44,328 bases of DNA from NCBI RefSeq assembly GCF_009498735.1, contig NZ_ML762448.1, forward strand, positions 1-44,328. The letters run 5' to 3'. Positions 1 to 44,328 of the stretch are shown here, piece after piece. This stretch comes from Gracilibacillus oryzae (GTDB taxonomy: Bacteria > Bacillota > Bacilli > Bacillales > Amphibacillaceae). Made by a program: the position numbers and the translations under genes. Under the pieces are notes generated by a model, which saw only the letters and a program-made list of their open reading frames with translations, was not told the origin of the DNA and made no database searches. The number at the start of each line of letters is the position of its first letter. Position 1 is the stretch's first letter.

Positions 1-37
1 CCCAAATCCATCATTGAGAGTCGGATCTGGGCATTTT
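1..37. terminator. Probable bidirectional terminator at the window edge
   Basis: CCCAAATCC at 1-9 can pair with GGATCTGGG at 23-31 (one mismatch), and T residues follow at 34-38. It lies just past the stop of the minus-strand ypgR gene, so it probably ends that transcript and one arriving from the left. The left flank is outside the window, so the minus-strand T run cannot be checked. Confidence 0.55.
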
Positions 38-52
38 TCATGCAGAGAAATC

Positions 53-1183
53 TTACTTTTTGGATGCTTTTGTCATTTGATGCCATATCGAGCCTTTGGC
101 TTCTTCCCCACCTTCAATGCGGGCTAAGGCCATTTTTACTTGCATTCTTACTTCAAACTCAGTGTCATCTGCTGCTTTCTGTAATGCTGGTATTGCACTC
201 TCATCTCCTAATTCATATAAAAACATAGCAGCTCTCCAGCGTACAAGGCGATTCTGATCGGAAAGTGATTGTATCATTTCAGGCATAGCTTGTTTAAAAC
301 CAAGATCTGATAAACAGTCACCAGCTGTTCTTCTGACATTAACTGCTTTATCTTTTAGCGCTTTATATAATAGAGGAAGCACCTCTTCCTCTTCAATCAT
401 TCCTAAATAAGCAGTGGCAAGCCTTCTGATTGATGCTTTCTCATCATCTAAGGCTTTATTTAGGATATCCAAGTTTTCAATTATCGGGGACATCCGGTCA
501 AGTGCTGCATAACGATCTTTCCAGTCAGGATTGTCCAGCATATCAAGCGTCACTTTTTGATAAGGACTATGTTGTTCCAGATGGGTATCATTTAAAGCAA
601 AGTTGACCAGTTCCTGGAGGCGTTCTTCATCGTAACTTGCTGACAATTCCTCTGTAATGTCCTGACCGATACTGTCGATATCTCCATAACGAGGCGATTT
701 TTCTACCCATTTTCGTTCATCCAACATATTCTCAGTAGCAGATGAGGCATTTAAAGCTGCTTCTGTGAACCGTGGTGGTAGACCAAATCGTCTCTCTTCC
801 TCGTCCTCGATAAGTTTTATTTGCATGGGAATGAAGCGAAACATTTGAATATAGACTTTTATTTCTCCAAATGAATCATCTAAGGAATCTGGATTCTTGG
901 TAAAAGAAGCATCTAATGAATCACTCGAACCGATTATTTCTGTAACTTGCGGTAAGATCTCTTCCCATGCCACCTTAGGATTTCTTTCTAATGCAATAAA
1001 ATCAATAACTCGGTAAATTCCTTTTACACCATTGATTTGAAATAATTCCTTAATATATAATGGTGCATTATCTAACTCATCACTAATCTTGTAATTTTCT
1101 GTTTGATTATCCGGTAATTTCTCATCTACATTGATTTTCATTGAATATGGACTAGGTGTCGGCTCAATAGAAGTTATTTTCAT
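53..1183 (-). CDS. ypgR: YpgR/CvfC-like protein: Nfu N-terminal domain plus HEAT-like repeats
   Basis: This 376-residue protein matches my memory of B. subtilis YpgR and the staphylococcal conserved virulence factor C along its length. Residues 1-90 resemble the N-terminal domain of Nfu/NifU iron-sulfur scaffolds, beginning MKITSIEPTPSPYSMKI. Residues 215-360 form HEAT-like helical repeats (for example the stretches around DRYAALDRM, ASIRRLATAYLGMI and NVRRTAGDCLSDLG), typical of protein-protein interaction. I see no catalytic motif. The ATG at 1183 has a good ribosome binding site, AGGGGGAATG. It is transcribed divergently from sigW. The molecular role is not established; in staphylococci the family is linked to virulence gene expression. 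Confidence 0.9.
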   Translation of the reverse strand: MKITSIEPTPSPYSMKINVDEKLPDNQTENYKISDELDNAPLYIKELFQINGVKGIYRVIDFIALERNPKVAWEEILPQVTEIIGSSDSLDASFTKNPDSLDDSFGEIKVYIQMFRFIPMQIKLIEDEEERRFGLPPRFTEAALNASSATENMLDERKWVEKSPRYGDIDSIGQDITEELSASYDEERLQELVNFALNDTHLEQHSPYQKVTLDMLDNPDWKDRYAALDRMSPIIENLDILNKALDDEKASIRRLATAYLGMIEEEEVLPLLYKALKDKAVNVRRTAGDCLSDLGFKQAMPEMIQSLSDQNRLVRWRAAMFLYELGDESAIPALQKAADDTEFEVRMQVKMALARIEGGEEAKGSIWHQMTKASKK

Positions 1184-1307
1184 CTTGTTTCATTCCCCCT
1201 ATGATAGTTCAATATTAATTATTTTAACAAAAGAAATCTCAGGAATACAATCGTACAACTTTTCCCCTTTTTTTAATGAAAGAATTATTTGAAATTTTTT
1301 CAAATGA

Positions 1308-1338
1308 TAGACAAAAAAATCAGTTTTCTTGTTATAAT
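1308..1338 (+). promoter_or_regulatory. Possible sigmaA promoter upstream of sigW
   Basis: A TATAAT at 1333-1338 is preceded by TAGACA at 1308-1313 with a 19-base spacer, longer than ideal. It could supply basal transcription of sigW beside the sigmaW-type promoter downstream. Confidence 0.3.
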
Positions 1339-1377
1339 AGGCTTATTGCCATTTTCTAAAAAAAATTTATAAAAAAA

Positions 1378-1404
1378 TGAAACCTAATGTTGTGGTTTTT
1401 CGTA
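1378..1404 (+). promoter_or_regulatory. sigmaW-type autoregulatory promoter of sigW
   Basis: TGAAAC at 1378-1383 and CGTA at 1401-1404 are separated by 17 bases. This matches the ECF sigmaW consensus (TGAAAC, 16-17 bases, CGTA), and B. subtilis sigW is autoregulated from such a site. The in-frame ATG at 1377 overlaps the -35 element, so it cannot be the start codon of transcripts made from this promoter. Confidence 0.88.
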
Positions 1405-1439
1405 CAATAGGTAACCGCAAGTTTGGCGGAGGTAATAAG

Positions 1440-2006
1440 ATGAACGAGAAAAAGATAGCAAAGAGTATAAAACTTGTTAAAAAAGGAGATCAGTCGGCAT
1501 TCGAAGATATTGTAGAATACTTTCAAGGCAAAGTGTTTGCGATTTGTTTTCGTATGGTTGGAAATAAGCATGAAGCTGAAGATATAGCTCAGGAAGCATT
1601 TATTCGCGCTTATATCAATATCCAATCCTATGATGAAAACAGGAAGTTTTCGACATGGTTATACAGAATAGCGACAAATCTAGCGATAGACCGGATGAGA
1701 AAGAAGAAACCTGATTATTATCTTGACGCTGAGATACAAGGAGCAGATGGATTAAACTTATATGCACAGATCCCTGATGATGGAAGACTTCCAGAAGATG
1801 AAGTAGAGAGCCTGGAAACTCAAAGCTATATACAAAAAGAAATAAGTGAGTTGCCAACTAAATATCGAAGTATTATTGCATTAAGATTTATTGATGAACT
1901 CTCTCTTAAAGAAATCAGTGAGATATTAGAGATACCCGTTGGCACCGTAAAAACCAGAATCCATAGAGGGAGAGAAGCTTTAAGGAAGAAGCTTCGACAT
2001 GTGTAA
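1440..2006 (+). CDS. sigW: RNA polymerase ECF sigma factor SigW
   Basis: SigW directs transcription of the antimicrobial-peptide and envelope-stress regulon. The 188-residue product aligns end to end with B. subtilis SigW. Region 2 includes DIAQEAFIRAY and FSTWLYRIATNLAIDR. Region 4 ends with the DNA-binding helix ISEILEIPVGTVKTRIHRGR. I chose the ATG at 1440 because GGAGG lies at 1428-1432 and the upstream ATG at 1377 sits inside the promoter. It is co-transcribed with rsiW, which starts 15 bases after its stop. Confidence 0.96.
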   Translation: MNEKKIAKSIKLVKKGDQSAFEDIVEYFQGKVFAICFRMVGNKHEAEDIAQEAFIRAYINIQSYDENRKFSTWLYRIATNLAIDRMRKKKPDYYLDAEIQGADGLNLYAQIPDDGRLPEDEVESLETQSYIQKEISELPTKYRSIIALRFIDELSLKEISEILEIPVGTVKTRIHRGREALRKKLRHV

Positions 2007-2021
2007 AGGAGTGTGAGTAAG

Positions 2022-2633
2022 ATGAATTGTAATAGAGAAGTTACTGAATTAATGCATCAATATTTAGATGGTGATATTACGAAAGATGAAGAACAAACAT
2101 TACGCTCCCATTTGAGATCATGTGAAGCTTGTCAAATACACTTTAGGGAATTGAAGCGGACTGTAGCATTAGTTACCACTAATGTAGACTTGCAGCCATC
2201 TGCAGACTTCACTAAAAATATCATGGCAAAATTACCGAAGGAAAAGAGAAGATCGACTGTTCGACGATGGGTGCGAATTCACCCTTTAGTTACAGCTGCT
2301 GCTATCTTCTTTCTGTTAATGTCTGGAAGCCTGGTATCAGTATGGAACCAAGAGGATCAGTTGAGCTATCCTAAAGGAATGAATCTGGTTGTAGAGAATG
2401 ATACCGTCATTGTTCCGGAGGGTGTCATAATAACAGAGGATCTTGAAATAAAAAATGGGAATATTAAAATCGATGGAGAGGTACAAGGGGATGTAGTAAT
2501 TATAAATGGAGAAAATCTGACTGCTTCTGCAGGAAATGTAGCGGGTGATATAAAACAAGTTGACCAGATGTTTGGCTGGCTTTGGTATAAAATAAAAGGT
2601 TTAACACAGGAAGTATTTGGTTTGGAAAAGTGA
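2022..2633 (+). CDS. rsiW: Anti-sigmaW factor RsiW
   Basis: RsiW is a membrane-anchored zinc-binding anti-sigma factor that holds SigW until regulated proteolysis releases it (site-1 cleavage by PrsW in B. subtilis). The 203-residue protein has the H-x3-C-x2-C anti-sigma zinc motif (His30, Cys34, Cys37) in its cytoplasmic part. One membrane segment lies near residues 84-106, and an extracytoplasmic beta-rich tail (NGNIKIDGEVQGDVVIING) follows. I prefer the ATG at 2022 to the GTG at 2013, because AAAGGAG at 2005-2011 is too close to the GTG. It directly follows sigW, as in B. subtilis. Confidence 0.94.
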   Translation: MNCNREVTELMHQYLDGDITKDEEQTLRSHLRSCEACQIHFRELKRTVALVTTNVDLQPSADFTKNIMAKLPKEKRRSTVRRWVRIHPLVTAAAIFFLLMSGSLVSVWNQEDQLSYPKGMNLVVENDTVIVPEGVIITEDLEIKNGNIKIDGEVQGDVVIINGENLTASAGNVAGDIKQVDQMFGWLWYKIKGLTQEVFGLEK

Positions 2634-2667
2634 TCTTTTTTAAGTGATAAAAGATCGCTTTTTTTTT
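2630..2667 (+). terminator. Rho-independent terminator after sigW-rsiW
   Basis: GTGATCTTTT at 2630-2639 pairs with AAAAGATCGC at 2649-2658 (one G-T pair), followed by nine T residues. It overlaps the last codons of rsiW and separates sigW-rsiW from the cdaA operon. Confidence 0.88.
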
Positions 2668-2742
2668 ACACGCAAGGAATAATAATTTATTTATAAAATT
2701 TCATGTTATCATATGCTCGCACTAAAGATACCCTCTGTTTTA

Positions 2743-2751
2743 TGCTATAAT
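2743..2751 (+). promoter_or_regulatory. Extended -10 promoter of the cdaA operon
   Basis: TGCTATAAT is an extended -10 element (TGn plus a perfect TATAAT at 2746-2751). The region 17 bases upstream does not resemble TTGACA, so the extended -10 probably carries the promoter. It lies about 60 bases before cdaA. Confidence 0.65.
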
Positions 2752-2788
2752 GAGGTTAACGAAAAATTTAGATAGGAAGAGGATTCGG

Positions 2789-2818
2789 ATGGACATAAGG
2801 TTGTGTTTGCATGTTTAA
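2789..2818 (+). CDS. Possible nine-codon leader peptide overlapping the cdaA start
   Basis: GGAAGAGGA at 2775-2783 is a strong ribosome binding site, placed for the ATG at 2789 and not for cdaA. That ATG opens the frame MDIRLCLHV, which stops at TAA 2816-2818, just inside the cdaA start (ATG 2811). The arrangement suggests translational coupling. The frame is short and its conservation is unknown. Confidence 0.4.
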   Translation: MDIRLCLHV

Positions 2819-3635
2819 TTGGGAGTGGTCTTTTCTCAATGTATTAAAGATCGTTGTTGACATAGGAATAGTTTGGTATATCCTTTACAAGCTTCTTATG
2901 CTAATCAGGGGAACGAAGGCAATTCAGTTATTAAAAGGCATCTTTGTCGTAATATCTGTCTATCTGATAAGTGTTCTGTTTGACTTAGCAACAGTTCGAA
3001 TCTTAATGTGGCAAGTAATAATGTGGGGACCGTTAGGAATTATTATATTATTTCAGCCAGAACTGAGAAGAGCATTGGAGCAATTAGGAAGAGGAAGCTT
3101 CTTTTCTCGTAATTCAAAGTCAGAAGATGAGGTATTTAGTCAATCAATAAAGGCGATTGCAGACTCTTGTAATTATATGGCAAAAAGAAGGATAGGAGCG
3201 CTAATTACAATTGAACGCGAAACAGCAATGGGTGATTATATATCAACGGGTATACCGATTAACGGAAAATTAACCAATCAGTTATTAACAAATATCTTCA
3301 TACCGAATACACCTCTTCATGATGGTGCTGTTATTATTAATAAAGATGAGATTGTGGCAGCTGCATGTTACTTACCGTTATCAGAAAGCCCTTTTATTTC
3401 AAAGGAACTTGGTACGCGACACAGAGCAGCTCTGGGCATAAGTGAAGTAACAGATTCCATTACAATCACCGTATCGGAAGAAACAGGGAACATTTCATGC
3501 ACAAAAAATGGTGAGCTGCATCGGAATATAACAGTTGAGAAGTTATCGGAGATGTTAGAAAAAGAACTAGTGACGAAATTCAAGTCCTCTGCAACAATAG
3601 GTTGGAGCTGGAGGGGGAAGAAAAATGATGAATAA
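2811..3635 (+). CDS. cdaA: Diadenylate cyclase CdaA
   Basis: CdaA condenses two ATP into the essential second messenger c-di-AMP at the membrane. The 274-residue product matches B. subtilis CdaA (273 residues). It has hydrophobic N-terminal membrane segments (about residues 10-80) and then the DAC domain with the diagnostic LHDGAVI and GTRHRAALG motifs (DGA and RHR). ATG 2811 has only a weak AAGG ten bases upstream; the stronger ribosome binding site belongs to the overlapping nine-codon leader frame. cdaR overlaps its 3' end by 11 bases, and glmM follows. In B. subtilis CdaR and GlmM both modulate the cyclase. Confidence 0.96.
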   Translation: MFNWEWSFLNVLKIVVDIGIVWYILYKLLMLIRGTKAIQLLKGIFVVISVYLISVLFDLATVRILMWQVIMWGPLGIIILFQPELRRALEQLGRGSFFSRNSKSEDEVFSQSIKAIADSCNYMAKRRIGALITIERETAMGDYISTGIPINGKLTNQLLTNIFIPNTPLHDGAVIINKDEIVAAACYLPLSESPFISKELGTRHRAALGISEVTDSITITVSEETGNISCTKNGELHRNITVEKLSEMLEKELVTKFKSSATIGWSWRGKKNDE

Positions 3636-4896
3636 ATGGTTGGAGAAACCATGGGTCATACGAATTGTCGCTTTAGCACTTTCCGTATTACTATTTGTTG
3701 TTGTTGCCTTTGACCAGAATGTCTCAGAAGAAGATGATGGATTCGGCAATATATTTGGAACAACCAATGAAACACGTACATTGGAAGACATGCCTGTAAA
3801 TCTTCAAATTGACCAGGAAAAATATGTAGTGAGTGGTGTACCGGAGACAGCCAAAGTAACATTACAAGGATCTGTCAGCTTAGTTGCATCAACATACACA
3901 CAACGAAATTTCGAAGTATTTGTCGACTTAGAAGGACTAGGGCCAGGTACCCATGTTGTTCCTCTTCAAGTTTCCGGGATATCAAATCAACTTAGCAATG
4001 TTTATATAGAGCCGCAAGAAGTAGAAGTATCCATCGAAGAACGGGCCAGTGAAGAATATTCACTTACGATTGATATCATTAATCGAGATCAGATTGCAGC
4101 TGGATATGAAGTCGGAAATGTGTATGCAGATCCGCAAACAGTTACGGTAACAAGTTCAAGAAGTATTGTTGACCGGATTGCAATCGTCAAAGCATTTATT
4201 GATGTAAACGGTGTTGATGAATCATTTACTGAAGATAATGTTCCTGTGAAAGTTTATGATAATCAAGGGAATGAGTTAAGTGTACGAATTGATCCGCCAA
4301 CTACTGATATTACAGTAGATGTGAAGAATCCGAATAAGACTGTGCCGATTTCACTAGAAACAACCACTGAGCTGGCAGAAGGTTTAAGAATAACATCAAT
4401 GGATTTAGAAACAGAAGAGGCCACTGTTTTTGCAGCTGAATCTTACCTGGAAGGACTGGAGCAAATACAGACCAACGCTATTGATCTGAGTGAAATCACC
4501 GAAAGCGGCACTTATGAGGTAGAGTTAAATATTCCTCAAGAAGTGAGAAAAGTAGAACCTGCAACCGTAAATGCAGTAATTGAAGTAGAACAGGCAGAAG
4601 AACGAGTTGTAGAGAATGTTCCAATTACAATTGAAGGACAGCCGGAAGATGGAGCTACATCATTTGTTACTCCATCTTCCGGGACAACTAGTGTGACAGT
4701 TAGAGGATTTCCTTCCGATATTGAAGGATTAACTGCAGAGAACTTACCTATTTCCGTTGTGTTGGACAACCAATCACCAGGGGAGTACACATTGCCGATT
4801 AATAACAATATTTCCGAGGAAATATTAGAAAATGTCGAAATTGAGCCAGCAATAAACGAAGCAACTATACTCGTAGAACTTACAGGAAATGAATAA
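3625..4896 (+). CDS. cdaR: CdaA regulator CdaR (YbbR-domain protein)
   Basis: CdaR is an extracytoplasmic, membrane-anchored partner that modulates CdaA. One membrane segment near residues 11-28 (IVALALSVLLFVVVAF) is followed by about four YbbR repeats of beta-rich sequence, with recurrent LPV/VPVNLQ-type strands and the IEPQEVEVSI and ADPQTVTVTSS blocks. The length of 423 residues is in the usual family range. The start ATG 3625 lies inside the end of cdaA, after GGAGGGGGAAG, so translation is coupled. glmM follows after 15 bases. Confidence 0.94.
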   Translation: MMNKWLEKPWVIRIVALALSVLLFVVVAFDQNVSEEDDGFGNIFGTTNETRTLEDMPVNLQIDQEKYVVSGVPETAKVTLQGSVSLVASTYTQRNFEVFVDLEGLGPGTHVVPLQVSGISNQLSNVYIEPQEVEVSIEERASEEYSLTIDIINRDQIAAGYEVGNVYADPQTVTVTSSRSIVDRIAIVKAFIDVNGVDESFTEDNVPVKVYDNQGNELSVRIDPPTTDITVDVKNPNKTVPISLETTTELAEGLRITSMDLETEEATVFAAESYLEGLEQIQTNAIDLSEITESGTYEVELNIPQEVRKVEPATVNAVIEVEQAEERVVENVPITIEGQPEDGATSFVTPSSGTTSVTVRGFPSDIEGLTAENLPISVVLDNQSPGEYTLPINNNISEEILENVEIEPAINEATILVELTGNE

Positions 4897-4911
4897 AGGA
4901 GAGAATATTAA

Positions 4912-6261
4912 ATGGGAAAATATTTTGGTACTGATGGTGTACGTGGAGTAGCCAACCAAGACTTGACACCAGAATTAGCTTTTAAATTAGGACGTTATGG
5001 TGGTTATGTATTAACAAAAGAAGCACAGAATCCTAAAGTATTAATTGGGCGAGATACACGTATATCTGGAAATATGTTAGAAGGAGCCCTTGCAGCTGGT
5101 TTGCTTTCAATTGGTGCTGAAGTAATGAGATTAGGAGTTATTTCAACTCCCGGCGTAGCATTCTTGTCAAAAGCGATGGACGCAAAAGCTGGAGTAATGA
5201 TTTCAGCCTCTCACAATCCTGTTGAAGACAATGGAATCAAGTTTTTTGGATCAGATGGTTTTAAATTGTCGGATGAACAAGAAGCAGAGATCGAAGCATT
5301 ATTGGACCAGGAAGAAGATAACCTTCCACGTCCGATTGGAGGACATGTTGGTCAAATCAATGATTATTTTGAAGGTGGACAAAAGTATATCCACTATTTG
5401 AAAGAGACAATTGATAATGAATTTGATGGAATACATATCGCGCTGGATTGTGCGCATGGTGCTACTTCAAGTTTAGCTTCTCATTTGTTTGCTGATTTAG
5501 AAGCAGATATCTCGACAATTGGTTCTTCACCAAATGGTTTAAACATTAATAATGGTTTTGGTTCAACTCACCCAGAAAAATTACAGGCATTAGTAATAGA
5601 AAAAGGTGCAGATATTGGTTTAGCATTTGACGGAGACGGTGATCGTTTAATCGCAGTAGATGAGTTAGGTAATATTGTGGATGGCGATCAGATTATGTTT
5701 ATTATTGGTAAATATTTAAATGAAAGAGGTTTGTTGCGTCACTCTACCGTAGTATCTACTGTCATGAGCAATATTGGCTTCTATAAAGCATTAGAAGCCA
5801 ATAATATGAAGAGTGAAAAAACAGCTGTTGGTGACCGTTACGTAATGGAAGAAATGCGTAAAAATGCATATAACCTTGGAGGAGAGCAATCTGGACATAT
5901 TATCTTCCTGGATTATATCCCAACTGGAGATGGAATGTTATCGGGACTTCAATTAGTTAATGTTATGCGGGAAACCGGTAAGAAACTATCTGAACTTGCT
6001 AATGAGATGGAGAAATTCCCACAAGTCTTGAAGAATATTCGTGTGATTAACAAAAATGAGGTTATGACCAATCAGATTGTTCTGGAAGCTATTGATAAAG
6101 TGGAAAAGGAGATGGGCACCCAAGGGCGGGTTCTTGTACGCCCTTCTGGAACGGAGCCTTTAGTACGGGTAATGGTGGAAGCTCCGACTTTAGACGACTG
6201 TAACCAGTATGTTGATGAAGTCGTCTCTGTCATTCAAAATGTATTTGGTATAGAGGAATAA
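4912..6261 (+). CDS. glmM: Phosphoglucosamine mutase GlmM
   Basis: GlmM converts glucosamine-6-phosphate to glucosamine-1-phosphate for UDP-GlcNAc and cell-wall synthesis. The 449-residue protein has the catalytic phosphoserine loop ISASHNP (Ser100), the metal-binding loop FDGDGDR, the sugar-binding GGEQSGH, and the C-terminal phosphate-binding RPSGTEP. The start follows AAAGGAGAG with good spacing. It is the last gene of the cdaA-cdaR-glmM operon and is closed by a strong terminator. The GlmM-CdaA interaction known from other Firmicutes links wall precursor supply to c-di-AMP. Confidence 0.97.
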
Positions 6262-6295
6262 ATAGCAGTAACGCTATCAGTTTGAAAGAAGAAAG

Positions 6296-6336
6296 GGCAG
6301 TGCTAATAAATTTTTAGCACTGCCTTTTCTTTTTTA
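6296..6336 (+). terminator. Terminator of the cdaA-cdaR-glmM operon
   Basis: GGCAGTGCTAA at 6296-6306 pairs perfectly with TTAGCACTGCC at 6314-6324, followed by TTTTCTTTTTT. Confidence 0.92.
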
Positions 6337-6378
6337 TTGTAATAATATTCTATTGTTCAAATTGCATCATTAACAATA

Positions 6379-6441
6379 TTGCAATATAAACCGATCTATG
6401 ATAATATATCGATATGCGATATATCGTATATCGATATATCG
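6379..6441 (+). promoter_or_regulatory. Promoter and palindromic operator cluster of the padR operon
   Basis: A possible -35 TTGCAA (6379-6384) and a GATAAT-like -10 (6400-6405) lead into a run of palindromes. ATATCGATAT occurs at 6406-6415 and 6428-6437, with starts 22 bases (about two helical turns) apart. CGATATATCG occurs at 6417-6426 and 6432-6441. Such dyads just after a promoter fit autoregulation by the dimeric PadR protein encoded downstream. Confidence 0.6.
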
Positions 6442-6468
6442 AGCGGAATTTAAATAGGTGGTGGTGAC

Positions 6469-6801
6469 ATGGCAAAGCAACCAGAATCTTTTCTACCTTT
6501 ATCGCAAGCGACATTTTATATTCTTTTGTCATTAAGGGCTGTCCGTCATGGCTATGGTATTATGCAGGATATAGAGGAAATAAGCAAAGGTGAAGTGACC
6601 ATGGGACCGGGAACTTTGTATGGAGCATTAGGTAAACTAGAGAAACAAAAAGTGATAGAAAAGGCAATTGTTCAACAAGATAATCGTCGGAAATATTACC
6701 AGTTGACAGAATTAGGCAGAGCAATATTACAACATGAGTTTATCCGTTTAAAATCCTTAGTTGAAAACTCAAGTGAACTGATAAAGGAGGTACAGCAATG
6801 A
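6469..6801 (+). CDS. PadR-family transcriptional regulator
   Basis: This is a 110-residue winged-helix repressor of the short PadR class. The recognition core includes ATFYILLSLRAVRHGYGIMQDIE and the wing MGPGTLYGALGKLEKQKVIE. The C-terminal dimerisation helix is short. The start follows AGGTGGTG with normal spacing. Its TGA overlaps the ATG of the next gene, so the two are coupled. Members of this class usually repress their own operon; the palindromes at 6406-6441 are the likely operator. The inducing ligand is unknown. Confidence 0.9.
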   Translation: MAKQPESFLPLSQATFYILLSLRAVRHGYGIMQDIEEISKGEVTMGPGTLYGALGKLEKQKVIEKAIVQQDNRRKYYQLTELGRAILQHEFIRLKSLVENSSELIKEVQQ

Positions 6802-7310
6802 CTGTAAGAAAGTTTAAATTATTTCTTGGTCCCAATATTCATAAGGAGGAAGAATGGTTAACGGAGATGTCTAAAAAGGGCTTGCATTTGAAAAAATATC
6901 GCCTTTTTAACTATTTCTTTGAGGAAGATCCAGAACAGTCCTATGTATACCAAATTGATTTCAGACAGGAAGCAACGAAAGATTATCTTCAATTATATGA
7001 GGATGCTGGCTGGGAGCATGTAACAAATGCTATGAGCATCTTTCACTATTTTCGCAAAGAAGCATCTAATACTGATGTAAAGAAGATATATTCAGATAAA
7101 AATTCGATACAAGATAATTACAAAAGAATGCTCATTTTTTACTTGTTCATCTTCTTCTTTTTTCTTATCTCCCAATTAGGAATTATAGTCTCTTGGAAAG
7201 GGCCTTGGCATGACTACCTTTTAGTAGGCGGGGATATTGTCATAGTTGTTGTTTATCTTTATATGTTTTATATCCTTAATAAGAGGATAAACTTTTTCAG
7301 GAATAAGTAA
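6798..7310 (+). CDS. DUF2812-type membrane protein co-transcribed with padR
   Basis: The 170-residue protein has a soluble N-terminal half with DUF2812 hallmarks (EEEWLTEMSKKGLHLKKY, YVYQIDFRQ, YEDAGWEHV) and two hydrophobic segments near residues 112-131 and 140-161. The ATG overlaps the padR stop (ATGA). PadR-DUF2812 pairs are common in Firmicutes; the biochemical role is unknown. It is probably embedded in the cytoplasmic membrane with its DUF2812 part on one face. A weak terminator follows. Confidence 0.8.
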   Translation: MTVRKFKLFLGPNIHKEEEWLTEMSKKGLHLKKYRLFNYFFEEDPEQSYVYQIDFRQEATKDYLQLYEDAGWEHVTNAMSIFHYFRKEASNTDVKKIYSDKNSIQDNYKRMLIFYLFIFFFFLISQLGIIVSWKGPWHDYLLVGGDIVIVVVYLYMFYILNKRINFFRNK

Positions 7311-7324
7311 AACCTTCATCCAAT

Positions 7325-7359
7325 AAGGAACATCTCCATTGAATGTCGAGGTGTTCTTT
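7325..7359 (+). terminator. Weak terminator after the padR operon
   Basis: GAACATCTC at 7328-7336 pairs with GAGGTGTTC at 7348-7356 with one wobble pair; only three T residues follow. Confidence 0.5.
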
Positions 7360-7378
7360 ACATAATACAAGCGGGTTA

Positions 7379-7409
7379 AGTATTTTTTCTAACTATCTGA
7401 AAAAATACT
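7379..7409. repeat. Perfect AT-rich inverted repeat in the padR-glmS gap
   Basis: AGTATTTTTTC (7379-7389) and GAAAAAATACT (7399-7409) are perfect complements around a nine-base loop. No T tract follows on either strand, so it is not a standard terminator. I see no coding frame in the rest of 7410-7640. Confidence 0.6.
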
Positions 7410-7648
7410 AAAAAAGGGGATGAAAATCGGAAAGCTTTATCGAAGTATTATGCTGAAAGGATAAATAGTTGCCTGTATATTGTTTCTGGCTGATTATGAA
7501 TCCATTCAATTATTACCATATTTGCAGGTTTATTGCTAACACGCTTTCCGTATAATTGCATATTCTTTTAGTAATCCATTTTACAACGCTAAACATCCTA
7601 ATAAGTTTTGCTAATAATCAATATCAAAGTCACATTTCACAATATTTG

Positions 7649-7677
7649 TTGCGTAGTGGAGATTTTTCAAGTAAAAT
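7649..7677 (+). promoter_or_regulatory. Probable sigmaA promoter of glmS
   Basis: TTGCGT at 7649-7654 and TAAAAT at 7672-7677 are 17 bases apart. Transcription from about 7684 would give roughly 65 bases before the ribozyme cleavage site. Confidence 0.55.
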
Positions 7678-7745
7678 GGGGACAGTCATTGTTTTAAAAT
7701 GATGTTGATTCATGATAGGAAGGAGCATAGAGTTTATATATTATT

Positions 7746-7916
7746 AAAGCGCCAGGGCTAGGAGAGCGACTCTCTTTTAGCTGACGAGGTGGGGGTTTAT
7801 CGAATGGGATCGGCGGATACCTCCCGGTTGGACATCTCAACCGATATGTTTTTATTCGAAAACAAGAAGGCAACTTTTTGCACAAGAATGGGAACAAGAT
7901 GAAACCATTACACGAG
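7746..7916 (+). ncRNA. glmS ribozyme: glmS ribozyme / glucosamine-6-phosphate riboswitch
   Basis: The leader has the conserved glmS ribozyme core. The cleavage site is the A-GCGCC junction at 7748/7749. GACGAGGTGGGGGTTTATCG starts at 7783, and CGGCGGATACCTCCCGG lies at 7811-7827. A P3-type stem pairs CGGTTG (7825-7830) with CAACCG (7838-7843), and the first hairpin pairs GCTAGGAGAG with CTCTCTTTTAGC. The 3' GATGAAACCATTACACG segment resembles the usual peripheral end. Glucosamine-6-phosphate binding activates self-cleavage and lowers glmS mRNA, feedback-controlling amino-sugar synthesis. The 3' boundary is approximate. Confidence 0.95.
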
Positions 7917-7917
7917 A

Positions 7918-7978
7918 AAGGGGCAAAGAAACGCCCCTTGCTAAAATTTATAGTCAATCGGTCGTTTGTTTGCCCCTT
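7918..7978 (+). promoter_or_regulatory. Alternative stems between ribozyme and glmS start
   Basis: AAGGGGCAAA at 7918-7927 can pair over 10 bp with TTTGCCCCTT at 7969-7978, or over 7 bp with GCCCCTT at 7933-7939. The second partner ends seven bases before the AAGGAGG ribosome binding site. The structures exclude each other, but a regulatory role is only inferred. Confidence 0.4.
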
Positions 7979-8002
7979 CATATTCAAGGAGGAAACAACG
8001 TT

Positions 8003-9805
8003 ATGTGCGGTATTGTAGGTTATATTGGAGCAAATGATTCAAAGGAAGTCTTATTAACAGGACTGGAAAAGTTAGAATATAGAGGATACGACTCTGCGGG
8101 TATTGCTGTTTTAAATGAACAAGGAATGAATGTGTTTAAAGTAAAAGGCCGTATTGCCGTATTGCGCGAGAAAGTTGACGAGTCTGTCATGGCGAATGTA
8201 GGAATAGGTCATACTCGCTGGGCAACGCATGGTGAGCCTAGTGAGAACAATGCCCATCCGCATCAAAGTGCAACAGAGCGTTTTACTTTAGTTCATAATG
8301 GGGTAATCGAGAACTATTATGAACTGCGTGATGAGTATCTGCAAAATGTAGAGCTGAAAAGTGAAACAGACACAGAGATTGTTGTTCAGTTAATCGAACA
8401 GCTATATACTGAAACAAATGATGTTCTGGCAGCATTCCGCAAAGGCCTGTCATTATTAAAAGGTTCTTATGCTATTGCATTAATTGATAATGAAAATCCT
8501 GATCTTATTTATGTTGCCAAAAACAAGAGCCCATTGCTTGTTGGTCTTGGTGATGGGTTTAATGTTGTGGCAAGTGATGCAATGGCAACACTTAGAGAAA
8601 CGAATCGTTATGTAGAAATTGAAGATAAAGAAGTTGTACTTGTTCGCGCCGACCGTGTAGAAATTCAGAAATTAGATGGAACTGTTGTGGAGCGCGAGGA
8701 ATATATTGCAGAAATCGATGCAGCTGATACAGAAAAAGGAACATATCCTCATTTCATGTTAAAAGAGATCGATGAGCAGCCAATCGTTATCCGCAACATC
8801 ATTCAGGAATATCAAGCAGAAGATGACAGTATTAAATTAGCAGATGATGTGCGCCAAGCGATGAAGAATGCTGACAGAATTTATATTATTGCAGCAGGAA
8901 CTAGCTATCATGCAGGTTTGGTTGGGAAGCAATTTATCGAGAAATTGGCTAATATCCCAGTTGAAGTCCATATCGCTAGTGAGTTCTCATATAATATGCC
9001 ATTATTATCTGTAAAACCACTGTTTGTCTTTATTTCTCAGAGTGGAGAAACAGCAGACAGTCGTTCCGTATTAGTTCAAACAAAAGCGTTGGGCCACCCT
9101 GCCTTAACGATTACAAATGTTCCTGGTTCTACCCTTTCTCGTGAAGCAGATTATACGTTACATTTACATGCAGGACCAGAAATAGCAGTAGCTTCAACCA
9201 AAGCATATACTGCCCAAATCGCTGTACTTGCGATTTTAGCTGTTGATACAGCAAGAGTGAAAGGCATTGATCTTTCATTTGATCCATTACAGGAATTAGG
9301 TATTGTTGCAAGCGCAATGGAGGCCTTAACGGATCAAAAGGAAGAATTTGACCGTATGGCGAAAGAAATGTTCGAAACAACGCGTAATGCCTTCTTCATC
9401 GGCCGTGGAGTAGATTACTTTGTTGTTCAGGAAGCATCATTGAAATTAAAAGAGATCTCTTATATCCAGGCAGAAGGTTTTGCCGGAGGAGAATTAAAGC
9501 ATGGTACAATTGCCTTAATAGAAGAAGGTACACCAGTTATTGCAATTTCCACACAGGAAAATGTGAATCTTTCCATCCGCGGAAATGTTCAGGAAGTAGC
9601 GGCACGTGGAGCTAATACATGTGTTGTAAGTATGAAAGGATTAGAGCAAGACAGTGATGCTTTCGTTCTGCCACATGTACATGAATTATTAACACCATTA
9701 GTAAGTGTTATTCCAATGCAGTTACTTGCTTATTATGCAGCGTTGCACCGTGATTGTGATGTGGATAAACCGCGTAACTTAGCGAAAAGTGTAACAGTGG
9801 AATAA
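8003..9805 (+). CDS. glmS: Glutamine-fructose-6-phosphate aminotransferase GlmS
   Basis: GlmS makes glucosamine-6-phosphate from fructose-6-phosphate and glutamine, the first committed step to UDP-GlcNAc. The 600-residue protein starts MCGIVGY, with the glutaminase nucleophile Cys2 directly after Met. That fixes the start at ATG 8003 (behind AAGGAGG) rather than further upstream. The glutaminase domain (1-240) has [10 protein letters not shown] and NGVIENY. Two SIS domains follow, with SQSGETADS and STKAYTAQ. The end [13 protein letters not shown] is typical. It is monocistronic, with a ribozyme leader and its own terminator. Confidence 0.98.
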
Positions 9806-9880
9806 AAGGAATTTGTCTTTCGAACAATTGGGAGATGCTAGCATCTTAACAAACCAATGGTGACGTTAAATAGTTTAAAT

Positions 9881-9931
9881 AAGGTCGAAGGAAAATCAGG
9901 AAGAAACCCTGGTGCTCTTTCGGTCTTTTTT
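9881..9931 (+). terminator. glmS terminator
   Basis: A long imperfect stem pairs 9881-9900 with 9908-9927 (about 18 of 20 positions, counting G-T pairs) and runs into T residues up to 9931. Confidence 0.88.
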
Positions 9932-9982
9932 ATATTTTTAAGGGTACGTAGGGGGTTAACAGCCACACTTGTATGCGCTATC

Positions 9983-10023
9983 TTGCCAGAGGAAATAAGA
10001 CATGCTAAAATTTATTATAATGA
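9983..10023 (+). promoter_or_regulatory. tetR promoter with overlapping candidate operator
   Basis: TTGCCA (9983-9988), 17 bases, and TGCTAAAAT (extended -10, hexamer 10006-10011) make a strong sigmaA promoter. TTTATTATAATGA at 10011-10023 overlaps the start region and is nearly repeated in a palindrome just after tetR, so it is a candidate operator. Confidence 0.65.
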
Positions 10024-10050
10024 TCGCTCTAAATAAAAGGGGGGTATCTT

Positions 10051-10602
10051 ATGAGAACGTCACTGAAAAAAGAATCCATAATGAATGCAGCTGAAAAGTT
10101 ATTCAACCAGCAAGGCTTTCATGCAGTTGGGGTGAAAAGCATACTGGATCAGGCTGGGGTTGCGCCAATGACCATGTATTATCATTTCAAATCAAAGGAA
10201 GATCTGATAATAGAAATCTTAGCGCGACGGGAGGAGAATTATTTTCAGCACTTGGAAGAGAGTGTAAACAAGAAGAAGAACTTAAATACATATTTGAAGT
10301 CTCTGGTGAAAGCTCATATAAACTGGCTAAACAAAGAGAGTTATAATGGCTGTTTATTCTTAAGGGCAAAACAGGAATACGAGGGTATTAATGAGGAAAT
10401 TGTTGAATTAACCATTCAGCATAAAACGAAGCTTTTAACCCAATGTAACCAAGATCTGCAGTCGTTTAAGACCTCTGATTCCCTTGGTATGCAATTGTCA
10501 ATTATTCTGGAGGGATTAACATCAATAATACAGGTGTCAGGGCATGACGAAGTAAAAAAGGCTGCAAAGGAAATAATAAAAAGTCTTAAATTAAACAAAT
10601 AA
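10051..10602 (+). CDS. TetR/AcrR-family transcriptional regulator
   Basis: The 183-residue regulator has an N-terminal TetR helix-turn-helix (IMNAAEKLFNQQGFHAVGVK, then VAPMTMYYHFKSKEDLI, residues 10-55) and a variable C-terminal ligand domain of the YfiR type. The start follows AAAAGGGGGG. No target gene is adjacent on the same strand; the next gene downstream is convergent. A 16-bp perfect palindrome follows the gene. The ligand and regulon cannot be read from the sequence. Confidence 0.9.
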   Translation: MRTSLKKESIMNAAEKLFNQQGFHAVGVKSILDQAGVAPMTMYYHFKSKEDLIIEILARREENYFQHLEESVNKKKNLNTYLKSLVKAHINWLNKESYNGCLFLRAKQEYEGINEEIVELTIQHKTKLLTQCNQDLQSFKTSDSLGMQLSIILEGLTSIIQVSGHDEVKKAAKEIIKSLKLNK

Positions 10603-10620
10603 AACTCTAAAATTTTTATT

Positions 10621-10636
10621 GTTTATTATAATAAAC
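10621..10636. promoter_or_regulatory. 16-bp perfect palindrome after tetR
   Basis: GTTTATTATAATAAAC is a perfect dyad. It shares TTTATTATAAT with the sequence at 10011-10021 in the tetR promoter, so both may be TetR operators. A weak terminator or AT-rich coincidence is the alternative. Confidence 0.4.
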
Positions 10637-10707
10637 GTTATATATAAAAAATGATATGCTTATAAATAACTTCTTAAATGTTTAGAGAGTGGATTGTTTT
10701 ATTAACA

Positions 10708-10737
10708 GAAAAATGCTGCCGACAAAGAGTCGACAGC
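10708..10737 (-). terminator. Terminator of the SLH-PAP2 gene
   Basis: On the minus strand GCTGTCGAC pairs with GTCGGCAGC (one G-T pair; plus coordinates 10715-10723 and 10729-10737), followed by ATTTTTC. Confidence 0.8.
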
Positions 10738-10762
10738 TAGTCTCGGATAAATAATATCCAAG

Positions 10763-13459
10763 TTATTTGGTTTCAATATGTGCAATAACACTATTATCTT
10801 CATAAGTAACAGTTAAATTGTATCCATCAGCTGTTACATTATCAAATTGACCTATTACTTCATTTCCAGTAATTAAAGTAATTTCTTTAGCACCTTCTAC
10901 TTTATAATTAGAAAGATCTAAATTCAAATCTCCGCCTTCAAGATAAACAAGTCCATCAACGTTTAGCTGACTGTTGTTTTTAATAGTTAAAGTTCCAGCA
11001 TCCATTGTAAAGTTACCATCTAATTGTAAAGCTTCATCTGAATTAACTAAAACTGTTCCATTTTCTACATAAAGATCACCAGTACCAAAAGCAGTAGCTG
11101 ATGCAGCTTCTAGTGTTCCACCCTGCAGCAAAGTTCCTCCAGTATAGCTGTTATCTCCAGTTAATGTCAGTGTTCCTGTTCCTTGCTTAGTAAGCATACC
11201 ACTGCCGCTAATATCATTTCTCCACCAGTCATGAGCATTGAATCTTCCTTTGGAAGCATCCATGTTTACTGTGACATTGTCTAAGAATGCACCATATCCA
11301 TCAGCTGCTGTTACCAAATCAATTCTGCCCCAACCGTTTGATTCATCAATAACTGGGTAACCTGAATCAATTTCTGTTGTATATAATACTTCTCTCCGTT
11401 GTTCGTCTGTCAAATATGGCTGGCGAGTTTCTAATAAGACTTCTGCCCCTTTCGGTACGACAGGCTCTAAACCTTTTGTTCCTGTTTGAGGTAATCCATA
11501 AGTCATTTTTTCTCGGTAGAATGCTTTATTTGCTTCATGGTCTTCCCATTTTTGTTCATCATACGCACTTTCAAATGTATAATCCTCTGTTACTGTATGT
11601 GCATATTCATACAAGCTCATGTTATTGGCTTCAGCTAATTCTCCAAATACCTCTCCTGCATTATTATATGCCTTCTCTAATACTTCTTTGTTGTCTTCCT
11701 TATTATATGCATAAGCAGTCATTGCTGTAGACTGGATTCGGCCACCGATTACATCAAGTGGTGAGTGCATACCTGTTACGATTCTGTTTTCTCCCATTTG
11801 AGCAGCTCTAGTTAAAAACTCAGAATATCTTTCCGGAGTCGCGTATGCAAATCCAAATGTTGATAAATAAGATGCACTTGTATGCCCGCTAGGGAAAGCT
11901 CCATCTTTTCCTCTTCCGTCTTCAGCTTTTCTTTTTACATATTCTAATGCCGGGATGATTTCAACATTCGTTTCATATTGTTGATAATGTCTTTCTCCAG
12001 TTACTTTTTTCCCGCCTGAAGGTAAGGCTTCTTCTAAAGTTTTCCCGCTGCCAATCGTATCCCATACAGGTAATCCATTCTCGTCAATTACTTCGATAAC
12101 TTCTCCGTTTGAGTTCATTCTATATGGTCTAGGGGAGGAGAAGAAGTATTTGGACGGATTTGACGAAGATGGATTTTCAAATCTAATTAGACTAACTAAA
12201 TCCATCGCACCCGAAAGTTCAGAGTCCTCCCATTCTCCCATTCCTTGGGCCTGGTCTTCAACAGTCGTCTCTTCCAATACTTTATTCATGTCCTCTTTTG
12301 ATCTAACAACACTTGTTACCGGGTTTACGATATCTGCATAGTCATTAGCTAACGGTCCATAAGCATCCATCATACTATATATCTTGTCTCTTTGGTCATC
12401 ATAATATGCTGCTAAAGCTTCTTCATCTGTTCTGTTTTGAGTAACCTCTTCCACATACTTTATGTTAGCTTCCCAAGTCTCTGGATCTCTGATTTCTGCA
12501 TTAGCATATGTTTCCTTATCTGCTACTACTTTTGTCTCATCATTTTTATATCCATCAAAATAAACAGTTGGTCCGTCACCGTATTTTGCAACTTCCCCAT
12601 TTGCACCAGGTTCTGTTAACGCTGTTCCGTCTCTCCAGTCAGGCTGGTTCATTGACCAAACATTATCAAAACCGTCTAAAATATTGATAAAAGGATTAGT
12701 TGCAGCGATATTCTTTAATTCAGGATCTGCAGCATTTTCGCCATTTTCTACTGCAGGCAAAGGTTCTTCTACCTCAGGGACAGGTACGTTCAGTTCGTTA
12801 TCAGTCCCCTGTGGCTTAGATGGTTTCGCAGTTTCCTCTGTATCTAAAGCATTATCTAATGTAATAACTGCTTCTGCACGTGTAATGTTATTGAGAGGTT
12901 TGAAACTTCCGTCTGGATAGCCAGCCATAATATCCTCAGTCAACATACCGCCAACAGAACCTTTACTCCAACTTGGAATAGAAGCAGCATCTGTAAACGA
13001 ATTAGCGGCTTCTTCGTTCTCATTTAAATTAGTAATTTCTGCAATCATTCTAGCAGCTTCTTGACGAGTAATAGAATCTTGAGGCTTGATGGTATTATCC
13101 GGATAACCGTGCAAATATCCCGCTTCAACCGCTTTGGTCACATCTTCATAATACCAAGCATCTTTAGCAACATCTTCATAATTTATATCCGTTTCTTCCG
13201 TAAACCCAAATGTTCTATTAACAAGACTCATAAATTCGGCTCTGGTCATAAAGTTATTTGGTTTGAAGGAACCGTCAGGATATCCTGTAATTAAGCCATT
13301 ATCAATCCATGTTTGAATCTGCTCTTCTGCAAAGTTCCCTTTGATATCGGAAAGTTCACTGGCTGCTTGTACAGTGCTTGAAGAAAATCCCATTGTCAGC
13401 ATTCCAGCTAGTGCTACTGAACTTATTAATTTTTTGCTTGTAAACTTCATTTTTTTCAT
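10763..13459 (-). CDS. Secreted SLH-anchored PAP2-type acid phosphatase with autotransporter-associated repeat
   Basis: The 898-residue exported protein begins MKKMKFTSKKLISSVALAGM, with a likely signal cleavage after VQA. Three SLH domains follow (about residues 30-215: ITGYPDGSFKP, LHGYPDNTIKP, MAGYPDGSFKP) for non-covalent wall attachment. An acidic proline-rich linker leads to a vanadium-haloperoxidase/PAP2-type phosphatase domain with K-x6-RP (KYFFSSPRP), FPSGHTSAS and R-x5-H-x3-D (RIVTGMHSPLD). The C-terminus carries one autotransporter-associated beta repeat (SGMLTKQGTGTLTLTGDNSY, then TGGTLLQGGTLEA) and further beta strands. AAAGGGG precedes ATG 13459; the TTG at 13480 is disfavoured. 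The substrate is unknown; a surface phosphomonoesterase is likely. Confidence 0.88.
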   Translation of the reverse strand: MKKMKFTSKKLISSVALAGMLTMGFSSSTVQAASELSDIKGNFAEEQIQTWIDNGLITGYPDGSFKPNNFMTRAEFMSLVNRTFGFTEETDINYEDVAKDAWYYEDVTKAVEAGYLHGYPDNTIKPQDSITRQEAARMIAEITNLNENEEAANSFTDAASIPSWSKGSVGGMLTEDIMAGYPDGSFKPLNNITRAEAVITLDNALDTEETAKPSKPQGTDNELNVPVPEVEEPLPAVENGENAADPELKNIAATNPFINILDGFDNVWSMNQPDWRDGTALTEPGANGEVAKYGDGPTVYFDGYKNDETKVVADKETYANAEIRDPETWEANIKYVEEVTQNRTDEEALAAYYDDQRDKIYSMMDAYGPLANDYADIVNPVTSVVRSKEDMNKVLEETTVEDQAQGMGEWEDSELSGAMDLVSLIRFENPSSSNPSKYFFSSPRPYRMNSNGEVIEVIDENGLPVWDTIGSGKTLEEALPSGGKKVTGERHYQQYETNVEIIPALEYVKRKAEDGRGKDGAFPSGHTSASYLSTFGFAYATPERYSEFLTRAAQMGENRIVTGMHSPLDVIGGRIQSTAMTAYAYNKEDNKEVLEKAYNNAGEVFGELAEANNMSLYEYAHTVTEDYTFESAYDEQKWEDHEANKAFYREKMTYGLPQTGTKGLEPVVPKGAEVLLETRQPYLTDEQRREVLYTTEIDSGYPVIDESNGWGRIDLVTAADGYGAFLDNVTVNMDASKGRFNAHDWWRNDISGSGMLTKQGTGTLTLTGDNSYTGGTLLQGGTLEAASATAFGTGDLYVENGTVLVNSDEALQLDGNFTMDAGTLTIKNNSQLNVDGLVYLEGGDLNLDLSNYKVEGAKEITLITGNEVIGQFDNVTADGYNLTVTYEDNSVIAHIETK

Positions 13460-13804
13460 ATTTCCCCTTTCACAAATCAATTGTTAAGAACGGATGTATT
13501 TATTATGTGGCTATTACTTAATGAGGAGAAGTTATAAAACGTAAGGAATTACTTTCTGTTTTTTCCTCCTGTCTCTAATGTTATTACTCTACCTGATATA
13601 ACTACCATTTTATATGTATTAGTTCTAACTACTGCAAATCGAACTGATGCTGTAACAGTTAATAGAACCATTATTGCAAATCTCAAAAATGATAATTCCT
13701 TTGAAATTCTAGCTTCTCCTGTAGTAATTTGTACCACTAATTGATAAATATATAAAACTAATGCTAAGTAAATACAGGAATAGTGTAAAGATTATGTAAA
13801 TTAT

Positions 13805-13831
13805 TGAAACTTTTTGCCGGTGAATATCGTA
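13805..13831 (+). promoter_or_regulatory. Second sigmaW-type promoter
   Basis: TGAAAC at 13805-13810 and CGTA at 13828-13831 are 17 bases apart, exactly as in the sigW promoter at 1378. It faces the lipoprotein gene at 14023, about 190 bases downstream. A hairpin with a T run lies between. Related ECF factors could also recognise it. Confidence 0.65.
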
Positions 13832-13915
13832 ATTGTAATAATATGAGATTTATATTGTTTGAAGAAGTTGATTAAAAAGGGGGAAATTCCTAAATTGAGA
13901 AAAAGCTAATAATAT

Positions 13916-13968
13916 TTCGCTTTCCTGCAAGTATAAACATTGCCAAGCGAAGTTTTTGATGCTTTTTT
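13916..13968 (+). terminator. Terminator or attenuator between the sigmaW-type promoter and the lipoprotein gene
   Basis: TTCGCTT (13916-13922) pairs with AAGCGAA (13945-13951), with an inner GCAA/TTGC stem. TTTTT follows at 13953-13957 and a second T run near 13962-13968. It could end a short RNA of about 125 bases or attenuate transcription into the lipoprotein gene. Apart from this and the promoter, 13481-14016 holds only a doubtful 62-codon minus-strand frame. Confidence 0.55.
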
Positions 13969-14022
13969 TATTTTCTTCTTAACTTAAATCTGAATTTACA
14001 AGACCCGCAAAGGAGAATGATC

Positions 14023-15141
14023 ATGAGAAAATTATATTGTATGCTGTGTTTGGCCGTCATTACTATGTTATTACTGGCAGGTTGTAATAGTAATGGTGCT
14101 GGTACTGCCACTGATGGAACGAAGGATGAATCTGCCGGTTATGAAGAAGTTACAACATTAGATTTAGAAGGTCCAGTCACAGGCATGAACTTTTCCCTGG
14201 ATGAAGATGGGAACACCATGTTATGGGGAGAAAATGACGGTGGTATCGGAGATGACTTGAGACGTAATGTATGGGTTGATGGAGAAGTGAAAGAGCTTGA
14301 TATCGAAACATGGGATCAGTTTACCACGATGACCAAAACAGGTCACCTTGTCAATGGAGTGGTGAATTGGGATGCTAGTGTAGAAGAAAGGCATTCTATT
14401 GCAGAGTATGATCCGATTATCGATCAAACGAAAAAATTCACGGCCCATAATGATCGGGATGACATATTGCTGCCAGGTCACGGTACATATCTTCAGGATC
14501 CAAGGACATACATTCACACAGATACAAATCCGAACAATGAAGAAGCCAAGGTATATCTCTGGGATATAGACAACAATGAATTTACAGATTTGGATTTTCT
14601 TGAAGACATAAAGAGTAATGCCGGGGAATTAACTTCCTATCCACACTATTATTTAAATAAAGATGCATCGAAGGTTTATGCAACAGTATTAAAAGAGGGG
14701 ATATTTTCTTATGATATCGCATCAGGGGAAACAGAGACTTTGCTGAAGTCAGAGGAAGTCATGCCGCAGGGGAATGTTACAACAATGCTGACATCTGATG
14801 AAAAGCATCTTATCTACTATACCAATAATGGAGAAGACTTTGATTTTACCTATTATGCTCTAGATCTGGAAACAAATGAACCAATGGAGCTTGGAAAGGG
14901 GACTAGTGTGTTTACACTTTCCAATGGTAATGTTGCTATCGTTGATGAAAATAAAGTAAATCTTTATGATTTTGAGACAGAAAAACTGGAAACCCTTCAT
15001 GAAATTGAATTAAATGAAGACCAAAGCCTTGATAATGTAACGGTAAGTTTAGATGGCAGCACCATAGCCTATGGGTACACAACAGAGGGGGAAGAAGATC
15101 AAGAGGATACATCTTATATAAGCATCTTAAGCAATAAATAG
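14023..15141 (+). CDS. Lipoprotein with beta-propeller-like repeats
   Basis: The 372-residue product starts MRKLYCMLCLAVITMLLLAG, then Cys: a clear lipobox (LAGC), so it should be lipid-anchored on the outer face of the membrane. The mature part is acidic and has repeated motifs such as SLDEDGNTMLWGENDGG, LTSDEKHLIYYTNNG and SLDGSTIAYGYTTEG, resembling TolB/WD40-like propeller blades. I recognise no named family. ATG 14023 is preferred because AAAGGAGA ends right before the ATG at 14017. A sigmaW-type promoter upstream suggests an envelope-stress link. Confidence 0.78.
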   Translation: MRKLYCMLCLAVITMLLLAGCNSNGAGTATDGTKDESAGYEEVTTLDLEGPVTGMNFSLDEDGNTMLWGENDGGIGDDLRRNVWVDGEVKELDIETWDQFTTMTKTGHLVNGVVNWDASVEERHSIAEYDPIIDQTKKFTAHNDRDDILLPGHGTYLQDPRTYIHTDTNPNNEEAKVYLWDIDNNEFTDLDFLEDIKSNAGELTSYPHYYLNKDASKVYATVLKEGIFSYDIASGETETLLKSEEVMPQGNVTTMLTSDEKHLIYYTNNGEDFDFTYYALDLETNEPMELGKGTSVFTLSNGNVAIVDENKVNLYDFETEKLETLHEIELNEDQSLDNVTVSLDGSTIAYGYTTEGEEDQEDTSYISILSNK

Positions 15142-15244
15142 TCAGGAGACATAGGTAACCTTGTAAGGCAGAGAATATTAATGTTGGGATTGTTTTTAAG
15201 ACTTTCATCAATAGTTTATAACATTGGTGTCAGTCTTATTTTTA

Positions 15245-15272
15245 TTGAAAAAATGGAAAAATTATCTATATT
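15245..15272 (+). promoter_or_regulatory. Candidate promoter of the DoxX-like gene
   Basis: TTGAAA (15245-15250), 16 bases, TATATT (15267-15272). Confidence 0.45.
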
Positions 15273-15333
15273 AATATGTTTGAATCTCACCTGGAATGGT
15301 TATGTAGAGAGTAAATAGAAAGGTGGTTTACAT

Positions 15334-15717
15334 ATGATAGTATTTATCCGAACCTTATATTCACTTCTCTTACTATGTACAGGTATTATGCATTTTGTCT
15401 GTGAACGCAACTTCCTAAGAATGGTCCCGAAGATTCTCCCATTTCGACGGTTTATCGTATTAGTTTCAGGTATATTTGAATTCATATTTTCGGCCTTCCT
15501 CTGGATAAGAAAAGGTCAGGAAATCACTGGAAAGTTGTTAGCGTTATTTATGATCGCCATTTTTCCGGCAAATATTTACATGGCTGTGAACATGATTTCG
15601 TTCAAGCCAGACAAAAAAGCCAATCCCTTGCTTCAATGGCTACGGCTGCCGATGCAGCTTCCGTTAATAATCGCAGCATTAAAACTGGGGAAAAGAAGTA
15701 ACAGGGGCACAATCTAG
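15334..15717 (+). CDS. DoxX-like small integral membrane protein
   Basis: The 127-residue protein has four hydrophobic segments (about residues 3-22, 38-57, 68-88, 103-120) and the DoxX-like layout, with LYSLLLLCTGIMHFV at the start and LALFMIAIFPANIYMAVNM in the third helix. The start follows AAAGGTGG. It has no operon partner; a GC-poor hairpin follows at 15707-15732. The function is unknown; DoxX-type proteins are often linked to thiol or redox metabolism. Confidence 0.72.
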   Translation: MIVFIRTLYSLLLLCTGIMHFVCERNFLRMVPKILPFRRFIVLVSGIFEFIFSAFLWIRKGQEITGKLLALFMIAIFPANIYMAVNMISFKPDKKANPLLQWLRLPMQLPLIIAALKLGKRSNRGTI

Positions 15718-15732
15718 TTGATGAGGTTGTGC
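15707..15732 (+). terminator. Weak terminator after the DoxX-like gene
   Basis: GCACAATC (15707-15714) pairs with GGTTGTGC (15725-15732); the tail is TATATATATT rather than a T run. Confidence 0.4.
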
Positions 15733-15842
15733 TATATATATTATTGAGCTTAATAAGAAAAACAAAATTTCACACCAGTTTTATATGGTTTTGGTGACTG
15801 CGACTGGAATTAGTAATTTCTGTTTATCTGCTTTGAAAAAAA

Positions 15843-16427
15843 TTAATCCAGCACATTTTTTCGCTTTTGATAACGAGTAACTTTTTCTCGATTTCCAAAA
15901 ATCTTCATTGAACACCATTTCCGCCTTCCTCTTGTATCCATAAATAATAAAACACAATCCGGATTGGCACAGTGATGCATGTTAGATAACTTATTTTCAG
16001 CATAAAGCGTGAGAGCATCATAAGCTAATACTGCAATCAAAGCATCCTCCGACCTGCCAACTGGTCTTGCTATCAATTGATTCTCTTTCAATTGATAAGT
16101 AAATGGGGCTTTTTTTATTTGAGCTTCAAGATTTTTGATCCATTCATCATCAGGTTCCTTTCCATCCGCGAAATCTTCGTACGCCTTACGCAAAGAAGAG
16201 CGAATGTTTCTCATTAGCGGCAATGCCTCCAAAGCCCATTCTTTCACATTACCTGAAATTTGCTGTTGGGATAAGTAGCCCTTTTTGATCAGTGTATCTA
16301 TCCATTGGATTAAGTCATCTGCTGAAGTCAGTAAATCAATACGTGCTCCATTACGAACTACTTCTGTATTGACAAGATCTAATGACAGATGACCAGAGAA
16401 AAGGGGGAATTTTATTTTTTCTTCCAT
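15843..16427 (-). CDS. CGNR/ABATE-type transcriptional regulator with altered zinc finger
   Basis: The 194-residue protein has an N-terminal ABATE (DUF1470-type) domain, starting with FPLFSGHLSLDLVNTEV, and a C-terminal CGNR-type finger. The ligands Cys153, Cys158 and Cys172 are present (CANPDC, WCSM). The fourth position reads FGNR instead of CGNR: Phe177 replaces the expected Cys, encoded by a plain TTT. The basic tail REKVTRYQKRK probably contacts DNA. The gene is divergent from the DinB gene, and repeated AGGTTA/TAACCT half-sites lie between them. ATG 16427 follows AAGGAG. Confidence 0.82.
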   Translation of the reverse strand: MEEKIKFPLFSGHLSLDLVNTEVVRNGARIDLLTSADDLIQWIDTLIKKGYLSQQQISGNVKEWALEALPLMRNIRSSLRKAYEDFADGKEPDDEWIKNLEAQIKKAPFTYQLKENQLIARPVGRSEDALIAVLAYDALTLYAENKLSNMHHCANPDCVLLFMDTRGRRKWCSMKIFGNREKVTRYQKRKNVLD

Positions 16428-16454
16428 CGAAAACTACTCCTTAAAAATTTTTAC

Positions 16455-16533
16455 TAACCTATTATAACACGCTTGACAGGTTAATTGAAAACAGATATAT
16501 TATTAACCATTAAGACCAACTTTATGAGGTTAG
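16455..16533. promoter_or_regulatory. Divergent promoter region with AGGTTA half-sites
   Basis: On the plus strand TTGACA (16473-16478), 17 bases, TATATT (16496-16501) is a near-consensus promoter for the DinB gene. On the minus strand TGTTATAAT (plus 16461-16469) is an extended -10 for the CGNR gene. TAACCT at 16455-16460 and AGGTTA at 16478-16483 form an inverted repeat over both promoters, and AGGTTAG recurs at 16527-16533. They are candidate binding sites of the CGNR regulator. Confidence 0.6.
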
Positions 16534-16611
16534 TTGACTCGCGTTTATTTTTATTACACTAATAACGACCCTTAGTTAGCTCAGAGCATAATAAAAAGAG
16601 GAGTGGTTGTA

Positions 16612-17079
16612 ATGGAAAATTATCTTATTAACCAGTTAGTGATTGTAAGAGAAAATACGATTAATTTGGTGAAAGGTATGGAAGAAAACACGAGTGAACT
16701 TGTACCGGAAAAGCTGAATAATAATATTAAGTGGAATTTAGGACATATTTATGTAGTTGGTGAGAAATTCTTATTCCAGATTGCAGAAGAAGAAGCAAAT
16801 ATTCCATCTAATTATTCTGCATTATTTAATCCTGGAACAAGTCCAAGTGATTGGAAACAAGATCCTCCATCCCTTGATGAGTTAACTGGTTTATTAGAAG
16901 AACAGATAAACAGGTTGAATTCCGTTTTACCAGGGCAGTTAGATGACAAAGTGAAGAACCCTTATACCACTTCTACAGGGTTTACATTAACAACAGTGAA
17001 AGAATTCATTAGCTTTTGCCTATATCATGAAGGAATGCATTTTGGAGCAATTAAAAATATAAAAAAATTGATTAACTAA
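16612..17079 (+). CDS. DinB-family putative metal-dependent protein
   Basis: The 155-residue protein fits the DinB/YfiT four-helix fold. The metal triad is likely His45 (LGHIYVVGEKF), His139 and His143 (YHEGMHFGAI). Many members are thiol-dependent transferases or hydrolases, but no substrate can be named here. ATG 16612 follows AGAGGAG; the GTG at 16603 lies inside that site. It is divergent from the CGNR regulator, which probably controls it. Confidence 0.82.
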   Translation: MENYLINQLVIVRENTINLVKGMEENTSELVPEKLNNNIKWNLGHIYVVGEKFLFQIAEEEANIPSNYSALFNPGTSPSDWKQDPPSLDELTGLLEEQINRLNSVLPGQLDDKVKNPYTTSTGFTLTTVKEFISFCLYHEGMHFGAIKNIKKLIN

Positions 17080-17095
17080 TATTTTTGAAACATGA

Positions 17096-17125
17096 AGGCG
17101 AACGGTGAGAGGTGGTTCGTCTTTT
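17096..17125 (+). terminator. Terminator after the DinB gene
   Basis: AGGCGAAC (17096-17103) pairs with GTTCGTCT (17115-17122) with one wobble pair, followed by T residues. Confidence 0.65.
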
Positions 17126-17202
17126 AATATACTTTTTTATATTATTTTTGACAGGTGTCATGATCTGCCTGCATTAATGAGTAAAATATTTAGTTTAGAA
17201 AC

Positions 17203-17267
17203 TTGATTCCATGATTATTTAATGGTAAAGTAAATAGCACGCAGGTAAATCGTAATCATTTCGTTTT
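17203..17267 (+). promoter_or_regulatory. Promoter with Zur box (box 1)
   Basis: TTGATT (17203-17208), 17 bases, TAAAGT (17226-17231) form a plausible sigmaA promoter. Just after the expected start lies AAATCGTAATCATTTCG, continuing to 17267. It is an inverted repeat centred on 17257 with 8 of 10 arm positions matching, very close to the B. subtilis Zur consensus TCGTAATNATTACGA. It suggests zinc-dependent repression of the gene at 17318. Confidence 0.72.
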
Positions 17268-17317
17268 GTGAATCTGGCGTTACATTTCAAGATAGCATGT
17301 CTAGAAAGGGTGCTGAA

Positions 17318-17680
17318 ATGAATAATTACTTGAATAGCATTTTCCTTGAAGCAATTCTAAATGACTTTTCTGAGAAGGAAAGATTACTATATAAATCTGT
17401 GATAGAAATGGAAGACGAGCTGGCAGAAAGTGCGTTAACACCAGACCAATTCGTTAATCATCTGAGAATTGATTCACCACATAAGAGAGTCGCTGAACAA
17501 TATGATATGACATTATTGGACCTTATCACAATATTAGAAGAGATGGAAGAGGAAGTTGGAAGAAAATTAGAGGAAATGTTCGCCTCAGTAAAATGGATTG
17601 ATTATACGAAAATGGTATATAGCAAAACAGGAGAAAATAATAACAGTAAATTATTCTATGTAACTTTTCCTAATACATAG
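17318..17680 (+). CDS. Unknown protein behind a Zur box
   Basis: I do not recognise this 120-residue protein. It is acidic and largely helical (FSEKERLLYKSVIEMEDELA; LLDLITILEEMEEEVGRKLE). Residues 55-80 (SPHKRVAEQYDMTLLDLITI) could be a helix-turn-helix. There is no signal peptide, membrane segment or Cys pair. ATG 17318 is chosen because AGAAAGGGTG lies at the right distance; the ATG at 17297 precedes that site. The Zur box 50 bases upstream and the zinc-response operon downstream suggest a role in zinc limitation. A coding gene is likely from length, start signals and amino-acid texture. Confidence 0.65.
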   Translation: MNNYLNSIFLEAILNDFSEKERLLYKSVIEMEDELAESALTPDQFVNHLRIDSPHKRVAEQYDMTLLDLITILEEMEEEVGRKLEEMFASVKWIDYTKMVYSKTGENNNSKLFYVTFPNT

Positions 17681-17833
17681 TTGTCCCCTGGCCTGGTGAA
17701 AGAGGGGATAAGCACAAGCTGGTTGTTCAAAGTTTACAAACTGTCTATTTCTATGCAGCTTAAACAGGAATGATTTCGATTTGTTACGATCATTACACAG
17801 TGGCGATTTAGCATTCAAAAAAATTTCAGATTT

Positions 17834-17854
17834 AAATCGTAATGATTACGTTTT
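17834..17854 (+). promoter_or_regulatory. Zur box (box 2) before the zagA operon
   Basis: AAATCGTAATGATTACG (17834-17850) continues with TTTT. It is a palindrome centred on 17844 with 9 of 10 arm pairs intact and is almost identical to the Zur consensus. A weak promoter (TTGTTA 17781-17786, GATTTA 17805-17810) lies upstream. The box lies 278 bases before zagA and is the best regulatory evidence that the operon responds to zinc starvation. Confidence 0.87.
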
Positions 17855-18131
17855 TTGCTGCTATCTTCCCATATTTTATTGTGGGAGTGATTCGTAAAAG
17901 GATATGGGAGAAGAACTGTTTCCACTCACTCCATATCTTCATTACCTTACTTATAGCCTTTTACATGGAGAGGTATTCCCTTTTGCTTAAAAGGAGTGCT
18001 CAAACAATTTATATACAGGCAATGTCTGTTTATATCATCATCTGTATAGCTGCTGGCAATCTTGATTACCTTGATGTTATTTTAGCCATCATTTTTCAAT
18101 ATGATTTTTAGAAAATTGGAGGGGAATTTTG
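17855..18131 (+). other. Long leader between Zur box 2 and zagA
   Basis: About 275 bases separate the Zur box from zagA. The segment near 17866-17936 has several mutually competing complementary pieces: CTTCCCATAT near 17866, TGTGGGAG near 17880, GATATGGGAG near 17899 and CTCCATATC near 17928. A CCCTTTT/AAAAGG hairpin lies near 17978-17995. An 89-codon frame (17842-18111) starts inside the Zur box without a ribosome binding site and is probably not a gene. A structured leader or a decayed gene are both possible. Confidence 0.4.
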
Positions 18132-19328
18132 ATGAAGAAAATACCTGTTACAGTATTAAGTGGTTATCTGGGGGCAGGAAAAACAACGCTTCTAAACTAT
18201 ATCCTTAATAATCGTAATAATTTGAAGGTCGCTGTGATTGTAAATGATATGAGCGAAATTAATATTGATGCAGATTTGGTCGAAAAGGGAGGGCATTTTT
18301 CCCGGATAGAAGAGAATCTGGTGGAGATGTCAAATGGATGTATCTGCTGTACGTTACGAGAAGACCTGCTGATAGAAGTGGAAAAAATCGCGAAGGCAGG
18401 CAATGTTGATTATATTGTGATCGAATCTACAGGAATTTCGGAGCCTGTACCTGTTGCTCAGACTTTTTCCTATATTGATGAGCAGCTAGGTATTGATCTT
18501 ACTCAGTCCTGCCGTCTTGACACTATGGTGACTGTCGTGGATGCCTATCGTTTTTGGCATGATTATGAGTCTGGTGACAGTCTGCTTGATCGGAAGCAGG
18601 CGGTCGGGCAGGCAGATGATCGTAACCTTGCAGATTTATTAATAGATCAAATCGAGTTTTGTGATGTTCTTTTATTAAATAAATGTGACATGGTAACAGA
18701 AGAGCAGCTGGATGCATTAAACAGAGTTATTCAAACATTGCAGCCCGAAGCGAAGATTATTCGTACAACATTTGGGGAGGTAGATCTGGCAGAGATTTTA
18801 AACACTCATCGATTTAATTTTGCGAAAGCCAGCCAATCTGCCGGGTGGCTGAAAGAATTAATGGCAGGTCCAGAAGAGCATACACCGGAAACAGAAGAGT
18901 ACGGCATCAGCTCATTTGTATATAGACGAAGGCTTCCTTTCCACTCTCAGCGGTTTTACGATTGGATCAGACAGATGCCGTTCGCAATTGTGCGGGCCAA
19001 AGGAATTGCATGGTGTGCAACAAGAAATGAATTAGCACTCCTTCTTTCTCAGGCTGGTCCGTCAGTTTCTATTGAACCAGTATCTTATTGGGTAGCTTCA
19101 CTGCCAAAGGAGCAAAGAGAACATACCATCAGGCAGAATCCCAATATATTACATGATTGGGACAATGAATACGGGGACAGGAAGACCAATCTAGTCTTTA
19201 TTGGAACTGACCTTGAAAAAGAAACGATAATCAGCGAACTGGATCAATGTCTTCTTACACCAGACGAAATGGATGAAGAGTGGTCTGAGATGGAAGATCC
19301 GTTTACTTGGCAACTCGCAGCACATTAA
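18132..19328 (+). CDS. zagA: Zur-regulated COG0523 GTPase (ZagA/YciC-like zinc metallochaperone)
   Basis: COG0523 G3E GTPases deliver zinc to client proteins under zinc limitation; B. subtilis ZagA (YciC) is the Zur-controlled example and supports FolE. The 398-residue product matches ZagA over its length: Walker A GYLGAGKT (11-18), the metal-binding CxCC motif Cys70-Ile-Cys72-Cys73 (NGCICCTLRED), ESTGISEP, and guanine-specificity LNKCD. The C-terminal domain has FVYRRRLPFHSQRFYDWI. ATG 18132 follows TTGGAGGGG. It is the first gene of a five-gene operon behind Zur box 2; dcd starts 16 bases after its stop. Confidence 0.93.
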   Translation: MKKIPVTVLSGYLGAGKTTLLNYILNNRNNLKVAVIVNDMSEINIDADLVEKGGHFSRIEENLVEMSNGCICCTLREDLLIEVEKIAKAGNVDYIVIESTGISEPVPVAQTFSYIDEQLGIDLTQSCRLDTMVTVVDAYRFWHDYESGDSLLDRKQAVGQADDRNLADLLIDQIEFCDVLLLNKCDMVTEEQLDALNRVIQTLQPEAKIIRTTFGEVDLAEILNTHRFNFAKASQSAGWLKELMAGPEEHTPETEEYGISSFVYRRRLPFHSQRFYDWIRQMPFAIVRAKGIAWCATRNELALLLSQAGPSVSIEPVSYWVASLPKEQREHTIRQNPNILHDWDNEYGDRKTNLVFIGTDLEKETIISELDQCLLTPDEMDEEWSEMEDPFTWQLAAH

Positions 19329-19343
19329 AAGGGAGGTGCAGCA

Positions 19344-19892
19344 ATGATCCTTTCAAGCCAGACTATTCTTGAAAAGTTAGAAAATGAGGAGATAACTATC
19401 AAACCATTAAACCGCTCGAATGTGCAGCCAGCGTCAGTAGATTTGACACTTGGCAATCACTTTATGATCGTGAATGATTATCAAACAGATAAACTGTCAA
19501 TGAGAGAGAAAGCAACTTATCAGGATATTTATATTGGAGATCAAGAGACAATTATGATACCTCCACATTCGTTTATGCTTGCCACAACCAAAGAGTGGAT
19601 TAAGCTGCCAAATGACTATACTGCGTTTGTTGAAGGAAGAAGCTCGATTGGCAGAATGGGATTATTCGTACAGAATGCCGGCTGGGTTGATCCGGGATTT
19701 GAGGGCAGGATTACCTTGGAGCTGTATAATTCAAACCGTGCTCCGATTGAATTGATTGAAGGATGGAGAATTTGTCAGTTAGTAATTGCCCAAATCGATC
19801 AGCCGACAGATCCTTATAAAGGAAAGTATGCCGGCCAAGTGAGTACAACAGCAAGCCAGATTTATAAAGATGCAGAACAAAATTATCTATAA
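19344..19892 (+). CDS. dcd: dCTP deaminase, possibly bifunctional dCTP deaminase/dUTPase
   Basis: This 182-residue trimeric dUTPase-fold enzyme converts dCTP to dUTP, or directly to dUMP in bifunctional members, feeding dTMP synthesis. Visible motifs are MILSSQTI at the N-terminus, QPASVDLTLG, the phosphate-binding EGRSSIGRMG (99-104) and AGWVDPGFEGRITLELYNSN with the expected catalytic Glu126. Dcd uses Mg-nucleotide and no structural or catalytic zinc, unlike dCMP deaminase (ComEB) and cytidine deaminase. It sits in a Zur-box operon between zagA and zinc-free S14. AGGGAGGTG precedes the ATG. I cannot tell mono- from bifunctional activity. Confidence 0.92.
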   Translation: MILSSQTILEKLENEEITIKPLNRSNVQPASVDLTLGNHFMIVNDYQTDKLSMREKATYQDIYIGDQETIMIPPHSFMLATTKEWIKLPNDYTAFVEGRSSIGRMGLFVQNAGWVDPGFEGRITLELYNSNRAPIELIEGWRICQLVIAQIDQPTDPYKGKYAGQVSTTASQIYKDAEQNYL

Positions 19893-19920
19893 ATATATAG
19901 AAGGAAAGGTGATTTAAAAA

Positions 19921-20190
19921 ATGGCTAAAAAATCAAAGATCGCAAAGGAAAAGAAAAGACAGGCAATGGTAGCAAGATATGCGGAGCTGCGCAGAGAATT
20001 GAAGGAAAAAGGAGATTATGAGGCACTGAGAAAGCTTCCACGTGATTCTTCCCCGACCCGTTTAACAGGTCGTTGTGAGGTAACAGGAAGACCCAGAGGA
20101 TATATGAGAAAGTTCAGAATGTCCCGGATTGCGTTTAGAGAATATGCCCATAAAGGACAAATACCTGGTGTGAAGAAAGCAAGCTGGTAA
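19921..20190 (+). CDS. rpsN: Zinc-independent 30S ribosomal protein S14 (C- paralogue)
   Basis: The 89-residue S14 resembles B. subtilis YhzA/RpsNB. It is the long form without the two CxxC pairs of zinc-binding S14: only one Cys is present ([15 protein letters not shown]). The C-terminal [20 protein letters not shown] is diagnostic. In B. subtilis the C- form is Zur-controlled and replaces zinc-containing S14 so that new ribosomes can be made without zinc. Its place between dcd and the flavoprotein strongly supports the zinc-limitation reading of the operon. Confidence 0.96.
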
Positions 20191-20211
20191 GCGAAGGGAG
20201 TCTATTCGTAT

Positions 20212-21366
20212 ATGTATAAATGGATCATTATAGGCGGCGGGATTCAGGGATGCTGTGTGGCCACCCGCCTGCTGCAGAATAAAGTCAGCAAAGAAGAACT
20301 CTTAATCATTGATCCACATCCTGAACCAATATGGATGTGGCGAACATTGACAGATAGAATAGGGATGGCTTATTTAAGATCTCCATCCGTCCATCACATC
20401 GCCGCCGATCCATACAGTTTGAAGAAATATTCGCGATCAAACGACTATGCGAAAGCCTTCAAAGGAAACTATTCCAGACCGCGATTGGATATGTTTAATC
20501 AGCACAGCTTAGATGAAATCGACAAGGCAGGCGTCCATTATTGCTGGAAGCAAGGGACTGTGAATGGACTATCCTGGTCTAAAAATGATTGGAAAGTAAG
20601 GATGTCCGGCAACCAAGTGGTCAAGGGTGAGCGTGTCGTGCTGGCATTAGGTGTGAATCAGGAACCTCATTATCCAGACTGGGTATCCGAGTATAAGGCT
20701 AGTGATGCTGTCAGTCATATTTTTGATTTGGATAAACCTTTGCCAGATCAAGGGGATGTTATCATTCTCGGAGGAGGCATGACAGCAGGACACCTTGCCA
20801 ATACATTATCAAAGCAGGAAACGATTAATTCGGTCCATTTAGTAAAGCGGCATTCAATCAGAATCCATAAGTTTGATAGTGATCCTGGCTGGCTTGGACC
20901 GAAATACTTAACCAAATATTATCAAACAGATTGTTATAAAAAACGACGGAGCCTTATTCAACAGGCTAGAAACAGGGGATCCATGACGAGAGATCTATAC
21001 TTGGAGTTGAACAGGCAATCAGTACAAGGAAGGTTAAACCTTTATACCGGAGAGATTGAAGAGGCAAAGCTAATTGATGGAATGATCGAGTTAATGATGA
21101 ATAATGGAGAAATAGTTCGTGGTCATTCATTAATTTTAGCGACGGGAGCAGAACTGGCTTTTCCGGGGAAAGAATGGATCCAGCCGGTTATTGACCAATT
21201 AGCACTTCCCTGTGCACCTTGTGGCTTCCCTATTGTTTCACGATCACTAGAATGGAAAGCAGGGCTCTTTGTTGCCGGGGCACTGGCAGAATTAGAAATT
21301 GGCCCTGTTTCAAGAAATATTGCAGGCGCTAGAAAAGCAGCGGAGCGCATTGCGCAAAATGCTTAG
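20212..21366 (+). CDS. Two-dinucleotide-fold flavoprotein (FAD/NAD(P)-binding oxidoreductase)
   Basis: The 384-residue protein has an N-terminal FAD-binding Rossmann motif IIIGGGIQGCCVATRLL, a second nucleotide site VIILGGGMTAGHLAN near residue 185, and LILATGAELAF near the end. This is the layout of the SidA/IucD-type N-hydroxylating monooxygenase and related FAD/NAD(P)-binding families. It lies 22 bases after rpsN and 12 bases before the second COG0523 gene, so it is an operon member. A role in zinc metallophore hydroxylation or in replacing a zinc enzyme is conceivable, but no biosynthetic partner is visible. Substrate unknown. Confidence 0.8.
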   Translation: MYKWIIIGGGIQGCCVATRLLQNKVSKEELLIIDPHPEPIWMWRTLTDRIGMAYLRSPSVHHIAADPYSLKKYSRSNDYAKAFKGNYSRPRLDMFNQHSLDEIDKAGVHYCWKQGTVNGLSWSKNDWKVRMSGNQVVKGERVVLALGVNQEPHYPDWVSEYKASDAVSHIFDLDKPLPDQGDVIILGGGMTAGHLANTLSKQETINSVHLVKRHSIRIHKFDSDPGWLGPKYLTKYYQTDCYKKRRSLIQQARNRGSMTRDLYLELNRQSVQGRLNLYTGEIEEAKLIDGMIELMMNNGEIVRGHSLILATGAELAFPGKEWIQPVIDQLALPCAPCGFPIVSRSLEWKAGLFVAGALAELEIGPVSRNIAGARKAAERIAQNA

Positions 21367-21377
21367 GAGGAATAGAA

Positions 21378-22556
21378 GTGTCAAAGAAAACACCCGTTAC
21401 TGTACTGAGTGGATACTTGGGGTCAGGAAAAACAACCTTATTAAATCATTTACTTCATAACAGGGAAGACCTTAAAATTGCAGTTATCGTTAATGATATG
21501 AGTGAAGTAAACATAGATGCTGATATGGTGAAACAAGGCGGTTTCAGCCGAACAGAAGAAAAGCTGGTTGAACTGCAAAATGGCTGTATTTGCTGTACGT
21601 TAAGAGATGATTTAATAAAAGAAGCAGAAAAACTTTCAAAGCTTGATATAGACTATATTGTAATAGAATCAACTGGAATATCAGAACCAATTCCTGTTGC
21701 CCAAAGTTTTACTTATGAAGATGAGGAACTTGGCATTAATCTTGGAGAAAACTGTCGTTTAGATACAATGGTAACAGTAGTGGATGCCAATCGCTTCTGG
21801 GATGATTATGGGTCTGGTGAAAGCCTGCTGGACCGAAATCAAGGAGCAGACGAGCAAGATGAAAGAGAAGTTATTGATCTTTTAATCGACCAAATTGAAT
21901 TTGCGAACGTAATTGTTTTAAATAAAACAGACTTAATCGAAAAAATCGATAGAGAAGAATTAAAAGCCGTCTTAAAGCAATTAAATCCAGATGCCCATAT
22001 TATCGAAACAAGTTATAGTCAGGTTCCACTGAAGTCTGTACTGAATACAGGCTTATTTGATTTCGAAAAAGCAAGTCAGGGAGCGGGTTGGATTAAGGAA
22101 TTAAACGAGGAGCACATCCCCGAAACAGAGGAATATGGAATCAGTTCTTTTGTTTACCGACGAAAAAAGCCATTCCACCCCGAGCGCTGGATGAAATGGT
22201 TAGAAGAATGGCCCGCAGGTATAGTTCGCGCGAAAGGTTTCTTCTGGTTAGCTTCCAGAAATAGTATAACTGGTTTATTATCACAGGCAGGAACCTCTCT
22301 TTCTATCCAGGGAGCTGGAGAGTGGGTAGCCGCTTATCCGGAACAGGAACAACAGGAGATATTCGAGGAGGATCCAGAGTTATACGCGCGCTGGGATCAA
22401 GAATATGGAGACAGAATGACAGAGTTAGTGTTCATCGGTATAGAAATGGATAAGAAAACTATTATTAACAGTCTTGATGATTGCTTGTTAACAGGTTTGG
22501 AAATGAAATTAGACTGGAATAAGCTTTATGATCCATTGCCAGCGTTTAGTGATTAA
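21378..22556 (+). CDS. Second COG0523 GTPase, paralogue of ZagA
   Basis: The 392-residue paralogue of the product at 18132 has Walker A GYLGSGKT, CxCC at Cys70/72/73 (NGCICCTLRDD), ESTGISEP and LNKTD. Conservation with its neighbour is high through the GTPase domain and continues into the C-terminal FVYRRKKPFHPERW part, so this is probably an old local duplication. It uses a GTG start at 21378 after AGGAGG. It is the last gene of the operon. Having two chaperones suggests different client proteins; one may serve a client encoded here. Confidence 0.9.
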   Translation: MSKKTPVTVLSGYLGSGKTTLLNHLLHNREDLKIAVIVNDMSEVNIDADMVKQGGFSRTEEKLVELQNGCICCTLRDDLIKEAEKLSKLDIDYIVIESTGISEPIPVAQSFTYEDEELGINLGENCRLDTMVTVVDANRFWDDYGSGESLLDRNQGADEQDEREVIDLLIDQIEFANVIVLNKTDLIEKIDREELKAVLKQLNPDAHIIETSYSQVPLKSVLNTGLFDFEKASQGAGWIKELNEEHIPETEEYGISSFVYRRKKPFHPERWMKWLEEWPAGIVRAKGFFWLASRNSITGLLSQAGTSLSIQGAGEWVAAYPEQEQQEIFEEDPELYARWDQEYGDRMTELVFIGIEMDKKTIINSLDDCLLTGLEMKLDWNKLYDPLPAFSD

Positions 22557-22728
22557 CGGTAAAATAGTGAAATATAACTAATTTTTACGGATAAACGAGA
22601 AGTTATCTTGATTTATTGTATCTCTCCCTTATTCGGAACGTTGGGAATGGTAAATGATGAGATATTCACCTATACAGAGGAGCAGGAATAGGCTAGTTGT
22701 AAAAAGGTTCGAAAATGGAGGAATCTGT

Positions 22729-23514
22729 ATGGGATACTATGTTACGGTGGAAAATGGTGTGAATTTATACCTGGAAGATATCAATTCTAAAGGTAATAAA
22801 ATAATTGTATTTCTACACGGCTGGCCGTTGGATCATAATCAGTTTGAATACCAATATAATGTTCTGCCTGGTATGGGTTACCGATGTATAGGAATAGACT
22901 GGAGAGGATTTGGAAAATCAGACAGTCCGGTCAGCGGCTATGATTATAACAGACTATCGGATGATATCCGAAAGATAGTAGAGGTATTACAATTAGATGA
23001 TTTTACTCTTGTGGGCCATTCAACAGGCGGGGCGATTGCCATTCGCTATATGGCACGTCATAACGGTTTAGGAGTATCGAAACTTGTTCTGATTGATGCA
23101 GCGGCTCCTACAGGGTTTACACAAGAGACGGCAAGTAAATTACTTGAAGAAACTTTACATGATCGTCCAAACATGATGCAGGGAGTAACTGATACCTTTT
23201 TCTTTCAATATATAACAAAGTCTTTTTCGGAATGGTTCTTGCAGATGGGGCTAAAAGCAGCAAGCTGGTCAACAGCGAATATCATTATGACATTAAGAGA
23301 TGAAAAGCTGTATGCAGACCTTCCTGGCATTCATGTACCTGTTCTCATCACACATGGTATCCATGATAAAGTTATTCCATTCTCACATGCTGAAGAGTTG
23401 GACAAAAGTATTCAAAATTCACAATTGGTTCCGTTTTTCTATAGCGGTCATGGGCTTTTCTGGGAGGAACATAATAAGTTCAATAGGCTGTTAATGCAAT
23501 TTATCGAAGCTTGA
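22729..23514 (+). CDS. Alpha/beta hydrolase, haloperoxidase/esterase-like
   Basis: The 261-residue serine hydrolase has the oxyanion region FLHGWPLDHNQF, DWRGFGKSDSP, the nucleophile elbow GHSTGGAI, an acid residue near HGIHDKVIP and the catalytic His in YSGHGLFWEE. It belongs to the non-haem haloperoxidase/arylesterase branch; the natural substrate is unknown. ATG 22729 follows TGGAGGAA; the upstream ATG at 22654 has no such site. It lies 172 bases after the zinc operon and is probably independent. Confidence 0.88.
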   Translation: MGYYVTVENGVNLYLEDINSKGNKIIVFLHGWPLDHNQFEYQYNVLPGMGYRCIGIDWRGFGKSDSPVSGYDYNRLSDDIRKIVEVLQLDDFTLVGHSTGGAIAIRYMARHNGLGVSKLVLIDAAAPTGFTQETASKLLEETLHDRPNMMQGVTDTFFFQYITKSFSEWFLQMGLKAASWSTANIIMTLRDEKLYADLPGIHVPVLITHGIHDKVIPFSHAEELDKSIQNSQLVPFFYSGHGLFWEEHNKFNRLLMQFIEA

Positions 23515-23610
23515 TCCCCACAAGCATAACATTCATATATTATATATATTAGAAGTAAATTTTACTGTAAAATAGGAACAGATGAGTTGTAAATTAATGG
23601 AGGTGGGGGA

Positions 23611-24075
23611 ATGGGAATAAGAAATTCAGCAAAAGCAGTTATTATTCAGAATGATCGGTTACTAGCAATAAAAAAAGAGGATAAGGACGGTCATTATTAT
23701 ATTTTACCAGGTGGCGGACAAGATCATGGGGAGAATCTCCATCAAGCATTAAAGAGAGAATGTATGGAAGAGGTCAATGCGGAAGTAGAAGTTGGTGATG
23801 TGATTTTTATACGAGAATATATTGGGAAAAATCATGAGCATTTTGAATTTGATTCAACAGTTCATCAGACAGAGTATATGTTTCTATGTGAAATTAACGG
23901 AAAAAGCGAACGTATTGGAAATGGAAGTGTTCCTGATGATGGGCAAATTGGGGTAGAGTGGCTGTCAATAGCAGAACTACTGAATTACAGACTTTATCCG
24001 CAAACAATGCGGCAATATATAGTGGATTATGTGGAGGGTAAGGAACTTCCTGTATACTTAGGTGATATAAACTAA
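23611..24075 (+). CDS. Nudix hydrolase
   Basis: The 154-residue protein has a Nudix box (G-x5-E-x7-RE-U-x-EE) at residues 35-57: GGGQDHGE and ALKRECMEEVNAEV. Asn replaces the usual Gly after EEV, a tolerated variation. It hydrolyses a nucleoside diphosphate linked to another moiety; the substrate cannot be inferred. The start follows GGAGGTGGGGG. It is probably monocistronic. Confidence 0.9.
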   Translation: MGIRNSAKAVIIQNDRLLAIKKEDKDGHYYILPGGGQDHGENLHQALKRECMEEVNAEVEVGDVIFIREYIGKNHEHFEFDSTVHQTEYMFLCEINGKSERIGNGSVPDDGQIGVEWLSIAELLNYRLYPQTMRQYIVDYVEGKELPVYLGDIN

Positions 24076-24169
24076 ATAACTTTCCGATTTAGAATCCGAT
24101 GTTTCAGCTTCTTAAAAAAAGGTATTATTCCTATATAGAGAAAAATATCAAATTAGGAGGCTATATATT

Positions 24170-24352
24170 ATGAACTTAATGAGAGCAAAGGATATTAAAG
24201 ATGATCCGGTAATGAAAGATGTGGTATACAATGGTGAATATGTATATATCCTCGAGGTGGATGATGAAACCCAAAAGGCGACTGTCCGATATAAGAAAGA
24301 ATCAGAAGACACTTTTGAAGTAGATGTCACTGAATTAAGTGAGGAAGAATAA
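24170..24352 (+). CDS. sspH: H-type small acid-soluble spore protein
   Basis: The 60-residue acidic protein resembles SspH: it starts MNLMRAKDI and has V-YNGEYVYILEVDDET then ATVRYKKESEDTFEV. H-type SASPs are minor spore proteins made in the forespore, expected under sigmaG control; I could not identify a convincing sigmaG promoter. The start follows AGGAGG. This is direct evidence that the host forms endospores. Confidence 0.88.
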   Translation: MNLMRAKDIKDDPVMKDVVYNGEYVYILEVDDETQKATVRYKKESEDTFEVDVTELSEEE

Positions 24353-24429
24353 AACGCTAGCAGCAGACCTTGTTGCTTAAGATCAATAGTTACAAAAAAG
24401 AACATTCATGCTTAAAGGCGGAGATTTCA

Positions 24430-24468
24430 GGCTAGAATACTTACAATACAGTATTTTAGCCTTTTTTT
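24430..24468 (+). terminator. Strong terminator downstream of sspH
   Basis: GGCTAGAATACT (24430-24441) pairs with AGTATTTTAGCC (24450-24461) with one mismatch, followed by seven T residues. Confidence 0.9.
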
Positions 24469-24569
24469 ATTTTCCTGTGTAATGAAGTAACCCGAATGCT
24501 TTGAAGTAGCGTTTTTCAATTGTATTACATTGATAACAGGAATGTTTATCTGTGGAAAAGCGAGGTATA

Positions 24570-24720
24570 TAAATATAAGAATGACAGAAGCAACCTTATT
24601 ATTGCTCCCGCCTGGCTTGATTTCCATTTCATACAGTAATCAGCCAGATAGACGAATCCACCCTTTCTTTCCCTGAAGGAGGTTCGCTTATCCCGCATAT
24701 AATAGGCAACTAAAATAGTA
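24570..24720. repeat. Possible dispersed non-coding repeat before the membrane-protein gene
   Basis: Between the sspH terminator and 24761 I see no gene with proper start signals. On the minus strand 24546-24728 is an open frame reading RDKRTSFRERKGGFVYLADY. Its texture reminds me of short hypothetical frames recurring in related genomes, so it may be part of a dispersed repeat. This is a memory-based impression only. Confidence 0.3.
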
Positions 24721-24760
24721 TTTAACAATTCAACAAACTACTCAGGGGGTAACTAACACC

Positions 24761-25909
24761 ATGCACACAGGCTCTACAAAACGTATTGGCATTATTACCG
24801 CACCTGGTTATACGGAGCAATTCGGAGAAGTTCTAAAAGAGAAGCTTCCACATCTGTTTTCTGACTTTTTAGATAACCAGATTGATTGGAAGGTTGAATA
24901 CCAAATTGATCCCTTAACTGGTGTGACAGAAGATGAAGGGAAAATTAAAAACGCAATATCTGAAATAATGGAAGAAAAGGATTGGGATATTGCCATTTGT
25001 CTTACTGACTTACCCTTTTTTCATAAAAAATCACCAATTGTTATAGAAATAGACAAAATGATGAATATTGCCTGGTTAAGTGTACCGTCACTAGGGATAT
25101 TACCAGTAACCAACAAGGTTGTTAATTCAGTCGTTAGTATTGTAAGAGATTTAGTGGCTTTCTCGTATTCCAGTGAGAAGAAATTAAAGACTACGGTTTC
25201 CAGTAATATAGAAAAGTTAAAATATTTGTCGCCAGTAAAACGGGATGAGATTGATAATAGTGAAAAACATGAAGTATTCTATACCTATCGCAATAAATTC
25301 TTCGGCTTTTTCAAATTGTTATTCGGCATGATAAAGGCAAACCAGCCATGGGTTATTTTTCCCCATTTCTTAAAGATTGTAGTTATTGCATTTACTTCAG
25401 GTTGTTTTGCGCTAGTCTTCCCAGCATTGTGGGGTCTAAGTGATAGTTACAATGTTGGACGATTAATTTTGGTAACTGTCATCTCCATTTCCATGATGGT
25501 TACATGGATTTTACTTGTTCATAAATTATGGGAGAAGCCTCAAGAAGGTAGAAGCAAGTCTTTTCGAAGGTTATACAATCTTACAACGGTAGTTACGTTG
25601 CTAATAACTGTATGTTTTTATTATCTTATACTATTTGTCGCCTTTATTTTTGCTTCGATTACATTAATACCAGGTGAACTTTTGCAAAAAAATATTTCTA
25701 CAGAAGTTAATGTTTTAAGTTATCTTACGGTAGCTTGGACCGCTACTTGTATTTCAACCCTTATTGGTGCATTTGGGACTACTTTAGAGAATGAGGAAGC
25801 AGTTCTTTCTACTACGTACGGAAATCGGCAAAGACAGCGATATAAAAAGATTAAGAAATTGGAAGCTGAAAAGGAAGCAGAGAAAGAGACTGAGGAAAAT
25901 GATAAATAG
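24761..25909 (+). CDS. Membrane protein of unknown function
   Basis: The 382-residue protein has a soluble N-terminal half (about 1-195) with an alpha/beta look (RIGIITAPGYTEQF, WDIAICLTDLPFF), a set of hydrophobic segments near 203-225, 230-252, 278-305 and 320-342, and a charged Lys/Glu C-terminal tail of about 35 residues likely to form a coiled helix. I do not recognise a named family. ATG 24761 has CAGGGGGT somewhat far upstream. The topology suggests a cytoplasmic sensing domain attached to a four-helix membrane domain. Confidence 0.75.
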   Translation: MHTGSTKRIGIITAPGYTEQFGEVLKEKLPHLFSDFLDNQIDWKVEYQIDPLTGVTEDEGKIKNAISEIMEEKDWDIAICLTDLPFFHKKSPIVIEIDKMMNIAWLSVPSLGILPVTNKVVNSVVSIVRDLVAFSYSSEKKLKTTVSSNIEKLKYLSPVKRDEIDNSEKHEVFYTYRNKFFGFFKLLFGMIKANQPWVIFPHFLKIVVIAFTSGCFALVFPALWGLSDSYNVGRLILVTVISISMMVTWILLVHKLWEKPQEGRSKSFRRLYNLTTVVTLLITVCFYYLILFVAFIFASITLIPGELLQKNISTEVNVLSYLTVAWTATCISTLIGAFGTTLENEEAVLSTTYGNRQRQRYKKIKKLEAEKEAEKETEENDK

Positions 25910-26009
25910 TTCTTTGACAAAGGACATTTCCGATTGATACTTTTCTCGAAAATCAAGCAATTTTCCCAAAAGAAACGTACATTTTTATAAATAAAGTCAT
26001 TTGTCTAGG

Positions 26010-26035
26010 ACAAACCTTTTTCTTATACATACTAT
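26010..26035 (+). promoter_or_regulatory. Possible sporulation (sigmaK-type) promoter of cotD
   Basis: CATACTAT at 26028-26035 fits the sigmaK -10 pattern CATANNNT, with AC at 26010-26011 as a -35-like element 16 bases upstream. CotD in B. subtilis is made late in the mother cell under sigmaK, which agrees. Confidence 0.45.
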
Positions 26036-26066
26036 GTAGTAGTTAGAGAGAAAGGGGGATAATTCA

Positions 26067-26402
26067 ATGGGACGATATAACGATTCTCGAGAGTGTGACA
26101 ATAACTCAGTTTCGCCTGCAGAAGACGAAATGATTGTGAGTCCAACTAGAAGAGTCACGAATACCAGAACGAACTATCGAACAGTGAAGCATATCCATCC
26201 AACAGAAGTATTAAATGTTAACAGAACAGTTGTTAGAAATGAGAATTATTATCCAGTAAGAAATTCGAATGTCAACGAAACAGTTGTAGAAGATTATAAC
26301 TGTGGCAGTGATATAAATTCTCCAAATTGTCAAAGAGTAAGTCCTGCATCTACTAATAATGGGCGAAAATGTAAATGTCGCCGGAGAAGAAGCTGGATAT
26401 AA
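26067..26402 (+). CDS. cotD: CotD-family spore coat protein
   Basis: The 111-residue protein has the CotD core: TVKHIHPTEVLNVNRTVVRN followed by ENYYPVRNSNVNETVVEDYNCG. It is rich in Asn, Arg and Tyr, with a Cys/Arg-rich tail (RKCKCRRRRSWI) suited to coat cross-linking. It should be deposited in the spore coat by the mother cell. The start follows AAAGGGGGAT. It is longer than B. subtilis CotD, mainly at the N-terminus and tail. Confidence 0.82.
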   Translation: MGRYNDSRECDNNSVSPAEDEMIVSPTRRVTNTRTNYRTVKHIHPTEVLNVNRTVVRNENYYPVRNSNVNETVVEDYNCGSDINSPNCQRVSPASTNNGRKCKCRRRRSWI

Positions 26403-26421
26403 TTTGAAAAACAGCTGTAAA

Positions 26422-26468
26422 ACCCCCAGGAGTTAGGGGATAAATCCTAACTTGCCTGGGGTATTTTT
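26422..26468 (+). terminator. cotD terminator
   Basis: CCCCAGG-AGTTAGG (26424-26437) pairs with CCTAACT-TG-CCTGGGG (26446-26461), with T residues after. Confidence 0.9.
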
Positions 26469-26476
26469 AATTGGAT

Positions 26477-26713
26477 ATGTTTCTGAAAACAGTATTAAAT
26501 ATTGCAGATAAATATGGGGAATCGCCTGCTAAAATTATTTTACGCTGGGATATTCAGCATGGTGTGATTACGATCCCAAACTAAATGACAACATCAATGA
26601 AGATGAATTTGCATGTTGATGACTTTGAACTTTCTGATACGGATATGCGTCAATTAGATGGATTAAATGAGAATAAGCGAAGCGTTCCTGATCCGGATCA
26701 GTTTGATTTTTAA
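26477..26713 (+). pseudogene. 3' remnant of an aldo/keto reductase gene
   Basis: The translation from 26477 includes NIADKYGESPAKIILRWDIQ then HGVITIPN and a stop at 26582-26584. After it come DDFELSDTDMRQLDGLNENK and PDPDQFDF up to a stop at 26713. These are the last roughly 80 residues of an aldo/keto reductase of the 2,5-diketo-gluconate type. The linker between the two parts (the usual phosphate-binding segment) is out of frame. No N-terminal domain exists upstream, where the cotD terminator lies. It is a decayed fragment with no expected activity. Confidence 0.85.
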
Positions 26714-26799
26714 ATATGGGAAGTGTAGGGGGAGTTTCGATCTTGAGATTTCCCTGAGTGATTTGGTATGAACAAGAGAGTATGAGAAATAAAATCAGA

Positions 26800-26849
26800 A
26801 AGTAAAAGCCGCTTTCCTGCGATTAATTGGCCTCGCAGGATGCGGCTTT
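26800..26849 (-). terminator. Terminator of the osmoprotectant transporter operon
   Basis: Plus positions 26805-26812 (AAAGCCGC) and 26842-26849 (GCGGCTTT) pair, with an inner CCTGCG/CGCAGG stem. On the minus strand TTTTAC follows. Confidence 0.82.
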
Positions 26850-26857
26850 GATAAATG

Positions 26858-28366
26858 CTATTCTTCTATTAACCCTTCTTCTTTTAAATAATTTTGAGCA
26901 ACCTCCGCAGCACTTAATCCTTCAACTGCTACCTGATAGTTCATCTCTCTCATCTGGTCATCATTAATTTTCCCTGCAAGCTGGTTTAGTATTCCCTCTA
27001 ACTCTGGGTATTTCTCAAGTGTTTCTTGGCGCAGAAGAGGAGCACCTTGATATGGTGGAAATAAGTTCTGGTCATCTTCTAATACTTGTAAGTTGTATCT
27101 TCTCAGTTCACTGTCTGTCGAATAAGCATCTACTAAATTAATGGATCCTTGTTCGATGGACGAATATCTTATCTGTGGATCCATTGTGGTCATATTCGGA
27201 AACTCTATCCCATAAACTTCCTGAATCCCTAAATAACCATCTTCCCTGTCAGAGAATTCCAGAGTGAATCCAACTTCTGCCTCACTTTGGACAGATCGTA
27301 AATCAGAAATGTTTGTAAGGTTATATTGTTCGGCAAACTCTTCTGTAACAGCCAATGTATAGGTATTATTATATGCCATTGGTTCAAGGTACGCTAAATT
27401 ATACTGATCCATTAAGCCATCACGTGTTTGCGTATAGACTTCCCTCTCATCATTACTAGTGGCAGTCTCGTTTAGAAATTGAGATAAAGCTGTACCTGTA
27501 AATTCGGGGTAAATATCAATACTTCCTTCCAGTAATGCGTTGAATAAGAAGGATGTCTTGCCAAGACCTGGATCTAATTCTACCTCTATGTCCGTCTCTT
27601 CTTCAATAAGCAATTGGTACATATTGATCAGGATTTCAGGCTCGGGTCCTAATTTCCCTGCAATCACGAGTGTTTCTTCCTCTTTATTTAAAAGATTCGG
27701 AACAATAATAAGTAATATAGAAATAATTACAATGATGCTTATCGTTATAATTGACTGTTTAAATGGCCAGTTTTCCATCTTGCGCAATAATAAATCGAAA
27801 AATATCGCCAGTAATGCGGCAGGAATCGCACCTAACACGATTAATGAAGTATCATTCCGGTCAATCCCTAATAAAATGATATCCCCAAGGCCACCTGCAC
27901 CGATTAGGGCAGCAAGTGTCGCCGTTCCAACAATTAAAACCATCGAAGTTCGGATACCAGCCATAATGACAGGCATAGCGAGCGGCAACTCTACTTTTAT
28001 CAATCGTTTCCATGTGTTCATCCCCATCGCCGTTGCTGCTTCAATGAGGGAATGATCCACTTCTTTAATCCCGGTATATGTATTGCGGAGAATAGGCAAT
28101 AATGCATACAAAATTAAGGCAATTACAGCAGGCTTCATCCCAATCCCCATTAATGGGATAAATAAACCGAGTAAAGCTAATGAAGGTATTGTTTGTAGAA
28201 TGGCAGCGATACCGATTACTGGCTCTGCTATTTTTTCTGCTTTCGTTAAGTAAATTCCTAATGGGATAGAAATAAGTACGGCAAATAAAAGCGCAATAAA
28301 AGAAATCTGAATATGCTCAAATAATGCCTGCCATAGGTCATTCTGTCTTGTTTGAAATGCATTCCT
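26858..28366 (-). CDS. Fused permease and substrate-binding protein of an OpuC/OsmF-type osmoprotectant ABC transporter (no standard start codon)
   Basis: The N-terminal part is a ProW-like permease (EAA loop SLIEAATAMGMNTWKRL); the C-terminal part after about residue 240 is an OpuAC-type binding domain (LVIAGKLGPEPEILINMYQL, DIYPEFTGTALSQFL). Such fusions import glycine betaine, choline or related solutes. The first in-frame ATG is at 28150, but clear permease sequence extends 72 codons further (ALFEHIQISFIALLF, then IPLGIYLTKAEKI) to a stop just before 28366. No ATG, GTG or TTG occurs in that stretch. A rare start such as ATT, or a small indel near the junction with the ATPase gene, must explain it. 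The listed span is the open homologous frame. Confidence 0.8.
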   Translation of the reverse strand, partial: RNAFQTRQNDLWQALFEHIQISFIALLFAVLISIPLGIYLTKAEKIAEPVIGIAAILQTIPSLALLGLFIPLMGIGMKPAVIALILYALLPILRNTYTGIKEVDHSLIEAATAMGMNTWKRLIKVELPLAMPVIMAGIRTSMVLIVGTATLAALIGAGGLGDIILLGIDRNDTSLIVLGAIPAALLAIFFDLLLRKMENWPFKQSIITISIIVIISILLIIVPNLLNKEEETLVIAGKLGPEPEILINMYQLLIEEETDIEVELDPGLGKTSFLFNALLEGSIDIYPEFTGTALSQFLNETATSNDEREVYTQTRDGLMDQYNLAYLEPMAYNNTYTLAVTEEFAEQYNLTNISDLRSVQSEAEVGFTLEFSDREDGYLGIQEVYGIEFPNMTTMDPQIRYSSIEQGSINLVDAYSTDSELRRYNLQVLEDDQNLFPPYQGAPLLRQETLEKYPELEGILNQLAGKINDDQMREMNYQVAVEGLSAAEVAQNYLKEEGLIEE

Positions 28367-29303
28367 TCATTGCTTTTGCCATATAATTTACCATCACTTG
28401 CCGGTCAAGTTTACCAATAAGCGTTCCATTTGATTGCACGAAAACTTCTTCCTTTTCCGCTAAGAGGGCTAAAACCTTTTCTAACGAAGTGGTTGCATCA
28501 ATCGCAGTTTCCTGTTCTCCGGAGATTGTGTCAGAAAGGGGCTGAACCAGCTCTTCTAAATGAAAATTGTCACCGAGTGTTTTGGCAGAACCAACAAAAT
28601 TCTCAACAAACTGATTAGCTGGATTTGTAATAAAGTCTTCCGGTGTGCCAATCTGGACGACTTTCCCCTGTTTCATTAAGCAAATCCGATCTGCTATTTT
28701 TAATGCTTCCTGGATATCATGAGTGACAAATATGATCGTTTTATTAATCTTTTTTTGTAACTCTATAATATCGTCCTGAAGTTTTTCCCTGCTAATAGGA
28801 TCTAATGCACTGAATGGTTCATCCATTAGAATGATATCAGGATCTGCAGCGAGAGCGCGAACCACTCCAATCCGTTGCTGCTGTCCACCTGATAATTCAC
28901 CAGGCTTCCGGTTACGGTATGTATCTGGATCAAGACCAACCATCTCCAGCAATGCTGTTACACGTTGTTTTATTTTATCATTTTTCCATTTTTTTAATTC
29001 TGGGACAACAGCGATGTTTTCTTCAATCGTCATATGAGGAAAAAGAGCGATTTGCTGCAGGACGTAGCCGATATTCCAGCGAAGTTCGTGGATGTTATAA
29101 TCACTAATCCTTTTGTCATTTACATAAATGGTTCCATCTGTTAATGGAATAAGCCGATTCATCATTTTCAAAGTAGTCGTTTTGCCACAGCCACTGGGAC
29201 CGATCAGAACAAAAAACTCTCCCTTTTTTATAGAGAAATCGACCTGGTTTACCGCAATGGTACCGTCAGGGAATTTCTTTGTTACATTTTCAAAGGTAAT
29301 CAT
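28338..29303 (-). CDS. Osmoprotectant-type ABC transporter ATP-binding protein
   Basis: The 321-residue ATPase has Walker A GPSGCGKTT, Q-loop VLQQIALFPHMT, signature LSGGQQQR, Walker B IILMDEPFSALD and the switch His in VTHD, then a C-terminal regulatory region (about 240-321) resembling the CBS region of OpuCA/ProV. It energises the fused permease-binding protein encoded next; their frames overlap. ATG 29303 follows AAGGAG; the TTG at 29306 is less likely. The usual trigger is high osmolarity. Confidence 0.92.
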   Translation of the reverse strand: MITFENVTKKFPDGTIAVNQVDFSIKKGEFFVLIGPSGCGKTTTLKMMNRLIPLTDGTIYVNDKRISDYNIHELRWNIGYVLQQIALFPHMTIEENIAVVPELKKWKNDKIKQRVTALLEMVGLDPDTYRNRKPGELSGGQQQRIGVVRALAADPDIILMDEPFSALDPISREKLQDDIIELQKKINKTIIFVTHDIQEALKIADRICLMKQGKVVQIGTPEDFITNPANQFVENFVGSAKTLGDNFHLEELVQPLSDTISGEQETAIDATTSLEKVLALLAEKEEVFVQSNGTLIGKLDRQVMVNYMAKAMKECISNKTE

Positions 29304-29337
29304 CAATTAAACTCCTTGTCTGTTCAAAGTTTACTAT

Positions 29338-29365
29338 TTTATACTCTTACCCTTTACGCTGGAAA
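29338..29365 (-). promoter_or_regulatory. Candidate promoter of the osmoprotectant operon
   Basis: On the minus strand TTTCCA (plus 29360-29365), 16 bases, TATAAA (plus 29338-29343). The rest of 29366-29640 is AT-rich; I see no gene there. Confidence 0.45.
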
Positions 29366-29649
29366 AAAATCATTTTTCACATAAAAACATAAGATCTTTT
29401 ATGAAATTTCAAAAATATAGTGGAATATATCTTGCATTCATGATATATTATTAAAAAATATCAAAGTAAGCAAATAGGAATTATCATGTTTATCTTATGC
29501 CAACAATTTTACAGTTAAACCATGTCACTCATCAGGAATAATAGCTTCATAGAAATCTAGGTTAATTAATTTCAAAGAAAACAGAATAGTCAGGTTTCTG
29601 ATGGTTGTGTAGAAGATGAAATTAATTTGTAAAGGGTTGTTATATTTTT

Positions 29650-29680
29650 TTGCCACAAAAAAATGTACACAATTATACAA
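29650..29680 (+). promoter_or_regulatory. Promoter and dyad operator of the gntR-met-like operon
   Basis: TTGCCA (29650-29655), 18 bases, TATACA (29674-29679). The dyad TGTACACAATTATACA (29664-29679) overlaps the -10, as expected for a FadR/FCD-type GntR operator built on TGTA/TACA half-sites. This suggests self-control by the regulator at 29777. Confidence 0.5.
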
Positions 29681-29776
29681 GTATGCATAAGATTTTCTAT
29701 AAGAAATAGGCTTATAGTTCCGCCCTTTGCAGGGAAATGAATGGAAAAGAAATCACTATATTCGGAGGAAGAGGAC

Positions 29777-30457
29777 ATGAGTATGGCACAAGGCCGGCGT
29801 TTAACGAAAGACTTTGCTTATTCAGAAGTGAAGCAGAAAATCATTTATGGTGAATTAAAACCTGATCAAATCGTTAGAGAAGAACAGTTGGCGAAACTGT
29901 TGGAGATAAGTCGTACACCACTGCGGCAAGCTATTCAAATGCTGGAAATGGAAGAATTCCTGGTAAGACAGCCAAACGGGAGGCTGAAAGTTGCCTCATT
30001 CATTAAAGAAGAAGTGGAAGAGATCTTCATGATCCGCAGCATGCTTGAAGGAGAAATTGCAAAAAGTGCTGCAAGAAATGCAACTAGAAAGGATGTCAAG
30101 GTTCTGAACGAAATCCTGTCCAATATTAGACGATCGTTCCAGTTAGGTGATAGTCAAGTCTTTGTCTCTTATGGAAATCAATTTCATGATTATTTAGCAG
30201 ATATAAGTAATCTGAAAACAACGGTCAAACTATTAAGTATGGTAAAAGATCATGCCAACCGCTATTGCCGGTTAATGTCCATATATGGAAAGTGGAATGA
30301 AGAAGCAGATGAGGAACATGATCTTATCCTGCAATGTGTCAGAAATAACGATGGTGAAGCTGCTGAAAAAGCTATGAAATCACATATATCGAGCAGCTTA
30401 AAAGCAGTTATTGACCGAATTGAGGAAAAGGAACGCAATGGTGAGAAATGGGCTTAA
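29777..30457 (+). CDS. GntR-family transcriptional regulator, FCD (FadR) subfamily
   Basis: The 226-residue regulator has an N-terminal winged helix (KQKIIYGELKPDQIVREEQL, ISRTPLRQAIQMLE) and a C-terminal all-helical FCD ligand domain (FMIRSMLEGEIAKSAA, GNQFHDYLAD, KSHISSS). His residues in the FCD part fit the common metal-binding pocket for a carboxylate effector. ATG 29777 follows GGAGGAAGAGGAC. It heads a colinear operon of nine genes to 37765 and is its likely local regulator. The effector is unknown, probably the transported compound or a product. Confidence 0.9.
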   Translation: MSMAQGRRLTKDFAYSEVKQKIIYGELKPDQIVREEQLAKLLEISRTPLRQAIQMLEMEEFLVRQPNGRLKVASFIKEEVEEIFMIRSMLEGEIAKSAARNATRKDVKVLNEILSNIRRSFQLGDSQVFVSYGNQFHDYLADISNLKTTVKLLSMVKDHANRYCRLMSIYGKWNEEADEEHDLILQCVRNNDGEAAEKAMKSHISSSLKAVIDRIEEKERNGEKWA

Positions 30458-30493
30458 ATCTTTATCGTTTGAAAAAAATGAAGGGAGTTATCA

Positions 30494-31657
30494 ATGATGA
30501 GGGCTATTTTACAAAAGAGAATAGACGATTTAGAAAACGAGTTAATATCTGTTCGCCGCAACCTTCACCAAGAGCCTGAACTTTCCTATCAAGAATACCG
30601 GACAACGGCGAAACTTCGGGATTGGCTGTCAGAAGTGGGTATAAAAATTCTGGATTTACCATTGGAAACGGGGCTTGTTGCAGAAATAGGAACAAAGGAA
30701 GGGCCAATTGTTGCTATCCGAGGAGATATTGATGCTTTACCGATCGAGGAGCAAACAGGCTTACCATTTGCTTCTCAAATCCCTGGAAAAATGCATGCAT
30801 GCGGACATGACTTTCATACTGCCACAATACTTGGTGCAGCGTATTTGCTGAAAGCCTCAGAGAATGAACTGCCTGGTAAGGTCCGTGTCCTTTTCCAAGC
30901 AGCTGAAGAAACGGGTCATGGTGCTGAGGCTGTCTTACAGTCAGGAGGACTTGATGATGTGCAAGCGATTTTCGGTTTGCACAATCGACCGGAACTAGCG
31001 TCTGGTGCGATCGGTTCAAGGCCAGGTGCTTTAACAGCTGGGGTCGACAGATTTGAAATTGAAGTAGAAGGTGTTGGAGCCCATGCAGCTGCTCCAGAGT
31101 CTGGTGTTGATTCTATCGTTACATCCGCACAAATTGTGATGGCCTTGCAAACAATTGTCAGCCGTATGACAGGAGCGCAAGATCAAGTCGTGCTCAGTGT
31201 TACAAGAATTGAAGGTGGGAACACATGGAATGTCCTGCCGAAAACAGTCACTTTAGAAGGAACAGTTCGTACACATGATGAATCATTAAGGAAAATAATC
31301 CCCCAGAAAATGAAACAAACCATTGAAGGGATTTCTGCTGCAATGGGGGCAAACGCAGAGTTAAAATGGTACCCTGGCCCACCTGCAACAGTAAATCATG
31401 AAAAATGGGTGCAGGTTGTACAAAAGGTTGCAGAAGAACAAGGCTATGATTACCATCATTTAGACCCGCAGTTTGGCGGGGAGGATTTTTCCTTATATTT
31501 AGAACAAATACCAGGAGCTTTTCTCAATATTGGAACAGAGCAGCCTTATGCGCTGCATCACCCAAGCTTTGATATTGACGAGAAGATACTTGTTCCTGGA
31601 GCCGAATATTTCGCAGCATTAGCCAAACAAGCATTGTCTGAATTAGAAGAGAAATGA
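30494..31657 (+). CDS. M20 family amidohydrolase (N-acyl amino acid hydrolase type)
   Basis: The 387-residue protein belongs to the M20D carboxypeptidase/amidohydrolase group (IAA-amino acid hydrolase, hippurate hydrolase, N-acyl-aminoacylase). Motifs are LHQEPELSYQEY, GDIDALPI, the metal-binding MHACGHDFHTA (Cys103, His105), EETGHGAEA and the C-terminal FGGEDFSLYL and HHPSFDID. It cleaves an acyl group from an amino acid or small peptide-like amide in the cytosol. The ATG follows AAGGGAG. The adjacent Met-type importer suggests its substrate enters by that route. Confidence 0.9.
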   Translation: MMRAILQKRIDDLENELISVRRNLHQEPELSYQEYRTTAKLRDWLSEVGIKILDLPLETGLVAEIGTKEGPIVAIRGDIDALPIEEQTGLPFASQIPGKMHACGHDFHTATILGAAYLLKASENELPGKVRVLFQAAEETGHGAEAVLQSGGLDDVQAIFGLHNRPELASGAIGSRPGALTAGVDRFEIEVEGVGAHAAAPESGVDSIVTSAQIVMALQTIVSRMTGAQDQVVLSVTRIEGGNTWNVLPKTVTLEGTVRTHDESLRKIIPQKMKQTIEGISAAMGANAELKWYPGPPATVNHEKWVQVVQKVAEEQGYDYHHLDPQFGGEDFSLYLEQIPGAFLNIGTEQPYALHHPSFDIDEKILVPGAEYFAALAKQALSELEEK

Positions 31658-31682
31658 CCACTGAGAGAGGTTGAGAAGTAAG

Positions 31683-32708
31683 ATGACTATGATAGAGATG
31701 AGGAGTATTCACAAAACATATAAACGCAAGAACATAACAACCGAAGCGCTGAAGGAGATCAACCTTCAAGTAGAAGAAGGCGATATTTTCGGTGTGATTG
31801 GATACAGTGGTGCTGGTAAAAGTACGTTAGTCCGTTTAGTGAATTATCTGGAACGCCCGACAGGCGGAAAAGTGATTGTCGATGGGCAAGAGCTTGATAA
31901 AATGTCTGACAGTAAATTACGTGCAATGAAAAAACAGATCGGTATGATTTTTCAGCATTTCAATTTATTAGAATCAAAAACTATTTTTGATAATGTGGCA
32001 ATTCCACTTATTTTATCAAAAAAGCCAAAAGCGGAAATTAAAAAGCGCGTGATGGAACTGCTTGAATTTATTGGATTAAGTGATAAGGCGAAGAGTTATC
32101 CTAAAGAGCTGTCAGGCGGTCAGAAGCAGCGTGTAGGTATTGCCAGAGCCCTTGCATCAAATCCGAAAATTTTACTGTGTGATGAAGCTACCTCTGCACT
32201 GGATCCGCAAACAACACAGTCAATTTTACAACTGTTAAAACGAGTGAATCAGGAGTATAACATTACGGTAATGATCATCACACATGAAATGTCTGTTATT
32301 CAGGAAGTGTGTAACAGGGTAGCAGTAATGGAAGCAGGAGAAATTATTGAACAAGGATCTGTGTTAGATGTATTTGGCCATCCACAGCATCCAACAACCA
32401 AAAGCTTTGTCCAGACTGTTATCCATAATAACATTCCAGAGAGTGTAAAACGAACATTGAAACAGACAGATAACAGCAGAGTTTTCAGGCTTGAAATACA
32501 GGGTGATTCGGCATCTGAACCAATTGTTAATCAGCTTATGAAAAACTATGAGGTGGAAGTCAATATTTTATTTGCCAATATGACCGAAATTCAGGAGACA
32601 ACCCTTGTTATTATGTATTTGCAGTTTGAAGGAGCTGGAAATGATGTGGAGAAAGCCATCCAGTTTCTAGTAGAAAAAGGTGCCAATATGGAGGAGGTGA
32701 CTGCATAA
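31683..32708 (+). CDS. metN: Methionine-type ABC transporter ATP-binding protein MetN
   Basis: The 341-residue protein has Walker A GYSGAGKST, Q-loop MIFQHFNLLESKT, signature LSGGQKQR, Walker B ILLCDEATSALD and the switch His in IITHEM. A C-terminal NIL domain (about 262-341), typical of MetN, binds substrate for feedback inhibition. ATG 31683 is preferred over the TTG at 31671 because GAGAGG sits right before the TTG. The stop overlaps the metI start (TAATG). No S-box leader is visible upstream, so control differs from B. subtilis metNPQ and the cargo may not be methionine. Confidence 0.92.
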   Translation: MTMIEMRSIHKTYKRKNITTEALKEINLQVEEGDIFGVIGYSGAGKSTLVRLVNYLERPTGGKVIVDGQELDKMSDSKLRAMKKQIGMIFQHFNLLESKTIFDNVAIPLILSKKPKAEIKKRVMELLEFIGLSDKAKSYPKELSGGQKQRVGIARALASNPKILLCDEATSALDPQTTQSILQLLKRVNQEYNITVMIITHEMSVIQEVCNRVAVMEAGEIIEQGSVLDVFGHPQHPTTKSFVQTVIHNNIPESVKRTLKQTDNSRVFRLEIQGDSASEPIVNQLMKNYEVEVNILFANMTEIQETTLVIMYLQFEGAGNDVEKAIQFLVEKGANMEEVTA

Positions 32709-33367
32709 TGTTCGAAACAGCTGTAACGTTGGATCAATTTATTCAGGCAAGTATTGATACACTTTATATGGTCGGTATGTCACTTTTAATCGGATCATTA
32801 ATTGGAATCCCATTAGGAATTGCCATTGTTGTGACAAGACCTGGAGGTATATTACAAAATAAGATCATTTACACGGTATTAAACCCGATTATTAATATCG
32901 TTCGTTCAGTTCCTTTTATTATATTAATGGTTGCTATTATTCCTTTTACCAGAATCGTTGTGGGAACATCGATTGGAACAAATGCTGCGATTGTGCCGCT
33001 GATCATCTTTATTTCACCGTTTATTGCCAGATTAGTAGAGAACTCACTGCTTGAAGTAAATCCTGGTATTATTGAAGCGGCAGAATCAATGGGCGCAACG
33101 CCATTTCAAGTCATCTGGCATTTCTTACTGCCAGAAGCGTTTGGTTCCCTGATTCTATCTATCACCACTGCAACCATCGGTCTGATAGGAGCAACTGCGA
33201 TGGCTGGTACTGTAGGTGGAGGTGGTGTTGGTAACATAGCCATCATCTATGGTTACCAACGATTCGATACATTTGCAATGATAGCGACAGTCGTTATCCT
33301 GATTATTTTTGTTCAAGGTATTCAATCTTCCGGAAACGTACTGGCACGTAAGGCAAGAAAAGAATAG
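32708..33367 (+). CDS. metI: Methionine-type ABC transporter permease MetI
   Basis: The 219-residue integral membrane permease has about five membrane helices and the EAA loop (IEAAESMGATPFQVIWHFLLPEA). It also has the MetI-typical GATAMAGTVGGGGVGNIAI. The ATG overlaps the metN stop. It partners the ATPase at 31683 and the lipoprotein at 34448; the UroD-fold gene is inserted between permease and binding protein, which is unusual for a plain met operon. Confidence 0.93.
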   Translation: MFETAVTLDQFIQASIDTLYMVGMSLLIGSLIGIPLGIAIVVTRPGGILQNKIIYTVLNPIINIVRSVPFIILMVAIIPFTRIVVGTSIGTNAAIVPLIIFISPFIARLVENSLLEVNPGIIEAAESMGATPFQVIWHFLLPEAFGSLILSITTATIGLIGATAMAGTVGGGGVGNIAIIYGYQRFDTFAMIATVVILIIFVQGIQSSGNVLARKARKE

Positions 33368-33384
33368 AGGGAGTGGCCAAAAGA

Positions 33385-34398
33385 ATGAGTGATTTGAAAA
33401 TGCAACGATTCCAGCAATTATTAAATGGAGAACTGGCTGATCGGCCGATTGTGAGTGGCTGGCATCATTTTCTGGATAAAGAACAAACAGCAGCTGACTT
33501 AGCTGAGGCAACGATTCGCTTTGCCCGTAAGTATGACTGGGATTGGATTAAGATCAATCCACGTGCTACTTACTTAGCGGAGTCCTTTGGCAATACGTAT
33601 GATTTTGAAGATTATCGCTGGGTATTCCCAAGACAAACAAAAGCAATTATTCAGAATTCTGAAGATGTCTGGAAACTTACGAAGGTTGATCCTGCGAATT
33701 CTGCTGCACTTCAGGAACAGCTTGAGGCAGTAAAATTGATTCGCGATGGATTACCGGAAACGCCGATTATTCAAACGGTCTTTTCACCATTAACTATCTT
33801 AATGTTTTTAACAGGAAATTCATCCTATATCAATCAGACGATGTATGGAAGTGAAACACCTGTCGACTTTCAGAAACTAATAGAAACAGAACGTAATGGG
33901 GTGCATCAAGCGCTTCATACGATAGCTGTGACAATGGCAAGTTATGTCGAATCATTGGAAGATGCCGGTGCAGACGGCCTCTTTTATGCAGTAACTGGCA
34001 CAGCACATCCTGATTTATTTGATGAAGCAGCTTTTAATGAATTCTCAAGACCTTACGATTTAATAGTTCTTAACGCAATGAAGAAGAGAGGACGCATCCT
34101 TCATACATGTGGTGTACATGCACAGCCGGAAAGGTTTGATGACTATCCTGTAGAAGGGATTAGCTGGGATACAGAAGCTGAGGGGAACCCGGGATTAGAG
34201 ATCCAGCTTAAGAAGACAAAGGTTGCAGGTATTGATCATCATATATTCGAAGGGGATAATAACGAAAATATTGAGCAGCAAGCAAAAGGCGCGATTCAAT
34301 CAATGGCCAATCAGCCTTTTCTATTGGTGCCTAACTGTGCAGTTTCGGTAAAAGCAACAGAAGGAGCATTACAAGCATTACGTAATAGTGTGTTATAA
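33385..34398 (+). CDS. UroD/MtaA-superfamily protein with HxC...C zinc-thiol methyltransferase motif
   Basis: The 337-residue protein has the uroporphyrinogen decarboxylase fold pattern (GTAHPDLFDEAAFNEFSRPY, RILHTCGV, GISWDTEAEGNPGLE) but is not HemE-like at the N-terminus. It keeps His240-x-Cys242 and Cys318. That is the HxC...C zinc set of methylcobamide:thiol methyltransferases (MtaA/CmuA branch), which activates a thiol for methyl transfer. No corrinoid protein is nearby, so the methyl donor is unclear. ATG 33385 follows GAGGGAG. Its position inside the met-type transporter suggests methyl transfer to or from the imported compound. Confidence 0.78.
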   Translation: MSDLKMQRFQQLLNGELADRPIVSGWHHFLDKEQTAADLAEATIRFARKYDWDWIKINPRATYLAESFGNTYDFEDYRWVFPRQTKAIIQNSEDVWKLTKVDPANSAALQEQLEAVKLIRDGLPETPIIQTVFSPLTILMFLTGNSSYINQTMYGSETPVDFQKLIETERNGVHQALHTIAVTMASYVESLEDAGADGLFYAVTGTAHPDLFDEAAFNEFSRPYDLIVLNAMKKRGRILHTCGVHAQPERFDDYPVEGISWDTEAEGNPGLEIQLKKTKVAGIDHHIFEGDNNENIEQQAKGAIQSMANQPFLLVPNCAVSVKATEGALQALRNSVL

Positions 34399-34447
34399 GA
34401 TCTTTTATTAATTTTATATAAAAAAATTGAGAAACGAGGGGACAAGA

Positions 34448-35296
34448 ATGAAGAAAGTTTTAACTTTGCTAGCAGTGTTAACTGTATTATTTTTAGCGGC
34501 ATGTGGAAATGGAAACGAAAATGAAAATGGAAATGAAGAAAGTGGAGCAGAAGAGAAGAAGGATCTGGTGTTTGGATTCGGTGTAGGAACATATGAAGAA
34601 CAGTTTAGAAAAGGGATTTTACCAATCCTGGAAGAGCAAGGCTACAATGTGGAGATTGAAATATTCTCTCAGAATATGCAAGTGAACCCGGCAATGGCTG
34701 AGGGAGCTATTGATGCGAGCGTCTTCCAAAGTACTGCCTATATGGAAGGAATTAATGAAGAGTTAGGAATCGAGATGGTACGTCTTGCATTTTCTCCAGG
34801 AGCACCGCAAAGTCTGCGTTCAGTGAAACATGATTCACTAGATGCTGTACAAGATGGTTCAACAGTAGCTTTACCGAATGATCCGGTTAATCAGGAACGT
34901 GCGGTAAGAATTTTGGAAGATTTAGGATGGGTATCAATTGCAGAAGATGCGGGAACAACAGATTTTAGTATGAACAGTGTGTCACCAGCGGAATATGATC
35001 TGGAGTTTGAGATATTAGACCCTGCTCAAATTCTCGTAGCGCTGGAAGATGTTGATTTTGGTGTAGTAAATGGTAACTATATCGCAGATGCTGGTATGAA
35101 GATTTCCGATGCGTTACAAGTTGAAAATACACCAGAAGAACACCGTATTATTGTTTCTGTTTTAGAAGAAGATGTAGATACACAATGGGCAAAAGATGTA
35201 AAAGCAGCTTATGAGTCTCCGGAATTTGAAGAATTTATTAACTCTCAGGAAAAATATGACGGGTTCATCCTTCCGGAAGCATGGGAAAATAACTAA
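34448..35296 (+). CDS. metQ: MetQ-type substrate-binding lipoprotein
   Basis: The 282-residue NlpA/MetQ-family lipoprotein has signal peptide MKKVLTLLAVLTVLFLAAC with the lipobox LAAC, then an Asn/Glu-rich linker. The mature domain has VFGFGVGTYEEQF, VNPAMAEGAIDASVFQSTAY and TVALPNDPVNQERAVRILED, all characteristic. It captures the substrate outside the membrane for the metN-metI products. ATG 34448 follows GAGGGGAC. A GC-rich stem without T run follows at 35309-35336. Confidence 0.93.
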   Translation: MKKVLTLLAVLTVLFLAACGNGNENENGNEESGAEEKKDLVFGFGVGTYEEQFRKGILPILEEQGYNVEIEIFSQNMQVNPAMAEGAIDASVFQSTAYMEGINEELGIEMVRLAFSPGAPQSLRSVKHDSLDAVQDGSTVALPNDPVNQERAVRILEDLGWVSIAEDAGTTDFSMNSVSPAEYDLEFEILDPAQILVALEDVDFGVVNGNYIADAGMKISDALQVENTPEEHRIIVSVLEEDVDTQWAKDVKAAYESPEFEEFINSQEKYDGFILPEAWENN

Positions 35297-35308
35297 ATGA
35301 GAAACAGC

Positions 35309-35336
35309 AGCAGGGGCGTTTCCGGACGCCTCTGCT
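35309..35336 (+). terminator. GC-rich hairpin after metQ
   Basis: AGCAGGGGCGT (35309-35319) pairs with ACGCCTCTGCT (35326-35336) with one wobble pair. No T run follows, so it probably stabilises the upstream mRNA or only partly terminates. Confidence 0.5.
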
Positions 35337-35373
35337 CTCATATCTGAGTAAAAAATACATAGGGGGATTTTTC

Positions 35374-36168
35374 ATGATACATTTTATTGGTGGAGGACAA
35401 ATGGTTGAAGCAATCATTCGCGCAGTTTTGGCAAATGGTACCATAACTTCAGATAAAATTACGGTTGCCGATATTTCTGAAGAGCGAAATACATATTTAA
35501 GTGAAACATATAAGATAGAGGCAAAAAGGGAGCAAGCAGAAGCCCTGAAGCAGGCAAATATTATCGTTATTGGTGTAAGGCCACAGGATGATTTGGAGTC
35601 AGTTGGAGAGTTAATTCACACTTATAGTGACAAGAGTGCTGTTGTTGTTTCCATTGTAGCAGGTGTTACGATCGACAAATTGACTGGTTTTATTGGCGAA
35701 GGAAAGGCGATTGCGCGAGTGATTCCGAATACACTGACTGATACAGGATTAGGGTATAGTGGTGTCGCATTAAATGAACATGCTTCTGTTGAACAAGTAG
35801 ATACATTTTTAAAAGGATTTGGAAAAGTAATGTATGTGGAAGAAAGGCTAATCGATACCTTTACAGGATTTGGTGTAGCTGGTCCGAATTATGTGTATTA
35901 TTTTATCGAATCCTTTGCAGATGCTGGCGTACTGGCCGGATTGTCCCGAGGCCAGGCATGGGAAATTGCGTTGGAGAATGTAGCGGGTGCTGTCGAAATG
36001 TTAAGACAGACAGGCAAACATCCTCGTCAATTACTTGATATAAATAATTCTGCCGGTGGTGTTGGTATTAATGCATTGCATGAGTTAAATAATTCAGATT
36101 TTGCGGCAGGTCTGCAGCGCAGTGTATTAAAAGCGGTAAAACGGACTACAGAGTTAGGCGAAGAGTAA
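35374..36168 (+). CDS. Pyrroline-5-carboxylate reductase family protein (ProC-like, atypical)
   Basis: The 264-residue protein has the N-terminal NADP-binding IHFIGGGQMVEAI and the ProC dimer domain (GPNYVYYFIESFADAGVLAG, LRQTGKHPRQLLD). The highly conserved substrate loop of true ProC, SPGGTT, is changed here to SAGGVG. The enzyme may therefore reduce a different cyclic imine or act on a related ligand. The ATG follows AGGGGG. It lies in the accessory met-like operon, not with proline genes, which supports a specialised role. Confidence 0.83.
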   Translation: MIHFIGGGQMVEAIIRAVLANGTITSDKITVADISEERNTYLSETYKIEAKREQAEALKQANIIVIGVRPQDDLESVGELIHTYSDKSAVVVSIVAGVTIDKLTGFIGEGKAIARVIPNTLTDTGLGYSGVALNEHASVEQVDTFLKGFGKVMYVEERLIDTFTGFGVAGPNYVYYFIESFADAGVLAGLSRGQAWEIALENVAGAVEMLRQTGKHPRQLLDINNSAGGVGINALHELNNSDFAAGLQRSVLKAVKRTTELGEE

Positions 36169-36190
36169 ACACAGAGGGAGAGTGACAATA

Positions 36191-36964
36191 ATGACAAGCA
36201 TTAAATGGGATCATACGGTTCATTATGTGAATGATTTAGAAGATGCGATCGAACAATTTCATGAACAAGGTCTCACTGCCTTCATGGGCGGATCTCATAA
36301 ACAATGGGGGACGTACAATGTGCTAAGTTATTTTGATCTTTGTTATATTGAATTTCTTGGTGTGGAGGACAGGGAACTTGCTGAAACTATCAAGGAACCA
36401 AATGATGTAGTAAGGGATTCAGTAAAACTGTTACCGGAGCGCGAAGAATTAAGCCGTGTCGCATTGAGAACAGATGATATCGAAGCGGTAGCAAAGCATC
36501 TGTCAAAATTCAATCTGGAACTGTCACCAATTATGGATGGAAAACGATTAGATTCTCAAGGCAATCTAATTGAGTGGAAAATGATGACAATAGCAGGTGA
36601 CTATCAAGGACTGCCATATCCCTTTGTAATTCAGTGGGCAGGGACGGATGAAAAAAGAAGACAAAAAATGATCGAATCAGGAGTTATTAAGAAGCATCCA
36701 GCAGGTAATGTTTCTATTGTGGAAGCAGTATTCGATGTCAGGGATCCATCAGCAGTTTCCAAGCATTGGCAAGAGTTGTTTGACTTTGAGCGAGCTGCAG
36801 AAAGTGGTGTGGTGAGTGAAAAAAAACTAGTGGTTGGGAATCAATCCTTTTTATTTAGAAAAGGGGAAGAAAACCGAATGCAGCAGCTTGTGTTCAACAC
36901 AGACTCCGAGTCACTAAAAGGAAAAACGATTAGAATCGGCCAAGGGGAATATATTTTTAGTTAA
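36191..36964 (+). CDS. VOC/glyoxalase-like protein
   Basis: The 257-residue protein opens with WDHTVHYVNDLEDAIEQF, a vicinal-oxygen-chelate start, and matches the glyoxalase-like domain type with YFDLCYIEFLGVED and a second half from VSIVEAVFDVRDPSAV. It probably forms two beta-alpha-beta-beta-beta modules with a metal site using His5 of one module. The reaction is unknown; the family includes isomerases, dioxygenases and binding proteins. ATG 36191 follows GAGGGAGAG; the GTG at 36182 overlaps that site. It is an operon member. Confidence 0.78.
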   Translation: MTSIKWDHTVHYVNDLEDAIEQFHEQGLTAFMGGSHKQWGTYNVLSYFDLCYIEFLGVEDRELAETIKEPNDVVRDSVKLLPEREELSRVALRTDDIEAVAKHLSKFNLELSPIMDGKRLDSQGNLIEWKMMTIAGDYQGLPYPFVIQWAGTDEKRRQKMIESGVIKKHPAGNVSIVEAVFDVRDPSAVSKHWQELFDFERAAESGVVSEKKLVVGNQSFLFRKGEENRMQQLVFNTDSESLKGKTIRIGQGEYIFS

Positions 36965-37009
36965 TGGTGCGCACTTATTATCAGGGCTATACAATAGGAG
37001 GCGATTTCA

Positions 37010-37765
37010 TTGGATTTTACCAATAAAGTGGTATTAATTACTGGATCTGGAGTGGGGATTGGAAGAGAAACGGCACTTCAGTTTGCCAGAAATGGGGCAA
37101 AAGTTGTCGTTAATTCGCGCAGTAACCGAGGGGGAGAAACGCTAAAGCAATTAAAGGAAAATGGTGCAGATGCCATCTTTGTTCAAGCAGATGTTTCCAA
37201 TGTGAACGATGTTATGCAAATGGTACAGAAAGTGATTGACACCTATGGCCGGATTGATATTGTTGTGAACAATGCTGCAGTAGTATTGCCCGGAACAATT
37301 GAGACTACAACCGAAGAAGATTTGTTAGAGACATTGCTGGTTAATGTTCAAGGGACTTTTTTAGTTTCAAAGTATGTGGTGAAAGAAATGAAGAAACAAA
37401 ATGGCGGGGTTATTGTAAATGTAGGTTCGGTCGCAGCCGAAAAAGGACATAAGGATCGAAGTGCTTATTCAGCATCAAAGGGTGCAGTGTTAGCACTAAC
37501 AAAATCAATCGCAAAGGATTGTATTGACGATAATATCCGAGTCAACTGTGTGTCGCCAGGTACGACGATAACAGAAGGGGTACAAGCAAAAATTGATTCT
37601 GCTGACGATCCAGAAGCAATGGAAGCAATGTACCTTGCCAGACAGCCTGTGAACAGATTAGCTAAAACCTCCGAAATCGCCCATACCATATTATTTGCTG
37701 CCTGTGATGAGGCGGCATTTATGAATGGAAGTAATATAACAATAGATGGAGGTTTATCTATTTAG
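37010..37765 (+). CDS. Short-chain dehydrogenase/reductase
   Basis: The 251-residue classical SDR has cofactor motif TGSGVGIG (11-18), NNAA, catalytic Ser140, Tyr153 and Lys157 (YSASK), and the C-terminal MNGSNITIDGG. It resembles 3-oxoacyl-ACP reductase/glucose dehydrogenase relatives and probably uses NAD(P). It starts at TTG 37010, seven bases after AGGAGG; no ATG competes. It is the last gene of the met-like operon. In-frame codons continue for 73 triplets after its TAG, which may be chance. Confidence 0.9.
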   Translation: MDFTNKVVLITGSGVGIGRETALQFARNGAKVVVNSRSNRGGETLKQLKENGADAIFVQADVSNVNDVMQMVQKVIDTYGRIDIVVNNAAVVLPGTIETTTEEDLLETLLVNVQGTFLVSKYVVKEMKKQNGGVIVNVGSVAAEKGHKDRSAYSASKGAVLALTKSIAKDCIDDNIRVNCVSPGTTITEGVQAKIDSADDPEAMEAMYLARQPVNRLAKTSEIAHTILFAACDEAAFMNGSNITIDGGLSI

Positions 37766-38060
37766 TCAGAGGTATTTAAGTTAGTATCTGTAACCCGGAC
37801 GGCTAGCTTCTATAAACTGGATTTATCATCCTCTACCAAATGGCAGATTACTGCTTTGGAAGAAAAACTTTCAATGGAATGGATGATCGTACTTAAACTT
37901 ACCTTAAGTGCTGCTGTCTTTACCAAGTTAGCAGACCGCCGTGGCCATGGTAAAGTAGACACTACTCAAGTGCATTTTGCTTGAGTAGATGTCGCACTTA
38001 TACCTTCAGGTGAAAGCGGGTATTTTCCCAGCGGTGAGCTGGCATTAACTCTATTAGTAC
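37766..38060 (+). repeat. Non-genic segment with strong stem-loop, possible dispersed repeat
   Basis: No gene with start signals lies between the SDR and pepF. A stem pairs TACTCAAG (37963-37970) with CTTGAGTA (37980-37987), extended by GACA/TGTC (37958-37961, 37990-37993). It lacks a T run on either strand. The mixed GC patches (for example GACCGCCGTGGCCATGG) differ from the neighbours, consistent with a repeat or an insertion-element remnant. Confidence 0.4.
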
Positions 38061-38153
38061 ATTAATGAGTGATATAGTTGTTTAATTATTGTTCGGTTTT
38101 TAGAATTAACTATTTTTGTTATGTCCTAGCTTCTTAGGTCAATAATTAGAATG

Positions 38154-39947
38154 TTATATCACTTTATTAGTCAATCGGATAAATTCTTCTGCATCTTTTG
38201 CCATTAAATCAATTCCGCCAACCCAGAAGTCTTCTTTTGTGATATCAACGCCAAGGTGTTTTGCTGCAAGATCTTCCACCTTCATCGATCCTGTGTCCCG
38301 CAGTAAGGCAATGTATTTATCTTCGAACCCTTCTGGATTTTCTATATACTTTGCATAAATACCTAAACTGAACAGGAAGCCAAAGGTGTATGGGAAATTA
38401 TAAAACGGCACATCGTCAATAAAGAAATGCAGTTTACTGCACCAGAAGTGAGGATGATACCCTGATAAACTATCTGCATATGCCTCTTTCTGTGCTTCGA
38501 CCATTAATTCATTTAATCTCTTTTCAGAAACAATTCCTCCTGCACGCTCCTTATAAAATGCATCTTCAAATAAGAAACGGGCATGAATATTCATAAACAT
38601 TGCTGTTGCGTTTTCCAGTTTTGTGTTTAATAAGGAAATCTTCTCTTCCTCTGACTTTGCATTCGCTAGTGTTGCATTCCCGATAATTGTCTCAGCAAAT
38701 GTACTGGCAGTCTCGGCTACATTCATTGCATAACTTTGATTTAATGTTGGCAGATCTTTCATCACATGGCTGTGGAAAGCATGTCCCAGTTCATGAGCTA
38801 AGGTACTTGTGTCAGATGATGAACCTGTAAATGTCATAAAAATTCTTGACTCTTCAAACTCTGGAAGACTTGTGCAATATCCGCCTGGCCGCTTATTTGG
38901 TCTATCTTCTGCTTCTACCCAACGATTTTCTAAGGCATGTTTTGTGAAATCGGCTAATTTTGGCCCGAATGTAGCAAAGTTTTCCTTAACGAAATCACTA
39001 GCCTCATCATACGTAAATTTTGTTGGTTTTACTTCTCCTAAAGTTACAGGAGCATCCACATCCTGCCAGCCCAGTTTTTCCATCCCTAACAATTTTGCTT
39101 TCTGATTTAGAAAATCAATAAATGGCTGCTTATTCTTTGTAATCGCTGACCACATCGCATCGAGCGATTCTTTGCTCATCCGATTATATTCCAAAGGTTC
39201 TTCCAAGTGGTTATCATACTGGTGTTTCTTTTGCAGGGTAATACGGTATCCATCTAAATGATTTAAAGTATCGGTGAATATTGGCCCGTTTTTTGCCCAA
39301 GCTGCTTCCCAATTTTCGAATAATTGTTTCCTTACATCGGGATCTGGATCTGAATACATTCGATTCATCGCTTGTCCAACTGACAACTCGGTAGTTTGCC
39401 CTGCATTATCTGTGAATGGAATTGTCATAATCGACACAACTGTATCATATAAACTGCTCCATGCAGCAAGCCCATCTTTGTTTAACTCTGCGATAAGCTC
39501 TTCCTCCTGTTCAGATAACAGGCGTTTTCCTTCATCACGAATTTCATTTAGAGCGAAAGAGACTTTCTGTAAATCTTTATCCTCTAATAAGTGGTCCCAC
39601 TCATTATTCGCCATTTCAACTAACTTTTTGGTAAAGATATTGGAAAGCTTTTGCATTTCACTATAAAGCTCCATAATTTGCCCTTTTACAACATTTGCAT
39701 GTTCATCATTCATGTAGGCGTCATGCCACATGTGAACGAAGGTGGAGGCTTGCTCTAAGCTTTTTTCGATTGACTCACGCTTTTCGAGTATGGTTTTAAA
39801 TAAGTCGACTGATCCTTCCCAGTCTTTCAGTAAAGTACGATATGCATTCATTTGATGTTCTGTTTCTTTTAACTTTGTTTGTAACTCCTCGGATTCTGTA
39901 CCGCCAGAGAAAATGGATTCAAGATCCCATGTATCATTATATTTCAC
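38154..39947 (-). CDS. pepF: Oligoendopeptidase F (M3 family)
   Basis: This 597-residue zinc metallopeptidase cleaves short cytosolic peptides. It has the gluzincin motif HELGH at residues 385-389 within TLAHELGHAFHSHV and a downstream Glu near NVAETASTFAE. The N-terminal helical domain starts with YNDTWDLESIFSGG. The start is GTG 39947 after AAAAGGAGTG; the upstream ATG at 39971 precedes that site. It is monocistronic; only a small CCTA/TAGG stem follows, so I do not call a terminator. Confidence 0.95.
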   Translation of the reverse strand: MKYNDTWDLESIFSGGTESEELQTKLKETEHQMNAYRTLLKDWEGSVDLFKTILEKRESIEKSLEQASTFVHMWHDAYMNDEHANVVKGQIMELYSEMQKLSNIFTKKLVEMANNEWDHLLEDKDLQKVSFALNEIRDEGKRLLSEQEEELIAELNKDGLAAWSSLYDTVVSIMTIPFTDNAGQTTELSVGQAMNRMYSDPDPDVRKQLFENWEAAWAKNGPIFTDTLNHLDGYRITLQKKHQYDNHLEEPLEYNRMSKESLDAMWSAITKNKQPFIDFLNQKAKLLGMEKLGWQDVDAPVTLGEVKPTKFTYDEASDFVKENFATFGPKLADFTKHALENRWVEAEDRPNKRPGGYCTSLPEFEESRIFMTFTGSSSDTSTLAHELGHAFHSHVMKDLPTLNQSYAMNVAETASTFAETIIGNATLANAKSEEEKISLLNTKLENATAMFMNIHARFLFEDAFYKERAGGIVSEKRLNELMVEAQKEAYADSLSGYHPHFWCSKLHFFIDDVPFYNFPYTFGFLFSLGIYAKYIENPEGFEDKYIALLRDTGSMKVEDLAAKHLGVDITKEDFWVGGIDLMAKDAEEFIRLTNKVI

Positions 39948-40057
39948 GATTATCACACTCCTTTTTATCATTGTATCTATTCTAAGCAAAATTGAACAAT
40001 AGTTTACTTAGTGAATAATCCTGTATTTAATTTATTTTTCTTGATAGGGAATTATGT

Positions 40058-40180
40058 ATGAGATCAAAATGGTATGAAATACAAGTTATACCAGTAGGAG
40101 AGGGATCCGGAAAAGAATTAATTAGGGTAAAAGGGTATCCTGTTTTTCCAGGACACCCCAACTATTTCTGGAAAGGTTGA
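40058..40180 (+). CDS. Possible 40-residue small protein
   Basis: The frame from ATG 40058 reads MRSKWYEIQVIPVGEGSGKE then LIRVKGYPVFPGHPNYFWKG. The composition (Gly, Pro, aromatic residues in a sensible pattern) looks protein-like, but the ribosome binding site is weak (ATAGGGA) and the frame overlaps the yeeI terminator. It could be a small gene or a remnant. Confidence 0.3.
   Translation: MRSKWYEIQVIPVGEGSGKELIRVKGYPVFPGHPNYFWKG
40128..40158 (-). terminator. yeeI terminator
   Basis: On the minus strand GGGTGTCCTG pairs with CAGGATACCC (plus 40149-40158 and 40133-40142, one wobble pair), followed by TTTTACC. Confidence 0.85.
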
Positions 40181-40185
40181 TTACC

Positions 40186-40902
40186 TTATCCTAATTCAAC
40201 ATTATGATAGACCTGTTGCACATCTTCTAAATCTTCTAATGCATCAATCAGTTTTTCAAATTGCTCTTGCGTGTCTTCATCAAGATTAACATCGTTTTGA
40301 GGAAGCATGGTTAATTCTGCAACTGTAAATTCAGTCACACCTTTATCTTTAAAAGCTTCTTGAAAGGCGTGGAATTGGTCAGGCTCTGCGTAAACAATGA
40401 CAACATTATCTTCTTCCATTAAATCACGTGCATCAATGTCAGCTTCCATTAAGATTTCCAGTACCTCATCAGAAGACATCCCTTCAATTCCGAAAACAGC
40501 TGTATGATCAAACATATAAGAAACCGAACCATTTGTGCCCATGTTTCCTCCATTTTTATTGAAGGCAGCACGAACATCTGCCGCTGTACGGTTGACATTA
40601 TTGGTTAATGTATCAACAATCACCATTGCTCCATTTGGTCCAAAACCTTCGTAACGTAATTCATCAAAGTTCTCATCATCTCCGCCTTTTGCCTTGTCGA
40701 TGGCGCGGTCAATGATTGCTTTTGGTACACTGTATGTTTTTGCTCGTTCTAATACAATCTTCAATGCCTGATTTGATTCAGGATTAGGTTCACCTTGTTT
40801 AGCGGCAACATAAATTTCACGGCCAAATTTGGCATAAATACGACTCGTATTTTTATCCTTCGCAGCTTTCTTTTCTTTAATATTATTCCATTTACGACCC
40901 AT
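40186..40902 (-). CDS. yeeI: YebC/PmpR-family protein (YeeI orthologue)
   Basis: The 238-residue protein matches B. subtilis YeeI rather than its paralogue YrbC: it starts [20 protein letters not shown] and continues [18 protein letters not shown]. Conserved blocks are [39 protein letters not shown] and [16 protein letters not shown]. Family members bind DNA as regulators or assist translation through difficult proline-rich sequences; which applies here cannot be told. ATG 40902 is preferred over the GTG at 40911 because AGAGAG is too close to the latter. Confidence 0.93.
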
Positions 40903-40994
40903 TGTGAACACTCTCTTTCTGGCTTATTATCTATCATATAAAGTATACACCAAATCAGAGCAATTGTGTGCAGAACATCTCCAGGGCAGCAATG

Positions 40995-41003
40995 TGATAA
41001 AAT
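40995..41003 (+). promoter_or_regulatory. Extended -10 promoter of the S66 peptidase gene
   Basis: TGATAAAAT is an extended -10 (hexamer 40998-41003). No good -35 is visible at the right distance. Confidence 0.4.
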
Positions 41004-41058
41004 ATAAAGCAGATTACTAATATAAGTTTGCTAAAGATATAGAAGAGAGGTGAGACAA

Positions 41059-42024
41059 TTGTACATCCCGGATAAATTAAAAGCAGGGGACGAAATCCGT
41101 ATAATTGCACCAAGCAGAAGTGCTGTTATCTTATCAGAAGAAGGGATTCAGGCTGCAACAAAACGACTGGAAGAGATGGGCTTTATCGTCACATTTGGTG
41201 AACATATCTTTGAATCTGATATCCAAAATTCTTCCTCCATAAATAGCAGATTGGAAGATTTACATCATGCTTTTCAGGATCCGAATGTTAAAGGAATTTT
41301 GACCGTAATCGGTGGTTTTAACAGCAACGAGTTATTGCCTTATATTGATTATGACTGTATTCGCGAAAATCCTAAAGTATTCTGTGGATATAGTGATATA
41401 ACGGCAATTGCAGCATCAATTACAGCGAAAACAGGATTAGTGACATATTGTGGTCCCCATTTTTCGAGCTTTCATATGAATATGCTGCAAGAGTATCAAA
41501 CAGACTATTTCAAAAAATGTGTAATGCAAAGTGGACCATATGAGATCTTTTCTTCTGATCTCTGGAGTGATGATGCCTGGTTCCTGGATCAGAAAAAGCG
41601 GCAATTCGAAAAGGCTGAATGGAAGATATTTAATGAGGGGTATGCGGAGGGGCAGCTTTATGGAGGGAATCTTTGCACATTTAATTTACTGCAGGGCACG
41701 CCACATATGCCTGACATAGAAGACAGTATATTATTTATAGAAGATGATGAGATGTCCATTCCCGAAACATTTGCAAGAGATTTAAGCTCCTTGCTGCAGA
41801 CGGTTAAACAATTGAAAGGACTTGTGATTGGTAGATTTCAGCGAGCTTCTGAAATGACAAACGCTCAATTGCGATTTATCTTAGGTAAACATCCGTTATT
41901 AATGTCTATTCCTGTTTTATATGATGTGGACTTTGGACATACACAGCCAAGTATCACATTCCCGATTGGTGGCAGAGTTATCCTGGATAGTTCACAAAAG
42001 CAAATAAAATTAGTCAGTTTTTGA
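41059..42024 (+). CDS. S66 family peptidase (LD-carboxypeptidase / MccF-like)
   Basis: The 321-residue serine peptidase has the nucleophile motif GYSD (Ser112), an upstream IGGFNSNELLPYID and later Glu and His candidates in ILFIEDDEMS and DVDFGHTQPS. The layout fits the MccF branch, which cleaves C-terminal aminoacyl links of microcin-C-like compounds; murein LD-carboxypeptidase activity is the alternative. The start is probably TTG 41059, seven bases after GAGAGGTG; the GTG at 41050 is inside that site. It lies 27 bases before the next gene, probably co-transcribed. Confidence 0.88.
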   Translation: MYIPDKLKAGDEIRIIAPSRSAVILSEEGIQAATKRLEEMGFIVTFGEHIFESDIQNSSSINSRLEDLHHAFQDPNVKGILTVIGGFNSNELLPYIDYDCIRENPKVFCGYSDITAIAASITAKTGLVTYCGPHFSSFHMNMLQEYQTDYFKKCVMQSGPYEIFSSDLWSDDAWFLDQKKRQFEKAEWKIFNEGYAEGQLYGGNLCTFNLLQGTPHMPDIEDSILFIEDDEMSIPETFARDLSSLLQTVKQLKGLVIGRFQRASEMTNAQLRFILGKHPLLMSIPVLYDVDFGHTQPSITFPIGGRVILDSSQKQIKLVSF

Positions 42025-42051
42025 TTGAATGAAAAAGAAAAGGGTGCAGAT

Positions 42052-42690
42052 ATGCAAGAATGTTATCAGTTTTTAAATACCATTGATACAGAAGAAGAAC
42101 TTCGGGAACTGATTGGATATCCCGGTGAATTAATTAATAACAAGGTAATACATCATCTTGACAGCAATTGTATTGAATTTATATCCAAATCGCCATTTTT
42201 GACCATTTCAACATCTGAGAAGTCGGGATTTTGCGATGTTTCCCCAAGAGGTGATGATGCAGGATTTGTGAAAGTATTGAATGATCGCCAATTGATTATT
42301 CCAGAAAGACCTGGGAATAAGAGGGCAGATTCATTGCGAAATATAATATCGAATCCAAAAGTTGGCCTTTTATTCTTTATCCCGGGATTGGGTGAAACAC
42401 TGAGGGTGAATGGGAATGCCACAATCATTAAAGATGAAGTGATACTTAATCAACTGATCGCAAAGGGAAAAACTCCCTTATTAGCAATTGCAGTTGAGGT
42501 AGATGAATGTTATGTTCATTGCGCGAAAGCTTTCATACGCTCAGGTCTCTGGGATCCTGAATCCTGGGCTGATAAAAAACAATTACCGACAGCAGCGAAA
42601 ATGATTTTTGAACATGCCAGACAATCGGATACAACTGTTTACTCAATTGAGAAGAGACTGAAAGAAAGCTATTCAAAAAGACTGTATTAA
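42052..42690 (+). CDS. Pyridoxamine-5-phosphate-oxidase-fold FMN-binding protein
   Basis: The 212-residue protein has the split-barrel flavin fold of the PPOX family: FLTISTSEKSGFCDVSPRGD, LIIPERPGNKRADSLRNI and VGLLFFIPGLGETLRVNG are typical of the 'pyridoxamine 5-phosphate oxidase family protein' of about 200 residues. It probably binds FMN or F420-like cofactors; the reaction is unknown. ATG 42052 follows AAAGGGTG. It follows the S66 peptidase, possibly in one operon. Confidence 0.87.
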   Translation: MQECYQFLNTIDTEEELRELIGYPGELINNKVIHHLDSNCIEFISKSPFLTISTSEKSGFCDVSPRGDDAGFVKVLNDRQLIIPERPGNKRADSLRNIISNPKVGLLFFIPGLGETLRVNGNATIIKDEVILNQLIAKGKTPLLAIAVEVDECYVHCAKAFIRSGLWDPESWADKKQLPTAAKMIFEHARQSDTTVYSIEKRLKESYSKRLY

Positions 42691-42701
42691 AGCAGAATGA
42701 T

Positions 42702-42744
42702 AAAAAAGTTGCGGCACACTTAAGAAGTATGCCGCAATATTTTT
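42702..42744. terminator. Bidirectional terminator between convergent genes
   Basis: TTGCGGCACACTT (42709-42721) pairs with AAGTATGCCGCAA (42725-42737) with one wobble pair. TATTTTTA follows on the plus strand and ACTTTTTTATC on the minus strand, so it can end both convergent transcripts. Confidence 0.9.
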
Positions 42745-42747
42745 ATA

Positions 42748-44223
<1,476 letters not shown>

Positions 44224-44241
44224 TCACTCCTTATATTTAAT

Positions 44242-44267
44242 TGGAGAGCATAGGAATACACTCTCCA
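44242..44267 (-). repeat. Stem-loop between PTS gene and phospho-beta-glucosidase gene
   Basis: TGGAGAG (44242-44248) pairs with CTCTCCA (44261-44267). No T run follows, so it may serve mRNA processing or partial attenuation within the operon. Confidence 0.5.
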
Positions 44268-44274
44268 TTATTCA

Positions 44275-44328
44275 TTATTTTACAAGTGTTAATAACTGTT
44301 CCCCTTCAAAGATAGGACCTTCATCATT
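44275..44328 (-). CDS. PTS beta-glucoside transporter subunit, C-terminal end (partial)
   Basis: Only the last 17 codons are in the window, reading NDEGPIFEGEQLLTLVK then stop. This fits the IIA domain end of a beta-glucoside-type IIBCA permease. The adjacent phospho-beta-glucosidase supports it. The rest lies beyond the right edge. Confidence 0.7.
   Translation of the reverse strand, partial: NDEGPIFEGEQLLTLVK

Follow-up and report, generated by a model that had tools for sequence, protein, structure and literature searches.

Why should a gene for a dCTP deaminase (dcd) lie in a tight run of genes that appear to belong to the response to zinc starvation? The question is raised by a window of 44,328 nucleotides from Gracilibacillus oryzae, the whole stretch of DNA analysed here, in which an earlier note had described five tightly spaced genes behind a Zur box and had proposed that dcd replaces a zinc enzyme when zinc is short. 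It is likely, in our view, that Zur controls dcd and that the encoded zinc-free enzyme substitutes for ComEB, the zinc-dependent dCMP deaminase, to which it is not orthologous. The order and coordinates of the five same-strand genes are as had been claimed (Table 1), with gaps of 15, 28, 21 and 11 bases from zagA1 to zagA2, none of them wider than 28 bases.

Table 1. Features of the zinc-related region, with positions in the window.
Feature	Position	Strand	Description
second Zur box	17247-17267		AAATCGTAATCATTTCGTTTT; 2 mismatches; 29 bases ahead of the first possible c2 start
c2	17297-17680	+	zinc-island protein, 127 aa, function unknown; no Pfam family
Zur box	17834-17854		AAATCGTAATGATTACGTTTT; 1 mismatch in 20 specified positions against the B. 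subtilis consensus
zagA1	18132-19328	+	COG0523/CobW GTPase; GCICC motif; PF02492 and PF07683 above cut-off
dcd	19344-19892	+	DcdB-type dCTP deaminase, 182 aa; TIGR02274; best PDB relative 4xjc
rpsN	19921-20190	+	zinc-free (C-) ribosomal protein S14, 89 aa
FAD/NAD(P)-binding protein (flavoprotein)	20212-21366	+	function unknown; PF13454, 50.8 bits
zagA2	21378-22556	+	second COG0523/CobW GTPase; PF02492 and PF07683; GCICC; 59% identity with zagA1

Both GTPases are securely COG0523 proteins by their CobW domains and GCICC motifs, whereas the label "ZagA-like" in the earlier note is a matter of resemblance: as both score below the 600-bit cut-off of the ZigA model NF038288 (532.9 bits for zagA1 and 531.4 for zagA2), "COG0523 GTPase" is the safe name. 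The S14 of the operon is indeed of the zinc-free type, with a single Cys, and a zinc-type S14 with two CxxC pairs is encoded elsewhere in the genome. For the flavoprotein, no PDB relative was found by sequence; in three f6 genomes, a 41% relative and dcd are divergently oriented on either side of a Zur box. The c2 gene and the second Zur box had been absent from the earlier reading of the window. An inner ATG at 17318 is another possible start of c2, which has relatives in seven Halobacillus loci and in genomes G073 and G351. An 89-aa open frame starting within the Zur box (17842-18111, + strand) is probably no gene; it belongs to no Pfam family, and none of the frames in 11 compared loci is related to it. 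No Rfam family, riboswitches included, matched positions 15000-23600, which take in the leader, up to E = 1.

Taking the B. subtilis Zur-box consensus as our assumed yardstick, we scanned the 44 kb with the 21-base pattern AAATCGTAATNATTACGATTT, allowing up to three mismatches, and obtained exactly two matches, the boxes of Table 1, compared to zero in 100 shuffles. The near-perfect box announced ahead of the operon is therefore upheld as a predicted site. Shorter patterns were not informative: a 15-mer with three mismatches yielded five matches, not above the chance mean of 2.66, and at two mismatches or fewer its genome-wide matches were noise (35, versus 55 for the reversed pattern). In the window, 277 bases separate the box from zagA1 downstream of it, while in seven related loci that have a box directly ahead of zagA1 (L070-L072, L082, L083, L088 and L091) this box stands some 20-90 bases from the matched zagA1 start. 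No sigma-70-like promoter was found by a scan of the + strand of this gap, and the long spacing without a clear promoter counts against our preferred reading.

The Dcd protein scores 182.1 bits against TIGR02274 (dCTP deaminase; cut-off 92.8) and shares 57% identity with 4xjc, which we take to be the bifunctional dCTP deaminase of B. halodurans. S100, R104 and E126 are conserved in 97 of 97 alignment rows and D116 in 96, and the Ser, Arg, Asp and Glu at these positions are presumably the active-site residues. The zinc-deaminase motif HAE...PCxxC is absent from all 97 aligned Dcd rows, and the window protein contains one Cys and two His. By its kinship with 4xjc, it is probably a bifunctional dCTP deaminase:dUTPase. 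The comparison with B. halodurans extends to the genome, which we assume to encode ComEB as the host of the window does; we know of no description of its dCTP deaminase as zinc-controlled, and its dcdB is reportedly active during normal growth and repressible by thymidine and deoxycytidine, which counts against the zinc-sparing reading. A phage origin of dcd was also considered and set aside, as the 63 phage records matched were all below 60% identity; the best-ranked phage relative, with the best 20 of the 63 listed, stood at 38%.

The host possesses the enzyme that Dcd would replace. Its genome encodes a ComEB with the zinc-deaminase motif, flanked by comEA- and comEC-like frames, a presence that the earlier note had left to be checked, as well as Cdd. 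dCMP deaminases are described as zinc enzymes unrelated to dCTP deaminases in PMC10733785. A Zur gene (L292), which matches an island Zur at 46% where the two remaining Fur-family genes reach 29-30%, adjoins frames resembling znuB and znuC, and the same genome has a ZnuA-like gene downstream of two Zur boxes (all these transporters were named by eye). The genome also holds two dimeric dUTPases and, other than dcd, no trimeric dUTPase. The dimeric enzymes rule out Dcd as the sole dUTPase and count against the preferred reading as another zinc-free way to dUMP; because of them, we are less sure than the earlier note that low zinc would bring a strict need for thymidine.

Across genomes, the zinc-related placement of dcd recurred widely. 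From three genome draws, we collected 84 genomes with an intact DcdB-type dcd, leaving out of the counts the split dcd of G140, the degenerate dcd remnants of G426 and G504, and fragments with weaker matches. (The two pieces of the G140 gene lie about 23 kb apart, with no clear integrase seen by eye.) A zinc context meant that a gene for a COG0523 GTPase, C- S14, FolE2, ZnuA or Zur lay no more than 3 kb away, or that a Zur box stood immediately before dcd. By this definition dcd was zinc-linked in 62 of the 84 genomes, spanning 16 family codes and 19 immediate-neighbour combinations, compared to 0 of 20 ComEB control loci; its placement is thus not unique to G. oryzae. Zur boxes with at most one mismatch numbered 80 in 59 gene-linked loci, with none at the 22 unlinked dcd loci and none at the 20 ComEB controls, while 150 shuffled palindromes gave a mean of 0.23 and a maximum of 5. 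Of the 62 linked genomes, 41 had such a box before dcd within the same-strand run, six of them with dcd itself opening the run, and eight more had a two-mismatch box there. By the same count, 12 of the 62 linked loci had no box in the dcd run; two of these (G600 and G756) show a two-mismatch site before dcd. In f56, a stretch resembling a promoter (judged by eye) comes first and a box next, some 30-44 bases upstream of dcd, an arrangement recognisable in five of seven cases.

Plasmids carry dcd islands in Priestia and in Staphylococcus arlettae. On two Priestia megaterium plasmids, both viewed at this locus, the order is Zur box-dcd-folE2; the dcd match on a Priestia filamentosa plasmid has neither zinc neighbours nor boxes. 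The plasmid copies, the apparent mobility of the islands, and the grouping of the window dcd and zagA1 with Halobacillus and a few Oceanobacillus, apart from their genus mates, would suit a dcd that is a mere passenger of mobile zinc islands and has no zinc-related role. We find this improbable, since dcd is kept throughout so many neighbour combinations and family codes, which makes plain hitchhiking less likely, and since boxes stand before dcd where it is the first gene and in f56.

If dcd spares zinc by replacing ComEB, how do the two genes co-occur? Of the 62 linked genomes, 56 retained ComEB, against 6 of the 22 unlinked ones, an association with a Fisher value of 5e-8 when kinship is ignored. 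On the tree, the association was not significant, with three independent pairs by the starred branches and six by all branches and an unsettled bootstrap; as the Fisher result is lost once the tree is considered, we do not regard it as decisive. Six linked genomes lacked a ComEB orthologue at E < 1e-60 (G194, G233, G265, G527, G717 and G765), though four of them (G194, G233, G265 and G717) encode a dCMP-deaminase-like protein that is divergent but carries the zinc motif. Both the linked genomes that lack ComEB and the unlinked genomes that keep it count against the preferred reading. In f35, all 14 DcdB genomes have an unlinked dcd and no ComEB orthologue, and G262, the sole DcdB-free f35 genome drawn, encodes ComEB; DcdB is therefore evidently able to take over the route. 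This family is not uniformly without a dCMP-deaminase-like enzyme, as G486 and G505 encode divergent proteins of this type and frames with the motif occur in G192 and G385. That dcd is an ordinary housekeeping source of dUMP, with zinc neighbours by coincidence, would agree with the f35 pattern and with two linked f62 genomes that have no ComEB orthologue, but the retention of ComEB in most linked genomes and the confinement of Zur boxes to the linked loci speak against it, and we give it hardly any credence.

A different role within the Zur regulon might be relief of folate stress and not replacement of ComEB. Starvation of the zinc-dependent FolE would lower methylene-folate and dTMP and raise dUTP/dTTP, and a bifunctional Dcd would raise dUMP and remove dUTP, sparing DNA from uracil. 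The idea draws on the finding that 56 of 61 linked loci have COG0523 genes no farther than 8 kb from dcd, together with a B. subtilis ZagA that is said to sustain FolE (PMC13339975); it is further favoured by the lack of a trimeric dUTPase besides dcd, and it would account for the linked genomes without ComEB. Nevertheless, we consider it unlikely, as two dimeric dUTPases are present, FolE2 where it lies beside dcd (no more than 3 kb away in 9 of the 62 linked genomes) should already ease the folate defect, and the scheme relies on a putative dUTPase activity of Dcd.

We return to dcd as a stand-in for ComEB, a proposal of the earlier note that gains support from the presence of ComEB in the host and from the recurrent placement; the replacement role itself is inferred. 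The operon would belong to the Zur regulon and be derepressed once zinc runs out, whereupon the zinc-independent DcdB would deaminate dCTP, probably straight to dUMP, bypassing the zinc-dependent ComEB (and Cdd) and maintaining the supply of dUMP to thymidylate synthase. In this scheme, dcd would be the pyrimidine counterpart of FolE2, which serves the folate side of the same reaction, and of the zinc-free S14. According to PMC5007448, FolE2 and S14 belong to the late genes of the Zur regulon and take over from zinc proteins that fail, and FolE2 (GTP cyclohydrolase IB of the B. subtilis Zur regulon) is there a non-orthologous stand-in for the zinc enzyme FolE at severe zinc lack. Dcd differs from it in pathway step and fold, and its zinc response is a prediction. 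C- S14 (rpsNB), in the same operon as dcd, is likewise a zinc-free copy of an essential zinc protein, but represents a paralogue swap, whereas Dcd is unrelated to ComEB. Similar logic and COG0523 company mark the Zur-linked paralogues of zinc enzymes of Haas et al. 2009, a set of nine families from gamma- and beta-proteobacteria (PMC2770081). Neither "deaminase" nor "dcd" occurs in the main text of that paper or of a B. anthracis Zur study, and no published link of dcd to Zur or zinc appeared among the matches listed, in a search with most subscription journals outside it.

Overall, a zinc-free dcd in an apparently zinc-starvation-induced cluster, present also in many relatives, points to a zinc-saving thymidine pathway. 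It would extend a known kind of Zur-linked replacement, exemplified by FolE2 and C- S14, to the pyrimidine pathway, where none was found in print among the matches listed. More tentatively, Bacillota may possess a portable, plasmid-spread, zinc-free thymidylate module under Zur, with DcdB for dUMP and FolE2 for folate, in which starvation shifts dUMP synthesis from dCMP (ComEB) to dCTP (DcdB). If the stand-in reading is true, DNA precursor synthesis would join the processes protected in zinc starvation, the existence of two routes from cytosine deoxynucleotides to dUMP in some Bacillus relatives would be explained, and cells starved of zinc would be predicted to make their dUMP from dCTP in place of dCMP. 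Lack of zinc is a stress often met, and islands of this type are carried by plasmids as well.

The host genome comprises 4.63 Mb in 53 contigs, and in it the five genes that the earlier note had described as tightly spaced all lie on the plus strand with gaps of 11-28 bases. Family searches assigned the first and last genes to the COG0523/CobW GTPases and those between, in order, to dCTP deaminase, S14 and an FAD/NAD(P)-binding protein. The operon copy of S14 is the zinc-free form, as had been claimed, and contig 18 encodes another S14 that has two CxxC pairs. The label ZagA-like held at the level of the COG0523/CobW family but not at the NCBIfam ZigA cut-off, which both GTPases missed (532.9 and 531.4 vs 600 bits), and we therefore call them COG0523 GTPases. 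The flavoprotein showed no PDB relative by sequence; a 41% relative of it stands divergent from dcd, with a Zur box between, in three genomes of family f6 (L162, L163, L170).

Positions of the features (window, unless a locus or genome handle is given)
Feature	Stretch	Positions	Remark
Second Zur box	window	17247-17267	
c2	window	17297-17680	~127 aa; no Pfam family; own Zur box ahead
Main Zur box	window	17834-17854	
zagA1	window	18132-19328	
dcd	window	19344-19892	
S14 (rpsN)	window	19921-20190	
Flavoprotein	window	20212-21366	
zagA2	window	21378-22556	
Oxidoreductase and FeoB-like transporter	L021	5976-8763	
NifU_N (SufU-like) gene	L029	7313-7750	
Two dcd pieces	G140	C1:3110364-3133953	L294, L295

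Using the 21-base Zur-box consensus of the B. subtilis literature, we found exactly two matches with up to three mismatches in the window and none in 100 shuffles: the main box, with one mismatch, and a second with two mismatches, 29 bases ahead of c2. A 15-base pattern with three mismatches was not above chance in the window (5 found vs a mean of 2.66 in shuffles). Counting against control of the operon by the main box, 277 bases separate it from zagA1, with an 89-residue open frame in between, and a promoter scan found none on the plus strand of this gap; a search for known RNA found none. c2, a zinc-island protein with relatives in seven Halobacillus loci and also near dcd in genomes G073 and G351, is likely a Zur-regulon gene. 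Across the whole genome, the 15-mer with up to one mismatch occurred at four places, including the window box and a site ahead of a ZnuA-like gene (named by eye from frames), where another, weaker box is found 23 bases off; at up to two mismatches it gave noise (35 matches; the reversed pattern gave 55). Also among the best four are the matches in L006 and L009 (contigs 5 and 36); one is next to a gene for a solute-binding protein and the other precedes a MATE-like transporter gene, both genes being named by eye. Of the genome's three Fur-family genes, one adjoins znuB- and znuC-like frames and shares 46% identity with an island Zur; the others reach 29-30%.

The placement of dcd near zinc genes or Zur boxes, which the earlier note had left to be checked in related genomes, recurs widely. 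Dcd was searched in three overlapping draws of 159 genomes of the family, 397 of the order and 398 of the class, and matches of the window's type, DcdB (~50% identity or more, E < 1e-50), numbered 25, 51 and 17, together 84 genomes; the next matches, broken copies aside, had E values of 3e-25 or weaker. The 84 exclude G140, whose dcd is split in two, the degenerate copies in G426 and G504, and weaker fragments. The G140 pieces lie ~23 kb apart, with no clear integrase between them by eye. Up to 20 kb around each dcd was taken, the window included, and dcd was called linked if it lay no more than 3 kb from a COG0523 GTPase, S14 of window type, FolE2, ZnuA or Zur, or if a Zur box with at most one mismatch stood within 300 bases upstream. 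So defined, 62 of 84 genomes were linked (59 through neighbouring genes, 3 through the box only), the unlinked 22 belonging to f35 (14), f25 (5), f17 (2) and f53 (1); of 20 ComEB loci used as controls, drawn solely from linked genomes and chosen for having listed coordinates, none was linked. Boxes with at most one mismatch numbered 80, spread over 46 of the 59 gene-linked loci, and were absent from the 22 unlinked dcd loci and the 20 controls. In the linked set, 150 shuffled palindromes averaged 0.23 matches, with a maximum of 5. Within the run of same-strand genes leading up to dcd (mechanical frames), 41 of the 62 linked loci had a box with at most one mismatch, 8 more a 2-mismatch box and 12 none, with 1 uncalled; G600 and G756, among the 12, have a 2-mismatch site before dcd that was missed because an early start call hid it.

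A neighbour census ARRANGEMENTS of genes within 8 kb, covering the 61 linked loci in which the dcd frame was called, found COG0523 genes in 56 and S14 in 31, followed by an oxidoreductase (24), a FeoB-like transporter (24), a SufU-like gene (12), FolE2 (11), the flavoprotein (8), c2 (7), Zur (7) and ZnuA (6); none of these occurred in 21 unlinked loci. Immediate neighbours of dcd formed 19 label combinations. The Pyr_redox_3 oxidoreductase and the FeoB-like Gate-domain transporter co-recur in 24/61 loci, often behind Zur boxes, and are possibly a metal importer; the NifU_N gene adjoins a COG0523 GTPase in Halobacillus. Among 19 dcd loci of a named collection, all 11 from Bacillaceae (Halobacillus, Oceanobacillus, Priestia abyssalis, a Bacillus MAG) have a zagA1 relative directly ahead of dcd, and in the other 8 (SAR324, Lambdaproteobacteria, Lachnospiraceae, Eggerthella kin, Oscillospiraceae; some on short contigs) no counterpart of the operon's four remaining genes was found. 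In f56 (seven class-level genomes), a box-like site ~30-44 bases ahead of dcd, recognisable in five and decayed in two, comes after what by eye is a promoter-like stretch, and dcd is itself followed by a gene resembling COG0523 GTPases at 28-32%. Seven plasmid records hold a DcdB match (6 Priestia, 1 Staphylococcus), of which four were viewed. In two P. megaterium plasmids, rpsN and dcd are divergent with boxes between, then folE2. The mobilizable, 21.8-kb Staphylococcus arlettae plasmid (NZ_CP094807.1; L286, L293) carries a zinc island with only 2-mismatch boxes, in the order GTP-binding protein, zinc-binding ABC protein, oxidoreductase, transporter and a dcd match that extends to the final base of the record; a further GTP-binding protein lies at the record start. 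Counter to the pattern, a P. filamentosa plasmid (CP136438.1; L289) carries an unannotated dcd match that lacks both zinc neighbours and boxes.

The closest solved relative of the window Dcd is 4xjc from Bacillus halodurans (57% identity over 176 positions), and from this kinship the enzyme is probably bifunctional. Of the active-site residues, Asp is conserved in 96 of 97 Dcd rows and Ser, Arg and Glu in every one, and the HAE...PCxxC zinc-deaminase motif occurs in none. A PF00383 search of the host returned five zinc deaminases, read from sequence and neighbours as TadA, ComEB, GuaD, Cdd and RibD; the host does encode the ComEB for which dcd had been proposed as a zinc-sparing replacement, between comEA- and comEC-like frames. 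ComEB (E < 1e-60) was searched in the order draw and 38 further genomes (33 with intact DcdB, G140 and 4 without), and was present in 56/62 linked vs 6/22 unlinked genomes (Fisher 5e-8). On a tree of the 97 Dcd rows, with 6 changes of linkage and 7 of ComEB, this association was not significant: well supported branches gave only 3 independent pairs, and all branches together 6. Among the genomes scored as lacking ComEB, G194, G233, G265, G444, G486, G505 and G717 encode divergent dCMP-deaminase-like proteins that carry the zinc motif, and G192 and G385 have frames with it. The f35 DcdB genomes are without a ComEB orthologue, and G231 and G363 among them have three PF00383 matches each, read by length as TadA, RibD and Cdd. 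From this distribution and inventory, f35, counted as one lineage, suggests that the route can run through DcdB, and most linked genomes possess both routes; both are reportedly described in one host in a paper on the B. halodurans enzyme. In 10 of the 14 f35 loci (L171, L174, L179-L181, L183, L185-L188), dcd has queuosine-like genes (identified by eye) as neighbours.

In B. subtilis, S14 and FolE2, which act as replacements, come last in the derepression of the Zur genes (PMC5007448), and a dcd accompanied by S14 or FolE2 would fit this late class. FolE2, confirmed as PF02649, lies within 3 kb of dcd in 9 of 62 linked loci. The main rival reading keeps Zur regulation and gives DcdB a different duty, relieving thymine shortage and dUTP excess upon folate failure. 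In the host, dcd itself is the only hit of the trimeric dUTPase family, but the genome also encodes two dimeric dUTPases. Under the zinc-sparing reading, which we infer from the operon, its recurrence and the host's gene inventory, falling zinc would make Zur leave its box, and the derepressed unit would equip new ribosomes with a zinc-free S14, provide COG0523 GTPases to direct the remaining zinc, and make DcdB, which would keep dUMP supplied when ComEB and Cdd lack zinc. Haas et al. (2009) described nine replaced families in gamma- and beta-proteobacteria (PMC2770081); neither "deaminase" nor "dcd" appears in the main text of that paper or of the B. anthracis Zur paper (PMC6336718), and none of the literature matches listed connects dCTP deaminase to Zur, COG0523 or zinc limitation.
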